This document shows positions 1 to 64,000 of a stretch of DNA of 64,000 bases, piece after piece. Location of the stretch: assembly GCF_026340565.1 (NCBI RefSeq), contig NZ_JAPEPB010000001.1, positions 6,918,001 to 6,982,000 of the forward strand, read 5' to 3'. Position 1 is the first letter of the stretch. The number at the start of each line of letters is the position of its first letter. Source of the DNA: Kitasatospora sp. NBC_01287. Its GTDB lineage: Bacteria; Actinomycetota; Actinomycetes; Streptomycetales; Streptomycetaceae. Under the pieces are notes generated by a model. It had not been told where the DNA came from. It searched no databases and saw only the letters and a list, made by a program, of their open reading frames with translations. The position numbers were made by a program, and so were the translations under genes.

Positions 1-687
1 GCGGGTGGGGACGCCCTGTTCGGCGACGGCGTGCAGGCGGGTACCCGCGGGTGCCTTCTCCAGGCCGAGGGCGACGAGGCGGGCGGCGTCGGAGCGGTGC
101 ACGGCGGGCCAACGGTTGGTCCCGTCACCGGGGTAGGCGGAGACGCCCTTCTCGCGGGCGACCGCGGCGATGGCCGCGATGAACCCGTGGTCGCGGGCGC
201 CGTGCACGGTGGGCGAGAAGCGCAGGCTCACGCTGTGCACGCCCCGGTCGACGAATTCGAGCGCCAGGTTCTCGCTCCCGCCGCGCGGGGAGTCCGGGCC
301 GTGGGCCGAGGACGGGTCGCTCTCGGTGGCGGGCCTGCCCAGGGCGAGGCCGGCGACGCCCGATGCCAGCAGGAACGGGCGGCCGGTGCCGGCGAGCGTG
401 TCGCCGATGGTCTGGACGGCGGCGCGCTCGGCCGCGCTGGAGACGGCCGGGTTGACGAAGTCGTGCTTGTTCGCGAGATGGATGACGGCCTCGGCGCCCT
501 CGGCGCCGGCCCGGATGCTGTCCAGGTCGTCCAGGTCCCCGCGGCGGACGTGGACGCCCTTCGCCCGCAGGGCCGCGGCGGACGCGTCGGACCTGGCCAG
601 TCCGGTGACCTCATGGCCCTTGGCGAGCAGCTCGTCGACCGTGGCGGAGCCGATCCATCCGGAGGCTCCGGTGACGAAAACGTGCAT
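1..687 (-). CDS. SDR-family NAD(P)-dependent epimerase/reductase (C-terminus off the window)
   Basis: An atypical short-chain dehydrogenase or epimerase that probably reduces or epimerises a small cytoplasmic substrate using NAD(P)H. The N-terminus reads MHVFVTGASGWIGSATVDEL, a Rossmann cofactor motif TGASGWIG at residues 6-13, followed by beta-alpha repeats with GDLDDLDS and VIHLA typical of the family. The frame is open to base 1, so at least 229 residues are present and the end is missing. The ATG at 687 is preceded by an AGGAG-type ribosome binding site. It diverges from a tetR gene across a 131-bp region containing two palindromes, so it is probably the repressor's target. Substrate unknown. 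Confidence 0.85.
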   Translation of the reverse strand, partial: MHVFVTGASGWIGSATVDELLAKGHEVTGLARSDASAAALRAKGVHVRRGDLDDLDSIRAGAEGAEAVIHLANKHDFVNPAVSSAAERAAVQTIGDTLAGTGRPFLLASGVAGLALGRPATESDPSSAHGPDSPRGGSENLALEFVDRGVHSVSLRFSPTVHGARDHGFIAAIAAVAREKGVSAYPGDGTNRWPAVHRSDAARLVALGLEKAPAGTRLHAVAEQGVPTR

Positions 688-753
688 GGTGATCTCCTCC
701 GACACCCCGCGGGCACGCGGGGATTGATCCGAGTGGTTGCCGGTAGCGACTGA

Positions 754-811
754 TGTCAGTCACAGACATAGCGTACTACTTTTTGAAGACAGTCACTGTC
801 ATCGCTACACT
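754..811. promoter_or_regulatory. Divergent promoter with two operator-like palindromes
   Basis: Two inverted repeats share the core CAGTCAC: TGTC-N7-GACA at 754-768 (12 of 15 positions symmetric) and the perfect GACAGTCACTGTC at 788-800, with cores 33 bp apart, about three helical turns. A promoter TTGAAG (783-788), 17-bp spacer, TACACT (806-811) points at the tetR ATG at 819, seven bases downstream, which implies a leaderless transcript. The second palindrome fills the promoter spacer. Autorepression by the TetR and control of the SDR gene is inferred. Confidence 0.6.
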
Positions 812-818
812 TGGCCGC

Positions 819-1409
819 ATGGCGCGTTGGGAACCGGGGGCTCCGGAGCGGTTGCAGAAGGCGGCGCTCGAACTGTTCGCGACCCGCGGCTACGAGCAGA
901 CGACCGCCACCGAGATCGCCCAGTCCGTCGGCCTGACCGAGCGCACCTTCTTCCGCCACTTCAGCGACAAGCGCGAGGTCCTGTTCCACGGGCAGGACGC
1001 GTTCGTCCAGGCGTTCCTCACCGGCGTGGACACCGCGCCGCCCGACGCGTCCCCGATCGAGATCGTCGCCTGCGCCCTGCGGTCGGCGGCGGGCCTGTTC
1101 CCGGACGAGCGCCGGTCCCACTCCCGCACGCGGCAGTCGGTGATCGAGCAGAACCCCGCGCTGCGGGAACGCGAGGCGCACAAGCTCGCCGGCCTCGCCA
1201 CCACCGTCGCCGACGCCCTCCGCGCGCGCGGCGTCGGCGAAGTCGCCGCCACCCTGGCTGCGGAGTCGGGCACCACCGTCTTCGGGATCGCCTTCGCTCA
1301 GTGGATCCGCGAGGGCGAGCGGCGTTCCCTCGCCGACCTCTCGGCGGAGGTGCTCGGCGAACTGCTCACCCTGACCCGCAAGGTGACGGTCCCGCGCACC
1401 ATCGGGTGA
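819..1409 (+). CDS. TetR-family transcriptional regulator
   Basis: 196 residues. The N-terminal TetR helix-turn-helix covers about residues 10-56, with TTATEIAQSVGLTERTFFRHF as the recognition region, followed by a helical ligand-binding domain. An upstream in-frame ATG at 753 exists, but the ATG at 819 fits better: a TACACT -10 box lies seven bases upstream and the protein then begins MARWEPG, as usual for the family. It is divergent from the SDR gene and probably represses it. The inducing ligand is unknown. Confidence 0.9.
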   Translation: MARWEPGAPERLQKAALELFATRGYEQTTATEIAQSVGLTERTFFRHFSDKREVLFHGQDAFVQAFLTGVDTAPPDASPIEIVACALRSAAGLFPDERRSHSRTRQSVIEQNPALREREAHKLAGLATTVADALRARGVGEVAATLAAESGTTVFGIAFAQWIREGERRSLADLSAEVLGELLTLTRKVTVPRTIG

Positions 1410-1702
1410 CGGCACGGCGGCCTCGGCGCGCGGCGTGCGCGTGAAGTGCCCGACGTTCCGCCGAGTTGACGTTCCGCCGAGTTGGCCCGTGCCGGGGCCG
1501 ACCCGGAGACTCGCGTAACTCCGAACGGGTGGACCTGCTGCTGTCCGGACATGCTGACCCGCGAGGTCGGGGACGCGATGGTGACGGTGTCGTGGGAGGC
1601 GCGGGCACGTTGGTGGTACCCCGTGCCGGCCTCCTCCCCTGGACGGCCTACAGCCCGGGGTGTCGCGTTCCGGGCGCCAACTGCGTGCGCACATCATGCG
1701 AC
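1410..1702. other. 293-bp gap with a tandem repeat; possible gene remnant
   Basis: No convincing complete gene. A 16-bp unit, gacgttccgccgagtt, is repeated exactly twice at 1452-1483. A plus-strand reading frame at 1482-1706 has coding-like stretches (GWTCCCPDML, VTVSWEARARWW) but no ribosome binding site and no family I recognise, so it may be a remnant of a lost gene. Confidence 0.3.
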
Positions 1703-2917
1703 ATGATCCGCAACCGGACCGCGCTGTTCTGCGCCGCCACCGCCCTGCTCGCCGCCGCCACCGTCCCTGGCACCGCGGCCGCCGTCACCACCCTCGCCCC
1801 GCGCGAGGTCCAGCCCTGCGTCCGCTCGCCGCACCCCGTCGATGGCCCGGGCAGCCGGGTGCTGGAGACGGTGCGGCAGGCGAAGAAGGACCTCGACCTC
1901 AAATCCGTGCTGGTGCGCGTCACCGTGGACGGCCACGAGCTGGTCACCGACGCCTTCGGCGAGTCGATGACGGGCGTGCCCGCCGAGCCGGGCATGCACT
2001 TCCGAGCGGGCTCGATGGCCTTCCCCTTCATGACCAACGCGCTGCTCCAGCTGGTCGAGGAGGGCAAGGTGGGGCTCGACGACCCGATCGCCCGCTGGCT
2101 GCCCGACGCGCCGCACGCCGACCGGATCACCCTGCGGATGCTCGGCGCCACCACCTCGGGCCTGCACGACTACGTCACCGACCCGGACTTCCAGGCCCAA
2201 CTGGAGGCCGAGCCGTTCCGCCACTGGACGCCCGAGGAACTGGTCGGAATCGCCGCCGGCCACCCGCTCTGGTACAAGCCCGGCACCAACTGGAGCTACT
2301 CGCACGCCAACTTCGTGCTCCTCGGCGCGGCTCTGGAGAAGATCACCGGCACCCGGCTCGACCAGTTGCTGGAGCAACGCGTCACGGGCCCGCTCGGCCT
2401 GCGCGACACCCAGAACAACTTCACCCCGGACATCCCCGGCCCCGTCCTGCACGCGTTCACCTCCGAACGCGGCACGTACGAGGAGTCGACCTTCTGGAAC
2501 CCGTCCTGGACCACCGGCCCCGGCGCCGTGATCACCACCCACATCTGCGACCTGGCACGCTCGGCCGAGGCCATCGGCACCGGGAAGCTGCTCTCGCCGA
2601 GCAGCTTCCGGACCCAGCTCGACCCCGGCACGGTCGGTCTCGGCGGGCCTACGGACAAGTGCCCGCCGACCGCCTGCCTGCCCGACTTCAACACCGAGTC
2701 GAACCACTTCGGGCTCGGTCTGATCGTCGCCAACGACTGGATCGTGGAGAACCCGTCGTTCTCCGGCTACGCGGCGATCGAGGCCTACTACCCCGAGCAG
2801 CGGGTGGCGATCGCGGTGGCCACCACCGAGAACTGCGACACCCCGGACGGGAACACGGCCGAGGTCATCGCCAAGCAGGTCTCGGCGGTGCTGGTGCCCG
2901 ACCACCCGCTGAAGTAG
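1703..2917 (+). CDS. Secreted beta-lactamase/DD-peptidase-fold protein with degenerate catalytic motifs
   Basis: 404 residues with the class C beta-lactamase / R61 DD-peptidase fold: an N-terminal signal peptide (about 1-27), then the RAGSMAF region where the family's SxxK motif sits, NWSYSHANFVLLG around 199-201 where YxN sits, and a C-terminal beta-strand region with SGYAAIEAYYP. The serine (S104) is present, but the position of the general-base lysine is F107, the Tyr motif reads YSH, and no clear KTG/HxG box is visible. It may therefore be a non-hydrolytic binding protein or a family variant. The start is the ATG at 1703; the longer frame upstream lacks coding character. Convergent with the next gene over a strong hairpin. 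Confidence 0.8.
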   Translation: MIRNRTALFCAATALLAAATVPGTAAAVTTLAPREVQPCVRSPHPVDGPGSRVLETVRQAKKDLDLKSVLVRVTVDGHELVTDAFGESMTGVPAEPGMHFRAGSMAFPFMTNALLQLVEEGKVGLDDPIARWLPDAPHADRITLRMLGATTSGLHDYVTDPDFQAQLEAEPFRHWTPEELVGIAAGHPLWYKPGTNWSYSHANFVLLGAALEKITGTRLDQLLEQRVTGPLGLRDTQNNFTPDIPGPVLHAFTSERGTYEESTFWNPSWTTGPGAVITTHICDLARSAEAIGTGKLLSPSSFRTQLDPGTVGLGGPTDKCPPTACLPDFNTESNHFGLGLIVANDWIVENPSFSGYAAIEAYYPEQRVAIAVATTENCDTPDGNTAEVIAKQVSAVLVPDHPLK

Positions 2918-2940
2918 CGCTGTGCGGTCCCGGCGCCGGG

Positions 2941-2968
2941 CACACCGTCAGCCCACGCTGACGGTGTG
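2941..2968. terminator. Bidirectional terminator hairpin
   Basis: A perfect 11-bp stem, CACACCGTCAG / CTGACGGTGTG, with a 6-base loop, lies between two convergent genes. The stop codon of the minus-strand regulator (2948-2950) is inside the left arm. Confidence 0.8.
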
Positions 2969-3799
2969 CCCCAGCAGCCGCATCCGCTGGTCGCTCTCCT
3001 CGTCGCTCGGGGTGAGCACCAGCAGCTGCAGCTCGTCCGGTGCGCGCAGGGTCAACTGTTCGATCCGCAGCAGGCCGACCGCCTCGTGTCGCAGTTCTTT
3101 GACCGGGGCGTTGGAGCGGTCCTGCACCTGGTGCTCGTCCAGCCAGCGGTTCGCCTGCGGGTAGTGGTCCCGCAGCCGGTGGATGAGCTCGGCCAGCTGT
3201 CGCCCGCCGGCGGTGCCGTTGCCGCCGAGCTGGGCGTAGTCGGCACGCAGTTGGGCCAGCAGGCGGCGGGCGTGCCGCTCCCAGTCCACCGTGCGCTCGC
3301 GGGCGGGGCGGTGGGCGAACATGATCCAGGCGATGTTGCGGTCCTCCGGCTCCCAGCGCGAGAAGTCGAAGAGGGCCTCGGCCTCGGAGTTCCAGGCGCG
3401 GACGTCCCAGCCGCCGTCGATCAGGAAGGCGGGCCACGGCGACTGCGCGCGCACCAGGCGGACCAGGGCGGCGGGCGGTTCGGCGGGCGCGATGGTGCCG
3501 CGCGGGACGGGCCGGCTGCCGGCCAGCCGGAAGAGGTAGTCGGTCTCGGCCGGGCTGAGCCGCAGCGTGCGGGCCAGGCTGCCGAGCACCTCGGGGGAGG
3601 GGTTGATGTCGCGCCCCTGCTCCAGCCAGGTGTACCAGGTGACCCCGACCCCGGCGAGCACCGCCAACTCCTCGCGCCGCAGCCCCGGTGTGCGCCGCCG
3701 CAGGCCCGGTGCCATGCCGACCTCGGCGGGGGTCAGGCGGGCTCTGCGGGTGCGCAGGAAGTTCGCGAGCGCGTCACGTCGCATCTGATGCTGCGTCAT
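2948..3799 (-). CDS. XRE-family regulator with MmyB-like ligand domain
   Basis: 283 residues. An N-terminal helix-turn-helix (about 10-80) contains LRREELAVLAGVGVTWYTWLEQ, the usual signature of this actinobacterial group, followed by a MmyB-like PAS-type domain with FLIDGGWDVRAWN and an acidic-aromatic tail. Related proteins often regulate a neighbouring reductase or antibiotic gene. Here it starts 22 bp after the stop of a MarR gene on the same strand, so the two may be co-transcribed. The effector is unknown. Confidence 0.88.
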   Translation of the reverse strand: MTQHQMRRDALANFLRTRRARLTPAEVGMAPGLRRRTPGLRREELAVLAGVGVTWYTWLEQGRDINPSPEVLGSLARTLRLSPAETDYLFRLAGSRPVPRGTIAPAEPPAALVRLVRAQSPWPAFLIDGGWDVRAWNSEAEALFDFSRWEPEDRNIAWIMFAHRPARERTVDWERHARRLLAQLRADYAQLGGNGTAGGRQLAELIHRLRDHYPQANRWLDEHQVQDRSNAPVKELRHEAVGLLRIEQLTLRAPDELQLLVLTPSDEESDQRMRLLGHTVSVG

Positions 3800-3821
3800 A
3801 TCTGTTCCCCCCGTTGATCTT

Positions 3822-4283
3822 TCACTCGCAGGATGAGGAGTGGCTGTCGAAGCTGGTGTCCACCCGGCGCAGCAGCGCGTGCAGTTGGGCGACCTCGTCG
3901 GCGTCCAGGTCGGCGAAGGCCTCGCGCTCGACGGCGCCGACCGCCGCCTCGACGGTGGCCGCGGCGGCGAGCCCGGCCGGGGTGATCGCCACCAGGTGGC
4001 GGCGCCGGTCGGCCGGGTCGCGGCGGCGCTCGGCCAGGGCGTCGCGCTCCAGGTCGTTGAGGATCGCGACCAGGGTGCTCGGGTCCACGGTGAGTGCCTC
4101 GATCAGCGCCTGCTGGCTGACCGTGCCGGTGTCGGCCAGCCGCAGCAGCAGCGCGCCGTGCCGGGGGCCGAGCCCGCTGACCGCCAGTGCCTCGCGCAGC
4201 CGCAGCTTCATCAGCCGGCCGTGCCGGGCGAGTAGGAAGCTCAGCCGGTCGGTGGCGGTGGCGCGGGCGGCGGCGGAGGTCAT
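3822..4283 (-). CDS. MarR-family regulator
   Basis: 153 residues with a winged-helix core: LGPRHGALLLRLADTG, the recognition-helix segment QQALIEALTVDPSTLVAIL, and the wing DPADRRRHLVAITPAG near residue 90. The ATG at 4283 is followed by MTSAAARATATDRLSF. It diverges from a DHA2 drug exporter and is probably its phenolic- or drug-responsive repressor; a 12-bp palindrome lies between them. The MmyB-like regulator follows 22 bp downstream. Confidence 0.88.
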   Translation of the reverse strand: MTSAAARATATDRLSFLLARHGRLMKLRLREALAVSGLGPRHGALLLRLADTGTVSQQALIEALTVDPSTLVAILNDLERDALAERRRDPADRRRHLVAITPAGLAAAATVEAAVGAVEREAFADLDADEVAQLHALLRRVDTSFDSHSSSCE

Positions 4284-4328
4284 GCCGCCATCGTATCGCC
4301 GCCGGGGAAACGGTGGATGTTCGGAAAC

Positions 4329-4340
4329 CGTTCGCGAACG
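4329..4340. promoter_or_regulatory. Palindrome CGTTCGCGAACG, candidate MarR operator
   Basis: A perfect 12-bp palindrome, 45 bp upstream of the marR start. A TACGCT hexamer at about 4352-4357 could be the -10 box for the exporter, which would place this palindrome in its upstream promoter. Binding is inferred from position only. Confidence 0.4.
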
Positions 4341-4397
4341 CCAACGAATGGGTACGCTGGAGGACGGCCGCGAGCGATCGCCGCCCGCCGTGGTGGC

Positions 4398-4502
4398 GAT
4401 GAAGAGTGCGGCGATGAACAGCGCTGCGATGAACAGCGCTGCGGTGAACAGCGTTGCGATGAACAGCGTTGCGATGAAGAGTGCGGCGATGAGGTGCGGC
4501 GA
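4398..4502 (+). repeat. Seven 15-bp tandem repeats in the exporter 5' region
   Basis: The unit is close to gatgaacagcgctgc. Copies start at 4398, 4413, 4428, 4443, 4458, 4473 and 4488; the second and third are identical and the last has decayed. The frame is open and would encode a 35-residue peptide (ATG 4399, stop 4504-4506) of pentapeptides M-N/K-S-A/V-A, every copy beginning with ATG or GTG. The array ends 66 bp before the exporter start. It could be a leader peptide, a spacing element or a slipped-strand expansion. Confidence 0.75.
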
Positions 4503-4568
4503 ATGATCAATGGCGCCGACGAACGATCGCCCCTGACCGACCGGCCCTGAACCCGAGGGAGTGTGTCG

Positions 4569-6140
4569 ATGACCGGCACCGAGGCCGTCCCCACCGAGAC
4601 CGACCACCAGCCGACCCCCAGCCGCCGGACCGTCCACCTCGCGATGGCCGGGCTGATGCTCGGCATGCTGATGGCGATGCTCGACAACCTGATCGTCAGC
4701 ACCGCCCTGCCCACCATCGTCGGCGACCTGGGCGGCCTGGCCCGGCTCTCCTGGGTGGTCACCGCCTACGCGCTCGGTGCCGCCGTCACCACCCCGTTCT
4801 GGGGCAAGCTCGGCGACCTGCACGGCCGCAAGATCATGTTCATGGCCGCGATCGTGCTCTTCCTGATCGGCTCCGCGCTGGCCGGGCTCTCCCAGGGCAT
4901 GAACCAGCTGATCGGCTTCCGCGCCGTGCAGGGCCTGGGCGCGGGCGGCCTGATGGTCGGCGCGATGGCCACCCTCGGCGACCTGGTGCCGCCGCGCGAG
5001 CGGGGACGCTACATGGGCCTCATCGGCGGCATGATGCCGATCGCCTTCGTCGGCGGCCCGCTGCTCGGCGGCTTCCTCACCCAGCACCTCAGCTGGCGCT
5101 GGTGCTTCTACGTCAACGTGCCGCTCGGCGTGGTGGCACTGCTGGTCACCGGCCTGGGCATGAAGCTGCCGCGCCGCCGGCTGCGGGCCCGGCTCGACTA
5201 CCTGGGCGGCGCGCTGCTCACCGTCGGCGTGGTCGCCGTGACGCTGGTGGCCAGTTGGGGCGGCGGGCAGTACCCGTGGGCCTCGGCGCCGATCCTGCTG
5301 CTGAGCTGCCTGGCGGCGCTGGCCCTGGGCGCGTTCGTCCTCTCGCAGCACAGGGTGCCCGAGCCGATCCTGCCGCCGCACATGTTCCGCGACCGCAACT
5401 TCACCGTGGCGCAGGTGCTCAGCTTCCTGGTCGGCGCGGCGATGTTCGGCGCGGTCAACTTCCTGCCGCAGTACATGCAGTACGTGCAGGGCGCCTCGCC
5501 CACCGCGAGCGGGCTGCTGCTCCTTCCGCTGATGTTCGGCATGCTGGCCGTGATGCTGACGGCGGGTCAGATCACCAGTCGCACCGGGCGGTACCGGGTC
5601 TTCGTGATCACCGGCGGCGCGGTGCTGACCGCCGGGATGCTGGTGCTGCTGCTCCTGCGGGTGGACACCGCGCTGCTGGTGGCCTCGCTGCTCACGGTGG
5701 TGGTCGGCCTCGGGATGGGCTTCCTGATGCAGAACACCATGCTGATCACCCAGAACAGCGTGGAACTGCGCGACATGGGCGCGGCCAGTGGGGCGGTCAC
5801 GCTCTTCCGCACCATCGGCGGCTCGCTGGGCATCGCGCTGCTCGGCTCGCTCTACACGCGTGGGCTCGACCACCGGTTGGCGGCGCGGCTGGGCGCGGCC
5901 CAGGGGCACGCGTTGATCTCGGCGCACGTGCCGCCGTCCGCCGTGCGGGCGCTGCCCGGCCCGGCGCGGGAGGCGTTCGAGGCGGCGGTGGTCTCCGGGG
6001 TGCACGAGGTGTTCCTGGGCGGGGCGCTGCTGGCGGCGGTGGCGTTCGCGGTCAGCTGGCTGATCCGCGAGGTGCCGCTGCGCGGGTCGGTGCCGGGTTC
6101 GGCGCCCGCTGAGCGAGCCGGGTCGGTGGCCGCTGAGTAG
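4569..6140 (+). CDS. DHA2 (EmrB/QacA-type) 14-helix drug exporter
   Basis: 523 residues. A major facilitator proton antiporter expected to pump drugs or lipophilic compounds across the inner membrane. Motif D1 is visible as LDNLIVSTALPTI in helix 1, motif A as GKLGDLHGRK between helices 2 and 3, and motif C as GGPLLGGFLTQHLSWRW in helix 5; length and helix spacing fit the 14-helix group. The ATG at 4569 follows a GAGGGAG ribosome binding site with 8-base spacing, which rules out the GTG at 4563. It is controlled in all likelihood by the divergent MarR gene. Confidence 0.9.
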   Translation: MTGTEAVPTETDHQPTPSRRTVHLAMAGLMLGMLMAMLDNLIVSTALPTIVGDLGGLARLSWVVTAYALGAAVTTPFWGKLGDLHGRKIMFMAAIVLFLIGSALAGLSQGMNQLIGFRAVQGLGAGGLMVGAMATLGDLVPPRERGRYMGLIGGMMPIAFVGGPLLGGFLTQHLSWRWCFYVNVPLGVVALLVTGLGMKLPRRRLRARLDYLGGALLTVGVVAVTLVASWGGGQYPWASAPILLLSCLAALALGAFVLSQHRVPEPILPPHMFRDRNFTVAQVLSFLVGAAMFGAVNFLPQYMQYVQGASPTASGLLLLPLMFGMLAVMLTAGQITSRTGRYRVFVITGGAVLTAGMLVLLLLRVDTALLVASLLTVVVGLGMGFLMQNTMLITQNSVELRDMGAASGAVTLFRTIGGSLGIALLGSLYTRGLDHRLAARLGAAQGHALISAHVPPSAVRALPGPAREAFEAAVVSGVHEVFLGGALLAAVAFAVSWLIREVPLRGSVPGSAPAERAGSVAAE

Positions 6141-6235
6141 TAGCGCCGCTACCAGTATCGCCACGCACTGCTGGCGGCGGTGCGGGGGCGGGAGGCTGAG
6201 GGCAGTCGAGAACACGTGAGTTGAGGGGACGAACA

Positions 6236-7222
6236 ATGACTGCCCGTCGAATGGTTCTGGCCGCCCTGCTGGCCGCCGCAGCGACGGCCGCCGTCGCGGC
6301 GGCTCCGATGGCCGAGGCCGCCACCCCGGTGGTGGTGCGCGGTTCGGGTGCCGGCGTGCACCCCGAGAGTGTGAGTTGGGACGCGGCGCACCACCGCTTC
6401 GTGGTCAGCGGGCTGCGGCACGGCACGGTGAGCACGGTGGGGCCCGACGGCGTGGCGCACACGCTGGTCGACGACCCGTCGGTGCTGGTCTCGGTGACCG
6501 GCATCAAGGTGGACGACGCCCGCAACCGGGTGCTGGTCTGCGACGCCGACCCCGGCGTGGGTGTGCGCAGCGGCCCGGCCACGGTGAAGCAGCTGGCCGG
6601 GCTGGGGAGTTACGACCTGCGGACCGGCAAGCGGCTGTGGTACGTCGACCTGGCGGCGGTGGCCGCTGACGGCGGCCCGCACTTCGCCAACGACGTCGTC
6701 TTCGACCAGGACGGCACGGCGTACGTGACCGACTCGTTCGCGCCGATCGTCTACCGGGTGACCGCCGACGGGCACGCCTCGGTCTTCGTCCGGGATGACC
6801 GACTGGCCGCGCCGCAGGGCCAGTTCGGTCTGAACGGCATCGTGCTGACCGGCGGTCGCCTGGTGCTGGGCAACTACGCCACCGGTTCCGTCTGGGAGGT
6901 GCCGGTGAACCACCCCACCGACGTGCGCGAGGTGGTCTCCGACCCCCGGCTGACCGGCCTGGACGGCCTGGTGGCGGACGGGCGCGGCCAGATCGAGGGC
7001 GTCACCAACACCCTGGGCGGCGGTGGCGCGGACCAGGTGGTGCGGCTGCGCTCGGGTGACGGGTGGCACACGGCCTCGGTCGTGGTCCGCCCGTCGGCCG
7101 ACCCGGGCCCGACCGGGGTGACCCGGGGCCCGGGCGGCGCGGTCTTCACGCTGTCGGGGGAGCTGGGCCCGCTGTTCGCCACCGGGACGACCAGCGACGC
7201 GTTCACGCTGCGCCGGGTGTGA
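6236..7222 (+). CDS. Secreted SMP-30/gluconolactonase-like beta-propeller protein
   Basis: 328 residues beginning with a signal peptide (MTARRMVLAALLAAAATAAV, Ala-rich to about residue 31). The mature part has repeated beta-propeller blades: HPESVSWDAAHHRFVVSGL, GIKVDDARNRVLVCDAD, HFANDVVFDQDGTAYVTDSF and FGLNGIVLTGGRLVLGNY. The NDVVFD and GLDGL positions resemble the metal-binding Asn/Asp positions of SMP-30-type lactonases. Substrate unknown; extracytoplasmic. The start is the ATG at 6236 after a GAGGGG site. Confidence 0.78.
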   Translation: MTARRMVLAALLAAAATAAVAAAPMAEAATPVVVRGSGAGVHPESVSWDAAHHRFVVSGLRHGTVSTVGPDGVAHTLVDDPSVLVSVTGIKVDDARNRVLVCDADPGVGVRSGPATVKQLAGLGSYDLRTGKRLWYVDLAAVAADGGPHFANDVVFDQDGTAYVTDSFAPIVYRVTADGHASVFVRDDRLAAPQGQFGLNGIVLTGGRLVLGNYATGSVWEVPVNHPTDVREVVSDPRLTGLDGLVADGRGQIEGVTNTLGGGGADQVVRLRSGDGWHTASVVVRPSADPGPTGVTRGPGGAVFTLSGELGPLFATGTTSDAFTLRRV

Positions 7223-7254
7223 GGCGCCCGGTGTGAGGCGCCCGGTGTGAGGCG
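7217..7254 (+). repeat. 14-bp tandem repeat over a stop codon
   Basis: The unit gtgtgaggcgcccg occurs twice exactly and once partially (7217-7230, 7231-7244, 7245-7254). The first copy contains the TGA of the SMP-30-like gene. Further ggtcgggcatg-like repeats follow to about 7310. This looks like replication slippage in the 3' region of two convergent genes. Confidence 0.7.
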
Positions 7255-7313
7255 GCTCGGGCATGGGTCGGGTCGGGCATGGGGCGGGTCGGGCGCTCGG
7301 GGTCGGGCCCGCC

Positions 7314-8228
7314 TCAGAGTTCCTTGGTCAGCCGGAACTGCCGGGCGTACGGGGTGTAGCCGAGGCGGTTGTTGACGGCCAGCATCGGGAGGTTCTCGGC
7401 GTCGTTGTTGGTGAACGCCTCGGTCAACCCGGCCGCCTTGGCCCGGTGCAGCGAGGCCAGCTTGGCCAACTTGGCCAGGCCGCGCCCGCGGTACCGGGGA
7501 CGGGTGGAGGTGCCCGCCGACCAGTAGCGGGTGCCACCGTCGCTCTGCACGGTGGTGAGCGCGGCCGGCTCGCCGTCGGCCAGCACCACGATGGTCAACT
7601 CCCGCTGCTGGTCGGGGCGGGACCAGGTCATGTCGTACCAGACCCCGTAGTCGAGCGTGTCCAGCTCCAGGTCGCCCGGCTCGTCGAGCAGGCCCTCCTC
7701 GTCGAGCAGGTAGATCGGGCGGGGGTCGTCCAGGTAGTCGGCCCCGGTGCGCAGTTGGACGCCCGGCGGCAGGGCGGGCACCGGCGGCAGCTCACCGGTC
7801 AGGTCGAGCCGCGCGATCTGCGAGGCCCGGCCGGCCCGGTAGCCGTAGCGCCCGGTGACGGCGAGGGAGGCCTCGTCCTCGTCGCCCCAGCCGTGCAGGT
7901 GGGTGGCGCCCAGCCCGCGCAGGTACTCCTCGCCCGCCGCCAGCAGCGCGCCGCCCGCGCCCTTGCCCCGGTACTCGGGCAGCACCGAGACGTTCAGCTC
8001 GGCCTGGTTCGGGGTGCCGGCGTTGGGGATCAGGCTGCACCGGGCCGAGCCCACCACCACACCGTCCAGTTCGGCCAGCAGCAGCCGGTAGCGCAGGTCG
8101 GCCGGCACGATCTTCACCTGCCAGGCCACCACCTCCGCCGTGGTCATCAGGTAGGGCCGTCCGGCCTGGTAGCAGGCGGCGGCCGCGGCGGCGTCGGCCG
8201 CGGTGAAGTCACGGATCTGAAGGGTCAT
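7314..8228 (-). CDS. Tandem-domain GNAT acetyltransferase
   Basis: 304 residues holding two GNAT folds. The first has the acetyl-CoA motif VLPEYRGKGAGGALLAAGEE near residue 95, the second TRPRYRGRGLAKLAKLASLH near 247, ending AVNNRLGYTPYARQF. Such double GNATs resemble mycothiol synthase in layout but lack enough specific signature for me to call MshD. The start is MTLQIRDF (ATG 8228), where the family domain begins; the in-frame ATG 12 codons upstream is less likely. Confidence 0.82.
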   Translation of the reverse strand: MTLQIRDFTAADAAAAAACYQAGRPYLMTTAEVVAWQVKIVPADLRYRLLLAELDGVVVGSARCSLIPNAGTPNQAELNVSVLPEYRGKGAGGALLAAGEEYLRGLGATHLHGWGDEDEASLAVTGRYGYRAGRASQIARLDLTGELPPVPALPPGVQLRTGADYLDDPRPIYLLDEEGLLDEPGDLELDTLDYGVWYDMTWSRPDQQRELTIVVLADGEPAALTTVQSDGGTRYWSAGTSTRPRYRGRGLAKLAKLASLHRAKAAGLTEAFTNNDAENLPMLAVNNRLGYTPYARQFRLTKEL

Positions 8229-8385
8229 CGCACGAACCTTAGTGAGGGCGGTCGCTGTTGTCACTGGTTCGCCGGGCAGCGCGGGTGGGCCCTAGGATCA
8301 GGGGATTCGGCTGGTGGGGCGGTACGGCGGCGCGGGCGCCACGGTGGCGGGTCGGTGGGCCGGCGTCCCGGTACGGGGGAGTGGC

Positions 8386-9198
8386 ATGAGCGAGGTCGGG
8401 CCCGGCTGCACGCTGACCAGTGACGAGGACGAGGACGACTTCTGGGGCCGCGCCACCGCGACCACCGGCCTCTTCACGCCCCTGCGGGACGGCTCCCGCC
8501 GGGTGCGCCTGCTCGGCTGCGCGCCGCGGGGCGGCCTGCGGGCGGCCGCCGAGCGGATCGGTACCGAGCGGATCGGCACCGGGCGGGCACCGGCGGGCAA
8601 CGCCAACGTGCTGCTGCTGGACGCGGGCGGCGCGGTGATGGGCGAATACTTCGTCAACAGCGTGACGGTGGAGGCGGTGCGGCCGGCCGGCGGCACGAGG
8701 GGCGGCACGGCCGCCGGCGGGGACGGGCCGGCCGAGCTGCTCGACCTCACCGTGCGCCTGTGGTGCGCCAACGCGCTGCCGCACGCCGGGTGGCCGTGGG
8801 AGCTGCGCCGCACCGGCACCCTGGACCGGCCTGGCCTGTGGCGCTCACTCGGCCCCGCCGGCCGGCGCGGCTGGCTCTCCGTCGCGCTCTTCCACCATGC
8901 CTACCGCGAGCTGCCCGATCAGCCGGGCGGGACGACCTACCAGCTGGACGGCCGCCACGTCGTGGACGAGGACAGCTTCTACTGCGCCCTCGGCGAGGCG
9001 GTGAACGGCCCCGGCGGCTACTTCGGTTGGAACCTGGACGCCCTCGACGACTGCCTCTCCGGCCGCTGGGGCGCGCTGCCCCCGCTCACCGTGGAGTGGC
9101 GGCACAGCAAGTCCGGACGCGAGCACCTGCCCGCGCCGTTCCTCGCGACCGTGCTGGAGATCTTCGCGGAGCGCGGCAGCACCCTGACGCTGCGCTGA
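8386..9198 (+). CDS. Barstar-domain protein with unrelated N-terminal half
   Basis: 270 residues. The C-terminal 85 residues form a barstar-like RNase inhibitor domain: YQLDGRHVVDEDSFYCAL, GPGGYFGWNLDALDDCL and TVEWRHS, then FLATVLEIFAERG. Barstar binds and neutralises barnase-type ribonucleases. The N-terminal 180 residues are unrecognised (CTLTSDEDEDDFWG, LLDAGGAVMGEYFVNSV). No barnase-like gene lies next to it, so it is either an orphan immunity protein or is regulatory. The start is the ATG at 8386 with GGGGGAG upstream. Confidence 0.85.
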   Translation: MSEVGPGCTLTSDEDEDDFWGRATATTGLFTPLRDGSRRVRLLGCAPRGGLRAAAERIGTERIGTGRAPAGNANVLLLDAGGAVMGEYFVNSVTVEAVRPAGGTRGGTAAGGDGPAELLDLTVRLWCANALPHAGWPWELRRTGTLDRPGLWRSLGPAGRRGWLSVALFHHAYRELPDQPGGTTYQLDGRHVVDEDSFYCALGEAVNGPGGYFGWNLDALDDCLSGRWGALPPLTVEWRHSKSGREHLPAPFLATVLEIFAERGSTLTLR

Positions 9199-9223
9199 GC
9201 GGGGCGGGCGGCCCGACTCCGGC

Positions 9224-9562
9224 TCACCCGTTCACCGCCGCGTAGGCGCCGCGGTACAACTCCGCGACCTGGATGGCGTGTTCGCGGCACTCCCCGACGG
9301 TGCCGGCGTGGTTGGCGAGGTAGTCGGCCCGGTGGTACGCCTTGGCGGTCTCCGGACGCCGTTCGATCTCCACGATGGTGGCCCAGTGGGCGACGAAGGC
9401 GCGGATCGGGTTGACGCTGCCCGCCTCGATCGCTTCCGCCATGGCCCTGGTCTGCCCGTCCGCCGGCTCCGGCAGGCGGTCCGCCGCGACAACGGCGAGC
9501 GCGGCCTTGAGCGCCGCGGGGCTCTTCGAGGGGCGGGGAACGAGCTCGACCCGATCACGCAC
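9224..9562 (-). CDS. DUF6247-type small protein
   Basis: 112 residues from the GTG at 9562, which has a GAGGGGGAG site 9 bases upstream; an in-frame ATG at 9598 would add 12 residues but has no ribosome binding site. The sequence SPAALKAAL, an acidic helical middle, and FVAHWATIVEIERRP resemble the DUF6247 family, which in actinomycetes is often found beside toxin-like genes. No partner is evident here. Function unknown; it ends 26 bp from the convergent barstar gene. Confidence 0.6.
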   Translation of the reverse strand: MRDRVELVPRPSKSPAALKAALAVVAADRLPEPADGQTRAMAEAIEAGSVNPIRAFVAHWATIVEIERRPETAKAYHRADYLANHAGTVGECREHAIQVAELYRGAYAAVNG

Positions 9563-9687
9563 AGCGGCATTCTCCCCCTCACGGCCCGGGCGGAGCATGC
9601 CTGCACGACTCTTGACGCCGAGGTGGAGGTGGTGCGTTTACTTGGCTACTTGTTTGATTATGTGCGGTTCCGATTGGTTCGCACGGG

Positions 9688-11928
9688 ATGGGTGGGTCGA
9701 TGGGTCTCTTTCGGTTCGGACACGCACTGCGCGGGGGCTCGCGGCCGCCGCTGGGGCGGGCCGCGCTGGTGGCGGTGGTGGTGGCGGGTTCGCTCTCCGG
9801 GGTGGTCGCCGCGGGGCCGGCGCCGGTGCGGGCCGCGCGCGCTCTGTCCGCAGGGGCGGTGGGGCTGACGCCCACGCCGCCGATGGGGTGGAGCAGTTGG
9901 GACTACGTGCGGAAGAACCCCAGCGCCGCGAACATCGAGGCCGAGGCCGACTACCTGGTCAGCAGCGGGCTGAGCGCGTCGGGCTACACCATGGTCAGCA
10001 TCGACGACTTCTGGATGTCCTGCGGCACCTACAGCGCGGCGCTCGGGCACGACACGTACGACACGGACGCGAACGGGTACTGGACGCCCAGCGCCGCCTT
10101 CCCCGGCGGGATCAAGCCGGTGGCCGACTACGTCCACAAACTGGGCCTGCAGCTGGGCATCTACCTGACGCCGGGCCTGCCCTGGTCCGGTGACGGGAAG
10201 CCGATCGCCGGCACCGGCTACAGCACGGACCAGATCAAGCAGTCCGCCACCACCGGGCAGGACGAGACCAACTACAACTGCGCGACGACCACCGGCGGCC
10301 GGCCGGGCGGCAACAGCGGCATGGACTACATCGACTACGACACCCCGGCCGCGCCCGGCGCCGGCCAGGCCTACGTCAACGGGTGGGCGGACCTGCTGGC
10401 CTCCTGGGGCGTGGACCACCTGAAGCTCGACGGGGTGGGCTCCAACGACACCGCCGACATCGCGGCCTGGAGCGGCGCCCTGCGGCAGGCGCCGCGGCCG
10501 ATCAGCCTGACCCTGTCGAACGGCGGCGGAGTGGGCATCGGCATCGCGTCGACGGCCGCGCAGGACGCGAACACCTGGCGGATCGACGGCGACGTCAACT
10601 CCTACCAGGGCAACGCCGTCTACCCGCTGACCTCGTGGTCGAACGTGTCGAGCCGCTTCGACGACGCCGCGGCCTGGGCCTCCTGGGGTGGCGGCGGCCA
10701 CTGGAACGACCTGGACTCCATCGAGGTCGGCAACGGGAGCAGCGACGGCATCACGGTGGACGAGCGGGGGTCGATGCTGGCCCTGTGGGCGATGGCCTCC
10801 TCGCCGCTGATGATCGGCGCCGACCTGACCCACCTGGACGCCGGTGACCTGGCGATGCTGAAGAACCCCGGGCTGATCCGGGTGGACCAGGCAGGCGCCG
10901 CCGCGACCCGCGTGTACGACCAGAACGGGCTGCAGGTGTGGCGCAAGGCCGTCAGCGGCGGCGAGAGTGACGTGGCCTTCTTCAACACCTCGGGCACGGC
11001 GGCGACCTACGACCTGGGGAGCTACCTGCCCGCCCTCGCGCTGAGCGGCGGCGGCACGGTGACCGACGTCCTGGGCAATGCGGGCCTGCAGGCCGGACCG
11101 CTGGGCGCCGCCGACCGGACGGTCACCGTGCCCGCGCACGGCGCCGCGATCGTCGACGTCAGCGGCCCGGCGGGCTGGCAGCCGGCCGGCTGCGGCACCT
11201 CGTCGGCCGTCACGGTGCCCGCCGGTGACCACACCGCGCGGGTGCTGGTGGCGGGCGCGCCGGGGCAGACCGGCTGGGGTGTCAACGGCGGCGGTGGAAA
11301 CCCCGGCGGGGCCGGCGGCGCGGTCCTGGCGACGTTCGGGGTGACGCCGGGTCAGACGATCTCGGCGGTCAGCGGGTGCACCTCCAGCACGAACGGCGGC
11401 GGGGCCGGCTGGTCGACCGGTGGGTCCAGCATGTCCGGCGGCGGGACGGGCGGCGGTTCCTCGGCCGTCTGCGCGGCCGCCACCTGCGCGGCCGGTGGCG
11501 GCACGCCCCTGGTGGTCGCCGGCGGTGGCGGCGGTGGCGGTGGGGGCACCTGCGCGGGGTACTGGGGATGGCGCGGCGGTGACGGCGGCGGACCGGCCAC
11601 CTCGCTGACCGCCGACCCCGGTGCGACCGGCTCGGGGCCCAGCGGTGCCAACGGGGTGGCCGCCGGGAACCCGGGTGGCACCGGTGGCGCCGACAACGGC
11701 TCGGCCGGGAACAACGGATCCCCGAACGGGGGCGGCGGCTGGGTGCACGACGGCGACTCCGGCGGCGGCGCCGGCTTCGTGGGCGGCTGGGGCGGCAACG
11801 ACTGGGGCGGCGGCTGCCAGTCCCAGGGCGGCGGCGGGGGCGGCTCGTCCTGGGTGGCCGGCACGGCGAACCCGGGCACCGGGTACGCGACCAGCCAACT
11901 GGCCGGCGTCACCGTCTGGTTCAGCTGA
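9688..11928 (+). CDS. Secreted GH27 alpha-galactosidase with glycine-rich C-terminal domain
   Basis: 746 residues. Signal peptide to about residue 50, then a GH27 (alpha/beta)8 barrel beginning LTPTPPMGWSSWDY. The nucleophile is D248 in LKLDGVG and the likely acid/base D302 in WRIDGDV; both are as expected for a retaining alpha-galactosidase. A beta-sandwich follows (to about 490). The last 230 residues are an unusual Gly/Ser/Asn-rich domain with Cys residues and runs of glycine, resembling the glycine-rich domains of ALK-type receptors and some actinobacterial surface proteins. Either the ATG at 9688 or that at 9700 could be the start. It probably cleaves galactosides outside the cell. Confidence 0.88.
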   Translation: MGGSMGLFRFGHALRGGSRPPLGRAALVAVVVAGSLSGVVAAGPAPVRAARALSAGAVGLTPTPPMGWSSWDYVRKNPSAANIEAEADYLVSSGLSASGYTMVSIDDFWMSCGTYSAALGHDTYDTDANGYWTPSAAFPGGIKPVADYVHKLGLQLGIYLTPGLPWSGDGKPIAGTGYSTDQIKQSATTGQDETNYNCATTTGGRPGGNSGMDYIDYDTPAAPGAGQAYVNGWADLLASWGVDHLKLDGVGSNDTADIAAWSGALRQAPRPISLTLSNGGGVGIGIASTAAQDANTWRIDGDVNSYQGNAVYPLTSWSNVSSRFDDAAAWASWGGGGHWNDLDSIEVGNGSSDGITVDERGSMLALWAMASSPLMIGADLTHLDAGDLAMLKNPGLIRVDQAGAAATRVYDQNGLQVWRKAVSGGESDVAFFNTSGTAATYDLGSYLPALALSGGGTVTDVLGNAGLQAGPLGAADRTVTVPAHGAAIVDVSGPAGWQPAGCGTSSAVTVPAGDHTARVLVAGAPGQTGWGVNGGGGNPGGAGGAVLATFGVTPGQTISAVSGCTSSTNGGGAGWSTGGSSMSGGGTGGGSSAVCAAATCAAGGGTPLVVAGGGGGGGGGTCAGYWGWRGGDGGGPATSLTADPGATGSGPSGANGVAAGNPGGTGGADNGSAGNNGSPNGGGGWVHDGDSGGGAGFVGGWGGNDWGGGCQSQGGGGGGSSWVAGTANPGTGYATSQLAGVTVWFS

Positions 11929-11943
11929 GTCTGGTTCAGCTGA
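11914..11943 (+). repeat. 15-bp exact duplication spanning a stop codon
   Basis: gtctggttcagctga occurs twice in tandem. The first copy ends with the stop codon of the GH27 gene. A weak hairpin ACCGG-N5-CCGGT follows at 11943-11957 between the two convergent genes. Confidence 0.8.
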
Positions 11944-11964
11944 CCGGACGGGCCGGTAGGACGC

Positions 11965-12780
11965 TCACGCGGCGCTGGACGCCACCTGGCGGCGGGCCGC
12001 GGCGCCCGGTATCGCCCCGTCCGCGTCCGCCCCGTCCGCCCCGTCCGCCCCGCCCGTCGCGGTTGCCGCCGCCACCGCGTAGCGGCGCAGCAGCAGCCGG
12101 GCGATCTCGGGCGCCGCGCCGAGCACCGGGGCGAGCAGATCGGCCCCGGCGGCCTCGGCGGCGTCGGCGATCCGGTCCGGGAGCAGGCCGGGCGCGAGCA
12201 GGTACGGGGCCACCGCCGTGCGCCGCACGCCCGCCGCGCGGAGTTCCGCGAGCGCCTCCGGCACCTGCGGCCCGCCCGCCGAGGCGTAGGCGACGGTGAC
12301 CGCGCCCCAGCCGCGGCGGCGCTGCCAGGCGGCGGCCAGCGCGCGGGTGGCGGCGTCGGCGGCGGGATCGGAGGAGCCGGCCGCCGCGAGCACCACGCCG
12401 GTGCGGGCGCGGGTGGCGGGGGAGGCGGTGGCCAGACCGGCTTCGGCCAGGCGGCGCTCCAGGGCGGTGAGCAGCAGCGGGTCGGGGCCGAGCACGTCCG
12501 CGACCGGCAGGCCGGCACCCGCCGAGCGCAGGGCGGCGGGGATGTCGTGCTTGGCGTGGAAGGCGCGGTTCAGCAGCAGCGGCACGGCCACGGCCGGTTC
12601 GCCGGCCAGCCGCCGCACCACCTGGGGGATGCGCGGCGCGCAGTGGTCCAGGTAGGCGGTGGCGACGTCGAGGCCGGGCCGCTGGGCGCGCACCTCCCGC
12701 ACCAGGGCCTCGACCGTGGCGGCGTGCCGCGGGTCGCGGCTGCCGTGGGCGATCAGCAGCAGGGTGGGGGAGGTGCGCAT
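11965..12780 (-). CDS. CbiX/SirB-type sirohydrochlorin chelatase
   Basis: 271 residues with two tandem CbiX-type domains. The first has LLLIAHGSRDPR with the metal-binding His11, and RAFHAKHDIPAAL; the second has VVLAAAGSSDPAAD. The enzyme inserts Fe2+ (or Co2+) into sirohydrochlorin; at the end of a sulfite reductase operon it most likely makes siroheme for that enzyme. It starts 4 bp after the stop of ssuC, so it is co-transcribed. The last 40 residues are a low-complexity Gly/Ala/Asp tail. Confidence 0.87.
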   Translation of the reverse strand: MRTSPTLLLIAHGSRDPRHAATVEALVREVRAQRPGLDVATAYLDHCAPRIPQVVRRLAGEPAVAVPLLLNRAFHAKHDIPAALRSAGAGLPVADVLGPDPLLLTALERRLAEAGLATASPATRARTGVVLAAAGSSDPAADAATRALAAAWQRRRGWGAVTVAYASAGGPQVPEALAELRAAGVRRTAVAPYLLAPGLLPDRIADAAEAAGADLLAPVLGAAPEIARLLLRRYAVAAATATGGADGADGADADGAIPGAAARRQVASSAA

Positions 12781-12784
12781 GGTG

Positions 12785-13735
12785 TCATCGTCCCGTCTGC
12801 AGCAGGCCCCGGCTGCGCAGCACGCGGCGCTCGATCGGGCTGAAGATCAGCAGGTCGATGGCGACACCGACGGTCAGGATCAGGATGATGCCGAGCAGCA
12901 CGCCGGACATGTCGGAGGCGTCGCGCTGGTTCTCCAGGTAGCGGCCCAGGCCCAGGCCCAGGTCGGGTGAGGAGGCGATCAGCTCGGCGGCCATCAGCGA
13001 GCGCCAGGAGAAGGCCCAGCCCTGCTTGAGGCCGGCCAGGTAGCCGGGCAGCGCGGCGGGCAGCAGGATGTGCCGGGCGCCGCTGAAGCCGCGCGCGCCC
13101 AGGGTGCGCCCGGCCCGCAGGAAGAGCGGTGGCACCTGGTCGACGCCGGAGACCAGACCGTTGGCGATGGAGGGGATGGCGCCGAGCAGGATCACGGCGT
13201 ACATCGCCTGGTCGTCGATGCCCAGCCAGATGACGGCGGCCGGCACCCAGGCCACCGAGGGCAGCGACTGCAGGCCGGAGAGCACCGGGCCCAGTGCCGC
13301 GCGGGCGAACTTGACCCGGGCGACCAGCAGGCCGATCGGGGTGCCGATCACCACGGCGGCGGCGAAGCCGGTGATGCCGCGCCAGACGCTGGTCCAGATG
13401 ATCGAGAAGAGCGTGCCCTGGTCCCAGAGGTCGGTCAGGCTGTGCCAGACGTCCACCGGGCTGGGCAGCTTGTACTCGGGGGTGACGTGCAGGCTGAAGA
13501 GCAGCTGCCAGACGCCGAGCACCAGCAGCACGCCGAGCACCGGCGGCAGCACCTTGTCGCGCAGCAGCTGGGCGGGGGAGGCGCGGTGGAGCTGGACGGC
13601 GTCCAGCGCGTCCAGGCCGGCCTCGACACCGGCCAGGTCGTGCGCGGGCTCGCGCCCGGGAGGTGCTTCGGCCGCGGCCGAGCCAGCGGGCTCGACGGCG
13701 GGCTCGATGGCGGGGGTGGTCTCAGTGCTGGCCAT
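12785..13735 (-). CDS. ssuC: Sulfonate ABC transporter permease
   Basis: 316 residues. A cytoplasmic N-terminal extension of about 75 residues precedes six predicted transmembrane helices with the binding-protein-dependent permease loop ALPGYLAGLKQGWAFSWRSLMAAELI. It forms the membrane channel with SsuB and SsuA. The ATG at 13735 lies inside the end of ssuB (14-bp overlap), indicating translational coupling. It could also serve taurine or nitrate-type substrates; sulfonate is inferred from the cys operon context. Confidence 0.85.
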   Translation of the reverse strand: MASTETTPAIEPAVEPAGSAAAEAPPGREPAHDLAGVEAGLDALDAVQLHRASPAQLLRDKVLPPVLGVLLVLGVWQLLFSLHVTPEYKLPSPVDVWHSLTDLWDQGTLFSIIWTSVWRGITGFAAAVVIGTPIGLLVARVKFARAALGPVLSGLQSLPSVAWVPAAVIWLGIDDQAMYAVILLGAIPSIANGLVSGVDQVPPLFLRAGRTLGARGFSGARHILLPAALPGYLAGLKQGWAFSWRSLMAAELIASSPDLGLGLGRYLENQRDASDMSGVLLGIILILTVGVAIDLLIFSPIERRVLRSRGLLQTGR

Positions 13736-14525
13736 GGCGGCGGATCTCCCCACGCAGGTGCTCGGTGATCTCGACGGACAGGTCCGCGACGGCGGCGGAC
13801 TCGATGCGGCGCGGCTGCGGCAGGTCGACCTGCCACTCGCGGGCCACCCGGCCGGGCCGCGAGGAGAGCAGCACGACCCGCTGGGCCAGCCGCACCGCCT
13901 CGCGCACGTTGTGGGTGACGAACAGGACGGTGAGCTCGCGCTCCTGCCAGATCCGGGTGATCTCCTCGTGCAGCACGTCGCGGGTGATCGCGTCGAGCGC
14001 GGCGAAGGGCTCGTCCATCAGCAGCACGCTGCTGCCCTGGGCGAGCGCGCGGGCCAGCGCGACGCGCTGGCGCATGCCGCCGGAGAGCTCGTGCACCCGC
14101 TTGCCGTAGGAGCCGCCGAGGCGGACCAGGCCGAGCAGTCGCTCGGCCTCGGTGCGGCGCTCGGCGCGCGGCACGCCGTTGAGGCGCAGCGCGAGTTCGA
14201 TGTTCTTGCCGGCGGTCAGCCAGGGGAAGAGCGCGTGCTCCTGGAACATCAGGGCCGGGCGACCGCCGGGCACCTCGATGCTGCCCGCGGTCGGCTCGTC
14301 CAGGCCGGCGACCAGGTTGAGCAGGGTGGACTTGCCGCAGCCGGAGGCGCCCAGCAGGCAGAGGAACTCGCCCGGGGCGACGTCGAGGGTGATGTCGTCC
14401 AGCACCGGCGTGGCGCTGCCGGGACGACCGAAGGACTTGTGCACGCCGGCGATCCGGACGGCGGGCTGCTCGGCCCGGGCCGCGACGGCGGAAGCGTCGT
14501 TCGGGGTGGTCAGTGCCTGGCTCAT
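13722..14525 (-). CDS. ssuB: Sulfonate ABC transporter ATP-binding protein
   Basis: 267 residues. Walker A GASGCGKST at 59-67, signature LSGGMRQRVALARAL, Walker B VLLMDEPFAALD, and the switch histidine in FVTHNVREA. It energises uptake. The ATG at 14525 is preceded by AGGAGGTG at good spacing, better than the upstream in-frame ATG. It is separated from ssuA by 233 bp containing a long hairpin. Confidence 0.88.
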   Translation of the reverse strand: MSQALTTPNDASAVAARAEQPAVRIAGVHKSFGRPGSATPVLDDITLDVAPGEFLCLLGASGCGKSTLLNLVAGLDEPTAGSIEVPGGRPALMFQEHALFPWLTAGKNIELALRLNGVPRAERRTEAERLLGLVRLGGSYGKRVHELSGGMRQRVALARALAQGSSVLLMDEPFAALDAITRDVLHEEITRIWQERELTVLFVTHNVREAVRLAQRVVLLSSRPGRVAREWQVDLPQPRRIESAAVADLSVEITEHLRGEIRRHGQH

Positions 14526-14615
14526 AGCGGGCACCTCCTGGCGTGAGTGTGGCGAGCGTGTGGCAGGCGGGTGGCGAGGGGAGGAGACGGGTGGCGAGCG
14601 GAGAGGACGGGGGCC

Positions 14616-14679
14616 GGGGTCCACCCCCGCCCGGTCCCTGTGATTGGGCATCGACCGGGACCGGGCGGGGGCGGACCCC
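14616..14679 (-). promoter_or_regulatory. Large hairpin between ssuA and ssuB
   Basis: Two 23-base arms (14616-14638 and 14657-14679) pair with a single mismatch around an 18-base loop; the arms are almost pure G/C. In the transcript it lies after the ssuA stop and before ssuB. Such elements can protect the upstream mRNA and partially terminate, giving more binding protein than membrane components. A plain terminator with a separate ssuB promoter is the alternative. Confidence 0.7.
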
Positions 14680-14758
14680 GGAGTCAGGGGCGGCCTCGGG
14701 GACCCGGGCGACCTGAGGGGGACTCAGGGCGTCCAAGTGCCTGGTGCCTGATGGACCG

Positions 14759-15910
14759 TCAGGAGCCGCTGCCGAGGCCGGCGTCGCTGACCGCGGGCTG
14801 GCCCGCGGCCTTGAGCACCTTGTTGAGCGGGTCGAGGTCGTAGATCCCGGTGAGGGTCGGCTTCTTCAGCAGGCCGGCGGTGACCGCGTGGTCGGCCTCG
14901 GACTGCAGGGTGCTGGCCAGCGGGTCGTTGATGAAGTCGATGTTCTTCCACGCCGTGTCGAGGATGCCCGGCGCCAGCGCGCTGCCGCCGGCCGCCTTGA
15001 TCGCGGCGTTGGCGTCCTGCTCGGCCTGGGTCGGGTTGGCCTTGATGAACGCGTTGGCGGCCACCGAGCCGCGCAGCACCGCCTCCACCACGTCCGGGTG
15101 GGCCTTGAGGAAGCTCTGCGAGACGATCACGTTGGTGCTGACGAACTGCTGGTTCGGCCAGATGTCCTTCTCGTTGAGCAGCACCTTGGCGCCCTTGGAG
15201 ACCAGCTGCGAGGCCGTCGGCTCCGGCACCCAGGCGCCGTCGATCGAGCCGGAGGAGTAGGCGTCCGGGGTGACCTTGTTGTCGGTGCGCACCACGCTGA
15301 CGTCGCCGGCGCCCGACTGCGGGTCCTCCTTGAAGCCCTTGCCCGCCAGGTAGTTGAGCAGCGCCACGTCCTGGGTGTTGCCCAGCTGCGGGGTGGCGAT
15401 CTTCTTGCCCTTGAGGTCGTCCAACGAGGTGATCTTGCTGGGGTTGACCACCAGCTCGACGCCACCGGAGGCCGAACCGCTGATGATCTTCAGCGACTGG
15501 CCCTTCGACTGGGTGAAGCCGTTGATCGAGGGGGAGGGGCCGATCCAGCCGATGTCGATCGAGCCCGAGTTCAGCGCCTCGATCTCGGCCGGGCCGGCGT
15601 TGAAGACCTGGGTCTTGATCTGGGTGGCGCCCAGCTCCTTCTGGAACAGCCCGTCCTGCAGGCCGACCAGCGCGGTGCCGTGGGTCAGGTTGGCGAAGTA
15701 GCCGATCTTGACGGTGTCGGCGGTGAGCTTCGGGGCGTTGGAGGCCACCGGCGCCTTGGCGGTGCTGCTCTTGTCGGACTTCGAACCGTAGGAGCAGGCG
15801 CTGAGCAGGCCGGCCGCGGTCAGTGCGGCCACGGCGGTCAGCGCGACGCGTCTGGCGCGGCCGGCGTTCGGGCGGGGACGGCTATGGGTTATCGACTGGG
15901 TGGGAGCCAT
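14759..15910 (-). CDS. ssuA: Sulfonate-binding lipoprotein
   Basis: 383 residues. A lipoprotein signal peptide ends in LSAC with the lipidated Cys39, followed by a TauA/SsuA-type periplasmic-binding fold: VKIGYFANLTHGTALVG, GSIDIGWIGPSPSI, GNTQDVALLNYL and DGAWVPEPTASQLV. It captures sulfonates outside the membrane for SsuBC. A GAGGACACC site lies upstream of the ATG. It starts 122 bp after the possible small peptide that follows cysN. Confidence 0.88.
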   Translation of the reverse strand: MAPTQSITHSRPRPNAGRARRVALTAVAALTAAGLLSACSYGSKSDKSSTAKAPVASNAPKLTADTVKIGYFANLTHGTALVGLQDGLFQKELGATQIKTQVFNAGPAEIEALNSGSIDIGWIGPSPSINGFTQSKGQSLKIISGSASGGVELVVNPSKITSLDDLKGKKIATPQLGNTQDVALLNYLAGKGFKEDPQSGAGDVSVVRTDNKVTPDAYSSGSIDGAWVPEPTASQLVSKGAKVLLNEKDIWPNQQFVSTNVIVSQSFLKAHPDVVEAVLRGSVAANAFIKANPTQAEQDANAAIKAAGGSALAPGILDTAWKNIDFINDPLASTLQSEADHAVTAGLLKKPTLTGIYDLDPLNKVLKAAGQPAVSDAGLGSGS

Positions 15911-16032
15911 CGGAGGTGTCCTCTGCTGGAACGGTCAAGGAAGGGTGGTGCGTGGGGTGTTGCCCTGGCACGCCGGGTGCCGTCCGGTCCGAGGAGCGGG
16001 GGAGACGGCCGTTGGTCCCGGTGACGGAGCCG

Positions 16033-16146
16033 TCAAAGGCCCCGTCCGCACGCACATCGGCCGATGCCGCCCTGGCCGCTGCCACGGACGCCGCTGCCGA
16101 TGCGGCCGCCTTCCTTGTCCATGTCGGAGAACGCCTCCCCTGACAT
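16033..16146 (-). CDS. Possible 37-aa peptide coupled to cysN
   Basis: The ATG overlaps the cysN stop as TGATG, and an open frame of 37 codons follows, starting MSGEAFSDMDKEGGRIG and ending in a Gly/Arg-rich stretch with CAC. About three quarters of codons end in G or C. I know no family for it. It could be a small accessory or leader peptide before ssuA, or chance reading in GC-rich DNA. Confidence 0.3.
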   Translation of the reverse strand: MSGEAFSDMDKEGGRIGSGVRGSGQGGIGRCACGRGL

Positions 16147-17492
16147 CAGACCCAGCCCTCCTCTGCGTTCGCCGCTGCCGCCGGGGCCCGGGTGGCGAAG
16201 GACTCGCCCGCCATGCCCGCGGTCAGCGTGGTGCCGTCGGCCGGGTCGATCAGCAGGAAGGACCCGGTGCGGCGGTTGTCGCTGTAGCTGTCCAGCGCCA
16301 GCGGCTCGGCCGTGCGCAGCAGCACGTGTCCGATCTCGTTGACGTTCAACTCCTGTGCGTCGCCACGCTGTTCGAGCGTGTCGATGTCGATCCGGTAGGA
16401 GATCGACTTCACCAGCGCGCGCACGGTGCGGGTGGTGTGCTTGAGCAGCACCTTGTCGCCGGGCCTCAGCGCGCGCTCGTGCAGGTGGCAGACGGTCGCC
16501 TCGACGTCCTTGGTGGGCTCGGGGACGGGGCCCGCGGCGATCAGGTCGCCGCGCGAGACGTCGATGTCCTCGGCGAGGCGGACGGTCACCGACTGCGGCG
16601 CCCAGGCGATGTCGGTCTCCGTGCCGAGCGCGTCGATCCCGGCGACGGTGGTGGTGCGGCCCGAGGGCAGCACCGTGACCCGGTCGCCGGTGCGCAGCAC
16701 CCCGGAGGCCAACTGGCCCGCGTAGCCGCGGTAGTCGGGGTTCTCCGCGCTCTGGGGCCGGATCACGTACTGCACCGGGAACCGGGCCGGCTCCTGGCTC
16801 GGGTCGCTGCCCACCGGCACCGTCTCCAGGTGCTCCAGCAGGGTCGGCCCGCCGTACCAGTCCATCTGCGCCGAGGGCTCCACCACGTTGTCGCCGGCCA
16901 GCGCGGAGATCGGGATGGTCGTGATGTCGTGCACCCCGAGCGAGGCCGCGTAGGCGGTGAACTCCTCGGCGATGGCGGCGAAGACCGGCTCGGCGTACTC
17001 GACCAGGTCCATCTTGTTGACCGCCAGCACCACGTGCGGCACCCGCAGCAGCGCGGCGACCGCGGCGTGCCGGCGGGTCTGCTCGACCACGCCGTTGCGC
17101 GCGTCGACCAGCACCACGGCCAGCTCGGCGGTGGAGGCGCCGGTCACCATGTTGCGGGTGTACTGCACGTGCCCGGGGGTGTCGGCCAGGATGAACCGCC
17201 GCCGCGGCGTGGCGAAGTAGCGGTACGCCACGTCGATGGTGATGCCCTGCTCGCGCTCGGCCCGCAGGCCGTCGGTGAGCAGCGCCAGGTCGGGCGCGGC
17301 CTGGCCGCGCTTGCGCGAGGCGTGCTCGACGGCCTCCAACTGGTCGGCCAGCACCGACTTGGAGTCGTGCAGCAGGCGGCCGACCAGCGTCGACTTGCCG
17401 TCGTCGACCGAGCCGGCGGTGGCGAAGCGCAGCAGCGAGGTGGCGCTGAGCTCGCCGGCGCCGGGGGTCTGGGTCTCGGTGGTGCTGGTCAT
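16146..17492 (-). CDS. cysN: Sulfate adenylyltransferase large subunit (GTPase)
   Basis: 448 residues. P-loop GSVDDGKST at 27-35, switch II DTPGH, and NKMD for guanine specificity, then EF-Tu-like beta-barrel domains. GTP hydrolysis by CysN drives CysD to form adenosine 5'-phosphosulfate from sulfate and ATP. It has no fused APS kinase domain, in agreement with the separate cysC. It starts 2 bp after the cysD stop. Confidence 0.95.
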   Translation of the reverse strand: MTSTTETQTPGAGELSATSLLRFATAGSVDDGKSTLVGRLLHDSKSVLADQLEAVEHASRKRGQAAPDLALLTDGLRAEREQGITIDVAYRYFATPRRRFILADTPGHVQYTRNMVTGASTAELAVVLVDARNGVVEQTRRHAAVAALLRVPHVVLAVNKMDLVEYAEPVFAAIAEEFTAYAASLGVHDITTIPISALAGDNVVEPSAQMDWYGGPTLLEHLETVPVGSDPSQEPARFPVQYVIRPQSAENPDYRGYAGQLASGVLRTGDRVTVLPSGRTTTVAGIDALGTETDIAWAPQSVTVRLAEDIDVSRGDLIAAGPVPEPTKDVEATVCHLHERALRPGDKVLLKHTTRTVRALVKSISYRIDIDTLEQRGDAQELNVNEIGHVLLRTAEPLALDSYSDNRRTGSFLLIDPADGTTLTAGMAGESFATRAPAAAANAEEGWV

Positions 17493-17494
17493 GC

Positions 17495-18448
17495 TTAGAA
17501 GTACCCCTCGCGCTTGCGGTCTTCCATGGCGGCCTCGGAGAGCTTGTCGTCGGCCCGGGTGGCCCCGCGCTCGGTGAGGCGGCTGGCGGCGATCTCGGTG
17601 ATCACGTCCGCGATGGTCGCGGCGTCGGAGTCGACGGCGCCGGTGCAGGACATGTCGCCGACCGTGCGGTAGCGGATCAGGCGGCGCTGGACCTGCTCGC
17701 CCTCCTTGGGGCCGCCCCAGTCGCCCGCGGTCAGCCACATGCCGTCGCGGGCGAAGACGTCGCGCTCGTGCGCGTAGTAGATCTCCGGGAGCTCGATGCC
17801 CTCCCGCTCGATGTACTGCCAGACGTCCAGCTCGGTCCAGTTGGAGAGCGGGAAGACCCGCACGTGCTCGCCCACCGCGTGCCGGCCGTTGTAGAGCGAC
17901 CACAGCTCGGGGCGCTGGCGGCGCGGGTCCCAGGCGCCGAACTCGTCGCGCAGCGAGAAGACCCGCTCCTTGGCGCGCGCCTTCTCCTCGTCGCGGCGGC
18001 CGCCGCCGAAGACCGCGTCGAACTTGTTCGACTCGATGGCGTCCAGCAGCGGGACGGTCTGCAGCGGGTTGCGGGTGCCGTCCGGGCGCTCGCGCAGCCG
18101 GCCGTCGTCGATGAAGTCCTGCACGCTCGCCACGTGCAGCCGCAGCGAGTGCTGGGCCACCGCGCGGTCGCGGTAGGCGATCACCTCGGGGAAGTTGTGG
18201 CCGGTGTCCACGTGCAGCAGCGAGAACGGGATCGGCGCCGGGGCGAAGGCCTTGAGCGCCAGGTGCAGCATGACGATCGAGTCCTTGCCGCCGGAGAAGA
18301 GGATCACCGGCCGCTCGAACTCGCCCGCCACCTCGCGGAAGATGTGCACCGACTCCGCTTCGAGCGCGTCGAGGTGGGAGAGCGCGTAGGGCCCGTCGGC
18401 GTCGCCCGGGTCCTGGGTCGGCGTCACGATGTCGGTCGCGGTGGTCAC
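17495..18448 (-). CDS. cysD: Sulfate adenylyltransferase small subunit
   Basis: 317 residues. The PP-loop SGGKDSIVMLH, the family segments HVDTGHNFPEVI and FGGGRRDEEKARAKERVFS, and WTELDVWQYI are present, with the expected C-terminal EAAMEDRKREGYF. With CysN it adenylates sulfate. The GTG at 18448 overlaps the cysC stop by 4 bp (GTGA), marking translational coupling. Confidence 0.95.
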   Translation of the reverse strand: MTTATDIVTPTQDPGDADGPYALSHLDALEAESVHIFREVAGEFERPVILFSGGKDSIVMLHLALKAFAPAPIPFSLLHVDTGHNFPEVIAYRDRAVAQHSLRLHVASVQDFIDDGRLRERPDGTRNPLQTVPLLDAIESNKFDAVFGGGRRDEEKARAKERVFSLRDEFGAWDPRRQRPELWSLYNGRHAVGEHVRVFPLSNWTELDVWQYIEREGIELPEIYYAHERDVFARDGMWLTAGDWGGPKEGEQVQRRLIRYRTVGDMSCTGAVDSDAATIADVITEIAASRLTERGATRADDKLSEAAMEDRKREGYF

Positions 18449-19044
18449 GCGAGGCCCCTCTCGGTCAGGAAGGCGTGCAGCTCGGCGGCGGACTCGGCAA
18501 CCGTCCGCCCCTGGGTCTGGATGCGCAGCTCGGGGCTGCGCGGCGCCTCGTACGGGTCGTCCACCCCGGTCAGGCCGGAGAGCTGCCCGGCCGCCTGCTT
18601 GGCGTACAGGCCCTTGACGTCGCGCTCCGAGCAGAGTTCGACCGGCGTGGCCACGTGCACCTCCAGGAACGCGGTGCCCTCGGCGGCGTGCCGCTCGCGC
18701 ACCGCGGCGCGCGAGTCGGCGAAGGGGGCGATCACCGGGGCGAGCACCTTGACGCCGTTGGAGGCCAGCTTCTCGGCGACGAAGCCGATCCGGGTGACGT
18801 TGGTGTGGCGGTCCTCGCGGCTGAAGCCGAGCCCCTTGGAGAGGAACTCGCGGATCTCGTCGCCGTCGAGCACCTCGACCCGGTGGCCCTCGGCGCGCAG
18901 CCGCTCGGCCAGCGCGAAGGCCAGGGTGGTCTTGCCGGCACTGGGCAGCCCGGTCAGCCACACAGTGGCGCCGCGCTCGCAGGGGGCGGCCGGGGCGGCC
19001 GCCTCTGCGGCGGTTCCGGCAGCCGTGGTGGTGGCTGAGGTCAC
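18445..19044 (-). CDS. cysC: Adenylylsulfate kinase
   Basis: 199 residues. P-loop GLPSAGKTT at about 32-40 and the APS-binding segments LDGDEIREFLSKGLGFSRED and RIGFVAEKLASNGV. It phosphorylates APS to PAPS. Because the cysH product looks like an APS reductase, PAPS may be needed mainly for sulfotransferases. An Ala-rich N-terminal extension of about 22 residues precedes the domain. Confidence 0.93.
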   Translation of the reverse strand: MTSATTTAAGTAAEAAAPAAPCERGATVWLTGLPSAGKTTLAFALAERLRAEGHRVEVLDGDEIREFLSKGLGFSREDRHTNVTRIGFVAEKLASNGVKVLAPVIAPFADSRAAVRERHAAEGTAFLEVHVATPVELCSERDVKGLYAKQAAGQLSGLTGVDDPYEAPRSPELRIQTQGRTVAESAAELHAFLTERGLA

Positions 19045-19086
19045 GTCAACTCTCCTGAGTGGTGGGAACGGTGGCGCGAAGGTGGA

Positions 19087-19785
19087 TCAGAGGTGGATGC
19101 CGCACTCGGTCTTGCCCGAGCCCGCCCAGCGTCCGGCCCGGGCGTCCTCGCCCTCGACCGGCTTGCGGGTGCAGGAGAGCGGCGAGCAGCCGACCGAGGT
19201 GTAGCCCTCCCAGAGCAGCGGGTTGAGCAGCACCCCGTTGGCCTGCACGTAGGCGTCCACGTCGTCCTGGGTCCAGCGGGCGATCGGCGCGATCTTCACC
19301 TTGCGGCGCTTGGCGTCCCAGGCCACGATCGGGGTGTTCGCCCGGCTCGGCGACTCGTCGCGGCGCAGGCCGGTGGCCCACGCGTCGTAGCCCAGCAGGC
19401 CGCGGTTGAGCGGCTCGACCTTGCGCAGCGAGCAGCACAGGTCCGGGTCGCGGTCGTGCAGGTGGGGCCCGTACTCGGCGTCCTGCTCGGCGACCGTCTG
19501 CCGCGGGGTCAGGGTGATCACGTTGACCGGCAGGGTGGCGGCGACCGCGTCCCGGGTGCCGATGGTCTCCGGGAAGTGGTAGCCGGTGTCCAGGAAGACC
19601 ACGTCGATGCCGGGCAGCGCGGTCGACGCCAGGTGGGCGACGACCGCGTCCTCCATCGAGGAGGTGACGCAGAGCTTGCGGCCGAAGGCGTCGGCGGCCC
19701 AGCGCAGGATCTCCTGCGCCGAGGCCTCCTCCAGGTCCCGAGCCGCGGCCGTGGCCAGCGCCTGAAGGTCAGTGGCTGTGCTCAT
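19087..19785 (-). CDS. cysH: Adenylylsulfate/phosphoadenylylsulfate reductase
   Basis: 232 residues. A PP-loop-type reductase with LDTGYHFPET, and the cysteines of the 4Fe-4S APS-reductase subgroup: C117-C118, C200 and C205. The catalytic cysteine C228 lies in TECGIHL at the C-terminus. It reduces activated sulfate to sulfite. The second pair is spaced C-x4-C (GCSPLSC) rather than the usual C-x2-C. The ATG at 19785 has GGGGGA upstream and lies within the end of the 59-aa zinc-ribbon gene (17-bp overlap). Confidence 0.92.
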   Translation of the reverse strand: MSTATDLQALATAAARDLEEASAQEILRWAADAFGRKLCVTSSMEDAVVAHLASTALPGIDVVFLDTGYHFPETIGTRDAVAATLPVNVITLTPRQTVAEQDAEYGPHLHDRDPDLCCSLRKVEPLNRGLLGYDAWATGLRRDESPSRANTPIVAWDAKRRKVKIAPIARWTQDDVDAYVQANGVLLNPLLWEGYTSVGCSPLSCTRKPVEGEDARAGRWAGSGKTECGIHL

Positions 19786-19948
19786 CTGTGGTTCCCCCAT
19801 TCGTAGCTGACAGCAGGCCGAGGAACTTCACTTGGAAAGCGCGACGGCAGGAGGCGCATTCCCAGGCGCCGTGGCCGCCGGTCTCCGAGGGACGGAGGTC
19901 CTCGTCACCGCAGTAGGGGCAGTAGAACGGGGCGGCTCGCTCGCTCAC
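19769..19948 (-). CDS. 59-aa zinc-ribbon protein between cysI and cysH
   Basis: The GTG at 19948 overlaps the sulfite reductase stop by 4 bp (GTGA), and the end overlaps cysH by 17 bp. The protein carries FYCPYCGDEDLRPSE and WECASCRRAF, a C-x2-C ... C-x2-C zinc or iron ribbon, followed by a tail shaped by the cysH ribosome binding region. The position inside the operon, coupled at both ends, argues for a role in sulfite reduction, perhaps as an electron-transfer or assembly partner. Role unknown. Confidence 0.85.
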   Translation of the reverse strand: MSERAAPFYCPYCGDEDLRPSETGGHGAWECASCRRAFQVKFLGLLSATNGGTTDEHSH

Positions 19949-21669
19949 GACAGCTGCTCCTCACTGGCCCGCGCCGTCCACTGGGCGAACCGCTCGCCCT
20001 CCTGGCGCTCGGCCTGGAAGCGGGTGAGCAGGCGCTCCACGTAGTCGGGCAGCCCGTCCTTGGTGACCTTCAGGCCGCGCACCTTGCGCCCGAAGCCGGC
20101 CTGGAGGCCGAGCGCGCCGCCCAGGTGGACCTGGAAGCCCTCGACCTGCTCGCCGTTCTCGTCGGTGACCAGCTGGCCCTTGAGACCGATGTCCGCCACC
20201 TGGATCCGGGCGCAGGAGTTGGGGCAGCCGTTGATGTTGATGGTCAGCGGCTCGGCGAAGTCGGGCAGCCGCGCTTCGAGTTCGTCGATCAGGGTGCGCC
20301 CGCGCTCCTTGGTCTCGACGATCGCGAGCTTGCAGTACTCCAGGCCGGTGCAGGCCATGGTGCCGCGGCGGAACGGCGACGGGGTGACCCGCAGGTCCAG
20401 CGCCTCCAGGCCGGCCACCAGCGACTCGACCTGGTCCTGGGCGATGTCCAGCACCAGCATCTTCTGCTCGGCGGTGGTGCGCAGCCGGTCCGAGCCGTGC
20501 GCGGCGGCCAGTTCGGCCACCTTGCCGAGCAGCGCGCCGTCCACCCGGCCGACCCGCGGCGCGAAGCCGACGTAGAACCTGCCGTCCCGCTGCCGGTGGA
20601 CGCCGACGTGGTCGCGCCAGGTGCCGGCCGGTTCCTGCGGCGCCGGGCCGTCGATCAGTTCGTACTTGAGGTACTCGTCCTGCAGCACCTGGCGGAACTT
20701 CTCCACGCCCCAGTCGGCGACCAGGAACTTCAACCGGGCGCGGTTGCGCAGCCGGCGGTAGCCGTAGTCGCGGAAGATGCCGATCACGCCGCCGTAGACG
20801 TCGGCGACCTCGTGCAGCGGCACCCAGGCGCCCAGCCGCACCCCCAGCTTGGGGTTGGTGGACAGGCCGCCGCCGACCCACAGGTCGAAGCCGGGCCCGT
20901 GCTCGGGGTGGACCACGCCGACGAAGGCGATGTCGTTGATCTCGTGCGCCACGTCCAGCAGCGGCGAGCCGGAGACCGCCGACTTGAACTTGCGCGGCAG
21001 GTTGGAGAAGTCGGGGTTGCCGATGAAGCGGCGCTGGATCTCCTCGATGGCGGGCGTGCCGTCGATGATCTCGTCCTCGGCGATGCCGGCCACCGGCGAG
21101 CCGAGGATGACGCGCGGGGTGTCGCCGCAGGCCTCGGTGGTGGACAGGCCCACCGCCTCCAGCTTCTGCCAGATCGCGGGCACGTCCTCGATCCGGATCC
21201 AGTGGTACTGGATGTTCTGCCGGTCGGTCAGGTCGGCGGTGCCGCGCGCGTAGCTCTGGGAGACCTCGGCGACGGCCCGCAGCTGGGCCACCGTCAGGCG
21301 GCCGCCGTCGATCCGGACCCGCAGCATGAAGTACTCGGCGTCCAGCTCGTGCGGGTCCAGGATCGCGGTCTTGCCGCCGTCGATCCCCTCCTTGCGCTGG
21401 GTGTAGAGACCCCACCAGCGCATCCGGCCGCGCAGGTCGGCCGGGTCGATCGAGTCGAAGCCGCGGTGCGCGTAGATCGTCTCAATGCGTGTCCGCACGT
21501 TGAGACCGTCGTCGTCCTTCTTGAACTGCTCGTTGGGGTTCAACGGGGTGAAGTGCCCCATGCCCCACTGGCCCTCACCGCGGTGGCGGGTCACCTTGCG
21601 GGCCGTGCCCTGGCGCGGCGCGGCGGCGCTCGCGGGCTGGGGCTCGACCGGGTCGGGAGTGGTGGCCAT
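19945..21669 (-). CDS. cysI: Ferredoxin-dependent sulfite reductase (siroheme, 4Fe-4S)
   Basis: 574 residues in the nitrite/sulfite reductase family. The cluster and siroheme ligands are C440 and C446 (CTGLEYC) and C482 and C486 (NGCPNSC). The two half-domains begin with RMRWWGLYTQR and RFYVGFAPRVGR. Y89 and C181 sit where the Tyr-Cys crosslink pair occurs in the mycobacterial enzyme (established knowledge, alignment by eye). It reduces sulfite to sulfide with six electrons. First enzyme gene of the operon, behind a cysteine-type leader peptide. Confidence 0.93.
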   Translation of the reverse strand: MATTPDPVEPQPASAAAPRQGTARKVTRHRGEGQWGMGHFTPLNPNEQFKKDDDGLNVRTRIETIYAHRGFDSIDPADLRGRMRWWGLYTQRKEGIDGGKTAILDPHELDAEYFMLRVRIDGGRLTVAQLRAVAEVSQSYARGTADLTDRQNIQYHWIRIEDVPAIWQKLEAVGLSTTEACGDTPRVILGSPVAGIAEDEIIDGTPAIEEIQRRFIGNPDFSNLPRKFKSAVSGSPLLDVAHEINDIAFVGVVHPEHGPGFDLWVGGGLSTNPKLGVRLGAWVPLHEVADVYGGVIGIFRDYGYRRLRNRARLKFLVADWGVEKFRQVLQDEYLKYELIDGPAPQEPAGTWRDHVGVHRQRDGRFYVGFAPRVGRVDGALLGKVAELAAAHGSDRLRTTAEQKMLVLDIAQDQVESLVAGLEALDLRVTPSPFRRGTMACTGLEYCKLAIVETKERGRTLIDELEARLPDFAEPLTININGCPNSCARIQVADIGLKGQLVTDENGEQVEGFQVHLGGALGLQAGFGRKVRGLKVTKDGLPDYVERLLTRFQAERQEGERFAQWTARASEEQLS

Positions 21670-21869
21670 GTGAGAAGTCCTTCGGGCAGGTGGCTCTGGT
21701 GCGGGAAGCTGCGCTGATCCCGGGCCACGACCTGCTCACCTGCGCCGACCTGCGGTTTTCCGGCAGGCGGGGGGTGGTGGTGATCGTGGCCCCGAGTGCT
21801 CGCGCGGCCGCGTCGGCGGGGCCGGCGGCGAGGTGGCGCCGGGTGCGGTGGTGGCGGCTGGGGTGGGGC

Positions 21870-21953
21870 TCAGATCACCGGACACATGGCGCTGGACACG
21901 CGAAGGAGATCGACGTGGAGTCGACCTACCAGGGTGGTTCCGGCGCTAGGCAT
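21870..21953 (-). CDS. Actinobacterial sulfur-operon leader peptide (27 aa)
   Basis: A 27-codon frame with the conserved core RLHVDLLRVSSAMC and a single cysteine near the end, matching the small 'putative leader peptide' seen upstream of sulfur genes in streptomycetes. It ends 200 bp before the sulfite reductase start. Translation across its Cys codon probably tunes downstream expression by attenuation; the Cys-dependent mechanism is inferred from the known mycobacterial cysteine leaders. Confidence 0.8.
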   Translation of the reverse strand: MPSAGTTLVGRLHVDLLRVSSAMCPVI

Positions 21954-21997
21954 GGCAAGAGATTCGCACGCCGAGCGAGGCCCGGTCCACTAACGTC

Positions 21998-22028
21998 CAC
22001 GATGCGGACCACTTTGTTCCGCATCGTG
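21998..22028. promoter_or_regulatory. 11-bp inverted repeat upstream of the cys leader
   Basis: CACGATGCGGA / TCCGCATCGTG, perfect arms with a 9-base spacer, 45 bp upstream of the leader-peptide start. Its size and symmetry fit a dimeric regulator, for example an IclR-type protein; which one is unknown. It may also affect the divergent YihY-type gene at 22122. Confidence 0.6.
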
Positions 22029-22121
22029 AGATGCGGGCGCCGGTCCGCAGTCTGCGGCGCCGCGCCGGTCCGCCCCACCGCGCTCGTCGGGCGCGGGGCC
22101 GTCGGGCCCGCCCGATACCGT

Positions 22122-23534
22122 ATGCGTGTGCAGGCACCAGGTGAGACCAGCAGAGCGGGGGCGGAGCGGCCCTCCCGGCGTCGGGGCAAGGGCGCCCGGC
22201 GGGCGGCCCGGCAGTCGGCCTGGCGCGGCACGGCCTGGGCGCTGATCAAGGACACCACCAACACCTGCGTCGAGTACCGGGTCACCGGGCTGGCCGCCGA
22301 GGCCGCCTTCTTCACCCTGCTCTCGATCCCGCCCCTGCTGCTCTGCCTGGCCGGCACCCTCGGCTACCTGGACGACCTGCTCGGCGCCGGCACCATCCAG
22401 AAGCTCCAGCAGGACATCCTGTCGGCCGCCGGCACGGTGCTCTCGCCCTCCTCGATCGAGCAGACCGTGAAGCCGCTGCTGGCAGGCGTCTTCAACAGCC
22501 CGCGCCCCGACCTGATCTCGATCGGCTTCCTGATCTCGCTCTGGTCCGGCTCCCGGGCGCTCTACATCTTCATCGACACCATCACCGTGATGTACGGCCT
22601 GGACGGCAAGCGCGGCATCGTCAAGACCCGGTCCATGTCGCTCGCCCTCTACCTGGGCGCGCTGGTCATCGGCTCGCTGGTGCTGCCGCTGCTGATCGCC
22701 GGGCCCGGTCTGGTGGTCTCGGCGGTGCCCGGCATCGCCGGGGTGGTCAGCGCGCTGTACTGGCCGGTGGCGATCCTGCTGCTGATCGTCTTCCTGACCA
22801 CGCTCTACCACCTCTCCGTCCCGGCCCGCACGCCCTGGCGCGAGGACATCCCCGGCGCCCTGGTCGCGCTCGGCATGCTGGTGATCTGCAGCCTGGTGCT
22901 GCGGCTCTACCTGGTCCACTCGGTCGAGGGCAGCAAGACCATCTACGGCTCGCTCGCCGCGCCGATCGCCGTGCTGCTGTGGATCTTCGTGTTGGCGCTC
23001 GCGGTGCTGATCGGCGCCGCGATGAACGCCGCGATAGACCGCCGCTGGCCGAGCGCGGAGACCGCGGACGCGCGCGCCGAGAACGAGCGGGTCGGCGAGC
23101 AGGTCGCCGCCGCGCTGGTCCGAGAGGCCGGTGCCCGCCGGGTCGCCGAGCGGGCGCTGCGGGCCCGCGAGCTGGGGCTGGCCGAAGGCGTCGAGGACGA
23201 GGAGGGCGAGGAGGGCGCCGGCGGCGAGGACGAGGCGCCCTCGGAGTACCCCGAGCGCTGGGCCGACTTCCGGGCCCCCGGCGACCTGCGCGGGCGGCTG
23301 GCCGGGCTGCGCGGGCGGGCCAGGCGCACGCCGCCGCCCCCGCCGGACAGCGACCGGCCCGCGCCGCCGCTGCCGCGGCCGCCCGCCCACCACCCCGCCG
23401 AGCCGCGGGACCCGGCCGAGCGGCCGGCCGAGCCGTGGGCCTCGGACGGGCGCTTCCCGGGCGAGCTGGGGCCGGTGGACTCCGCGCTGCCGAGCTACCC
23501 GCCGCGGCCGCCGTGGGACCCGGGGCGGGGGTAG
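22122..23534 (+). CDS. YihY/BrkB-family inner membrane protein with long hydrophilic tail
   Basis: 470 residues. After a basic N-terminus, the family core begins TCVEYRVTGLAAEAAFFTLLSIPPLLL and contains six predicted transmembrane helices, the last near residue 305. The family was once called RNase BN; its role is still unclear. The C-terminal 155 residues are hydrophilic, first acidic-helical, then Pro-rich. The start is the ATG at 22122 (GTG 22128 is possible); a GATACCGT stretch directly upstream suggests a leaderless transcript. Confidence 0.85.
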   Translation: MRVQAPGETSRAGAERPSRRRGKGARRAARQSAWRGTAWALIKDTTNTCVEYRVTGLAAEAAFFTLLSIPPLLLCLAGTLGYLDDLLGAGTIQKLQQDILSAAGTVLSPSSIEQTVKPLLAGVFNSPRPDLISIGFLISLWSGSRALYIFIDTITVMYGLDGKRGIVKTRSMSLALYLGALVIGSLVLPLLIAGPGLVVSAVPGIAGVVSALYWPVAILLLIVFLTTLYHLSVPARTPWREDIPGALVALGMLVICSLVLRLYLVHSVEGSKTIYGSLAAPIAVLLWIFVLALAVLIGAAMNAAIDRRWPSAETADARAENERVGEQVAAALVREAGARRVAERALRARELGLAEGVEDEEGEEGAGGEDEAPSEYPERWADFRAPGDLRGRLAGLRGRARRTPPPPPDSDRPAPPLPRPPAHHPAEPRDPAERPAEPWASDGRFPGELGPVDSALPSYPPRPPWDPGRG

Positions 23535-23695
23535 CGGGGCGCGGGTGAGCGGGGCGGCTGCCGGTTTCGGCCGAGTGGCCGCGGGATCCGGTTAATTGGG
23601 GTGCGGGCGCGGTGCGGGCTGCTCTAGGCTGCCCGCGCAGGTCACCGGCAGGGCGGTCGCCACGACCGTCCCGGAAGAGAAGCAGGAGGTGGGCC

Positions 23696-23767
23696 ATGAC
23701 TGTTGTCGCGCTCACGGTTGCCCAGCGCAGCCCCCGGATCCTCCGCTCCTTCCCGGCTGCCGGCTGA
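23696..23767 (+). CDS. Possible 23-aa leader peptide before rsgA
   Basis: An ATG with a textbook AGGAGG site (spacing 6) opens a 23-codon frame, MTVVALTVAQRSPRILRSF to AAG, ending 59 bp before the likely rsgA start. The strong ribosome binding site and short length fit a leader peptide. No regulatory amino-acid run is present, so the mechanism is unclear. Confidence 0.5.
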   Translation: MTVVALTVAQRSPRILRSFPAAG

Positions 23768-23826
23768 CGATCGCTCAGCCCCGGGATCGGGTACTCCCCG
23801 CTTTCCTCCCGAAGGGCCTCACCGCG

Positions 23827-24978
23827 TTGTTCGACGCACTCTCCTCCGATTCCACCTCTTCCGATCTTGCGGCCTCCCCGCTGTCCGGCTCCTCGCTGCC
23901 CGGCTCCCCGCTGTCCGGCTCCCCGCTGGCCGGCTACGGCTGGACCGCCGAGCTGGCCGAGCTGTTCGCGCCGCTCGCCGAGGCCGGGCTGACCCCCGGC
24001 CGGCTCGCCCGGGTCGACCGCGGCCGGGCCGACGTCCTGGTGGCCGACGCCGGGACGGGCACGGTCCGCACCGTCCGCGCCGGCACCCGCCCGGTCACCG
24101 GCGCCGAGACCGCCGAGAACCCGTGCACCGGGGACTGGGTGGCGCTCGACCTGGCCGCCGAGCCCCTGCCGGTGGTGAGCGCGGTGCTGCCGCGCGCCAC
24201 CGCGATCATCCGCAAGAGCGCGGGCAAGGCCTCCGAGGGCCAGGTGCTCGCCGCCAACGTGGACACCGTGCTGATCGCCGTCTCGCTGGCCGTCGACCCC
24301 GACATCGACCGGGTCGAGCGCTTCGTCGCGCTCGCCTGGGAGAGCGGCGCCCAGCCGGTGGTCGCGCTGACCAAGGCCGACCTGGTGACCGATGCCGAGT
24401 TCATCCGCGAGGACGTCGAACGGGCCGCGCCCGGCGTCACCGTGCTGGTGGTCAGCGCCGAGACCGGTGCGGGCCTGGACGTGCTGCGCGCCTGCCTGGG
24501 CACCACCGCGGCGCTGATCGGCCAGTCCGGGGCCGGCAAGTCCACCCTCACCAACGCGCTGACCGGCGCCGAGGTGATGACCGTGCAGCGCACCCGCGAC
24601 GCCGACCAGAAGGGCCGGCACACCACCACCACGCGCGAGTTGTTCGCGCTGCCGGGCGGCGGCGTGCTGATCGACACCCCCGGCCTGCGCGGTGTCGGCC
24701 TCTTCGGTGGCGAGGGCCTGGCCCGCGCCTTCGCCGAGATCGAGGAACTCGCCGAGCGGTGCCGCTTCGACGACTGCTCCCACACCAGCGAGCCCGGCTG
24801 CGCGGTCCAGGGCGCGCTGGCCGACGGCACCCTCGCGCAGCGCCGGATGGAGAGCTACCTGAAGCTCCAGCGGGAGAACGCGTGGATCGCCTCCCGCACC
24901 GACGCCCGGCTGGCCGCCGAGCGGGCCCGGGTGTGGAAGCTGCGCACCAAGGGCGCCCGGGACCGGGTGCGCCCCTGA
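23827..24978 (+). CDS. rsgA: Ribosome small subunit-dependent GTPase A
   Basis: 383 residues from a TTG start with GAAGGG upstream; no ATG or GTG is available nearby. OB-fold, then a circularly permuted GTPase: TKAD (G4), VSAETGAGL (G5), GQSGAGKST (G1), DTPG (G3), then a zinc knuckle CRFDDCSHTSEPGC. It helps mature the 30S subunit. The N-terminal 40 residues contain a degenerate (P/S)-L-S-G-S repeat encoded by 15-bp units. Confidence 0.88.
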   Translation: MFDALSSDSTSSDLAASPLSGSSLPGSPLSGSPLAGYGWTAELAELFAPLAEAGLTPGRLARVDRGRADVLVADAGTGTVRTVRAGTRPVTGAETAENPCTGDWVALDLAAEPLPVVSAVLPRATAIIRKSAGKASEGQVLAANVDTVLIAVSLAVDPDIDRVERFVALAWESGAQPVVALTKADLVTDAEFIREDVERAAPGVTVLVVSAETGAGLDVLRACLGTTAALIGQSGAGKSTLTNALTGAEVMTVQRTRDADQKGRHTTTTRELFALPGGGVLIDTPGLRGVGLFGGEGLARAFAEIEELAERCRFDDCSHTSEPGCAVQGALADGTLAQRRMESYLKLQRENAWIASRTDARLAAERARVWKLRTKGARDRVRP

Positions 24979-25072
24979 GGCGGCCGGGCGGGGCGGGGCG
25001 GCCGGGTGTCGCTGATGGTTCGTCAAAACGACTGGTGGCCAACGGCGGTGTCCGCGTAGCGTGCGGGTCTTG

Positions 25073-25855
25073 ATGACCGATACCTGGGACAGCATCGCCG
25101 ACTGGTACGCGGAGCGGATCCGCACCGGCTCCGCCCTGCACGCCTTCAACCGCGAGGTGCTGCTCGACCAGCTCCCCGCCCGACTAACCGGGCAGCGGGT
25201 GCTCGACCTCGGCTGCGGCGAGGGCATCATCGCCCGCGCCGTGGCCGCCCGCGGGGCCCGCGTGCTGGGCGTGGACCCGGCGCCGCGCATGATCGAGCAC
25301 GCGCGGGCCGCCGGGGGCGGCGAGCCCGGCACCGTGGCCTACGCGGTGGACGACGGCACGGTGTTGGGCACGGTCGCCGACGGCTGCGTCGAGTGGGTGA
25401 CCGCGGGCCTGTCGCTCAACAACGTGCCCGACCTCGATGCCGCGCTCGCGGCCGTGCGCCGCGTCCTGACGCCGCGCGGCGCGCTCGTGCTCACCGTCCC
25501 GCACCCCTGCTTCGAGGCGCCGCAAGCCGGTTGGACGCGGACGGCGGACGGGACGGAGCGCCGGGTGGTCGGCGACTACCGCACCGAGGGGTTCTGGCGC
25601 TCCGACAACCCGCACGGAGTCCGCCGGGCCGGCAACCAGCACCGGACGCTTGCCACTTGTCTGACCGCGCTGCTCGGACACGGGTTCCGACTCGAAGCCG
25701 TCGGCGAGCCGGCGCCGGGCCCGCTCGTGCTGGCCGAGCAACCACGGCGGGCGGGCCTGCCGCCCTTCCTCGTCGTCCGCGCCCGGCTCGGCTGGCCCCG
25801 GCTCGTCCGCGCCCGGCTCGGCTGGCCCCGGCTCGTCCGCGCCCGGCTCGGTTGA
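25073..25855 (+). CDS. Class I SAM-dependent methyltransferase
   Basis: 260 residues. SAM-binding motif I VLDLGCGEGIIARA, the acidic residue of motif II in VLGVDPAPRM, and a Methyltransf_11-type layout. The N-terminus MTDTWDSIADWYAERI resembles methyltransferases of small molecules. The last 30 residues come from a 30-bp tandem repeat (R-A-R-L-G-W-P-R-L-V), and the stop arises in its third copy. Substrate unknown. Confidence 0.85.
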   Translation: MTDTWDSIADWYAERIRTGSALHAFNREVLLDQLPARLTGQRVLDLGCGEGIIARAVAARGARVLGVDPAPRMIEHARAAGGGEPGTVAYAVDDGTVLGTVADGCVEWVTAGLSLNNVPDLDAALAAVRRVLTPRGALVLTVPHPCFEAPQAGWTRTADGTERRVVGDYRTEGFWRSDNPHGVRRAGNQHRTLATCLTALLGHGFRLEAVGEPAPGPLVLAEQPRRAGLPPFLVVRARLGWPRLVRARLGWPRLVRARLG

Positions 25856-25864
25856 CCCCGGCGC
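25775..25864 (+). repeat. Three 30-bp tandem repeats at a gene end
   Basis: Two exact copies (25775-25804, 25805-25834) and a third diverged copy (25835-25864) in which ggctgg became ggttga, creating the TGA stop of the methyltransferase. Confidence 0.85.
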
Positions 25865-25971
25865 TCGGCCCGGCCGTTTCACCCGCGGTCGGGCAGCGCC
25901 ATTCGCGGTCGGGCACGGCCACGTCCGATTTCCGCCAGGAAGTGGTCCGTACGAGGAGCAGACTGGACGGC

Positions 25972-27597
25972 GTGATCGATGATGAGACGCGCTACCGAGC
26001 GGTGGACAGCCGCGATTCCCGCTTCGACGGGGTCTTCTTCACGGCGGTGACCACCACCGGCATCTACTGCCGTCCGAGCTGCCCGGCGGTCACCCCCAAG
26101 CGGGTCAACTGCACCTTCTACCCCACGGCGGCGGCCGCCCAGGGCGCCGGCTTCCGGGCCTGCCGCCGCTGCCGCCCCGACTCGGTGCCCGGTTCGCCGG
26201 AGTGGAACCACCGGGCCGACCTGGTGGGCCGGGCGATGCGGCTGATCGGCGACGGCGTGGTGGACCGCGAGGGCGTCGCCGGGTTGGCCACCCGGCTCGG
26301 CTACAGCGCCCGGCAGGTGCAGCGGCAGCTGACCGCCGAACTCGGCGCCGGGCCGATCGCGCTGGCCCGCGCGCAGCGTGCGCAGGCCGCCAGGCTGCTC
26401 CTGCAGACCACCGAACTGCCGGTCACCGAAGTCGCGTTCGCGGCCGGGTTCGCCTCCGTGCGGCAGTTCAACGACACCGTGCGGGAGGTGTACGACCGCA
26501 CGCCGAGCGGCCTGCGGGCCGAGGTGCGGGGGCGCGGCGCGCGGTCGGTCGTGCCGTCCCCCGGCAGCCTGAGCCTGCGGCTGGCCTACCGGGGCCCGAT
26601 CGACACCGAGCACCTGATGGACTTCCTCGCGCTGCGCGCCGTCCCCGGCGTGGAGGAGGTGGTCCCCGGCGGGCGCGGCGTGCGCACCTACCGCCGCACC
26701 CTCGTGCTGCCGCACGGCCACGCCATCGCCGAGGTCGACTCGCTCCCCGTCGACTCGCTCCCCGTCGGCTCCCTCCAGGTCGACCCGCTCGCGGTCACCG
26801 CCCGGGAGGCGCGCCCGGGAGCGGCCGGACGGGCCGCGGGCGTGCCTGCCGACCGGGGTTGGCTGGACTGCCGCCTGCGGCTGACCGACCTGCGTGACCT
26901 GACCACCGCCGTGCACCGCCTGCGCGCCCTCTTCGACCTGGACGCCGACCCGCAGACGGTGGCCGACCAGCTCGGCCGCCACCCCGCGCTCGGCCCGGTC
27001 GTCGCCCGCCGCCCCGGGCTGCGCTCACCGGGCCACGTCGACCCGCACGAGCTGGCGGTACGGGCGGTGCTGGGCCAGCAGATCACCGTCGCCGCCGCCC
27101 GCACCCTGGCCGGCCGGCTGGCGGTGCGCTACGGCGCGCCGCTCTCCGGAGGCACCTCCGGGACGGCGGGCAGCGCGGCGGCCCAGGAAGAGCGGAGCGG
27201 CGGCCTCACCGTGCTCTTCCCCACCGCCGAGGCGCTGGCCACCGCCGACCCGGCCGACCTCGCGATGCCCGTCTCCCGGCAGAACGCGCTGCGCGGCCTG
27301 TGCGCCGCGCTCGCCGACGGCACCGTGCGGCTGGACGCCGGGGTGGACCGGGAGCAGGCCGCCGCCCAGCTGCTGGCGCTGCGCGGGATCGGCCCCTGGA
27401 CGGTCGGCTACCTGCGGATGCGGGCACTGGGCGACCCGGACGTCTTCCTGCCTGGCGACGTCGGGGTCCGCCACGGGCTGGAGCGCCTGGGCCTGCCCGG
27501 CGACCCGAAGGCCGCCGCGCTGGCCGCCGCCCAGTGGGCGCCCTGGCGCTCGTACGCGGTCCACCAGCTGTGGGCGCTGCTGGGGGAGGCCGGGTAG
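25972..27597 (+). CDS. Ada/AlkA fusion: alkylation sensor and 3-methyladenine glycosylase
   Basis: 541 residues. (1) Ada-type zinc domain, about 10-75, with the methyl-accepting Cys in YCRPSCP and CRRC. (2) AraC-type helix-turn-helix, about 85-180, with ATRLGYSARQVQRQL. (3) AlkA N-terminal beta domain. (4) HhH-GPD glycosylase, with LRGIGPWTVGYLRMRALGD and the catalytic Asp that follows. Methylation of the Ada Cys should switch on repair genes. A DSLPV-type repeat and an acidic insert interrupt the AlkA part. The GTG at 25972 fits the domain start. Confidence 0.9.
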   Translation: MIDDETRYRAVDSRDSRFDGVFFTAVTTTGIYCRPSCPAVTPKRVNCTFYPTAAAAQGAGFRACRRCRPDSVPGSPEWNHRADLVGRAMRLIGDGVVDREGVAGLATRLGYSARQVQRQLTAELGAGPIALARAQRAQAARLLLQTTELPVTEVAFAAGFASVRQFNDTVREVYDRTPSGLRAEVRGRGARSVVPSPGSLSLRLAYRGPIDTEHLMDFLALRAVPGVEEVVPGGRGVRTYRRTLVLPHGHAIAEVDSLPVDSLPVGSLQVDPLAVTAREARPGAAGRAAGVPADRGWLDCRLRLTDLRDLTTAVHRLRALFDLDADPQTVADQLGRHPALGPVVARRPGLRSPGHVDPHELAVRAVLGQQITVAAARTLAGRLAVRYGAPLSGGTSGTAGSAAAQEERSGGLTVLFPTAEALATADPADLAMPVSRQNALRGLCAALADGTVRLDAGVDREQAAAQLLALRGIGPWTVGYLRMRALGDPDVFLPGDVGVRHGLERLGLPGDPKAAALAAAQWAPWRSYAVHQLWALLGEAG

Positions 27598-27621
27598 GCC
27601 GCGGGGTAGGCCGGTCGTGGC

Positions 27622-28419
27622 TCAGGCGTTCGCATGGACGGGAGTGTCCACGAGTTCGCGGACCGCCTGGGCGACGGCTCGGGAGTCGTCGCGCAGGATC
27701 TTCGAGTGGTTGCTGGAGACCTTGGCGCTGACGGTGAGGTTCGGGTTGCGGGCGAGCACCGGATCCAGTGAGGCCCGCATCTGCTCCATCACCTCGTGGC
27801 TGGAGCCGAGGCTGGCACCAGTGGCCAGGACGTAGCGCACCGGACAGCTCAGGCGCTCCAGCAGCGGCGCCAGGGCGGCGCAGATCGCGTTGAGCTCGAT
27901 GTTCAACTCGGCGTGCTCATCGGCGCTCATCCGCGCGGCCATGCCTAGCGGACGCACGATCGGCAGCAGCCAGCGCATCTTCCGGAACAAGCGCCGGATC
28001 CGCTCCTGGCCCTCCTCGTCGGTGAGGCCGAAGGGGACGGCCCCGTCCGCCGACACGACCCCGGCGACGCGGTCGGGGTTGCGGTCGGCCCAGTGCACCG
28101 CCACCGCCGCCCCGTAGGACCAGCCGACCAGTATCGGCCGCTCCACGCCCCGGGCCTCCAGGATCGCGTCGATGTCGCGGACGCAGGCGTCGAAGGAGTA
28201 GTCCCGCGAGCCCTTGGACGCACCGCGGGCGCGTTCGTCGAAGGTGATGTGCCGGTAGCCGGTGCCGAGGTCGTCGATGACGCCCCGCCAGTGCTTCCGG
28301 ACGGCGTAGGAGCCGTTGAGGTAGATCACGGGGCGGCCGGGGCCGCCGGTGTCGGTCACGGCCAGCGCGGTGTCCTCGACCGGCACCATTCCGGTCCAGG
28401 GGGATCTCTCGGTGGTCAT
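27622..28419 (-). CDS. Alpha/beta hydrolase
   Basis: 265 residues. Nucleophile elbow GWSYGAA with the catalytic Ser around residue 97, the oxyanion region VIYLNGSYA, and a C-terminal His in SSNHSKIL. Substrate unknown. It lies 78 bp downstream of the DUF4097 gene on the same strand; the pair recurs in my memory of streptomycete genomes and is probably one transcript. Confidence 0.85.
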   Translation of the reverse strand: MTTERSPWTGMVPVEDTALAVTDTGGPGRPVIYLNGSYAVRKHWRGVIDDLGTGYRHITFDERARGASKGSRDYSFDACVRDIDAILEARGVERPILVGWSYGAAVAVHWADRNPDRVAGVVSADGAVPFGLTDEEGQERIRRLFRKMRWLLPIVRPLGMAARMSADEHAELNIELNAICAALAPLLERLSCPVRYVLATGASLGSSHEVMEQMRASLDPVLARNPNLTVSAKVSSNHSKILRDDSRAVAQAVRELVDTPVHANA

Positions 28420-28497
28420 GGCTTTGCCTTTCGCCAGGGTTCGGAGCAGCTCAGGGGGAGCGGTGGGTGGGGTGGTGCGGACGTGCCGGCCCCGCTG

Positions 28498-29196
28498 TCA
28501 CAGGCTGCGGGCGGTGATGTCGCCGTAGGTGGTGGTGGCGTGGATGTCCAGTTCGGCGGCGCCTTCGGTGTTCCGCAGCGCGTTGTGGATCCGACCGTAG
28601 GAGGCACCGGCGTTCAGGCGGGCCGGGACTCCGGCGGCGGCGGCCACCGAGATCGCGCCGTGCTCGGTGCGCAGCACGAGGGTGCCGCGCACGGCCTGGT
28701 CGATCCGGATGTCGCCCTTGCCGGTGCTGATCTCCGCGGCGCCGCCCAGGCGGCCCACCTGGACGTCGCCGGCGAGGAGGGTGAGGCGGGCGCTGTCGGC
28801 CTCGGCGAGCTTGATCCAGCCGTGCGCGCCCTCGAAGGCGACCTCGCCGAGCCGTCCCGTGGTGCGGACCTCGGCGGCTGCCGCCTTCGCCTCGACCCGC
28901 GAGCCGACGGGCAGGTGGACCGTCACCTCGGCGGACCCGGAGGGGCCCAGGGGCCGGTCCTTCGCCGGGGCCTGGATCCGCAGGACGCCGTCCCCGTACT
29001 CGGCGGTGATCTCCTGCGCCGCCTTCGCGTCACGAGCGCTGTCGGGGTCGGCGGGCCGGACCTCGACCGTGCTGTCGGACCGGTCGGTGGCGATGAACGT
29101 CAGACGCCCCGCGGGGATGTCGAGGACGGCCGCAATCGGTGTGGGGGTGTCGAATTTCCGCGTCGTGCTTACCGCAGTTGCTGAGGTGGTGTTCAT
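28498..29196 (-). CDS. DUF4097-type beta-strand repeat protein
   Basis: 232 residues forming a right-handed beta-strand solenoid: repeating short units such as VEAKAAAAEVRTTGRLGEVA, GDVQVGRLGGAAEISTGKGD and ASYGRIHNALRNTEG. No signal peptide, so it is likely cytoplasmic. Function of the family is not established. The start MNTTSATAV (ATG 29196) is chosen over an upstream in-frame start. Confidence 0.8.
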   Translation of the reverse strand: MNTTSATAVSTTRKFDTPTPIAAVLDIPAGRLTFIATDRSDSTVEVRPADPDSARDAKAAQEITAEYGDGVLRIQAPAKDRPLGPSGSAEVTVHLPVGSRVEAKAAAAEVRTTGRLGEVAFEGAHGWIKLAEADSARLTLLAGDVQVGRLGGAAEISTGKGDIRIDQAVRGTLVLRTEHGAISVAAAAGVPARLNAGASYGRIHNALRNTEGAAELDIHATTTYGDITARSL

Positions 29197-29255
29197 GACG
29201 TCCAGCATCTGAGGGATCAGCGGCGGGAACAACGAGCATTCCCTCAACGGTCGTT

Positions 29256-29267
29256 AACACCGGTGTT
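29256..29267. promoter_or_regulatory. Palindrome AACACCGGTGTT
   Basis: A perfect 12-bp palindrome, 60 bp upstream of the DUF4097 gene. It is probably an operator for a regulator not encoded in the immediate neighbourhood. The rest of the 29197-29444 interval shows nothing else convincing. Confidence 0.4.
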
Positions 29268-29444
29268 CACGGACCTGCCAGGAGGGCCGCCATGGACCGG
29301 CGCCTGCTGGATGATCAATTCCAAGGGGTCAGTGATCGTAGGCGATCAGGGAGCGATGCCGATCGGCGGGCGCCACGGCGCGGCCGATGTTCGGCGCGAG
29401 TCCGTTCGCGATTCAGCGACAGGTTCGTACGCGGTGGCCTGTCG

Positions 29445-30227
29445 TCACGCCCAGTCCTCCGGTTCCCAGGCGAAGAGCAGGTCGAGCAGCTCCGGGTCCC
29501 CGTCGAGTTGCAGGGAGTCCGCCGAAATGCGGTCGTACCGCCAGAGGACCAGATCACTGGCCGTGCCGCGAATGGAGAGGCCTGCCGCTTCCGGGGCCTC
29601 GCCGATGGCGGGCAGCCGGGTGGTCCGTGCGCCGTCGCCGTCGACCGTGAGGCGCCAGGAGCGGTCCTCGGTGGCGTGGAAGTCGAAGGCGGTGGGCTTG
29701 TGCGGCCAGGCACTCCTCGTGAAGCTGGCGATGAACAGGCTCTCCTCGACACCGTCGAGCGCCACCTCGACAGGCAGTGAGGCCGAGTCGCCCACGGTGA
29801 GCTGGGCATCGTAGGTGTGCACCGCGATCTCCTGGACCTGGTGCCGGGCGACGCCGCCGGCAGTGTGCGGCGTCTGCGTGACACCCCAGCCGGTGAAGCA
29901 GCCCCGGTCCGGACCGGCCTCCCGCAGGGCCGCCAGCAACAGCTCGGTCGAGGCGGCCAGCCAGGCCAGCACGTCCTCGCGCTCCTGCGGCGCGACCGCG
30001 TCACCCTGGGCCGGGGTCCTGGACGTGGCGTCCGGCCCGGCGGCGACGGTGGCGGCCCAGCGGCGGCGGCCCTCGCCGATGTGCTGCACCAGGTCGAACA
30101 GCGTCCACCCGGGGCAGGTCGGCACGGGCAGGTCGAGGCTGGGCGCGACGGCGATCGCGGCGCGGAAGGCGGTTGAACGTTCGTCGATCAGCCGTAGCAG
30201 CTCGGGAAACTCCAGAGTCTTGTGCAC
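29445..30227 (-). CDS. Mycothiol-dependent maleylpyruvate isomerase-family protein
   Basis: 260 residues. An N-terminal DinB-like helical bundle with PTCPGWTLFDLVQHIGEG and the metal-binding region HQVQEIAVHTYDAQ, then a C-terminal SCP2-like domain. The family uses mycothiol, an actinobacterial thiol. Substrate unknown. The GTG at 30227 has a TAGAACT -10 box six bases upstream, suggesting a leaderless transcript; an ATG nine codons earlier is the alternative. The 287 bp upstream (30228-30514) hold no clear gene. Confidence 0.82.
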   Translation of the reverse strand: MHKTLEFPELLRLIDERSTAFRAAIAVAPSLDLPVPTCPGWTLFDLVQHIGEGRRRWAATVAAGPDATSRTPAQGDAVAPQEREDVLAWLAASTELLLAALREAGPDRGCFTGWGVTQTPHTAGGVARHQVQEIAVHTYDAQLTVGDSASLPVEVALDGVEESLFIASFTRSAWPHKPTAFDFHATEDRSWRLTVDGDGARTTRLPAIGEAPEAAGLSIRGTASDLVLWRYDRISADSLQLDGDPELLDLLFAWEPEDWA

Positions 30228-30514
30228 GGCGGTAGTTCTACCACCCTGATCCATTCGCCCGACAGCGGATTTCCCAGCCGATACGGCCGGGAACTCCGGC
30301 CCGGGCGAGCCCACGCTCGGGCTTTCGGTACGCCACAGCCGAGCCCCGCGTTCCGGGCGACAGAACCACGCCCCCCGATCGCTCCGGCCGCCTCGGCCTC
30401 GGCCGAGATCGCGGTGGACAGCCGCTCCGGTCCCGTCCAACTCCCAGCTCCGGAAGCGGCCTTACACAGTCTGCTGCCGATGCCCATCCCCCCTGCTGCC
30501 GACAACCGCAACAT

Positions 30515-31402
30515 CTAGAACGAAAGCGTGCCGAGATCGCGGACGGTGTCGGCGAGGGAGCGGATGAGATCGTTCTCCGCCTCGGTCCGCCAGATCAGCG
30601 CGAAGGACAGCGAGGAGAGGTCGGGAAGCGTCAGCCAGCGGATGTTCGGCAAGGTCCAGTACCGGGTGACGTGCGTCGGATAGATCTGGACGGTCTCGCC
30701 CATGCCGACCAGGTCGACGACGTCCTGGACCGTGGCCACCGGGTGGACGCGCTCCAGCCGTCGACCGCGGGGGGTGTTGAAAGGGAAGTAGGCATCCTCC
30801 CAGTAGTCCAGCGCCAGCGGGGCCGAGACGTGCGGGAAGTCGGCCAGCGTCTCCACCCCGACGGAGGTGCGCCCGGCCAGCACGTGATCGTCGGCCACGG
30901 CGAGCAGCCGGGGGTCGGTGAGCAGCGTCGGGCCGACCGTCAGGTCCTCCTCCTCCACCGGCAGCCACGCCACGAAGACGTCGTACTGGCCACTACGGAG
31001 GTCGGCGAACGGATCCACGACCGTCGACACGCGCAGTTGCAGCTCACAGTGCGGATTGCGCCGCCGGAACTCTTTCCAGTAGACGTGCAGGTCCACGATG
31101 TTGAGCGGCATCATGCCCACGCGCAGCCGGCCGCTGACCCCTCGGGCCGCCAACCGGGCGCGCGCGATCGACTCGTTCAGATCCCGGTAGGCGGGAGCCA
31201 TGTCGTCGCGCAACTGCTGACCGAGCGGCGTCAGACGGACGGAACGGCTGGTCCGCTCGAACAGACTGCCGCCGATGGCCCGTTCCTGCAGCTTGATGGC
31301 CTGACTGACTCGGGACGTGGAGACGAACAGCCGCTGGGCGGTCCGGCCGAAGTGCTGCTCCTCGGCCAGCGTCAGGAAGATCTCGATGTCCCTCAGTTCC
31401 AC
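30515..31402 (-). CDS. LysR-family regulator
   Basis: 295 residues. N-terminal winged helix-turn-helix RDIEIFLTLAEEQHFGRTA / VSTSRVSQAIKLQE, then a two-lobed effector-binding domain. The GTG at 31402 has GAGGGGG seven bases upstream. It stands alone on its strand; the next genes are not obvious targets, so its regulon is unknown. Confidence 0.88.
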   Translation of the reverse strand: MELRDIEIFLTLAEEQHFGRTAQRLFVSTSRVSQAIKLQERAIGGSLFERTSRSVRLTPLGQQLRDDMAPAYRDLNESIARARLAARGVSGRLRVGMMPLNIVDLHVYWKEFRRRNPHCELQLRVSTVVDPFADLRSGQYDVFVAWLPVEEEDLTVGPTLLTDPRLLAVADDHVLAGRTSVGVETLADFPHVSAPLALDYWEDAYFPFNTPRGRRLERVHPVATVQDVVDLVGMGETVQIYPTHVTRYWTLPNIRWLTLPDLSSLSFALIWRTEAENDLIRSLADTVRDLGTLSF

Positions 31403-31489
31403 CAGCGCGCCCCCTCGCCCCTTCGACGGCCGCCGTGCCGTCACCGGGCCGTCACCGGGCCCGTGCGAAGTCTATGCAGGTCGGCGGGG

Positions 31490-32098
31490 TTACGGGGCTT
31501 CGAGGTCGTCCGGCGCCTCGGCGGAGCCGCCGGCGGCCAGGGCCGTGGCGAGCTGCTCCAGGCCCGGCAGGGCGGCGATCACCGCGTCGTGGTCGGCCGG
31601 GGAGAGGGTGGCCAGGGCGCCGGCGATCCGGCGCTCGTGGGCGCGCTGCCAGTCCTCCAACTGCTGGTGGCCCGCCGCGGTCAGCCCGATCCGGGCGGTG
31701 CGGCGATCGCCGGGATCGGCCTGGCGGTCCACGAAGCCCGCGTCCAGCAGCTTGCCGACCAGGCCGCTGACGGTGTTCGGCGCCAACCGCTGCCGCGCTG
31801 CCAGCTCGCCGACCCGCAGCGGGGCGGCGGCCAGCGTCTGGAGCAGTTCCACCTGCGCCATCGGCAGCGACTCCCACGGGTAGTCGGTCCTGATGCTGCT
31901 GCGCAGTGCCCGCCGCAGCCGGGTGACGACGTCGGTCAGCCGCTGGGCCCGCACCACGGCCAGCGCCTCGGCCAGTCCGCTCGGGTCGCTCGGGGCGCTC
32001 GGCTGGGTCGGGTCGCTCGGCTGGGTCGGTTCGGTCGGCTCGGACGCTCCGGTGGCGGGCAGATCGCTGGACGGCACGGGGCGGGACACGGCGGACAT
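31490..32098 (-). CDS. MarR-family regulator with Pro/Ser-rich N-terminus
   Basis: 202 residues. A low-complexity N-terminal segment (TEPTQPSDPTQPSAP) from imperfect repeats precedes a winged helix: PMAQVELLQTLAAAP, LAARQRLAPNTVSGLVGKL and the wing DPGDRRTARIGLTAAG. No adjacent divergent target. It may respond to a small phenolic ligand, as family members do. Confidence 0.85.
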   Translation of the reverse strand: MSAVSRPVPSSDLPATGASEPTEPTQPSDPTQPSAPSDPSGLAEALAVVRAQRLTDVVTRLRRALRSSIRTDYPWESLPMAQVELLQTLAAAPLRVGELAARQRLAPNTVSGLVGKLLDAGFVDRQADPGDRRTARIGLTAAGHQQLEDWQRAHERRIAGALATLSPADHDAVIAALPGLEQLATALAAGGSAEAPDDLEAP

Positions 32099-32160
32099 GG
32101 GCGACAGCGTATCGGGTCGTGGCAGGGTGCTGGAGGCGGCATGGCGAAGGGGTGAACGCG

Positions 32161-32207
32161 GTGCGGCGCCCGCCGGTCCGAGGAGGTCGGACCGGCGGGC
32201 GCCGCAC
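32161..32207. terminator. 21-bp perfect hairpin terminator
   Basis: Arms 32161-32181 and 32187-32207 pair perfectly around a 5-base loop (ggagg). It lies just past the DUF305 gene and probably ends the DUF3105-DUF305 transcript. Confidence 0.8.
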
Positions 32208-32255
32208 TGAGCACCCGTCAGCGGCTCGCAGCCAGCAGCTCAGCAGCTCAGCAGC

Positions 32256-33023
32256 TCAGCTGGTCGGCAGCGGCTTGGCGCCGCGCTCGGCGAGCATGCT
32301 GGTCATCAGCTGGATCTCCGAGGTCTGCGCGGTCACCATCGACTGCGCGAGCGCCTTCTCCACCGGGTTCTTCGCCACGTCCACGTAGCCCTGGGCCATC
32401 GCGGCCCCGCCGGTGTGGTGCTGGACCATCAGCTGCAGGTAGAAGACCTCCGCCGCCGTGCCGCTGAGCTGCTGCAGCTGGGCGAGCTGGGTGTTGGTGG
32501 CCATCCCGGGCATCAGCGAGCCGTCGTGCGCCGGGTACGGCGTCATCTTCATCCAGGCCATCGGCGCGGCCGAGGAGCTCTGGCTGAGCCCCCACTGGCT
32601 GAGCCAGCCCATCAGCATGCCGCGCTGGTTCGCCTGGGTGTTGATGATGTCGAAGGCCAGCCCGCGCACCTCGGCGTTCGAGGTCCGGTCCCGGATGATG
32701 AACGACATGTCGATCGCCTGCTGGTGGTGCGTCGCCATGTCCCGCGCGAACCCGGCGTCCGGTGAGTCGGAGGCCGGCGCGGCCGTCACCGAACCGGAGG
32801 CCGAGGAGCCCCCTGCCACCAGCGCCGGCACGCCCAGGCAGAGCGCCACCGCCGCCGCCAGCGCGGCCGGCCACCAGAGGGTACGGCGGCGCCTGGGCGC
32901 GGCGGGGGAGGCCTCGTCCCAGGGGGCCGGCCCGTCCGTGTCGTCCAGGGCGGCCGGCATGTCCGGCCCGGCCAGGTCGTCCGGGGTGAGCGCCTCGCCC
33001 CCGGGCGGCTGCGCGGCCGTCAT
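32256..33023 (-). CDS. DUF305-family membrane-anchored protein
   Basis: 255 residues. A cytoplasmic N-terminus of about 48 residues, one transmembrane helix (about 50-70), then an extracytoplasmic ferritin-like helical domain with two paired-His signatures, DMATHHQQAID and MVQHHTGGAAMA. The family is often linked with copper or other metals, but the function is unproven. The ATG overlaps the DUF3105 stop (TGATG). The 3' end contains agctcagc repeats. Confidence 0.85.
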   Translation of the reverse strand: MTAAQPPGGEALTPDDLAGPDMPAALDDTDGPAPWDEASPAAPRRRRTLWWPAALAAAVALCLGVPALVAGGSSASGSVTAAPASDSPDAGFARDMATHHQQAIDMSFIIRDRTSNAEVRGLAFDIINTQANQRGMLMGWLSQWGLSQSSSAAPMAWMKMTPYPAHDGSLMPGMATNTQLAQLQQLSGTAAEVFYLQLMVQHHTGGAAMAQGYVDVAKNPVEKALAQSMVTAQTSEIQLMTSMLAERGAKPLPTS

Positions 33024-33706
33024 CACATGGCTCCGTCACTGCAGGAGGCGCCGGGCTCCTGGGTCTGCGGACCCTGGACGTACTTGGTGAAGAACTCGTT
33101 GACCCGCGGGTCGGTGGCGCTGTCCACCACCAGCTGGGTGCCCCACGCGTTGAGCGTGATGGTGCCCGTCTCGGTCGGGTACGGGCTCATCATCGAGTAC
33201 GGGGTCACCTTCACCTTGTCCGACAGCGTCTTGATGTCGTCGGCGGTGGCCTTGCCGTTGTACGTCACCCAGACCGCGCCGTGCTCCAGCGAGTGGACGG
33301 CGTTCTCGTTCGTGACCGGCTTGTCGTAGACGTTGCCCATGCAGGTCAGCCAGACCGGGTTGTGGTCGCCGCCGACCGGCGGGGTCATCGCGTAGTTGAC
33401 CGTCCCCTGCACGTGGTTGCGCGTCAGGTTGCTCCACGTCTTCACACCGGGGATCGGTGCCTTGGCGGCCGCGACCTCCTTGTCGTGCTTCTTGTTGGCG
33501 TTCGAGACGATGAAGTAACCGGCGCCGGCGGTACCCGCGATCAGCACGCACGCCACTGATATCGCGATGAACCGCATGCGCTTCTCGCGGCGCTGCTCCT
33601 CGGCCCGCAGCTGCGCGATCCGCTCGCGGCGGTCGGCCGCCGTCTGCTTGCCGCTCGCCTTGTTGCCCGGCTTGGCGTTGTTGGTCTGCTTGGAGGCGGA
33701 ACCCAC
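33023..33706 (-). CDS. DUF3105-family membrane-anchored protein
   Basis: 227 residues. A basic, coiled-coil-prone N-terminus (to about 43), one transmembrane helix (about 44-66), then an extracytoplasmic DUF3105 domain with HVQGTVNYAMTPPVGGDHNP, HSLEHGAVWVTYN and a late Cys pair. Several conserved His/Met residues suggest metal contact. Translationally coupled to the DUF305 gene, which points to a shared, possibly metal-related role at the membrane. Confidence 0.85.
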   Translation of the reverse strand: MGSASKQTNNAKPGNKASGKQTAADRRERIAQLRAEEQRREKRMRFIAISVACVLIAGTAGAGYFIVSNANKKHDKEVAAAKAPIPGVKTWSNLTRNHVQGTVNYAMTPPVGGDHNPVWLTCMGNVYDKPVTNENAVHSLEHGAVWVTYNGKATADDIKTLSDKVKVTPYSMMSPYPTETGTITLNAWGTQLVVDSATDPRVNEFFTKYVQGPQTQEPGASCSDGAM

Positions 33707-33853
33707 GGAAATCTTCCTTGTCCCCGCCGGTGCTCTGCTCGGGCACGGCGGAATGAGGTGTAACAGGGGAGGTGGAGACCACCGGCCGGACGCCCGGTGC
33801 GCGGTGCGGGACTCGCGTCGCGCGGCTGGTGCCAGGACCGGCGGGGGTTCCGC

Positions 33854-34438
33854 TCAGGTCCGGTTGACCTGGAGCAGGTGGAGATCAGGAGCGGGCGCCG
33901 ACCCCGGGCCCGTACTCGGGAAGCCGCTCGCCGGCACCGGGTGGACGGCCACCAGCAGCGGCAGGTTTGTCGGGCCGGGCTGCGGAGGCGCGTTCGGCAG
34001 CTGCGCGTCCTGGCCGCCGAAGGAGTGGCTGGAGCAGCCGTCGCCCGGTCGGGGGTCGGAGCTGTCGAGGGCGCACAGGGTCACCGGGGCGAGGGACAGC
34101 CCGGCGGCGCGGTGGGCGCCGGCCTTGGCGGTGTGCGCGGTGTGCGCGGTGTCGGTGGCGCGGCTGGTCGGTGTGGCGTGGTCGGCCGGTGTGGCGCGGG
34201 TGGTCTGCGCGGGGTCCTTCACCGGGCCCTTCACCGGGCCTTTCACCAGGCCCTTCACCAGGCCCTTCACCGGCGCGGGCGGCGGCGGGGTCGCGGCCCG
34301 CGCCGATCCCGCGCAGGGAATCGCGACCAGCAGGGCGACCAGTAGACCGATCAGTGGCAGGACCAAGGACGCGCCACTCGGGTGGCCAACGGTAACGGCG
34401 CTCCCCGGCGTCGGTCGGAGAGGCCCTGGCGCGGTCAT
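33854..34438 (-). CDS. Unrecognised secreted or anchored protein with VKG repeats
   Basis: 194 residues. A hydrophobic signal or anchor segment at about 26-46 is followed by a VKGLVKGLVKGPVKGP repeat (four 4-residue units), an Ala/Thr/His-rich stretch, and a Cys-containing tail (LCALDSSDPRPGDGC). No family recognised. A TAATAT box six bases before the ATG at 34438 suggests leaderless transcription. It lies upstream of, and in line with, the DUF3105-DUF305 pair but 147 bp away. Confidence 0.6.
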   Translation of the reverse strand: MTAPGPLRPTPGSAVTVGHPSGASLVLPLIGLLVALLVAIPCAGSARAATPPPPAPVKGLVKGLVKGPVKGPVKDPAQTTRATPADHATPTSRATDTAHTAHTAKAGAHRAAGLSLAPVTLCALDSSDPRPGDGCSSHSFGGQDAQLPNAPPQPGPTNLPLLVAVHPVPASGFPSTGPGSAPAPDLHLLQVNRT

Positions 34439-34648
34439 GCGCACATATTAATCAGCCGGACGGCCTAAGGGGTCCCCCCGATGGGTCGCTACTTTCGGTT
34501 TAATCCGCCCGCTCCTCGCTTGATCGGCGTCATCGTGGCGAATCCGCGCGAATCCCCGGACAGCGACCGGCGCCGTGGGCAGAATGACCAGGTGGCCCGC
34601 CTCCGCAGGTGACGGTCCGCCCGCCAGCCACGAACGAGGAGCCGAGAG

Positions 34649-35968
34649 ATGACCGACCAGGGCGCCCCCGCGCAGCGTCGCCCCGACGAGGGGACGCCCA
34701 AGGACGGTGCGCCCGAGGACGGTTGGTGGACCGAGGTGTACGAGGGCCCGGCCGGTCGGCTGCCCGACACCCCGCGGGCCGGCGGTGGCGCGCAGAGCGT
34801 CGACGACTGGTTCGACTCGATCGCCTCGGCGGTGGGGCTGATCGGGCAGCAGCGGCAGGTGGCAGGCGAGGCGGAAGCTGTGGCGGCGGAGGCGGAGGCG
34901 GAGGCCGTCGAGCGCGAGCCCGAGCCCGCTCCTGAGCCGGTCTCCGTTCCTGTTCCTGTTCCTGTTCCTGCTCCCGAGCCCGAGCCCGCGCTGCCGAAGC
35001 TCGACCTCACCAAGCCCGCCGCCCCCGCGAAGCCCGCGCCCGCCCCTACTCCCACTCCCACTCCCACCCTCACGGACATCCCCGCCCCCGCTCCCACCCG
35101 GCCGCCCGCCTACGGCTACGAACCCACGCTGCTCCCCGCAGCCCACCCCGAGCGGGTCGCCGCGATCGTCCCCGACACCGCCCTCGACGGCGCCCAGTAC
35201 CCCGGCCTCACCCTGCGCGCCGCCTCCGTGCGGGGCGACTCCGCCCGCCACCGCGGCGCACCGCGCGGCGACGCGCTGCTCGTCACCCGCTTCGGCGACG
35301 CCCCGGACGGCCTGCTGCTCGCCGTCATCGGCAGCCGCGCCCGCCCCCGCGTCGATCCGCGTGCCGACCAGGACGCCCCCGCCACGGCCGCCGAGCAGCA
35401 GCCGTCCGACACCGTCCGGTCGGCCGCCGCGCACCTGGCGGAGGCGATCGGCCGCAGCCGCGCCGAGCTCGCCGCCGACCTGCGCGAAGGTGCCCGCGAC
35501 CGGCTCCGCTACGGACTCCAGCGCCTGACCACCGGTGCCGCCGCCGGCCTGCGCGCGCTCGCCCCGGACACGGGGTCGCTGCACTGCCTGCTGGTCCCGC
35601 TCGATCCGCGGGCCACCCACCGGGCCGCGTTCGGCGTGGGCCCCGGCGGCCTCTACCTGCTGCGGGCCGGGCACTGGATCGACGCCTACGCTGCCCGCCT
35701 GCTGCACCACCCGGACGGCCCGACCACCGTTCCCGAGCCGCGCCCGTTCCGGTTCCGGCTGATCCCGGCCGGCCCCGGCGACATCCTGCTGCTCTGCTCG
35801 CCGGGCCTGGCCGAGCCGATCGCCGAGGAGCCCGCCGTCGCGCACTTCCTGGCCGGCCACTGGTCCCACCCGCACCCGCCGGGCACGGTCGACTTCCTGC
35901 GCCAGGTCCAGGTCCGCGCCAAGGGCTACGCCGACGACCGCACCGCGGTCGCGCTCTGGAGCGATTGA
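34649..35968 (+). CDS. PP2C-like phosphatase-domain protein with Pro-rich linker
   Basis: 439 residues. The first 160 are low complexity: acidic-Pro (EPEPAPEPVSVPVPVPVPAP) and KPAP/TPT repeats. From about 165 comes a divergent PP2C fold, with GDSARHRGAPRGDALLVTRFG, an acidic-poor core and a C-terminal DDRTAVALW. The usual metal-binding Asp pattern is only partly visible, so activity is uncertain. Cytoplasmic. It converges with a TetR gene 7 bp away. Confidence 0.75.
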   Translation: MTDQGAPAQRRPDEGTPKDGAPEDGWWTEVYEGPAGRLPDTPRAGGGAQSVDDWFDSIASAVGLIGQQRQVAGEAEAVAAEAEAEAVEREPEPAPEPVSVPVPVPVPAPEPEPALPKLDLTKPAAPAKPAPAPTPTPTPTLTDIPAPAPTRPPAYGYEPTLLPAAHPERVAAIVPDTALDGAQYPGLTLRAASVRGDSARHRGAPRGDALLVTRFGDAPDGLLLAVIGSRARPRVDPRADQDAPATAAEQQPSDTVRSAAAHLAEAIGRSRAELAADLREGARDRLRYGLQRLTTGAAAGLRALAPDTGSLHCLLVPLDPRATHRAAFGVGPGGLYLLRAGHWIDAYAARLLHHPDGPTTVPEPRPFRFRLIPAGPGDILLLCSPGLAEPIAEEPAVAHFLAGHWSHPHPPGTVDFLRQVQVRAKGYADDRTAVALWSD

Positions 35969-35975
35969 CGGTCCG

Positions 35976-36587
35976 TCAGATCTCTTGTGCCGTACCCAGG
36001 ACGGCGGCCGCCACCGCCCGCACCTGGGCCGCCGACCGCTCCCGCGCCACCCCGGGCAGGCCGATCGCCAGCGGCACCGAGAAGCCGTCCAGCACCGCCC
36101 GCAGCTGCGCCGCCCGCTCCCCGGCCGGCCCGGCCCGGAACTCGCCCCGGGCCACCCCGTCCTCGATCAGCGCCGCCAGGTCCGCCTGCCAGGGCGCCTC
36201 GATCGCCAGCTGCCCCTGCCGGATCTCCGCACTGGACGGAGAGCGCCCCCAGACCTCGACCCAGAGGATCCACCGCGGATCGCCCGGCCCATCGGCCAGG
36301 TACAGCTCCGCGTACGCCCCGAACCGCTCCCACGCGGTCAGCCCCGGCCGCCCCAGCGCCACCCGCCGCCGCTCGCCGAGCTGCTCCTCGCTCCACCGCA
36401 GCGTCTCCAGCAGCAGCTGGTCCTTGCTCCCGAAGTAGTAGAGGAGATGCCCCGCGCTCATCCCCAGCTGCTGCCCCAGCCCCGCCATGGTCAGCTTCGC
36501 CAGCCCGTGCTCCGCGATCGCCCCCATCGCGACGGCGAGCACCTCCTCCCGCGGGCGCGCCGGTCGCCGGGGACGGGGCTCTGCCAT
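35976..36587 (-). CDS. TetR-family regulator
   Basis: 203 residues. Helix-turn-helix around residues 14-60 (AKLTMAGLGQQLGMSAGHLLYYFGSKDQLL), then a BetI-like ligand-binding domain. The ATG at 36587 precedes MAEPRPRRPARPREEVL. No divergent partner close by. The 89 bp between it and the GNAT gene contain a G-run (36613-36633) and a repeated TCCGGA. Confidence 0.87.
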   Translation of the reverse strand: MAEPRPRRPARPREEVLAVAMGAIAEHGLAKLTMAGLGQQLGMSAGHLLYYFGSKDQLLLETLRWSEEQLGERRRVALGRPGLTAWERFGAYAELYLADGPGDPRWILWVEVWGRSPSSAEIRQGQLAIEAPWQADLAALIEDGVARGEFRAGPAGERAAQLRAVLDGFSVPLAIGLPGVARERSAAQVRAVAAAVLGTAQEI

Positions 36588-36676
36588 GCTGCGGGCTCCT
36601 TGCGGCGCTGGTGGGGCGGGTGGGGCGGGTGGGTCCGGACGGATCCGGACCGATCGCCCTTCACCCTACGGCGCTG

Positions 36677-37165
36677 TCAGAGGACGCGGTGCATGACGTG
36701 CAACCCGACGTATCCCCGCGCCGGGTGCCGGAAGCCCTCCGGTACCGTGCCCAGCACCTCGAAGCCCAGCGACCGGTAGAGCTCCACCGCGTGCGTGTTC
36801 GTCTCGACCACCGCGTTGAACTGCATCGCCCGGAACCCGGCCGCCCGCGCCCACGCCACGGTGTACTCGCACAGCGCCCGTCCCACGCCCCGCCCGGAGT
36901 GCGCCGGGTCGACCATGTAGCTGGCGCTCGCGACGTGGGAGCCGTTGCCCCGCTGATTGGTGTTCATCTTCGCGGTGCCGACCACCGCACCGTCGTCGTC
37001 GACGGCGACGACCGTACGGTCCGGAGCCGGCAGCAGCCACCAGTCCCGACCCTGCTCCCGCGTGAGGTCGACGGGGTAGGTGAAGGTCTCGCCCGCGGCG
37101 ACGATCTCGTGGAAGAACGGCCAGATGGCGGCCCAGTCCTCGGCGACGGCTTCTCTGATCAGCAT
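36677..37165 (-). CDS. GNAT acetyltransferase (phosphinothricin/L-amino-acid type)
   Basis: 162 residues. The acetyl-CoA loop is MVDPAHSGRGVGRALCEYT, and the C-terminal LYRSLGFEVLGTVPEGFRHP matches the phosphinothricin/methionine sulfoximine N-acetyltransferase group. It could acetylate an amino acid analogue; the true substrate is unknown. Divergent from the S1-domain gene. Confidence 0.85.
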   Translation of the reverse strand: MLIREAVAEDWAAIWPFFHEIVAAGETFTYPVDLTREQGRDWWLLPAPDRTVVAVDDDGAVVGTAKMNTNQRGNGSHVASASYMVDPAHSGRGVGRALCEYTVAWARAAGFRAMQFNAVVETNTHAVELYRSLGFEVLGTVPEGFRHPARGYVGLHVMHRVL

Positions 37166-37263
37166 GCGGACAAGGATGTCCGCCGGACCCCGGACCCGCC
37201 AACCCGTTTCGGCGCGGGTCGCGACCTACCGCGATCACCGGCGCGCCTGGGAGACTGCGCCGC

Positions 37264-37938
37264 GTGGACGAAGCGACGGACGATCAGGCCGTGCGGGTCG
37301 GGCAACGGATCACCGCCGAGGTGGTCTCGGTCGATCTGGACGGCGGCCCGGTCGAGCTGTCGATGGCCGCCACCGAGCACCCCGAGCTCTGGGCGTTCCT
37401 CAAGTCGCTGAGCCTCGGCGAGATCCTCTCCGGCACGGTCGCCGCCATCGAACGCTTCGGCGTCTTCGTCGCGTTGGACGACGGACCCGAGCACCCGCTC
37501 TTCGCCGGGGTCGGGTTCATCACGTATCCCGAGCTCTCCTGGAGTCACTTCGAGGCGGCGACCGACATCGTCCAGGTCGGCGAGCGCGTCTCCTGCGAGT
37601 TCCTCCAGTTCGACACCTGGAACGGGGAGGCCCGGCTCTCCCTGCGCGCGACGCGGCCCGACCCGTTCCAGGCGTTCGCCGACAGCGTCGCGGTGGGGCG
37701 GCTCCTGGACGGAGTGGTCACCAAGCTGGTCCCGTTCGGCGCCTTCGTCCGGGTCGCCGACGGGATCGAGGGGCTGGTCCACCTCGACGAACTCAGCCGG
37801 ACACCCGTGGCCGCGCCGGAGGACGTCGTCCGGGTCGGCGACCGGATCAGCGTGGCCGTCATCGAACTCGACCGCGAGCGCCGCCGGTTGGCCCTCTCCT
37901 GCCGCCTGGGCGCCGCCCGGCCGCCCGACTCAGCCTGA
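37264..37938 (+). CDS. S1 RNA-binding-domain protein
   Basis: 224 residues from a GTG start. Two clear S1 OB-fold repeats (GEILSGTVAAIERFGVFVAL and GRLLDGVVTKLVPFGAFVRV ... GLVHLDELS) follow a degenerate N-terminal one (VRVGQRITAEVVSVD). Presumably binds RNA in the cytoplasm. Its stop overlaps the stop of the convergent MFS gene by 9 bp. Confidence 0.87.
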   Translation: MDEATDDQAVRVGQRITAEVVSVDLDGGPVELSMAATEHPELWAFLKSLSLGEILSGTVAAIERFGVFVALDDGPEHPLFAGVGFITYPELSWSHFEAATDIVQVGERVSCEFLQFDTWNGEARLSLRATRPDPFQAFADSVAVGRLLDGVVTKLVPFGAFVRVADGIEGLVHLDELSRTPVAAPEDVVRVGDRISVAVIELDRERRRLALSCRLGAARPPDSA

Positions 37939-39258
37939 CACCGTCGGGGCCGTCGGGGCCGCCGGGCCCTGGGCTCGCGCCTGCTGCCGCTCGGAGTCGT
38001 CCGGGCCGACCAGGCGCAGGCCGGGTGTGGCCGCACCGATCGCCGCGACGGCCCCGAGGCAGAGCAGACCGCCGCTGACCAGCGCGGTGGCGCCCGAGGT
38101 CCAGCCCGCCAGCAGGCCGCCGCGCAGGTTGCCGAGGTCGGGGCCGGCCTGGCCGACGACCTGTTCGGCGGCGCTGACCCGGCCCAACATGGCGTTCGGG
38201 GTGTGCAGTTGGACGATCGTGCTGCGGGAAACGACGGAGACCGTGTCGGCCGCGCCCGCCAGCACCAGGAAGCCGAGCCCGACCCACCGGTTGTCCGACA
38301 GCCCGAAGAGCGCCAGCGCCGCTCCCCACACCGCCGCCCCGCCGAGCATCAGCAGGCCCGGGCGGGCCAGTCGGATCATCGCGCCCGACAGCACGGACGC
38401 GGCCACCCCGCCCACCGCGATGGCGCTCAGGAAGAGCCCGAGGGTGCGCGGGTCGCCGTGGAACCGTTCGGCGTTGACCAGCGGGAAGAGGCTGATCGGC
38501 ATCGACAGCACGGTGGCGGCCAGATCGGTGAGCAGCGCGCCGCGCACCGGCGCGCTGCGGGCCATGAAGGCCAGGCCGTCCAGCACGCCGGCCAGGCCCG
38601 GTCGGGACGGCTCCCCTTCGGGTCGCATCGGCGGCAGCCCGAACGCGCCGTAGAACGACGCCCCGAAGGTCACCGCGTCGACCAGGTAGCACCCGCCGAC
38701 GCCGAACTGCCCGAGGACCAGCCCGCCCAGGGCCGGCCCCAGCAGCATCGCGCCCTGGAAGGAGATCCGCTGGAGTGCGAGCCCGGCCGCCAGCCGGTCC
38801 TTCGGCAGCAGCCGCGGGATGAAGGTGCGGGAGGCGGGGCCGCCGCCTGCGCCGAAGCAGGACTGCGCCGCGACCAGCAGCAGCAACCCGGCCACCGGCA
38901 GGTGGCCGAACAGACCCTGGACGGCCAGCAGGACCGAGCAGGCGGCCTGGCCGGCGTTGGTGACCAGGTAGAGCCGGCGCCGGTCCACCCGGTCGACCAG
39001 CGACCCGGCGAAGAGCCCGAACGCGATCAGCGGAAGGGCCTGGGCCAGGCCGACCGCGCCGGTCCAGGCGGTGCTGCCGGTGGTCTGCCAGACCTGGAAC
39101 ATCACCGCGACGACGGTCAGTTGACTGCCGAGCCCCGAGCAGGTCCGCCCGATCCACAGTCGCCGGAACGCGGGCGAGGTCCGCAGCGGCGAGATGTCGA
39201 TCAGTACGCGGCTCAGGGCTGGTAAGCGTTTCAGGGCCGGACGACGTGTCAGGTCCAC
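37930..39258 (-). CDS. MFS exporter (MFS_3/EntS-like, 12 helices)
   Basis: 442 residues from a GTG. Helix 1 with RLWIGRTCSGLGSQLTVVAVM, loop 2-3 with GSLVDRVDRRRLYLV, and helix 5 with GPALGGLVLGQFG place it with enterobactin-exporter-like transporters. Substrate unknown. The start lies 10 bp inside the end of the upstream marR gene, so the regulator and pump are one coupled unit. Confidence 0.87.
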   Translation of the reverse strand: MDLTRRPALKRLPALSRVLIDISPLRTSPAFRRLWIGRTCSGLGSQLTVVAVMFQVWQTTGSTAWTGAVGLAQALPLIAFGLFAGSLVDRVDRRRLYLVTNAGQAACSVLLAVQGLFGHLPVAGLLLLVAAQSCFGAGGGPASRTFIPRLLPKDRLAAGLALQRISFQGAMLLGPALGGLVLGQFGVGGCYLVDAVTFGASFYGAFGLPPMRPEGEPSRPGLAGVLDGLAFMARSAPVRGALLTDLAATVLSMPISLFPLVNAERFHGDPRTLGLFLSAIAVGGVAASVLSGAMIRLARPGLLMLGGAAVWGAALALFGLSDNRWVGLGFLVLAGAADTVSVVSRSTIVQLHTPNAMLGRVSAAEQVVGQAGPDLGNLRGGLLAGWTSGATALVSGGLLCLGAVAAIGAATPGLRLVGPDDSERQQARAQGPAAPTAPTVSG

Positions 39259-39761
39259 CGTGGGTCCTCCGCGAGCTTCTCGGCGATCCGGTCGTGGAAG
39301 CTCCTGCGCCGCAGGGCCTGCTCGATGTCGCCGACCACCTGGCTGAGGGGGTAGGGGATCTCCGCCTCGATCTCGGCGAGCGCGGCCTCGGTGGCCTGCC
39401 ACTCCGCGGCCAACCGGGCCACGATCCGGCGGGCCTTCGGTGTCAGGGCGACCTTCTTGCTGCGGGCGTCGGCGCCGGGCACGGTCCGCACCAGGCCGGC
39501 CGCGCGCATCGCGGCGACCTTCTGACTGAGCGCCGAGTGCGTGCGCTGCACCGACTCGGCCAGCTCGGTGATGGTCATCGGCCCCCGGGTGTGCAGCCGG
39601 ATCAGCTCCATCACGAAGCTCGGCCGCACCCCGTCGATCTCCGCCTCCGCGTAGATCCGCGCGATGTCGGCGTCCATCGCGCCCTGGAGCAGCCGCAGCG
39701 GGCGCCAGAGGCTCTGCTCGGTGGGGTCGGGCGGGGTGTCGGGTGGGGCGGTGTCGGCCAT
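39249..39761 (-). CDS. MarR-family regulator of the exporter
   Basis: 170 residues. A winged helix with RGPMTITELAESVQRTHSALSQKVAAMRAAGLV and the wing DARSKKVALTPKA. It precedes the MFS gene with overlapping frames and has a palindrome just upstream of its own start, fitting an autoregulated repressor of the operon. Confidence 0.87.
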   Translation of the reverse strand: MADTAPPDTPPDPTEQSLWRPLRLLQGAMDADIARIYAEAEIDGVRPSFVMELIRLHTRGPMTITELAESVQRTHSALSQKVAAMRAAGLVRTVPGADARSKKVALTPKARRIVARLAAEWQATEAALAEIEAEIPYPLSQVVGDIEQALRRRSFHDRIAEKLAEDPRWT

Positions 39762-39774
39762 GGACGCATCGTAA

Positions 39775-39794
39775 CAGTGCTTATATAAGTGCTG
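39775..39794. promoter_or_regulatory. Operator-like palindrome upstream of the marR-MFS operon
   Basis: CAG-TG-CTTATATAAG-TG-CTG, a 20-bp imperfect palindrome with a perfect 10-bp AT-rich centre, 14 bp from the marR ATG. The TATAAG inside it may be the -10 box. Binding by the MarR is inferred. Confidence 0.55.
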
Positions 39795-39932
39795 TCATAA
39801 TCGCGCTGCCAACGATGCCGTCACGCCTTCCGGCGGTACGGCGCCGCGGGGCGCCGAACCTGTCCTGCCGTCAGGTGACACTGTCCGAAAACCGCCAGTA
39901 CAGCCCGCCCACGCCGCTCTACGCTCGCCGGC

Positions 39933-40355
39933 ATGACCCAACGCAGCCGCGACACCGTTCAGCACGCCTGGAAGGCGTTCGCTAGCCACGACGCCGATCG
40001 GATCTCCGAAGTGTTCACCGAGGACGCCGAGTGGTTGGCACCTCCGGGCAACGCGACGGCCACCGCGCTGGACTGCCCCAGTCACATGGTCGGCAGGGCG
40101 GCGATCGCACGGTTCCTCGCCGAGGACTTCCCCCGCCTGTTCGTCAGTGACGTCAATGTCACCTTCCACGGGTTCCACGCCGACGGCGAGCGGGTGATCG
40201 TGGAAGAGACCATGACCGCGACGCTCGCCAACGGCAACCACTACGCCAACGACTACTGCCTGGTCTTCGAGCTCCGCGACGGACTGATCCACCGCGTCCG
40301 CGAGTACATGGACACGGCGCGCGGACACCGCGCGGTCTTCGGCGGGGCCCAGTAG
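39933..40355 (+). CDS. SnoaL-like (NTF2-fold) protein
   Basis: 140 residues. The NTF2-type cone is indicated by RDTVQHAWKAFASHDADRI, VFTEDAEW and DYCLVFELRDGLIHRVREYMDT. Family members are isomerases, cyclases or ligand carriers; no specific role is visible. A TACGCT box seven bases upstream of the ATG suggests leaderless transcription. Confidence 0.83.
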   Translation: MTQRSRDTVQHAWKAFASHDADRISEVFTEDAEWLAPPGNATATALDCPSHMVGRAAIARFLAEDFPRLFVSDVNVTFHGFHADGERVIVEETMTATLANGNHYANDYCLVFELRDGLIHRVREYMDTARGHRAVFGGAQ

Positions 40356-40577
40356 TCACCCCCGCCCGGCCGCTCCCGGTCTTGATGCCTGGTGAGGTCG
40401 CCTGTTCAACTGTCGCCAATTCTCGGGGCGGGGCGCTACGACAGTGGCCGTCCGTAGTCGCCTGGACTCGTCCGGCGTGTCGGGAATCCCGGGGCGCCGC
40501 GTGACACCGGCCCGTTGCCGCAGTGTCGTTGGCGGGATGTGTACTGGTGCCCGACCTGCTGCGACCTGGAGGTGCCG

Positions 40578-41066
40578 ATGGCCCGCCTGCACATACGTTC
40601 CGGCCTGGACCCCGACGAACCGGACGTGCCCGTCGCCGTCCTCGTCGTCGACCCCGAGGGCACTCCCGGGGAGCGCGCCGTGGCCCGGCTCGGCACCTAC
40701 TGCCACGAGGTGAACGGGTGGGCCTGCCTGTTGCAGACCGACGGTTGGGTCGAGCACGTACGCGACGGCGGCCAACTGGCGGTCGCCGTCGCCCTCTACC
40801 CGGGCACATTGCTCGCGGTCCGCGTGGACCCCGCCGACTTCACCGACCGGTCGGCCGTCGACCCGGAGGCCGTGGTGGTCCTGCGCGCGCGGACAGCGGC
40901 CGCTCCGGACGCGTCCGTACGACTGTCCGAGGGGACCGCCGTCTTCACCACCAGCCTGGACATTCCACTGGACGAGTTGATCGCGACCTACGACGACTGG
41001 CCGATGGTGCTCGCGCCCCCGCCCGAGGAGCCCTACGACGAGGAGGAGGACGACGGCCAGGTGTAG
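40578..41066 (+). CDS. Hypothetical acidic protein
   Basis: 162 residues from the ATG at 40578 with GGAGGTGCCG upstream. The sequence starts MARLHIRSGLDPDEPDVPV and ends in an acidic run (EEPYDEEEDDGQV). No membrane segment or known motif. It is followed by 188 bp containing several small GC-rich hairpins (for instance ATCGGCC-GAA-GGCCGAT near 41089), probably terminators for two convergent genes. Confidence 0.65.
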   Translation: MARLHIRSGLDPDEPDVPVAVLVVDPEGTPGERAVARLGTYCHEVNGWACLLQTDGWVEHVRDGGQLAVAVALYPGTLLAVRVDPADFTDRSAVDPEAVVVLRARTAAAPDASVRLSEGTAVFTTSLDIPLDELIATYDDWPMVLAPPPEEPYDEEEDDGQV

Positions 41067-41254
41067 CGAAGCGGGCGCGGCACTGCCGGATCGGCCGAAG
41101 GCCGATGATCGAGCGGCCGTGCGGCCGTGCGGCGGATCATGCTCCGCCAACTTGCCTTGCTCGGTTCACATGCTCTCGGCCTCGGCAGACCGTGACCGGG
41201 CAGGGGGCCCGCCCCACCTTGGTGGTGGAGGCGGCCCGGTGGCTCCGTGCTTGC

Positions 41255-43243
41255 TCACTTCGAGCCTTCTGCGCCGGCGCGCTTCCACGCGCTCTCGCGC
41301 AGCAGCCGCAGGCCGTTCAGGCCGACGATGACGGTCGAGCCCTCGTGGCCCAGCACGCCGAGCGGCAGCGGCAGGTGGCCGACCAGGTCCCAGATCACCA
41401 GGCCGGAGATGAACACCGAGGCGATCACCAGGTTCTGCACCACGAACCGGCGGGCCCTGCGGGACAGGGCGACCACGGTGGGGACGGTGGCGAGCTCGTC
41501 GCGGACGATGACCGCGTCCGCGGTCTCCAGCGCGAGGTCCGAGCCGGCGCGGCCCATCGCGATGCCGGTGTGGGCGGCGGCCAGCGCGGGGGCGTCGTTG
41601 ACACCGTCGCCGATCACCAGCACCTTGCGGGCGGCCTTCTCCTGCTCCTGGACGGCGGTGACCTTGTCCTGGGGCAGCAGCCCGGCGCGGACATCGGTGA
41701 TGCCGACCTCGGCCGCGAGGCGGGCGGCGGCACGCGGATTGTCGCCGGTCACCAGCATCGGCGTGCTGCCGGTCAGCCTCGCCAGGGCGGCGACGGTGGC
41801 GGCGGCGTCCGGCCGCAGCCGGTCCGCGATGCCCAGCACGCCGACCGGCCTACCGCGCCGCTCGACCAGCACGGCGGTGTGCCCACCATGCTCCAGCTCC
41901 TCCGCGACGGCGGTCGCCTTCGCGGAAAGCGCGTCGGTGGCGCCGTTCAGCAGCCGGGCCGGGGCGCCAACGGCGACCGCGTCACCGTTGACGGTGGCGG
42001 TCACCCCGATGCCAGGGGCGGAGGTGAAGCCCTCCAGCGCGGGAACATCGAGGCCGCGTTCGCAGGCGGCGCCCACGATGGCGCGGGCCAGCGGGTGCTC
42101 GCTGGGGTGCTCGGCCGCCGCCGCCAGCGCCAGCAGCTCGTCGTCCGAGAGGCCCGACCCTGCCAGCGGGCGGATGTCGGTGACGCGGGGGGTGCCCTCG
42201 GTCAGGGTGCCGGTCTTGTCCAGGGCGACCGCGTCGACCTGGCCCAGCCGCTCCATGACGACGGCGGACTTCACCAGCACGCCGTGGCGTCCGGCGTTGG
42301 CGATCGCGGACAACAGCGGCGGCATGGTGGCCAGCACGACCGCGCACGGCGAAGCGACGATCATGAAGGTCATCGCGCGCAGCAGCGAGCCGGTCACGGC
42401 CGCGCCGAACGCCGGCGGGATCAGGAAGACGGCCAGGGTGGCGAAGACCATGCCGAGCGAGTACCGCTGCTCGACCTTCTCGATGAACAGTTGCGTGGGG
42501 GCCTTGGTCTCGGACGCCTCCTCGACCATCTTGACGATGCGGGCGATCACCGAGTCGGAGGCGTCGCGCTCGACCTTGACCCGCAGCGCGCCGGTGCCGT
42601 TCACGGTGCCGGCGAAGACCTCGTCGCCGGCCTGCTTGGCGACCGGCAGCGGCTCACCGGTGATGGTGGCCTGGTCGACGTCGCTGGCGCCGTCCAGGAC
42701 GCGGCCGTCGGCGCCGACCCGCTCGCCGGGGCGGATCAGGATGGTGTCGCCGATCACCAGGGCCTCGGTGGCGACGGTCTCCTCGCCGCCGTCGTCCAGC
42801 AGGCGGGTGGCGATGGTGGGGGCGAGGTCGAGCAGGCCGCGCACCGAGTCCCGGGTGCGGGCGGTGGCCAGCGCCTCCAGGGCGCCGGAGGTGGCGAAGA
42901 TGACGATCAGCAGCGCGCCGTCCATCACCTGCCCGATCGAGGCCGCGCCGATCGCGGCGACGATCATCAGCAGGTCCACGTCGAGGGTCTTCTCGCGCAG
43001 CGCCTCCAGCCCGGCCCGGGCCGGCTCCCATCCTCCGGTGACGTAGGCGATCGCGTACATCGGCACCCATGCCCAGGCGGGGGCGCCGGTCAGCTGCAGC
43101 GGCAGGGCGATCAGGAAGGCGACGGTGGCGGCGGCGGCCCAGCGGGCCTCGGCCAGCGCGAAGACGCGCGTGCGACGCCTGGGAGCGAGGCTCTCGCGCG
43201 GGGCCCCGGCCGGGGCCGGGCGCTCGGTGAGGGTCGTGGACAT
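41255..43243 (-). CDS. P1B-4-type heavy-metal transporting ATPase
   Basis: 662 residues. The transmembrane metal site is SPC (298-300) in the sixth-last helix region and HEGST (633-637) in the last helix, the diagnostic pair of the P1B-4 subgroup (Co2+, Fe2+, Ni2+ or Zn2+ exporters such as CtpD and CoaT). The phosphorylated Asp is D342 in DKTGT; TGEP (195-198) and GDGVNDAPAL are present. No N-terminal CxxC metal domain. It exports metal across the cytoplasmic membrane and is divergent from an SmtB/ArsR-type sensor. Confidence 0.93.
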   Translation of the reverse strand: MSTTLTERPAPAGAPRESLAPRRRTRVFALAEARWAAAATVAFLIALPLQLTGAPAWAWVPMYAIAYVTGGWEPARAGLEALREKTLDVDLLMIVAAIGAASIGQVMDGALLIVIFATSGALEALATARTRDSVRGLLDLAPTIATRLLDDGGEETVATEALVIGDTILIRPGERVGADGRVLDGASDVDQATITGEPLPVAKQAGDEVFAGTVNGTGALRVKVERDASDSVIARIVKMVEEASETKAPTQLFIEKVEQRYSLGMVFATLAVFLIPPAFGAAVTGSLLRAMTFMIVASPCAVVLATMPPLLSAIANAGRHGVLVKSAVVMERLGQVDAVALDKTGTLTEGTPRVTDIRPLAGSGLSDDELLALAAAAEHPSEHPLARAIVGAACERGLDVPALEGFTSAPGIGVTATVNGDAVAVGAPARLLNGATDALSAKATAVAEELEHGGHTAVLVERRGRPVGVLGIADRLRPDAAATVAALARLTGSTPMLVTGDNPRAAARLAAEVGITDVRAGLLPQDKVTAVQEQEKAARKVLVIGDGVNDAPALAAAHTGIAMGRAGSDLALETADAVIVRDELATVPTVVALSRRARRFVVQNLVIASVFISGLVIWDLVGHLPLPLGVLGHEGSTVIVGLNGLRLLRESAWKRAGAEGSK

Positions 43244-43302
43244 GGCGGTGGTGTTCCTTCGCGCAGGCAGGGCGGGGCGGCCCATCCAACATACAGGAAC
43301 AC

Positions 43303-43318
43303 ATGAACATGTCTTCAT
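43303..43318. promoter_or_regulatory. SmtB/ArsR-type operator
   Basis: ATGAACATGTCTTCAT contains TGAA-N6-TTCA, the standard inverted repeat bound by SmtB/NmtR-type sensors. It lies in the 98-bp region between the divergent ATPase and sensor genes, 23 bp from the sensor ATG. Confidence 0.7.
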
Positions 43319-43341
43319 TCATCATCTGTAGGATGGTCTCC

Positions 43342-43722
43342 ATGGGCCATGGAGTCGTCAGAGCAGCTGAGAACACCGTCCCGCACACCCAGCTGGACGC
43401 GTCCAACGCCGCCAAGGTCGCAGCCACCCTGCAGGCCCTGGCCACCCCCTCCCGACTGCTGATCCTGGCCCGCCTGCGCCAGGGCCCGCTGGCCGCCACC
43501 GACCTGGCCAACGCCGTTGGGATGGAGCAGTCCGCCTGCTCGCACCAGCTGCGGCTCCTGCGCAATCTCGGCCTGGTGGTCGGCGAGCGGCACGGCCGCT
43601 CGATCGTCTACGCGCTGTACGACCACCACGTCGCCGAACTCCTCGACCAGGCCGTCTACCACGTCGAGCACCTCCGCCTGGGCCTCAGCGACGCCCCCGA
43701 GGACACGGTCGACGCCGACTGA
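43342..43722 (+). CDS. ArsR/SmtB-family metal sensor
   Basis: 126 residues with a winged helix (LANAVGMEQSACSHQLRLLRNLGLV). The alpha-5 metal site D94-x-H96-x10-H107-x2-H110 matches the Zn/Co/Ni sensors CzrA and NmtR. Metal binding should release the operator and induce the divergent P1B-4 ATPase. The ATG at 43342 has TAGGATGG upstream; earlier in-frame ATGs at 43303 and 43333 lie in the operator region. Confidence 0.9.
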   Translation: MGHGVVRAAENTVPHTQLDASNAAKVAATLQALATPSRLLILARLRQGPLAATDLANAVGMEQSACSHQLRLLRNLGLVVGERHGRSIVYALYDHHVAELLDQAVYHVEHLRLGLSDAPEDTVDAD

Positions 43723-44019
43723 CCACTCCTCGCCCAGGTCGTCATCCTCGACAGCGGACGGGTCGACTCGCTCACTCAACTGGCCGCCCAGCTGCTGACC
43801 TGGAAAGCATGAAGAGCCGCCCCACCGTGGCGCGAGGGGCAGTTCTGGCACCTGGGCTGCGTGACCCGGGTAGCGTTCCTGGTGGCCGCACGGAACGGAG
43901 TCCTGTATGCCTGGCGACTCCGTGACTCCACACCACCGGTCCACCTGACCCGAGTCAAGAGTCGAGCCGGGCCAATCGGCTCAGAACGTCCTTTGGCCTC
44001 AGTCCGATCGTCCCCATGA
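43723..44019. other. 297-bp region without an intact gene
   Basis: Directly after the sensor stop the same frame stays open for 29 codons (43723-43812) and reads plausibly (AQVVILDSGRVDSLTQLAAQLL), without a start codon of its own. It may be the tail of a lost gene. An 8-bp inverted repeat ACGGAGTC / GACTCCGT lies at 43895-43902 and 43916-43923. Otherwise nothing is visible. Confidence 0.4.
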
Positions 44020-44379
44020 TCACGCCTCGGCGCGAGTAGCTTCCAGATGCCACATAGTCCGTCCACGCCCTCGTAGTTTGCCGACAGTGACCGCGATCCG
44101 GCGGGCCGGGAAGGAGCGCTGCCGCATGTCCGGGGTCAGCGGCAGGCCGCGACGGCGTCGGTGTAGAGCCCGGTGGTGAGATCGCCCTCTTCTGCCATTG
44201 GCTGTCTGGACGGTACGGATCCGCAGCTCCCGGTCGCCCTGGTCGAGCAAGCCGGCCGGAGTGTCGTAGTAGGTGTCCTGGTAGACCTCTGGGCGCCCGG
44301 GAGCGTACGCCTCCTCCAGACGTTCCGTCACCGCCTCGGGGTCACGCACGATCGCCTTCAGCTCGGCTTCGACAGCCAA
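44020..44379 (-). pseudogene. CYTH / class IV adenylate cyclase-like gene, truncated
   Basis: The first 63 residues are a normal CYTH-domain start: MAVEAELKAIVRDPEAVTER, then YQDTYYDTPAGLLDQGDREL and IRTVQ. After that the frame becomes Arg-rich and unrelated, and the family's lysine-rich strand (TYKGP) and the rest of the tunnel domain are missing. A frameshift and deletion are the likely cause. Intact members bind triphosphates or make cAMP. The fragment lies 9 bp from another broken gene. Confidence 0.65.
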
Positions 44380-44388
44380 TGCTCCTCC

Positions 44389-45184
44389 TCAGATGACCCG
44401 CTGCGCGTCCTTCAGCATTGAATCAAACAGCCTGCGGAACCCCTGGTACAAGGAGCTGCGTGGGGTGGCTGCCGGCTTGTAGGTCGCCGACTCGTGCCCC
44501 TTCCAGGTGCCGGCGAAGTTGGCCACGTACAGGGTTGCGTCGAGTCTGATGATGCGCCAGACCGGCAGGCCGCTGTACCGGTGGACCTCGACGGCTCTGT
44601 GGACGGCCAACTCCCGCAAGCGTGCCTCAGCGAGCCGGAACGCCGCCCGCGAGGGACTCGGTGGATTCGCCGATCTCTGAGGCGCGTTGAGCCATGGCGT
44701 CGCTGTCGGGGTCGAGTAGCAGGACGCGCAGGCTCGGCGGATCGCCTCCGTCACGATCCAGGTGAGGGCGTAGGAGGGAGTTGCGGAGACCGAGCAGCCC
44801 GAGGCCGCGAACCGCGAGCACATCGAGTTCCCGGGTGGCGCGGGCACACTGCTGGATCTCCTCGGCTGCCGCGGCCTGTTCGGAGTAGCCACGCACGACC
44901 GCGGGGAGGCGGACAAAGTCGAATGCCGCGCCCCCTGCGCGCTCCTCCCGCTGGGGTGCGAGCCCGAGGAGGTGCCGGGCGTCGTCGGGCATGGACAGCC
45001 CATCGGCGATCCGCTCGAAGACATCCAGGTGCGACGCCTCTCGGAGCCCGTTGATGATCTCGTTGACGCAGCCCTGGTTCATGCCGATGGCCGCACCGAC
45101 ACGGGCCTGGCTGGCTTTGAACCTGACCAGGATCGATTGATCTGGCCCCACAAGGACTGCGGACCGGGCATCCTGGTGCTGCAT
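44389..45184 (-). pseudogene. XRE/DUF5919-type regulator, broken by a single-base frameshift
   Basis: Read from the ATG at 45184, one frame gives an HTH (ARVGAAIGMNQGCVNEIINGL), DGLSMPDDARHLLGLA and LLLDPDSDAMAQRASEIGES, then stops at 44627. A second frame resumes exactly there with LAEARLRELAVHRAVEV, LPVWRIIRLDATLYVANFAG and FRRLFDSMLKDAQRVI. Removing one A at 44639-44640 joins them into the usual architecture. This is either real decay or a sequencing error. It diverges from the small gene at 45209. Confidence 0.75.
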
Positions 45185-45208
45185 CCGGCAGAGAGGGAGA
45201 GCACCACT

Positions 45209-45409
45209 ATGAAGCTCAAGTTCCTCGGTACCACCTCCGACGATGGCAAGTGCCCGACCCTGTACGAGACGCCGACCGGAGACATCGTCGTTCAGGGGTA
45301 CACGCTCAGTGACCCGGAAGCTCTTGCGCAACTGCGGGATGTACTGCCAGGTGAGAGCTTCGTGGTGGTGCCCCGCGAGCTGTTGGCCAAGTTCGCCCCC
45401 AAGGAGTAG
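45209..45409 (+). CDS. 66-aa small protein preceding DUF6879
   Basis: Starts MKLKFLGTTSDDGKCPTLYE after an AGGGAGAG site; a compact predicted beta-rich protein ending ELLAKFAPKE. It is followed after 7 bp by the DUF6879 gene, and such small proteins often accompany DUF6879/XRE pairs in streptomycetes. Function unknown. Confidence 0.75.
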   Translation: MKLKFLGTTSDDGKCPTLYETPTGDIVVQGYTLSDPEALAQLRDVLPGESFVVVPRELLAKFAPKE

Positions 45410-45416
45410 AGACCGC

Positions 45417-45956
45417 GTGACCGAGTTCATCACCGACGAGCAGTTCGACCACCTCTTCGGAGACGGCTTCCAGCACACCGCCTGGCGGCTGGAAAGTCGC
45501 TCCGCCTACGCGTCTGACCTGGCAACTCCCATGTATCAGCGATGGTCGGCCGGAGAGGACCCGCAGGCCGATCAGTACCGCCCGTGGTGCCAGAACATCC
45601 GGACGCAGGTCGCTGCAGGCAAGCGAATCGAGCGCGTGCGGGTCGCGGATTCCCCGCTCACCGCCGGCCAGGCCTTCCTCCTCGCAGTGGGGTGGGCGAA
45701 TGTCGCGGCGGGCGAGGACATCCGCCACCTGGACCGCGCTGTCGCAGCAGAACTCCGCCTCCCGAAAAGGGACTTCTGGTTGTTCGACTCCCGGGTTCTC
45801 ATTGAGATGCACTTCGACTGTGCTGACGAGTACCTCGGGGCTGAGCTGATCGATGACCAGGGCGCAGTTCTGATTGCCTGTCAGATCCGCGACGCTGCTT
45901 GGCACCATGCCGTTGTCCGCGAGGAGTTCGCGAAGAGGGTACCTTCAGCCGTGTGA
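45417..45956 (+). CDS. DUF6879-family protein
   Basis: 179 residues from a GTG start. FQHTAWRLESRSAYASD, RVRVADSPLTAGQAFLLAVGW, GEDIRHLDR and FWLFDSRVLIEMHFD match the DUF6879 group. Its stop overlaps the GTG of the following XRE regulator by 4 bp. The family is tied to Scr1-type XRE proteins in actinomycetes and may be the effector or antidote side of that module; the role is unproven. Confidence 0.83.
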   Translation: MTEFITDEQFDHLFGDGFQHTAWRLESRSAYASDLATPMYQRWSAGEDPQADQYRPWCQNIRTQVAAGKRIERVRVADSPLTAGQAFLLAVGWANVAAGEDIRHLDRAVAAELRLPKRDFWLFDSRVLIEMHFDCADEYLGAELIDDQGAVLIACQIRDAAWHHAVVREEFAKRVPSAV

Positions 45957-46795
45957 GCACCGACTTCCAGCGGGCACGAGAGGCCCTCGGTGCGCGGCTG
46001 CGGCAGCTGCGCGTTGACGCGGGCCTTTCGGGCCGTGCCCTGGCCGCTCTCGCAGGGTGGCCACACTCGAAGATCAGCAAGCTGGAGACCGGACGGCAAA
46101 CGGCGGTGGAGGCGGATCTCACCGCATGGGCCGAGCACACCGGGAACCTGGGCATGGCGGCGTCACTTCACGCCGACCTGCGGGGCCTGGAGACCCAGTA
46201 CCGATCGTGGCGTCGCCGCCTCGCCGCCGGCCATGAGGCAGCGCAGCGGGAAGCCGGCGCCGAGGAGCGCGCCGCGAGGATGGTCCGCGCTTACGAACCG
46301 ACCGTGATCCCAGGCATACTCCAGACGCCGGACTACGCTCGCGCCGTTCTTACGGCTGCGGCAGTGCTGCACCAGTCCCCACGGGACACCGAGGATGCGG
46401 TGCGAGAGCGCGTGCGCCGCCAGGAACTTCTGTACGAGCGTGGTCGATCGTTCCACTTCATCCTCTGGGAGGGTGTACTCCACGCCCAGCCATGTCCCCG
46501 AGAGGTGCTCGCTGCGCAACTGGATCGACTGACTGGCCTGGTGGGCCTGGACACCGTGACGCTCGGAGTCATCCCGTTCTCAGCGGCCCTTCCGCTGACG
46601 CTACGTCATGGATTCTGGATCCACGATGAGGCCTATGTCACCGTTGAGACGATCAACGCGGCGCTGTGGCTGGACACCCGAGCGGACGTTGATCTGTATC
46701 TCCGGGCCTGGTCGATGTATGAGCAGGTCGCAGAGTTCGGCGCTGGCGTCCACCGCTTGATCGGTCGAGCGAGACACGCGTTGGCGGCACTCTGA
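45953..46795 (+). CDS. Scr1-family XRE regulator (DUF5753)
   Basis: 280 residues from the GTG at 45953. N-terminal HTH (LRQLRVDAGLSGRALAALAGWPHSKISKLE), then a DUF5753 domain beginning at about residue 90, with YEPTVIPGILQTPDYARAVL, RQELL, HFILWEGVLH and GVIPFS. The type controls development or antibiotic loci in streptomycetes. It probably regulates the adjacent five-gene set, whose promoter lies 80 bp downstream. Confidence 0.88.
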   Translation: MSTDFQRAREALGARLRQLRVDAGLSGRALAALAGWPHSKISKLETGRQTAVEADLTAWAEHTGNLGMAASLHADLRGLETQYRSWRRRLAAGHEAAQREAGAEERAARMVRAYEPTVIPGILQTPDYARAVLTAAAVLHQSPRDTEDAVRERVRRQELLYERGRSFHFILWEGVLHAQPCPREVLAAQLDRLTGLVGLDTVTLGVIPFSAALPLTLRHGFWIHDEAYVTVETINAALWLDTRADVDLYLRAWSMYEQVAEFGAGVHRLIGRARHALAAL

Positions 46796-46850
46796 GAAGC
46801 CATGCGAAACAGCAGCAGCGCTTCGAGAAGCGCGGAGAAACATCGACGTC

Positions 46851-46875
46851 AGGTGGCGAAGCGGTCACCTAGCGT
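46851..46875 (+). promoter_or_regulatory. Leaderless promoter with operator-like repeat
   Basis: AGGTG-N10-CACCT (46851-46870) abuts and overlaps a TAGCGT -10 hexamer (46870-46875). The ATG of the next gene is seven bases further on, so the transcript is probably leaderless. The repeat is a candidate site for the XRE regulator just upstream. Confidence 0.5.
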
Positions 46876-46882
46876 ATCGACC

Positions 46883-47086
46883 ATGGCAGATCTTGTGGTC
46901 CAGCCGCAGCCCGCCGCCGGGCTGCCGCACGTGGACACAACCCTGAGTTACGCCCAGTTGCACGAGCGCGCATGCGTCGTCTGCGGCTCCTCGGTGCCGC
47001 CGCTGGTATCAGTTGGCCACCGGACGGTCGACGGCCTGACCTGGGCCGTGGCGGCCTGCGCCGCGCATGCCGGGGAGGCCCGCTGA
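46883..47086 (+). CDS. 67-aa zinc-ribbon-like protein
   Basis: C31-x2-C34 and C59-x2-H62 form a possible zinc site; the rest is short and soluble. First gene of a coupled set: its stop overlaps the next ATG (TGATG). No family recognised. It could be a small DNA- or protein-binding partner of the terpene-synthase-like protein. Confidence 0.7.
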   Translation: MADLVVQPQPAAGLPHVDTTLSYAQLHERACVVCGSSVPPLVSVGHRTVDGLTWAVAACAAHAGEAR

Positions 47087-48015
47087 TGGCCGCCGTGACC
47101 GATCGGCGGCACACCGATCTCTACGTCAGTGCCGCCACGTTCCTCTCCGAGCACGGCCTGCACCCCGACCCGGCGGCCTACCTCGCGCACGGCTACGTCG
47201 ACCTCTGTCTGTCCGCGTGGCCCGGCTCGTCCGGTGCGCGGCTCGACCTGGCGACGCGTTGGGCGGTGTGGACGTGGCTGGCTGACGATGTCCTCGACGG
47301 TGAGTTGCGTGATGCCGAGCCGGCCACGGTGCCGGTGTTCGTCCACGCGCTCATCGTTGCCCTGAACGGGAAGCGGCAGGACGAGGGCCCGCACGGCGCC
47401 CGGCCGGTGGTGCGGGCCCTGTGCGCGTTGTCGCGGGAGACGCAGGCCTCGATGCCCGAGGCGTGGTGGCGCCGGTACCGGGAGCAGGTGATCGACTGGA
47501 TCGACGCTGCGGCGGCCAAGTTGGTGCGTTTCGTGCAGCCGGCGCGGGTGCCTTCGCTGAGCCAGTACCTGGCGCTGCGGCCCGCTGACGGTGGCATGCT
47601 GCTGGCCGCGATGTGGTGCGAGGTGGCAGAGGAGTGCGTCACGCCGCAGTGGACGGCACCTGTGGTGCGGCTGCTGCTCGACGCGTTCTCGACGGTCGGT
47701 TACCTGGCCAACGATCTCGCCGCCGCTGTCGCTGTCGCTGTAGACGGTGACCGTTTCGGTGTGGTCGACGCGTTGGAGGTGGCCGAGGAGCTGACGCGGG
47801 CGCAGGCGCAGGAGCAGGCGCGGGAGTGGCTCGCTGCCGAGGAGCGCCGCTTCCAGGTCATCTGCCGCGCGGTGCGCACCGACCCCGCCCTGGACGAGGC
47901 CACCCGGCAACTCGCCCGCTCCCTGGACCGGTTCCAGTGGGCGCTGACGGCCTGGACCGCCACCAGCTCCAGGTGCCGGCCCCCGGCCGGCGTCACCGAG
48001 GCAGTGCCCCGGTGA
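47086..48015 (+). CDS. Class I terpene-synthase-fold protein with altered second metal motif
   Basis: 309 residues, all alpha-helical. The aspartate-rich motif DDVLD (67-71) sits in WTWLADDVLDGEL, as in bacterial sesquiterpene or isoprenoid synthases. At the position of the NSE/DTE triad the protein reads ND-LAAAVAV (209-217), so the expected Ser and Glu/Asp ligands are Ala and Val. It may bind a prenyl diphosphate without standard cyclisation, or act as a prenyl-binding or regulatory protein. No prenyltransferase or P450 is nearby. Coupled on both sides by overlapping stop/start codons. Confidence 0.75.
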   Translation: MAAVTDRRHTDLYVSAATFLSEHGLHPDPAAYLAHGYVDLCLSAWPGSSGARLDLATRWAVWTWLADDVLDGELRDAEPATVPVFVHALIVALNGKRQDEGPHGARPVVRALCALSRETQASMPEAWWRRYREQVIDWIDAAAAKLVRFVQPARVPSLSQYLALRPADGGMLLAAMWCEVAEECVTPQWTAPVVRLLLDAFSTVGYLANDLAAAVAVAVDGDRFGVVDALEVAEELTRAQAQEQAREWLAAEERRFQVICRAVRTDPALDEATRQLARSLDRFQWALTAWTATSSRCRPPAGVTEAVPR

Positions 48016-48275
48016 CGCCGTACCAGGAGCGGGTGCTCGCCGAGCTGCGCGGGCTCGGCCAACTGCTACAGGACGCCGCGGTGCGGGGCGCCGGGGCCCC
48101 GGTGCTGGACCCGCTCCTCGCGAGCATGCGCGAGCTGGACGACGGGATCCGCACGCACCTGGCGGCCGAACTCGGCGCTCACCAGCCGCCGGTGCCGCCC
48201 ACACCGACACCGCTGCGGGCCCGGAGGCGGGCCGAGAGGTGCCGGCTCCAGAACCCGACAACCCAGGAGAGCTGA
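48012..48275 (+). CDS. 87-aa helical protein
   Basis: GTG start overlapping the previous stop by 4 bp (GTGA). Helical N-terminal half (YQERVLAELRGLGQLLQDA), then a Pro/Thr and Arg-rich tail. No known family. Probably an accessory subunit of the cluster. Confidence 0.65.
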   Translation: MTPYQERVLAELRGLGQLLQDAAVRGAGAPVLDPLLASMRELDDGIRTHLAAELGAHQPPVPPTPTPLRARRRAERCRLQNPTTQES

Positions 48276-48779
48276 ATGAGTACCGCAACGCTCTGGAAGG
48301 ACCCCGAGAGCCTCGTCCCGCCACAGGTGTTCGCCGCGGTCGTCGCCACGGTCCGCGACAACAACCCGGAGATGGACGAGCCGCTCGTGCGGCGCATCGT
48401 CCGCGAGGCGCTGAAGTTCGTCGCCACCTGCGGCCGGTTCAGAGACCGTGGCATGGCCCCGTCGCGTGTGGTGGACGAGGGCTGGCACGCCCTGATCCTC
48501 CACACCAAGGCGTACGAGGAGCTGTGCGCGCAGCTCGACGGCCCGGTGCACCACTATCCTGAGCGTCCGGACCCGACCCGGTACAACGGCAGTGTGGTGA
48601 TCTTCACGACCAGCATGATGCAGGAGGCCGGATACCTGCCGGACTACCGGTTGTGGGGCGACCCGCGGTCCGGGGAGATCGTGGTAGCCGCGAGCTGCAC
48701 GCACTCCCCGCCGGACTGCCAGGTGTCGTGTATGAACAAGCCCGGCGGGAGCCAGGCAGTGACAGGAGCAGGCACATGA
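48276..48779 (+). CDS. 167-aa protein with WH...HH motif (glycine-rich-domain-like)
   Basis: Starts directly after the previous stop. DEGWHALILHTKAYEELC (67-84) and VHHYPE (91-96) resemble the conserved motif of 'glycine-rich domain-containing' proteins, which have suspected metal-site histidines. The C-terminus has three cysteines (C141, C148, C152) in SCTHSPPDCQVSC, which could hold metal or form disulfides. Function unknown. Its stop overlaps the next ATG by 4 bp. Confidence 0.7.
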   Translation: MSTATLWKDPESLVPPQVFAAVVATVRDNNPEMDEPLVRRIVREALKFVATCGRFRDRGMAPSRVVDEGWHALILHTKAYEELCAQLDGPVHHYPERPDPTRYNGSVVIFTTSMMQEAGYLPDYRLWGDPRSGEIVVAASCTHSPPDCQVSCMNKPGGSQAVTGAGT

Positions 48780-49006
48780 CCGAGACGGGCAGTGCGCCGT
48801 TCCAGGCGCACAAGTGGCTGGAGCACCACGCGGTCGCGATGAACGCGGTCGAGACCGGGCTGATCGCCGTGGACGAGTTGGTCACGGTGCGGGTGCCGAT
48901 CACGGTCACCCGGGTCGGCCCGGATGCTCCTCGCACGGCGGCCCGGGTGCTGATGACCCCCTTCCACCGTCTGCCGGACGGCTGGACGCCGCCAACGCCC
49001 GCCTGA
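48776..49006 (+). CDS. 76-aa small protein closing the cluster
   Basis: ATGA overlap with the preceding gene. Sequence FQAHKWLEHHAVAMNAVETGL, then a beta-rich VTVRVPITVTRVG and a Pro-rich end. No known family. Last gene before a strong bidirectional terminator. Confidence 0.65.
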   Translation: MTETGSAPFQAHKWLEHHAVAMNAVETGLIAVDELVTVRVPITVTRVGPDAPRTAARVLMTPFHRLPDGWTPPTPA

Positions 49007-49029
49007 GGCACGGCTGAGGGCACGGCTGA

Positions 49030-49061
49030 CGCCGGGCCCGCGCACCAGTGCGGGCCCGGCG
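49030..49061. terminator. Bidirectional terminator hairpin
   Basis: CGCCGGGCCCGC / GCGGGCCCGGCG, 12-bp perfect arms around an 8-base loop, between the five-gene set (plus) and agmatine deiminase (minus). Confidence 0.75.
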
Positions 49062-49068
49062 CGGCGCA

Positions 49069-50106
49069 TCACGCCTTCGGCTGCTGCTGGGTGATGCAGT
49101 GGATGCCGCCGCCGTTGGCGAAGATCTCGCGGGCGTCGACGAGTTCGACCGTCCGGTCGGGGTAGGCCTCGGCGAGGATGGCGGCTGCCTCCTCGTCGCG
49201 GGGGTCGTCGAAGGCGCAGAGGATGACCGCGCCGTTGGCGACGTAGTGGTTGATGTAGGAGTAGTCGACCGGCTCGCCGTCCTCGTCGTGCAGCACGGTG
49301 GGGGCCGGCACCTCGATGACCTCCAGGCGGCGGCCCTGGGCGTCGGTCGCGGCGCGCAGGATGGCGACGAGCTCCTGACAGACGGCGTGGTCGGGGTGGG
49401 CCGGGTCGGGCTGGACGTGGGCCAGCACGACGCCGGGGCGGACGAAGGAGGCGACGATGTCGATGTGGCCGCGGGTGCCGAACTCGTCGTAGTCGCGGGT
49501 GAGTCCGCGCGGCAGCCAGATCGCCTTGGTGGTGCCGAGGTGGGCGTGCAGCTCGGCCTCGACCTGCTCCTTGGTCCAGTCGGCGTTGCGGCCCTCGCCG
49601 AGTTGGACGGTCTCGGTGACCAGCACCGTGCCCTCGCCGTCCACGTGGATGCCGCCGCCCTCGTTGATCAGGCGGGAGGCGAAGCGCCGCACGCCGGTCA
49701 ACTCGCTGATGTGCTCGGCGATGTGCTGGTCGTGCTCCCAACTGGCCCAGGACTGGGCGCCCCAGCCGTTGAAGATCCAGTCGGCGGCGGCGAGCGAGCC
49801 CTGGCCGTCGATCAGGAAGCTGGGGCCGATGTCGCGCATCCAGGCGTCGTCCAGCGGGCGTTCGACGATCTCGATCCCGGCGTCGACGTACTCGCGGGCG
49901 GCCGCCGTCCCACCGAGGTTGACGATCAGGGTCACCGGCTCGTGGCGGACGATGGTGTTGGCGACCTTCGCCCAGGCGAGCCGGGCGGCGTGCAGGTTCT
50001 CGGGGGTGTCGAAGGTCTGGTTGCCGGTGGGGAAGGCCATCCAGGTGCGCTCGTGCGGGTGCCATTCGGCGGGCATCGAGAAGCCGAGCGAGGCGGGGGT
50101 GGTCAT
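49069..50106 (-). CDS. aguA: Agmatine deiminase
   Basis: 345 residues of the arginine/agmatine deiminase fold. DDAWMRDIGPSFL, INEGGGIHVDGEGT and TRGHIDIVASF carry the substrate-binding Asp, Glu and His; the catalytic Cys is C337 in GGGIHCITQQ. It converts agmatine to N-carbamoylputrescine plus ammonia. It lies 29 bp after ureC on the same strand, so polyamine-nitrogen and urea-nitrogen release may be co-expressed. Confidence 0.93.
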   Translation of the reverse strand: MTTPASLGFSMPAEWHPHERTWMAFPTGNQTFDTPENLHAARLAWAKVANTIVRHEPVTLIVNLGGTAAAREYVDAGIEIVERPLDDAWMRDIGPSFLIDGQGSLAAADWIFNGWGAQSWASWEHDQHIAEHISELTGVRRFASRLINEGGGIHVDGEGTVLVTETVQLGEGRNADWTKEQVEAELHAHLGTTKAIWLPRGLTRDYDEFGTRGHIDIVASFVRPGVVLAHVQPDPAHPDHAVCQELVAILRAATDAQGRRLEVIEVPAPTVLHDEDGEPVDYSYINHYVANGAVILCAFDDPRDEEAAAILAEAYPDRTVELVDAREIFANGGGIHCITQQQPKA

Positions 50107-50135
50107 GGTGGCGGGTCCTCAGGGGTGGGGGAGCG

Positions 50136-51860
50136 TTAAAGGAAGTACAGGCGGCTGAGCGAGACGCTCTCGGAGGGCTCGGAGCGCAGCGCGGTGCCGT
50201 CCAGCGAGACCAGGCCGGTGCCGGCGTCCACGCCGACCTGGCCGGTACGGCCGTTGCGGACCATGTCGCGCGGGCCGATGCCGCGGGTGCCGCGCACGCC
50301 CACCCGTCGCCGCCGGGTGGGGAGTTGGTCGGCGGCGCGGTCCAGGTAGGCGCCGTCGGCGGCGGCCTGGGCGACGAAGGCCACCGAGATGTCGGCGGCG
50401 GTCGCCCCGTGGGCGCCGAACTGCGGGCCGAGCACCAGGGGTTCGCAGCGGTCGGTGCTGGCGTTCGGGTCGCCGACCACGCCGTAGGCGGGGAAGCCGG
50501 ACTTGAGCACCAACTGCGGTTTGGCACCGAAGTGGTCGGGGCGCCAGAGCACGATGTCGCCCAGCTTGCCGACCTCGATCGAGCCGACCTCGTGCGCGAG
50601 CCCGTGGGCGATGGCCGGGTTGATGGTGAGCTTGGCGATGTAGCGCAGCACCCGCTCGTTGTCGTCGCCGCTCTCGCGGGTGCCGTAGGAGCCGACGCCG
50701 TCCAGCGGGCCGCGCTCGGCCTTCATCTTGCCGGCCATCGCGAAGGTGCGGCGCACGGTCTCGCCGGCCCGGCCCATGCCCTGGGCGTCGGAGGAGGTGA
50801 TGCCGATCATGCCGAGGTCGTGCAGGATCCCCTCGGCGCCCATGGTGCCGGCCCGCACCCGGTCGCGGGCCATCGCGGCGTCGCCGGGCAGGTCGAGCTT
50901 GAGGTCGTGGGCGGAGACGATCATGCCCGCGGCCTCGGCCAGCGCGTCCCGGCCGAAGGGGAGGGTGGGGTTGGTGGAGGAGCCGATCACGTTGGCGACG
51001 CCGGCCATCTTCAGCACGTTGGGCACGTGGCCGCCGCCGCAGCCCTCGATGTGGAAGGCGTGGATGGTGCGGCCCTCCAGCACCGCGAGGGTGTCCTCGA
51101 CCGAGAGGCACTCGTTCAACCCGTCGGTGTGCAGGGCGACCTGGACGTCGTACTCCTCGGCGACCCGCAGCGCGGTGTCCAGCGCGCGGGTGTGGGCGCC
51201 CATGTCCTCGTGCACCTTGAAGCCGCTGGCGCCGCCCTCGGCCAGCGCCTCGACCAGCGGGCCCGGGTCGGAGGAGGAACCGCGGCCCAGGAAGCCGATG
51301 TTGACCGGCCAGGCGTCGAAGGCGTTGAAGGCGTGCCGCAGCGCCCAGGGCGAGTTGACGCCGACGCCCCAGACCGGACCGAACTCCTGGCCGATGATCG
51401 TCGTGACACCGGAGGCGAGCGAGGCCTCCATGATCCGCGGCGAGAGCAGGTGCACGTGGGTGTCGATGGCACCGGCGGTGGCGATCAGCCCCTCGCCGGA
51501 GACGATCGTGGTGCCGGTGCCGACCACCACCTCGACGCCGTCCATGGTGTCGGGGTTGCCGGCCCGGCCGATCGCGGCGATCCGGCCGCCGACCAGGCCG
51601 ATCGACGTCTTCACGATGCCCTGCACCGCGTCGATCACCAGCACGTTGCTGATCACCACGTCGCAGGTCGAGCGGACGGTGGCGGCCTTCAGGTGCAGGC
51701 CGTCGCGGGCGGTCTTGCCGAAGCCGGCCAGGAACTCCTCGCCCGGGGCCTGCGAGTCGGACTCGACCCGGACGATCAGCCCGGAGTCGCCGAGCCGGAC
51801 CCGGTCGCCGGTCCGCGGGCCGTGCACCGAGATGTAGTCGTGCGGGGAGATCGAGGTCAC
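50136..51860 (-). CDS. ureC: Urease alpha subunit (flap Cys replaced)
   Basis: 574 residues. Nickel ligands H135, H137, carbamylated K215, H244, H270 and D358 and the helper H217 align without gaps to the Klebsiella enzyme. The catalytic flap His is H318, but the flap cysteine position is A317 and the surrounding flap (MIVSAHDLKL) diverges from the usual MVCHHLD. R334 is kept. It should hydrolyse urea with UreAB. No ureDEFG accessory genes are in the window. The ATG overlaps the ureAB stop by 4 bp. Confidence 0.9.
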   Translation of the reverse strand: MTSISPHDYISVHGPRTGDRVRLGDSGLIVRVESDSQAPGEEFLAGFGKTARDGLHLKAATVRSTCDVVISNVLVIDAVQGIVKTSIGLVGGRIAAIGRAGNPDTMDGVEVVVGTGTTIVSGEGLIATAGAIDTHVHLLSPRIMEASLASGVTTIIGQEFGPVWGVGVNSPWALRHAFNAFDAWPVNIGFLGRGSSSDPGPLVEALAEGGASGFKVHEDMGAHTRALDTALRVAEEYDVQVALHTDGLNECLSVEDTLAVLEGRTIHAFHIEGCGGGHVPNVLKMAGVANVIGSSTNPTLPFGRDALAEAAGMIVSAHDLKLDLPGDAAMARDRVRAGTMGAEGILHDLGMIGITSSDAQGMGRAGETVRRTFAMAGKMKAERGPLDGVGSYGTRESGDDNERVLRYIAKLTINPAIAHGLAHEVGSIEVGKLGDIVLWRPDHFGAKPQLVLKSGFPAYGVVGDPNASTDRCEPLVLGPQFGAHGATAADISVAFVAQAAADGAYLDRAADQLPTRRRRVGVRGTRGIGPRDMVRNGRTGQVGVDAGTGLVSLDGTALRSEPSESVSLSRLYFL

Positions 51861-52567
51861 GACTCCACCTCCGGGTCGTCGAAGTTCAGCAGGTAGCCGG
51901 TGGCGCGGGCCTTCTCCAGGGCCGCCTCGCGGGCACCGGGCGCGTCGAGCGGGCCGTCGACCAGGCCGGCGAAGCCGATCGCCACCCGCTCGCCCGCGAT
52001 CGGCACCAGGCCGACCTCGACCACCGCGCCCGGGTCGAAGCGCACCGAGGAGCCGGCCGGGACGGCGAGGCGGGTGCCGTAGGCGGCGGCGCGGTCGAAG
52101 GCGAGTCGCGGGTTGACCTCGAAGAAGTGGTAGTGCGAGGTGACCGAGATCGGCACCGCCGAGGTGTTGTGCACGGCCACCACCACGGTCTCCTCGACGG
52201 GGTCGTAGCCCGTCCCGGCGCCCGGCAGGGCCGCGCCCGGGCCGTCGTCGCCGAGCGAACCGGCGCCCCGGAAGGGGTCGTTGACCACGGCGAGCCGGGT
52301 GCCGTCGTCGAAGACGGCCTCGACCTGGATCACGGTGACCACGTCCGGCACGCCGGGCAGCACGTCCGCCGCGCCGAGCACGCTGCGCCCGGCCTCGATC
52401 GCCTCGGCCAGCCGCTTGCCGTCGCGGGCCGCCTCGCAGACGGTGTCGGCGATCAGCGCGGTGGCCTCCGGCACGTTGAGCAGGCAGCCGCGGGCGCGGC
52501 GGGCGCGGGCCAGTTCGGCGGCTGTGAAGATCAGCAGCCGGTCCCGTTCGGTGGGGGTGAGTCGCAC
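51857..52567 (-). CDS. ureAB: Fused urease gamma-beta subunit
   Basis: 236 residues. The gamma part (about 1-100) begins MRLTPTERDRLLIFTAAELA. The beta part carries SHYHFFEVNPRLAFDRAAAYG and RFDPGAVVEVGLVPI. Gamma-beta fusions occur in several bacteria. First gene of the ureAB-ureC-aguA unit. Confidence 0.92.
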   Translation of the reverse strand: MRLTPTERDRLLIFTAAELARARRARGCLLNVPEATALIADTVCEAARDGKRLAEAIEAGRSVLGAADVLPGVPDVVTVIQVEAVFDDGTRLAVVNDPFRGAGSLGDDGPGAALPGAGTGYDPVEETVVVAVHNTSAVPISVTSHYHFFEVNPRLAFDRAAAYGTRLAVPAGSSVRFDPGAVVEVGLVPIAGERVAIGFAGLVDGPLDAPGAREAALEKARATGYLLNFDDPEVES

Positions 52568-52959
52568 GGTGCCTCGCTCGCGGGTGCCGGGGCGGGTTGC
52601 CGGGGGATGGGGGACGGGGTGGGGCTCGGGGGTGGAGCTCAGGGGTGGCGCTCAGGTGGGGCCGACGGCCGGTGCTCGGCGGCCGGGGCTCGCGGTCCCG
52701 GGAGGCCTCGGGAGAGGCTGCTGCGGGGAGCCTTGGACGTCGAAGTTAGAACGCCGTTCAAATATCTGGTGGCCATTGAACCCGGATCGAGTCGCCGTGT
52801 CCAGCCTTGCCCGGGTTGCGGCGTTCTGCGATTCGGGTGACCGGCGGGGGTGTCACTCGTTTGCCAGGTGGCCGGCGGGTGCGCCGGGTGCGGCCAGGTG
52901 TGCGGAGGGCGCGCTCCAGCTGCGGTCCGGGTGGCGTTGCGGAGCGGGAGGTGGCGGGG
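52568..52959. other. 392-bp divergent intergenic region
   Basis: Promoters for ureAB (minus) and the carbonic anhydrase (plus) should lie here. A 5-1-5 inverted repeat GAACG-C-CGTTC (52749-52759) sits in the only AT-richer stretch (52741-52775). The rest is G-rich repetitive sequence (ggggtgg, gctcagg). No gene seen. Confidence 0.5.
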
Positions 52960-53742
52960 GTGCGGCGACGGGTACTGCTGGCGGCGGGCGCACTCGGGGT
53001 GCTGCCCGCGGCGGGTGCGCAACCGGCGCGCGCCGGCGGGCCGGGCACCGCCGCCGGGCCGGGGACCACCGGCGGACCGGGCGGGTCGGGCGGGTCGGGC
53101 GATGCCGGTCCGCCCGGCGATCCGGCGCAGGCCCTGGCGCGGCTGCGTACGGGCAACGAGCGCTGGGTGCGCGGGCAGGCCCGCCACCCGGACGCCTCGT
53201 CGGCCCGGCGCCACGACCTGGCGGGCGGCCAGGCGCCGTTCGCCGTGGTCTTCACCTGCGTCGACTCCCGGGTCCCGCCCGAGCTGGTCTTCGACCAGGG
53301 GCTGGGGGACCTGCTGGTGGTCCGCACGGCCGCGCACACCCTCGACACGCTGGTCGCCGGCAGCCTGGAGTACGGCCCGGTCGAGCTGGCGACCCCGTTG
53401 CTGCTGGTGCTCGGCCACCAGCACTGCGGCGCCGTCACCGCGGCCGTCCGCGCGCTGCGCGAGGGCACGCCGCTGCCGGGGCACCTGGCGGAGGTGGCCC
53501 AGGCGCTCCGGGCGCCCTGCCAGGCGGTGGCGGCCGCCGATGGCGCACCGGTCGCGGAGGGGGAGGTGGTGGAGGCGGTGGTCCGCGAGCAGATCCGGCA
53601 GACCGTGGCCCGGCTGCGCGCGGACGAGCTGCTCGCCCCGGCGGTGGCCGCCGGGCGGCTGGCGGTGCGCGGCGGCTACTACGCGCTGGACAGCGGCGTG
53701 GTCGACCTGGACCCGGACCTGGCCCCCGACCTCGGAGGTTGA
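52960..53742 (+). CDS. Secreted beta-class carbonic anhydrase
   Basis: 260 residues. The N-terminus RRRVLLAAGALGVLPAAGA looks like a twin-arginine (Tat) signal, followed by a Gly-rich linker to about residue 52. Zinc ligands of the beta class are C100, H153 and C156 with the Asp-Arg pair D102-R104 (TCVDSR, GHQHCGA). It interconverts CO2 and bicarbonate, here outside the membrane. The GTG at 52960 has GGAGG eight bases upstream. Confidence 0.9.
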   Translation: MRRRVLLAAGALGVLPAAGAQPARAGGPGTAAGPGTTGGPGGSGGSGDAGPPGDPAQALARLRTGNERWVRGQARHPDASSARRHDLAGGQAPFAVVFTCVDSRVPPELVFDQGLGDLLVVRTAAHTLDTLVAGSLEYGPVELATPLLLVLGHQHCGAVTAAVRALREGTPLPGHLAEVAQALRAPCQAVAAADGAPVAEGEVVEAVVREQIRQTVARLRADELLAPAVAAGRLAVRGGYYALDSGVVDLDPDLAPDLGG

Positions 53743-53945
53743 GCCGAGAAGGCGGCCGAGGACAGGTCAGATCATCGCTTGATCCGATCACTGCCCCAGC
53801 GCCGCCGGACGGCGGGTGTTGACAAGCTGTCAGCAGACTGTGCGCCGTGAGCCCCCCGTGCACCTCGATCGACGTTTCGTGCACCGTTGCGACCAAGGGT
53901 GCGCGGGCTCCACGATGGTATGGAGCGCAGCTGGGGGGAAATCTG

Positions 53946-54398
53946 ATGGAAAGTCAGCAGTACTTCGACGTCGGGGCGGAGGTCGGATCGGACCTCGCCG
54001 GGCAGCGCGCGCCCGGCCGCCGGCTGCACGCCGCCTTCGCGCCCGCCGACCTGGCGGCGATCGCCCCGCTGCGGCTGGCCCTGCGCACGGCGCTGGCCGA
54101 CTGGGGCGTCCCCGCGCTGGCCGACACCGCCGAGTTGCTCGCCACCGAGCTGGTCGCCAACGCCCTGCAGCACACCGGCGCCGGCGCGGTGCTGGACGCG
54201 GTGCTCGGCGCCGACCTGCGGCTGCGGGTCGAGGTGCGGGACGGCGATGCGAGGCTGCCCAGGCCGCGCCGGGCGGGGGAGGGCGAGACCACCGGGCGCG
54301 GACTGGTGCTGGTCGAGGCGCTGGCGGACGCCTGGGGTGTGCGGTCGCGGGCCGATGGCAAGACCACCTGGTTCGAACTGGAGGCACAGCGGCCGTGA
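53946..54398 (+). CDS. Anti-sigma-type ATPase (HATPase_c, RsbW-like)
   Basis: 150 residues. The GHKL ATP site is seen in LATELVANALQHT (N-box), VRDGDARLP (G1) and TGRGLVLVEALADAWGV (G2). Such stand-alone proteins bind anti-anti-sigma factors or phosphorylate them. Its C-terminus is nearly the same as that of the multidomain phosphatase gene 306 bp downstream (TELVANALQHT versus SELVTNAIRHT), so the two are paralogous domains. The ATG at 53946 has GGGGGGAAAT upstream. Confidence 0.88.
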   Translation: MESQQYFDVGAEVGSDLAGQRAPGRRLHAAFAPADLAAIAPLRLALRTALADWGVPALADTAELLATELVANALQHTGAGAVLDAVLGADLRLRVEVRDGDARLPRPRRAGEGETTGRGLVLVEALADAWGVRSRADGKTTWFELEAQRP

Positions 54399-54545
54399 CG
54401 GGGCGGCGATGACCGAGCGGCGATGACCGAGCGGCGATGACGAGGCGGCGATGACCGAGCGGCGCTGATGGGGCGGCCGTGACCGAGCTGGGCGGATGGG
54501 GCGGCCGTGGCCGAGCGGCCCTGGTGGAGCGGTCGTGACGGAGCG
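54391..54545 (+). repeat. Degenerate 14-bp tandem repeats
   Basis: About ten imperfect copies of gcggcgatgaccga fill most of the interval between two ATPase-domain genes. Copies near 54400-54460 are almost exact, later ones diverge. No long open frame has a ribosome binding site. Confidence 0.75.
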
Positions 54546-54584
54546 GAGTCGAAGCCTCCGGCGGGCCCGGCGGACCTGGCGTTA

Positions 54585-54613
54585 TTGCCGGGTGGTCGAA
54601 CATTCGACAGGAT
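54585..54613 (+). promoter_or_regulatory. Promoter with GTCGAACATTCGAC palindrome
   Basis: TTGCCG (54585-54590), 17-bp spacer, CAGGAT (54608-54613). A perfect 6-2-6 palindrome GTCGAA-CA-TTCGAC (54595-54608) lies in the spacer, a typical repressor position. It is about 95 bp upstream of the PAS-GAF-PP2C gene. Confidence 0.55.
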
Positions 54614-54704
54614 AGTGAGAATGTGTGTCCGGACCAGGCGCCCCGCACCCGGGGTGGCGTCCAGGAACACACCCACCGACAGATCCGGCAGGGGCAGGAG
54701 AACC

Positions 54705-56921
54705 ATGGCGACTGAGCCCGAGCCGCAAGGGCCCGCACGCCTACCGCTCGGCCCGCAGGCCCAGCACGGTCGGCACGCGGGTGGCCCGGGCGGCGGTCCG
54801 CTGGGCCGGATCGCGGCACCCACGGTCCTGCCCCCCGTCCAGGCCCTGCCCAACCGCGCCGGTGACTCGATCCCGGAGTGGCTGGAGCCGGCCATGGCGG
54901 CCAACGGCATCGGCTCCTTCGACTGGGACATCCGGCGCGACCTGATCGAGGCCGACCAGCGCGCCTGCGACTTCATGGGTGTCAGCGACAGCGGCACCGA
55001 ACTCAGCGCCGAGGCCTTCCTCGCGCTGCTGCACCCCGACGACGCGCCGGTGGTGCGCCGCCGGGTCGAGCGCGCGGTGGCCGAGCTGGGCCAGTGCGGT
55101 GCCTACTACCGCACCGTCTTCCCCGGCGGCGAGCTGCACGCCGTGCGGTTCCGCGGCCGGGTGCTGGCCGATGCCTTCGGGCGCCCCTCGCGGATGGTCG
55201 GCTTCGTCTGGGACGCCACCGCCGAGCTGCACAAGCGGGAGGACGCCGGGCGGCAGGCCGCGCTGCGCGAGGACCGCTCCCGGTTCATCAAGGAGGCCGC
55301 GCGGGCGCTCTCCGAGGCCGTCACGGTGCGCGACGTGGCCCGGGTCTTCACCGAGCTGCCACTGCCCGGGCTGCCGCCGGACGGCCTGGTGCTGGCCGCG
55401 ATGGAGGCCGGGCGGCTGCGGATCCTGGGGGCCAGCGGCTACCGCGCCCAGGACATGGTCGCCTACGACCGGATGCCGCTGGAGCCGTTCCAGCCCGCCG
55501 CGGAGGCGATCCGCCGCCGACTGCCGGTCTTCCTGGCGAGCCCGGAGGAGTACCAGGAGCGGTTCCCCGAGGCCTGGCCGCGGGTGCGTGGCACCGGGCG
55601 CAGCGCCTGGGCCTTCCTGCCGCTGGTGGCCAGCGGCCGGGCGATCGGCCTCTGCCTGGTCAGCTTCGACGACTCGCGCGAGCTGGACGCCGACGAGCGC
55701 ACCCTGCTCTCCACCCTGGGCGGCCTGGTCGCCCAGTCGCTGGCCCGGGCCCGGCTGCACGACGCCGAGCACGAGCTGGCGGCCGGCCTGCAGCGGGTGA
55801 TGCTGCCGCGCACCGTGCCGGCGGTGCCCGGGGTGACCACCGCGGTTCGCTACCTGCCGGCCGGCTCGGGCCTGCAGATCGGCGGCGACTGGTACGACGT
55901 GGTGCCGCTGCCCGGCGGCCACGTCGGTCTGGTGATCGGCGACGTGCAGGGCCACGACGTGCACGCGGCCGGGATCATGGGCCAGCTGCGGATCGCGCTG
56001 CGCGCGTACGCGGCCGAGGGGCACCCGCCGGCCGCCGTGATGGCGCGGGCCTCGCGCTTCCTCGCCGACCTGGACACCGATCACTTCGCCACCTGTACCT
56101 ACGCCGAGGTCAATGTCGACTACGGCGTGGTCTACGCGGTCCGGGCCGGCCACCTGGACCCGGTGGTGCGCCGGGCCGACGGCAGCAGCTCCGTGCAGAG
56201 CGTGGCCGGTGGGCTGCCGCTGGGCATCGCGGCCGACCAGGAGTACCCGGTGACCCGGTTCAGCCTGGACCCGGGCGAGACCCTGGTGCTCTGCACCGAC
56301 GGCCTGGTCGAGTCGCGCGGCCTGGACCTGGACACCGGCATGGCCCGGCTCTGCGAGGCGGTGGCCGGCGAGCTGCCGCCGATGGCCGGGGAGGGCGCGA
56401 CCGACCCGATCGAGGAGCTCGCGGAGCGGATCGCAGCCCGGGCCGCCGACTCCTCCGAGCGCGAGGACGACATAGCGCTGCTGCTGCTCCGCTGGGACGG
56501 CCCGGAGGGCGGGCTCGCCGCCCAGCAGTTGCGCCGCCGGATCGGGCAGGCCGACCTTGCCCGGGTGGCCGAGCTGCGCGGCGAACTGCGCGACGCGCTG
56601 CGGCGCTGGGGCGTCCCGCAGCTGATCGACACCGCCGAACTGCTCGCCTCGGAGCTGGTGACCAACGCGATCCGGCACACCGACCGGGACGCGATGTTCA
56701 CCGCGCGCCTCTACCGCGAGGACGGCCGCGAGCCGCGGCTGCGGATCGAGGTCGAGGACGAGTCCGACCTGTGGCCCAAGCGGCGCACCCCGGGCGAGCA
56801 GGCCTCCTCCGGGCGCGGCCTGATGCTGGTCGAGGCGCTGGCCGACGCGTGGGGCGTGGAGCCGCGCGGGTCGGGCAAGCGGATGTGGTTCGAGCTCTCG
56901 GCGGGCGACGCGGCGGCCTGA
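54705..56921 (+). CDS. PAS-GAF-SpoIIE phosphatase-HATPase signalling protein
   Basis: 738 residues. PAS-like domain at about 55-190 (WDIRRDLIEADQRACDFMG), GAF at about 200-345, SpoIIE/RsbU PP2C at about 365-600 (GGDWYDVVPLPGGHVGLVIGD, GHLDPVVRR, DGLVESR, DDIALLLLR), and a C-terminal RsbW-like HATPase (SELVTNAIRHT, GRGLMLVEALADAWGV). One protein thus carries both the phosphatase and the kinase activities of a partner-switching sigma control. Cytoplasmic. The ATG at 54705 has AGGAG upstream. Confidence 0.9.
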   Translation: MATEPEPQGPARLPLGPQAQHGRHAGGPGGGPLGRIAAPTVLPPVQALPNRAGDSIPEWLEPAMAANGIGSFDWDIRRDLIEADQRACDFMGVSDSGTELSAEAFLALLHPDDAPVVRRRVERAVAELGQCGAYYRTVFPGGELHAVRFRGRVLADAFGRPSRMVGFVWDATAELHKREDAGRQAALREDRSRFIKEAARALSEAVTVRDVARVFTELPLPGLPPDGLVLAAMEAGRLRILGASGYRAQDMVAYDRMPLEPFQPAAEAIRRRLPVFLASPEEYQERFPEAWPRVRGTGRSAWAFLPLVASGRAIGLCLVSFDDSRELDADERTLLSTLGGLVAQSLARARLHDAEHELAAGLQRVMLPRTVPAVPGVTTAVRYLPAGSGLQIGGDWYDVVPLPGGHVGLVIGDVQGHDVHAAGIMGQLRIALRAYAAEGHPPAAVMARASRFLADLDTDHFATCTYAEVNVDYGVVYAVRAGHLDPVVRRADGSSSVQSVAGGLPLGIAADQEYPVTRFSLDPGETLVLCTDGLVESRGLDLDTGMARLCEAVAGELPPMAGEGATDPIEELAERIAARAADSSEREDDIALLLLRWDGPEGGLAAQQLRRRIGQADLARVAELRGELRDALRRWGVPQLIDTAELLASELVTNAIRHTDRDAMFTARLYREDGREPRLRIEVEDESDLWPKRRTPGEQASSGRGLMLVEALADAWGVEPRGSGKRMWFELSAGDAAA

Positions 56922-56969
56922 CCGGCGCTCGCCGATCAGCCCCGCCGCCTCGCCCTGTCCGGCCGAGTC

Positions 56970-56993
56970 CCGGCCCGCCGCCGCGCGGGCCGG
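56970..56993. terminator. Bidirectional terminator hairpin
   Basis: CCGGCCCGC-N6-GCGGGCCGG, perfect 9-bp arms, in the 84 bp between two convergent genes. Confidence 0.65.
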
Positions 56994-57005
56994 CCCGGCG
57001 GCCGG

Positions 57006-58025
57006 CTAGCCGAACTGCCGCTCCAGGTCCTTGAGCTTCTGCTCCAGGGAGTCGAGGCGGGGGAGCGTCATGGTGTCGTCCTCGGTGGTGAGGTCGATGG
57101 TCCGGCGCCCCTGGCGGGTCGGCAGGCCGGGCGCGGCGGCCTCCGCGGCGGGGGCCTTGGCAGCGGTGGGCGCCGCTATCGCGGGCTCCGCGCCGCCGGG
57201 CTCCAACTGGCGTGCGGCGGCGCCGGAACGGCCGCGGCCCCAGCCGCCGTGCGCCCGGTTGATCGCGCGGATCTCGGCCCGCTCGCGGCGGCTGGCCAGC
57301 CGCTGGCGCTCGCGGCTGACCACCGCCTCGCGCTTGGTGTCCCGGACCTCCTCGACCGCCTCGTCCAGGCTGCGGACGTTCTCCAGGAGCATCAGCGACC
57401 AGGCCGCGTAGGTCTCCAGCGGGGCGCGCAGCCAGCGCACGATCCGGATCTGCGGCAGCGGGCGCGGCACCAGGCCCTGCTCGCGCAGCGCCGCCCGCCT
57501 GGTCTGCTTCAGCGCCCGGTCGAAGAGCACGGCGGCCGAGAGCGACATCCCCGCGAAGAACTGCGGGGCGCCCGCGTGCCCGCCGCCGCGCGGGGCGTGC
57601 ACCCAGTTGAACCAGGCCGAGGCGCCCGCGAAGAGCCAGACCAGCAGGCGCGAGCCGAGGGCCGCGTCACCGTGGCTGGCCTCGCGCACGGCGAGCACCG
57701 AGCAGAACATCGCGGCGCCGTCGAGGCCGAACGGGACGAGGTACTCCCAGCCGCCGGACAGGGCCAGGTTCTGGGTGCCGAAGCCGACTAGGCCGTGGAA
57801 GGAGAGTGCGGCGGCGACGGCCGCGCAGCAGAAGAGCAGGGTGTACGAGGCGCCGCCGTAGAGCGACTCCTTGCGGCGGCGCCGCTCCTCCGTGCGCTCC
57901 CAGGAGTCCGCACCGCGCGCGGCGGCCGCCCCCCTGCTGCGCAGGAAGGCCACCAGGAGGGCGCCCGGCAGCAGGACGACGGCGGCGGCGACGGCCCAGC
58001 CCAGTGGTATGTCCGACAGTTTCAT
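57006..58025 (-). CDS. DUF2637-family membrane protein
   Basis: 339 residues. About four transmembrane helices lie in the first 190 residues (first at about 8-28), with the family stretch SYTLLFCCAAVAAALSFHGL and FGLDGAAMFCSVLAVREA. The soluble C-terminal half is charged and helical. DUF2637 proteins resemble SpdB-type plasmid transfer proteins; here it is chromosomal, with no transfer genes nearby. Role unknown. Confidence 0.82.
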   Translation of the reverse strand: MKLSDIPLGWAVAAAVVLLPGALLVAFLRSRGAAAARGADSWERTEERRRRKESLYGGASYTLLFCCAAVAAALSFHGLVGFGTQNLALSGGWEYLVPFGLDGAAMFCSVLAVREASHGDAALGSRLLVWLFAGASAWFNWVHAPRGGGHAGAPQFFAGMSLSAAVLFDRALKQTRRAALREQGLVPRPLPQIRIVRWLRAPLETYAAWSLMLLENVRSLDEAVEEVRDTKREAVVSRERQRLASRRERAEIRAINRAHGGWGRGRSGAAARQLEPGGAEPAIAAPTAAKAPAAEAAAPGLPTRQGRRTIDLTTEDDTMTLPRLDSLEQKLKDLERQFG

Positions 58026-58151
58026 GGCGCTGAACCAGCCTCGCTCTCTCGGCGGCGGATGGCACGGGGCCACCCGAGGGAGGTCCATCATGGCGGACGA
58101 CGGTGGGCCGCACGGGTGGTTTGGGAGTAAATACACTGGAGAGAGCAAAGA

Positions 58152-58166
58152 CTGACGTTTCGTCAG
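58152..58166. promoter_or_regulatory. CTGACG-TTT-CGTCAG inverted repeat
   Basis: A perfect 6-3-6 repeat in the 201-bp region upstream of the DUF2637 gene and downstream of the FhuF-like gene. It could end the upstream transcript or be an operator. No T-run is visible, so an operator is slightly favoured. Confidence 0.4.
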
Positions 58167-58226
58167 AATGATGGTATGACCAACGCGCGGTCGGCGGCCG
58201 AGGTGATCGTCGGAGTCGCCGCCCCG

Positions 58227-59126
58227 TCAGCGGCCGCGCGGGCAGCCGGCGCAGAGCTCCGCGGGCCGCAGCGTGTAGTAGAGGCAGCAGCTCACCCGGG
58301 TGCGCGCCGGCGCCGGTGCGGCGCCCTGGCGGTCGGGCCCGGTGGTGCGGAACGCGGCGGCCCCGCCGAAGGGCGCGTTGTCCGCCCCCTCGGGCAGCAG
58401 CGCGGCGAGCGCGGCCACCGCGCGCTCCTCCTCGCCGAGCAGCCCCGCGGCGTACCAGAGGCCCTCCACCAGCTCGTCGGTGGCCAGCCCCCACAGGGTG
58501 CGCGGACCGCGTCGCAGCTCGGTGCGGAAGGCGGCGAGGAGCGGCGCCAACTGGTCGGCCAGGGCGGTGCGCAGCACGTTCCGCAGTTCCGCCTCGTCGC
58601 GCACCGGGCGGGCGCCGGGCCGGCGCGCCGCGGGGTCGTCGGGCAGGCAGGCGAAGGCGGTGGGGGCGCGGTCGGGGCCGGGCAGCAGCGCGAGTTCGGC
58701 CGGTCCGCCGCCGCCCGCCGCCCGGCGGCTGGCCAACTGCTCGACGGCCGGCAGCGGGACGCGGCGCTCCAGGAACCAGGGCAGCGTGAAGAGCAGGCAG
58801 AGCGGCCAGGTGTAGCGGTGCAGCCAGAAGCCGGCGGCCACGTCGGGGCGCGGCGCGGTGCCGTAGCGGTCCCGCCCGTGCCGGGCCTCGGCGGCGATCA
58901 GCCGGGCCCGCAGCGCCGGATCGGTCAGCAGCCGGTGGGTGGGCACCCACCCCTCGTGCGGGTGGGCGGTGCCGCGGTGCTGGATCCGCAGGTCGGGGAA
59001 GACCTGGGCGAAGGCGGTGTACGCGCCGGCGAAGGGCAGGCGCGGGTCCGGATCGGCGCACTCGGGCAAGGCGGGACCCCATCGGCTCGGGGGAGGCCGG
59101 ACGGGGCGCGCGGGCTCATGCCGCAC
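58227..59126 (-). CDS. FhuF-like [2Fe-2S] ferric siderophore reductase
   Basis: 299 residues. The C-terminal cluster motif C-C-x10-C-x2-C (SCCLYYTLRPAELCAGC) is the FhuF signature; the FhuF N-terminal region includes GFWLHRYTWPLCLLF. It probably reduces ferric siderophores in the cytosol. The GTG at 59126 is the only in-frame start near the iron box. Iron limitation should induce it. Confidence 0.85.
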   Translation of the reverse strand: MRHEPARPVRPPPSRWGPALPECADPDPRLPFAGAYTAFAQVFPDLRIQHRGTAHPHEGWVPTHRLLTDPALRARLIAAEARHGRDRYGTAPRPDVAAGFWLHRYTWPLCLLFTLPWFLERRVPLPAVEQLASRRAAGGGGPAELALLPGPDRAPTAFACLPDDPAARRPGARPVRDEAELRNVLRTALADQLAPLLAAFRTELRRGPRTLWGLATDELVEGLWYAAGLLGEEERAVAALAALLPEGADNAPFGGAAAFRTTGPDRQGAAPAPARTRVSCCLYYTLRPAELCAGCPRGR

Positions 59127-59136
59127 CCCCGTCCAA

Positions 59137-59155
59137 TCAGGTTAGCCTCACCTTA
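59137..59155 (-). promoter_or_regulatory. Iron box (IdeR/DmdR1 site)
   Basis: TCAGGTTAGCCTCACCTTA matches the actinobacterial consensus TTAGGTTAGGCTNACCTAA at 15 of 18 defined positions, 11 bp upstream of the FhuF-like start, so iron-loaded DmdR1 would block transcription. Confidence 0.8.
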
Positions 59156-59305
59156 TCTGACGAGTCGTCGGAGATCGTGCCGACGGCGTCCGTCCGGGGG
59201 ACGCGGGAGCCTGCGGGGGCGTCCGGGGCCCGCGGTGTGCGTGGGGGCCTTCCGCCGGGCGCCCGCCCCCTGGGCGCGCGCCCGGCGGGAGCCGTCAGGC
59301 GGGCC

Positions 59306-60307
59306 CTACGCCGCCCCCGCCACCCCGCGCGCGCCCGGCACCCCCGGGCGCGCGCTCGGGGGTGCGCCGCGCGGGGCGCCCGGGGGCCCGCCGGGACTGC
59401 CGTCCTCACCGTCCTCTCCGAGCCGGCCCACCAGCCAGACCGGCACGCCCCCCAGCGCCTGCACCAGCCGCCCGGCCTCCGCGCGCAGCCGCCTGGCCTC
59501 GGGGGGCTCGGAGACCTCGGCGAGCGCCGCCAGCGCCGGGGCCACGCCCACCATGAAGCCCAGCTCCTCGCGCAGCCGGAGCGAGGCGGCGAAGCCCTCG
59601 CGGGCCCGCCCCCGGTCACCGCCGGCCAGCGCGAGGGCGGCCAGGTGGCGCCAGGTGGAGGAGGCGAGCAGCGTGTCACCGCGGGCCAGCGCCCCGTCGT
59701 GGGCCCGGCGGTAGGCGATCCAGGCGGCGGTCTGGTCGCGCAGCAGGTTCTCCGCGACCAGCCCGCGCCGGAAGTCCAGCAGCGGACGCCCCGGCGCGTG
59801 CGGCGGCAGCAGCGCGGAGGTGCGGCCGAGCGCGGCCTGCGCCTCGTCCAGCCGGTCGCGCGGCCCGAGCACGCTGCCCAGGTAGGCCAGGAAGCCGCGC
59901 GCGCAGGCGGCCGCCGCACGCTGCTCGGTGCTGGTCACGCCGGCCTCGGCGATCCGCAGCGCGACCTCGGCCTGCTCCCAGTGGTCGGCGGTGAACAGGC
60001 ACTGCTCGATCAGCAGTTCGGCCCGCACCAGGGCGGTGCGGGCGTCCCGTTCGGCGTCCTGGGTGAGCAGTTCGGCGGCCTCCTGCCAGCAGGCGCGCGA
60101 GCGCAGCCGCCAGACCGTGCCGCTGGTGATCTCGTCGAGGGGGCCGTCCGCCCCGGGGTGCAGCCCCCCGCCGTGCGGCGGCACTCCCGGTGGTCCGCCG
60201 GGTCGGGTCGGCCCGCCGCGCCGCGGCTCGCTGTCCTGATGTCGGTCGGCATCCGCCGGCCGGCCGCGCGTCCCCCCGCCGAGCGGGGCCGTTCCGTGCT
60301 CCGACAA
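59306..60307 (-). CDS. Helical TPR-like protein of unknown function
   Basis: 333 residues from a TTG with a perfect AAGGAGG site five bases upstream. An alternative ATG at 60388 keeps high G/C third positions and would add 27 residues. The N-terminal 80 residues are low-complexity; then come helical repeats (SRACWQEAAELLTQDAERDA, DHWEQAEVALRIAEAG, GDRGRAREGFAASLRLREEL) resembling tetratricopeptides, and a Pro/Gly-rich tail. No function known. Upstream there is a 12-bp inverted repeat (60341-60352 / 60381-60393). Confidence 0.6.
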   Translation of the reverse strand: MSEHGTAPLGGGTRGRPADADRHQDSEPRRGGPTRPGGPPGVPPHGGGLHPGADGPLDEITSGTVWRLRSRACWQEAAELLTQDAERDARTALVRAELLIEQCLFTADHWEQAEVALRIAEAGVTSTEQRAAAACARGFLAYLGSVLGPRDRLDEAQAALGRTSALLPPHAPGRPLLDFRRGLVAENLLRDQTAAWIAYRRAHDGALARGDTLLASSTWRHLAALALAGGDRGRAREGFAASLRLREELGFMVGVAPALAALAEVSEPPEARRLRAEAGRLVQALGGVPVWLVGRLGEDGEDGSPGGPPGAPRGAPPSARPGVPGARGVAGAA

Positions 60308-60569
60308 CGCCACCTCCTTGTGTGCGGTGCCCCACGGCCATGCGGTGCTCCAGGCGGACAGGACCCAGCGGTCACGGCCGTGGAGCATCCGCAATTCAAC
60401 ACTCGGGGGAGCTTGTGCACCAGATCACGAGCGCGACGTATTTCGGTTCGGGGTGGCGGCCGGGCGCCTCACGGGGCAGCTGGTGACGGTGGGTCAGGCG
60501 GTGGCTCGGGCGGTGGGGCGGACGGGTCGGATGGCGGGTCGGGCGGCCGCCAGGTGGGGCCGGCGGGGC

Positions 60570-61583
60570 TCAGGAGGTCCAGCCGGTCTCCAGCAGCGCT
60601 TCGGCCGCGCCGTTCACCGGCTGCGGCACCCCGCTCTCGTCCAGCGTGAAGAGGGCCACCAGCAGCTGCTCGCCGCGCACCGTCGCCTGGTGCGAGTACC
60701 CGGCGGTGGTGAACATCGCGGCCGCCATCTCCTCGGCGTGCAGGGTCTGCAGCCACAGGCACTCCACCGAGCGCATGTCGGCCTGCTCCGGCCAGGTGTC
60801 CACCTGCGCCACCACGCGCTCGCCGAGCATGGTCACCGCCTCGCGCTCCTGGCCCTCGGTCAGCTCCAACTCGCCGAAGCCGAGCCACTCCAGGTAGCGG
60901 GCGGCGCTCAGCACGGCGTCCTGCGCGGTGCGGATCGGGTGCGGGCGGAACGGCGGCCGGTTCTGCCAGCGGCCGCCCTGCGGCACGGTGGGCGGCGCCG
61001 CAGGCGGGACGGGGGAGCCCGGCGCGCCGGCACTCCCGGGCGCTCCGCCACTGCCGGGCGCTCCGGCCGGGTAGCCGGGGTAGCCGGGGTAGCCGGGATG
61101 GCCCGGGCGGTCGGCGTAGAGCGAGCCGTCGTACCGGGGCGCACCGGTGGCGCCCGTCTGCGGACGCACGCCCAGCGGACGCGACCCCTGCGGGCCGGTG
61201 GTGCCGGCGCGTGGCGCACGGTCCACCGGCAGGCGCACCGTGGCGCCGCAGTTGCAGGTGAACTCCGGCTGCGGCCACTGGTCCGAGCGGCCGCAGTTCG
61301 GGCAGCGCATGCTCAGCCAGGAGTCCTCCCAGGAGCGGAACCGCACCTGCACCGGCACCCCGCCGCGCAGCAGCGGCACCTTGAGCGCGGCGCCGCACGG
61401 GCAGGGCAGCGTGGGCGGCTCGTAGACGTGCTCACGGCGGCAGGCCGGGCAGCGGATCGGCTGCGCCGTGCCCGGTGCGGTCACGGCCTCGGGGAGCGGG
61501 TCACCCGCGGGTGGTCCGGCGCCGGTCCACGGGTCGTTGCCGGTGAAGTCGTCGGGCAGCGGGTGTCCGGACAAGGCGCGCAC
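60570..61583 (-). CDS. Unrecognised protein with two zinc-ribbon cysteine clusters
   Basis: 337 residues from a GTG (TTG six codons on is possible). Cysteine sets RCPACR...LPCPCG and RCPNCG...FTCNCG form two zinc knuckles near residues 45-125. A Gly-Pro-Tyr repeat (HPGYPGYPGYPAG) and Pro/Ala linker follow, then a helical domain (AARYLEWLGFGELELTEGQE). The final domain reads like a regulatory or structural module. Function unknown. Confidence 0.65.
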   Translation of the reverse strand: MRALSGHPLPDDFTGNDPWTGAGPPAGDPLPEAVTAPGTAQPIRCPACRREHVYEPPTLPCPCGAALKVPLLRGGVPVQVRFRSWEDSWLSMRCPNCGRSDQWPQPEFTCNCGATVRLPVDRAPRAGTTGPQGSRPLGVRPQTGATGAPRYDGSLYADRPGHPGYPGYPGYPAGAPGSGGAPGSAGAPGSPVPPAAPPTVPQGGRWQNRPPFRPHPIRTAQDAVLSAARYLEWLGFGELELTEGQEREAVTMLGERVVAQVDTWPEQADMRSVECLWLQTLHAEEMAAAMFTTAGYSHQATVRGEQLLVALFTLDESGVPQPVNGAAEALLETGWTS

Positions 61584-61714
61584 CGTCCGTTCGGGTGGAG
61601 ATGGGCGGGTCGCCCTCCATGCTCCCCGATCGGGCCCCGCGGTGGCAGCGAATGGCTGAATGATCAGGGGATTTTCAGGGTGGAACCGACGGTGGGCCGA
61701 GCCGCCGGTGGGAG

Positions 61715-62431
61715 TCAACCCGCCGACCAGCGGGCCAGATCGGCGGGGGTGTCGAGGTCGTCGGGGACCGCGATGTCGCCGCACTCGACCAGCAGCAGTT
61801 CGGCCTGGCGGTCCGTCAGCAGCGACCGGGCACCGGCGTCGCCGCGCGCGCCGGCTGCGGCCTCGGCCAGGTGGGCGGCGCCGATCAGCACGGGGTGGCC
61901 GCGCCGGCCCTGGTAGGCGGCGGCGGCCAGTGCGGCGCCGGCCCGGTGGGCGGCCAGCAGCCGGGCCACGGCGGCCGGGGTGACGCCCGGGGTGTCGACC
62001 AGCGAGACCAGCACGCCCGAGCAGTCGGCGGGCAGCGCGGCCAGGCCCGCCCGCAGCGAGCCGCCCATGCCCTGCGCCCAGTCGGGGTTGGCCAGCACCG
62101 TGCAGCCGTCGAGCCCGGCGGTGGCCAGCACCTGGTCGCGGGCCGCGCCGAGCACCACCAGGACGGGGGAGCAGCCGCCGTCCCGGACCGTGCGCACGGC
62201 GTGCTCGACCAACGGCCGGCCGTGGAACGGCAGCAGCGCCTTGGGGCGCCCGCCCAGCCGCCGCCCGCCGCCGGCGGCCAGCACCAGGCCGGCCACGGGG
62301 GCGGCGGCCGGGGCGGCCGGGGGCGCGGTGGGCCCGGTGGCGGCATCGGAAGCGGGCGTGGCGGCGGGCCCGGAAGTGGGCCCGGTGGCGGGCACGTCGG
62401 GGGCGGCTGCGGGCGGGTGGGGCTCGGCCAT
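61715..62431 (-). CDS. MobA-like molybdenum cofactor nucleotidyltransferase
   Basis: 238 residues. After a Pro/Ala-rich N-terminal 46 residues, VAGLVLAAGGGRRLGGRPKALL is the NTP-transferase nucleotide loop, and LVSLVDTPGVTP holds the metal Asp. Resembles MocA/MobA, which add a cytidylyl or guanylyl group to molybdopterin. Divergent from moaA, in keeping with the pathway. Confidence 0.83.
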   Translation of the reverse strand: MAEPHPPAAAPDVPATGPTSGPAATPASDAATGPTAPPAAPAAAPVAGLVLAAGGGRRLGGRPKALLPFHGRPLVEHAVRTVRDGGCSPVLVVLGAARDQVLATAGLDGCTVLANPDWAQGMGGSLRAGLAALPADCSGVLVSLVDTPGVTPAAVARLLAAHRAGAALAAAAYQGRRGHPVLIGAAHLAEAAAGARGDAGARSLLTDRQAELLLVECGDIAVPDDLDTPADLARWSAG

Positions 62432-62561
62432 GCCACCAGCATGGCGGCAGCCGGGCCCCCGCCGCCCTGTGTGATTGCACAAGGGTGCGCTGCTGACCTT
62501 GGACGGAAGCCGGTCGATGCGCCGCTGGATCTTTGCGCCGCGCCGTTCTCTACTGGCCGAT

Positions 62562-63575
62562 ATGCACACCGCCCCTTCCCCGCTGGTCGACCGCTTCGGC
62601 CGGGTCCACACCGATCTGCGGGTCTCCCTGACCGACCGCTGCAACCTGCGCTGCACCTACTGCATGCCGGCCGAGGGCCTGAGCTGGCTCCCCAGGGCCG
62701 AGGTGCTCACGGACGAGGAGATCGTCCGCCTGGCCCGGATCGCGGTGCGCCGGCTGGGGATCGCCTCGGTGCGGCTGACCGGCGGCGAGCCGCTGCTGCG
62801 GCGCGGCCTGCCGGGGCTGGTGGAGCGGCTGACGGGGCTGGGCGTCGAGCTGTCACTGACCACCAACGGGATCGGGCTGGCCCGGCTGGCGGGCGAGCTG
62901 CGGGCGGCCGGGCTGCGCCGGGTCAACGTCAGCCTGGACACGCTGCGGCGCGACCGCTACCAGGAGATCACCCGGCGGGACCGGATCGAGGACGTCTTCG
63001 CGGGCCTGGCCGCGGCCCGGGCGGCGGGGCTGGCGCCGGTCAAGATCAACGCCGTGCCGGTGCGCGGGGTCAACGACGACGAGATCCTCGACCTGGTCGA
63101 CTTCGCGGCCGAGCACGGCTACCTGCTGCGGTTCATCGAGTCGATGCCGCTGGACGCCCAGGGCGCCTGGGACCGGTCGGCCATGATCACCGCCGACGAG
63201 CTGCTCGCGGTGCTCGGCACCCGCTTCGACCTGCTCCCGGTGGCGCGCGCGCCGCTCGGGGCCCAGGGCGGCACCCCGCCGGCCGAGGAGTTCCGGATCG
63301 CCGGGACGGACACCGTGGTCGGCGTGATCGCCTCGGTCACCCGTCCGTTCTGCGGCACCTGCGACCGGGTCCGGCTGACCGCCGACGGCCAGTTGCGCAA
63401 CTGTCTCTTCGCGACCGAGGAGTCCGACCTGCGCGCCCTGCTGCGCGGCGGGGCGGGCGATGCCGAGATCGAGCGGGCCTGGCGCAACACCATCGCCCGC
63501 AAGGGCCCGGGCCACGAGATCAACTCCGCCGGCTTCGTCCAGCCGGAGCGGCCGATGTCGGCGATCGGCGGCTGA
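62562..63575 (+). CDS. moaA: GTP 3',8-cyclase (radical SAM)
   Basis: 337 residues. The radical SAM cluster is C27-x3-C31-x2-C34 (CNLRCTYC), and the second cluster is CGTCDRVRLTADGQLRNC. The C-terminus ends in GG, as the active enzyme requires. It starts molybdopterin synthesis from GTP. The ATG at 62562 is probably leaderless or has a very short leader. Confidence 0.93.
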   Translation: MHTAPSPLVDRFGRVHTDLRVSLTDRCNLRCTYCMPAEGLSWLPRAEVLTDEEIVRLARIAVRRLGIASVRLTGGEPLLRRGLPGLVERLTGLGVELSLTTNGIGLARLAGELRAAGLRRVNVSLDTLRRDRYQEITRRDRIEDVFAGLAAARAAGLAPVKINAVPVRGVNDDEILDLVDFAAEHGYLLRFIESMPLDAQGAWDRSAMITADELLAVLGTRFDLLPVARAPLGAQGGTPPAEEFRIAGTDTVVGVIASVTRPFCGTCDRVRLTADGQLRNCLFATEESDLRALLRGGAGDAEIERAWRNTIARKGPGHEINSAGFVQPERPMSAIGG

Positions 63576-63610
63576 GCGCCCGGGGCCGATCCTGGGCCGG
63601 GCCCGCGACG

Positions 63611-63657
63611 GCACGCCGCGGGGGCGGACCACCGGGTGGCCCGCCCCCGCGGCGTGC
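63611..63657. terminator. Strong bidirectional hairpin terminator
   Basis: Arms 63611-63627 and 63641-63657 pair over 17 bp, and the 13-base loop can pair further (CCACC/GGTGG). It lies between moaA and the convergent lectin gene. Downstream, tgcggtgcatg-type short repeats run to about 63720. Confidence 0.8.
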
Positions 63658-63725
63658 GGTGCGTGCGGTGCATGCAGTGCATGCGGTCGTGCGGTGCACG
63701 CGGTGCGTGCGGTCGTGCGGTCACG

Positions 63726-64000
63726 TCACGGATTCGGTTGCCAGGTGCCGCTGCTCCAGAGCGGGTTGGTGTTCGCGTCGTAGATCACGAAGTTGGAGTC
63801 GTCCTGCACGGAGGCGCGGACGCCCCCCGGGTGCCCGCCGGTGTTCCACAGGGCGTAGGCGGAGGTGCCCGGGACGGGGTAGACCGGGCTGCCGGTCACC
63901 GGGTCCTGCTGGGGCTGGTAGACGACGAGGTTGCCGTCGCTCTGGAACGCCGCCCAGGCGCCGGGGTGGTTGTAGGTGCCGGTGGACCAGAGCGCGGCAC
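63726..64000 (-). CDS. Bulb-type mannose-binding lectin domain protein (N-terminus off the window)
   Basis: The C-terminal 91 residues contain two copies of the mannose-binding motif QxDxNxVxY: FQSDGNLVVYQ and VQDDSNFVIYD, each followed by the usual LW-type strand (ALWNTG, LWSSGTWQP). Such domains occur at the ends of secreted proteins that bind glycans. The rest of the gene, including any signal peptide and catalytic domain, lies beyond the right edge. Confidence 0.85.
   Translation of the reverse strand, partial: AALWSTGTYNHPGAWAAFQSDGNLVVYQPQQDPVTGSPVYPVPGTSAYALWNTGGHPGGVRASVQDDSNFVIYDANTNPLWSSGTWQPNP

What the first reader, a model, noticed from the sequence alone, without database searches (positions are those of the whole stretch)
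46883..49006. Five-gene, translationally coupled cassette around a terpene-synthase-fold protein
A leaderless promoter drives a 67-aa zinc-ribbon protein, a divergent class I terpene-synthase-fold protein, an 87-aa helical protein, a WH...HH/Cys-rich protein and a 76-aa protein. All neighbours overlap or abut (TGATG, GTGA, TGAATG, ATGA), so they are made in fixed proportion, and four of the five have no known family. There is no prenyltransferase, P450 or other terpene tailoring gene, so this is not an ordinary terpene cluster. An Scr1-type XRE regulator with a DUF6879 partner sits directly upstream.
Basis: partly seen in the sequence, partly recalled or inferred. Interest (0 to 1): 0.72.

Follow-up and report, generated by a model that had tools for sequence, protein, structure and literature searches.

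The report
Phage-linked terpene-synthase cassette behind switch genes
A small group of soil bacteria and some of their viruses carry a mobile gene switch whose output looks like an unusual terpene-making enzyme with an altered metal site, suggesting that viruses may use terpene chemistry to change their bacterial host.

Summary
The five coupled genes are real but are not one system. The core is a short Cys protein plus a divergent class I terpene synthase (TS), sometimes with the 87-aa protein. It occurs 33 times in 8 of 70 genomes of the window's genus (Kitasatospora), 2-6 copies per genome, and in 3 distinct metagenomic phage contigs. GRD167 and the 76-aa protein are a second cargo block, also found without the TS. 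Only the window has all five.

29 of 33 copies have a regulator-type gene within 2.4 kb upstream, from five families (three with Pfam HTH matches). The TS tree follows genome (10 changes against 20.4 shuffled) and ignores regulator class (16 against 15.2), so regulators and cargo are exchanged. In the phage contigs and three prophages the cassette follows the endolysin, a usual place of accessory (moron) genes. The window's regulator is WhiJ-like; direct repeats 10 bp apart precede a leaderless-type promoter, broadly as at the published whiJ9-iosA locus.

Most likely it is an XRE-switched accessory effector locus spread by temperate phages. The TS family keeps DDxxD, the R-D-G triad and RY (the window copy has RC), but nearly all copies lost the Ser and Glu of the NSE metal triad. 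Product and phenotype are unknown.

The parts
45209..45409 (+). 66-aa partner protein of the regulator module (family 'F6'); not DUF397 by Pfam
   Evidence: present at 9 of 9 XRE-DUF5753 loci (E<1e-25) of the window's own genome, at one of them fused to DUF6879 (fusion read by eye); dN/dS 0.11
45417..45956 (+). DUF6879 partner protein
   Evidence: PF21806 E 1.3e-51; 9 of 9 own-genome loci
45953..46795 (+). XRE-DUF5753 regulator, WhiJ-like
   Evidence: PF19054 E 1.4e-35, HTH_31 E 5.2e-13; NCBIfam Sco1979-family 100.5 bits, below its 350 cut-off
46794..46841 (+). putative operator: two pairs of direct repeats (GAGAAGC 46794, GCGAAAC 46804, GAGAAGC 46825, GAGAAAC 46835), 10 bp apart within each pair
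   Evidence: lag-10 self-similarity over 9 homologous intergenic regions: 65 against 49.5 +/- 2.9 in shuffles, 0 of 500; repeat places read by eye; no binding shown
46870..46875 (+). TAGCGT, -10-like hexamer 7 nt before the ATG (leaderless-type promoter)
   Evidence: TANNNT at this place in 9 of 9 F4-type loci, by eye
46883..47086 (+). 67-aa short Cys protein (CxxC...CxxH), putative zinc ribbon
   Evidence: related proteins upstream of the TS in 27 of 33 copies, directly abutting in 23; no Pfam match
47086..48015 (+). divergent class I terpene-synthase-fold protein; DDxxD and R-D-G triad kept, NSE triad degenerate, RY changed to RC in this copy
48012..48275 (+). 87-aa helical protein (h87)
   Evidence: found after 11 of 33 TS copies; dN/dS 0.75 against the paralogue
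48276..48779 (+). GRD167: separate widespread cargo protein with H71, H92, H93, C141, H143 invariant in 14 sequences
   Evidence: 95 of 200 family genomes at E<1e-6, 14 viral contigs, alignment of 14, no PDB fold match at E<0.001
48776..49006 (+). 76-aa partner of GRD167
   Evidence: pair recurs at L046 and, without TS, at L138
44389..45082 (-). remnant, in two frames, of another regulator-type gene (family F20); similar DNA stands beside the TS of L053 in another species
   Evidence: F20 HMM hits in two frames; 82.6% identity over 918 bp to the L053 locus; no Pfam match for one frame

Best explanation
This is an accessory effector locus of the WhiJ type, of a kind that temperate actinophages carry between lysis genes and integrase and leave in host chromosomes. 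Module 1 (66-aa protein, DUF6879, XRE-DUF5753) is the switch. By analogy with WhiJ9/iosA, the XRE protein binds direct repeats and turns on a leaderless transcript that starts at the short Cys protein. Module 2 is the output: Cys protein + terpene synthase (+h87), here with a second cargo (GRD167+p76) behind it. The TS most likely still ionises a host prenyl diphosphate (no precursor gene is among the cassette genes) and so makes a terpenoid, or diverts precursor, when the switch is released. The biological effect would be lysogenic conversion: a change of host development, signalling or phage susceptibility. Shown here: gene families, regulator-cargo exchange, phage and prophage location of relatives, repeats in the intergenic region, conserved residues, purifying selection. 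Inferred: activation by the XRE protein, leaderless start, zinc binding, catalysis, phage origin of the window copy, and the effect on the host.
For: Switch: XRE-DUF5753 and DUF6879; 9 of 9 own-genome loci of this regulator have the 66-aa + DUF6879 partners, with different genes behind them; direct repeats at lag 10, 0 of 500 shuffles; WhiJ9 binds three direct repeats with a 10-base consensus before leaderless iosA (PMC10294661, sections read). Exchange: a regulator-type gene of five families within 2.4 kb in 29 of 33 copies; TS tree follows genome, not regulator; within-genome DNA homology mostly covers just the TS (+h87). Phage: 4 viral contigs, 3 distinct, with TS between endolysin and integrase, with head, portal or tail genes; phage genes upstream of the TS in G061, G054, G068; GRD167 in 14 viral contigs and phage Kromp. 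Enzyme: DDxxD, R165-D168-G169, N209, R296 in 32 of 32; TS dN/dS 0.14-0.22 in 4 of 5 pairs; fold.
Against: The BldB partner of WhiJ loci is DUF397; the 66-aa protein has no DUF397 match. The WhiJ9 repeats have another sequence and lie 113 bp before the start, ours about 40-90 bp. No TS relative in 50,697 isolate phage records. Phage genes were found beside 3 of 33 bacterial copies, plus an endolysin alone at a fourth; not every locus was scanned with a phage library, and the window copy has none. The evidence for G061 rests on an endolysin, one head-region protein and a weak portal match. The NSE triad is degenerate in nearly all copies, and the window copy also has Cys for the Tyr of RY, so catalysis is unproven and this copy may be decaying. 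F16 has no Pfam match, nor has the window's F20 remnant; F2 matches HTH only weakly. One TS pair has dN/dS 0.55. Phage contig L155 has no called Cys protein.
Confidence: 0.6

Rival explanations
1. A plain single-gene terpene pathway: an ordinary terpene synthase with a nearby pathway regulator, duplicated inside a few species.
For: True TS fold and most catalytic residues; single TS genes without prenyltransferase are common in actinobacteria (recalled); paralogues that cluster by genome.
Against: Regulators of five families exchange under it; phage and prophage location of relatives; short Cys protein upstream in 27 of 33; NSE triad degenerate, while the passages read in PMC10509563 list the NSE triad among the conserved motifs of active actinobacterial enzymes.
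Confidence: 0.17
2. A non-catalytic TS-fold protein: the fold is kept to bind a prenyl diphosphate or a partner and works as sensor or inhibitor, not as a synthase.
For: Ser of NSE is Ala in 30 of 32 and N+8 is Glu in only 1 of 32; PMC10509563 reports a TS branch with deviating motifs and low activity, with two inactive members (passages).
Against: DDxxD, R-D-G triad, N209 and R296 are invariant in 32 of 32, hard to explain without diphosphate chemistry.
Confidence: 0.2
3. A toxin-like effector: when induced (for example by a second phage) the TS drains farnesyl diphosphate needed for cell-wall carrier lipid and stops growth, as in abortive infection.
For: Switch architecture, phage carriage of relatives, and effectors of WhiJ/BldB loci (abaA6, iosA) that block sporulation when overexpressed (PMC10294661).
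Against: No match to a known defence effector in PADLOC, only generic HTH hits of the XRE protein; 2-6 copies per genome.
Confidence: 0.12
4. A dedicated five-gene complex.
For: All five genes overlap or abut.
Against: All five occur together in 1 of 33 TS copies; GRD167+p76 occur without TS.
Confidence: 0.04

Closest known systems
WhiJ/BldB/AbaA-type loci of Streptomyces, in particular whiJ9-bldB9-iosA (PMC10294661)
   Same: XRE-type regulator (WhiJ, SCO4543, has DUF5753 according to PMC10364602; so has ours) next to a small effector gene; leaderless effector transcript (ours predicted); direct repeats in the intergenic region; many paralogous loci per genome with varied effectors; an HATPase (AbaA-like) sits in the same slot at L137
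   Different: DUF6879 and a 66-aa protein instead of a DUF397 protein; other repeat sequence and distance; effector is a terpene synthase and lies downstream on the same strand
Class I bacterial terpene synthases (Pfam PF19086; closest folds T-muurolol, pentalenene and germacradienol/geosmin synthases)
   Same: alpha fold (TM 0.84), DDxxD, R-D-G triad, RY in 31 of 32
   Different: about 20-23% identity to these; NSE triad lacks Ser and Glu in nearly all copies; RY is RC in the window copy; regulator-swapped, multicopy, with phage-carried relatives
Morons / lysogenic conversion genes of temperate phages
   Same: cargo with its own regulator between lysis genes and integrase
   Different: cargo is a terpene synthase; most bacterial copies show no prophage around them in the tests made
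XRE-DUF397 pairs Scr1/Scr2 (PMC10364602 passages; PMC6262351 listing only)
   Same: same regulator class (XRE-DUF5753)
   Different: no DUF397 protein found at the window locus

Membership tests
Class I terpene synthase | class I fold / family profile | tested here: met
   PF19086 E 2.8e-20; TM 0.84; profile match to 57 PDB sequences at E<0.001
Class I terpene synthase | aspartate-rich DDxxD | tested here: met
   32 of 32
Class I terpene synthase | NSE metal triad | tested here: not met
   N kept in 32 of 32; Ser in 2 of 32; Glu at N+8 in 1 of 32 (Asp 23)
Class I terpene synthase | diphosphate sensor Arg with linker Asp and Gly (effector triad; recalled) | tested here: met
   R165, D168, G169 in 32 of 32
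Class I terpene synthase | C-terminal RY pair | tested here: inconclusive
   31 of 32 copies met; the window copy has RC
Class I terpene synthase | turnover of a prenyl diphosphate | not testable with these tools
   needs enzyme assay
WhiJ/BldB locus | XRE-DUF5753 regulator | tested here: met
WhiJ/BldB locus | DUF397 (BldB) partner | tested here: not met
   66-aa partner has no Pfam or NCBIfam match; DUF6879 instead
WhiJ/BldB locus | direct repeats between regulator and effector | tested here: met
   by sequence only, over 9 loci; motif and distance differ from WhiJ9
WhiJ/BldB locus | leaderless effector transcript (as iosA) | tested here: inconclusive
   TANNNT 6-7 nt before the ATG in 9 of 9 loci; no transcript data
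WhiJ/BldB locus | effect on development | not testable with these tools
   needs genetics
Phage moron | family occurs in phage genomes among phage genes | tested here: met
   3 distinct viral contigs with endolysin and integrase flanks and head, portal or tail genes
Phage moron | this copy lies in a prophage | tested here: not met
   no non-cassette protein from the held pieces (about half) of three phage contigs matches the window (the window was not scanned with PHROGs); an endolysin lies beside the TS that shares the downstream flank in G059
Known anti-phage defence system | PADLOC model match | tested here: not met
   only generic HTH hits of the XRE protein
Family 2 encapsulin cargo terpene cyclase (NF041168) | curated score | tested here: not met
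   52 bits against cut-off 1200

The most novel reading that the evidence does not exclude
Temperate actinophages carry their own lineage of terpene synthases with a rebuilt metal site as switch-controlled lysogenic-conversion effectors, and the cargo gene is shuffled between unrelated regulator modules, so that each host ends up with several copies answering to different signals. It would be a phage-carried terpene synthase family and a chemical route by which a prophage alters its host or neighbours.
Probability: 0.4. Interest if true: 0.82.

Novelty: new variant of a known kind. Interest (0 to 1): 0.62.

Why it matters
WhiJ/BldB-type loci are numerous in streptomycetes (median 19 bldB paralogues per bldB-containing actinobacterial genome, PMC10294661) and their purpose is unclear. 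Here the effector slot holds an enzyme with a recognisable chemistry, so one locus could be tested end to end: signal, switch, product, phenotype. It also suggests that some such loci are phage accessory modules, and gives a TS family whose altered metal site tests what class I terpene chemistry requires.

Tried and rejected
Rejected: a dedicated five-gene complex. Rejected: DUF397/Scr2 identity of the 66-aa protein (no match); the label 'DUF397like' in my scripts is a misnomer. Rejected: GRD167 as a known domain (0 of 14 members match Pfam, or PHROGs, at E<0.01; no PDB fold at E<0.001); a resemblance to plant glycine-rich-domain proteins is recalled only. Rejected: known defence system. Led nowhere: first genome-contig scan with the single protein (none); TS in isolate phages (none); Cys protein in plasmids (none); tRNA attachment site in the window (none); one F9 regulator as query in 4 genomes at E<1e-25 found only itself; A1 profile outside the genus at E<1e-40 (1 of 345 class genomes, only the own genome; the best 6 first-look candidates per genome were scored). 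Paper searches. Searches found no paper; in the lists (15 of 23 shown; 25 of 31 shown) no title or abstract start describes a phage-carried or XRE-switched terpene synthase. Only an open-access library was searched and the listed papers were not read in full. Read: PMC10294661 abstract, sections 3, 10, 14 and passages; PMC10364602 and PMC10509563 passages only; PMC6262351 search listing only.

Rows dropped: the TS alignment and trees use 29 of 33 bacterial copies (L055, L062, L064 truncated; L057 start unclear) plus 3 phage copies; L156 has the same gene lengths and places as L155 and was left out. The regulator-label count uses 27 rows (L038 and L061 have no regulator within 2.4 kb). The direct-repeat test uses the 9 loci with the F4 regulator; lag 10 was noticed by eye and from the paper before testing, all lags 5-20 were tabulated (lag 10 is highest, 65; next 57 at lag 12), shuffles were run for lags 9, 10, 11, some of the 9 loci are related to each other, and in L006 and L063 lag 10 alone is weak (5 and 6 of 10). 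The HMMs were built from members of the same loci. The gene caller in the scripts is home-made and crude.
Full report
WHAT IS THERE. The 309-aa protein has a true class I terpene-synthase fold: Pfam Terpene_syn_C_2 at E 2.8e-20, an AlphaFold2 model of mean pLDDT 86.4, and best PDB matches to T-muurolol, pentalenene and geosmin synthases at about 20-23% identity and TM up to 0.85. The other four cassette proteins match nothing in Pfam, NCBIfam or PADLOC. A further conserved gene, a 66-aa protein (45209-45409), precedes DUF6879 and the XRE gene.

COPIES AND DISTRIBUTION. The window's genome has three members of this TS family: the window copy, an 87% copy at 8.01 Mb and a 52% copy at 2.85 Mb. 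The fourth hit (29%, E 1.1e-11) is another TS relative. In the genus, 8 of 70 genomes have matches at E<1e-30, in 2-6 copies each, 33 in all, some of them partial. In a sample of the family it is 8 of 394 genomes and 1 of 17 genera. In a class sample, with a profile at E<1e-40, it is 1 of 345, the own genome. In some searches only the best 5-6 candidates per genome were scored. On the linear plasmid NZ_CP108459.1 the TS is annotated 'hypothetical protein'.

MODULES. HMM re-scanning of the 33 loci finds a regulator-type gene of five families within 2.4 kb upstream in 29: XRE-DUF5753 with DUF6879 in 9, XRE-TPR family F2 in 8, F9 in 7, F16 in 3, F20 in 2. Representatives of F4 and F9 have Pfam HTH matches above the curated cut-off, F2 a weak one below it; F16 and F20 are HTH-like by eye only. 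Without such a gene are L038, L055, L064 and L061 (there F2 lies 2.7-4.1 kb away). A short Cys protein lies upstream of the TS in 27 of 33, directly abutting in 23. h87 follows in 11, GRD167+p76 in 2, and all five genes together only in the window. DNA homology between copies of one genome mostly covers only the TS, with or without h87 (for example -43..+1103 for the window and L005, -21..+992 for L043 and L044), while the wider flanks are largely unrelated. Exceptions are L044/L048, alike over 2188 bp including the regulator, several pairs that share the Cys protein too, and scattered upstream pieces. The TS tree follows genome (10 label changes against 20.4 +/- 1.3 in shuffles, 0 of 300 as low) but not regulator class (16 against 15.2, 255 of 300 as low). 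Thus regulator and cargo are exchanged. Whether the within-genome clustering comes from local duplication or gene conversion is not decided. Beside the same downstream flank, agmatine deiminase and urease, G000, G052 and G059 carry TS copies of different clades with different regulators.

THE SLOT ELSEWHERE. The own genome has nine XRE-DUF5753 loci at E<1e-25, all nine with the 66-aa and DUF6879 partners, in one fused by eye. Behind or beside them lie TS (2), a GRD167 relative (1), a PCMT methyltransferase (1), small peptides with a 187-aa protein, or small ORFs. In G052 the same module precedes an HATPase (AbaA-like) on a 72-kb contig (L137), and GRD167+p76 stand without TS beside an F16 regulator and a NUDIX gene (L138). 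GRD167 relatives occur in 95 of 200 family genomes at E<1e-6, 31 plasmid records at E<1e-4, 14 viral contigs and 1 of 50,697 phage records, Kromp. In Kromp, genes 29 and 30 are XRE-DUF5753 and DUF6879.

PHAGE CONNECTION. Four IMG/VR contigs encode TS relatives at 47-54% identity; two share one gene layout, so three are counted as distinct. In each the order is endolysin, a regulator, (Cys protein in L153 and L154) TS, then an integrase and small repressor-like genes (repressors by eye), and the same contigs have head, portal or tail genes. In the bacterial genomes, the 20 kb upstream of the TS hold phage genes in G061 (endolysin, one head-region protein, a weak portal match; other genes by eye), G054 (capsid and ten further proteins) and G068 (a head-tail operon 49-84% identical to the phage of L153). 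In G059, beside the TS that shares the window's downstream flank, a phage-type endolysin (61%) lies 3.2 kb upstream. The window itself holds a remnant of an F20 gene 82.6% identical over 918 bp to the DNA beside the TS of the G061 prophage, but no other phage-like match. No TS relative was found in 50,697 isolate phage records. GRD167 loci in viral contigs also lie near endolysins and integrases: of 10 hand-picked proteins from 7 of the 14 loci, 6 are endolysins and 4 integrases.

SWITCH. Between XRE and the Cys protein, nine homologous loci share TANNNT 6-7 nt before the ATG and self-similarity at a lag of exactly 10 bp (65 against 49.5 +/- 2.9, 0 of 500). In Streptomyces venezuelae WhiJ9, an XRE-type protein, binds three direct repeats with a 10-base consensus, 113 bp upstream of the leaderless iosA start, and is required for iosA activation in the bldB mutant; BldB hetero-oligomerises with BldB9 (PMC10294661, sections 3, 10, 14). 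The same logic is therefore proposed here. It differs in lacking a DUF397 protein and in motif and distance of the repeats.

ENZYME. Over 29 bacterial and 3 phage copies DDxxD, R165, D168, G169, N209 and R296 are invariant; Ser of NSE is Ala in 30 of 32, N+8 is Glu in 1 and Asp in 23, and RY is kept in 31. The window copy has RC, and it carries a 5-residue insertion in the NSE loop (its 87% paralogue 3, L052 4, a few others 1-2). TS pairs show dN/dS 0.14-0.22 in 4 of 5 comparisons and 0.55 in one. In PMC10509563 (passages) a branch of actinobacterial TS with deviating motifs had low activity, and two further members of it were inactive. So the family is kept by selection, but its chemistry may be altered and the window copy may be decaying.

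CONCLUSION. Best reading: an XRE-switched accessory effector locus of phage or island origin whose effector slot holds a divergent terpene synthase. New variant of a known kind; product, signal and phenotype are open.

Noticed in passing
L132:4007-5637, L137:5192-6325: XRE/DUF6879 modules followed by a PCMT-type methyltransferase with small ORFs nearby, reminiscent of RiPP clusters (recalled); PCMT match tested for L132 only, L137 by eye.
   Followed up: partly
L134:5504-6239, L135:2478-3229: 37-38-aa peptides rich in Lys, His, Gly and Pro next to a conserved ~187-aa protein beside XRE/DUF6879 modules; the L135 protein has no Pfam match.
   Followed up: no
window 48276-48779 and L139-L152: GRD167 is a conserved family with invariant His/Cys residues, a confident predicted structure (pLDDT 82.5) and no PDB fold match at E<0.001.
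   Followed up: partly
L134:40-279 and 1638-1877: An identical 79-aa ORF is present twice, about 1.6 kb apart.
   Followed up: no
L165:8740-9964: IspD- and IspF-like genes (by eye) lie about 9-10 kb from the TS at the prophage end in G054; probably host core genes.
   Followed up: no
window 44020-44379 (-): An ORF that looks by eye like a piece of a CYTH (class IV adenylate cyclase) gene; such a gene is also annotated upstream of the TS on NZ_CP108459.1.
   Followed up: no
L107, L108: On Streptomyces linear plasmids a DUF6415 gene and GRD167 follow divergent HTH modules with HD or DUF6879 partners.
   Followed up: partly
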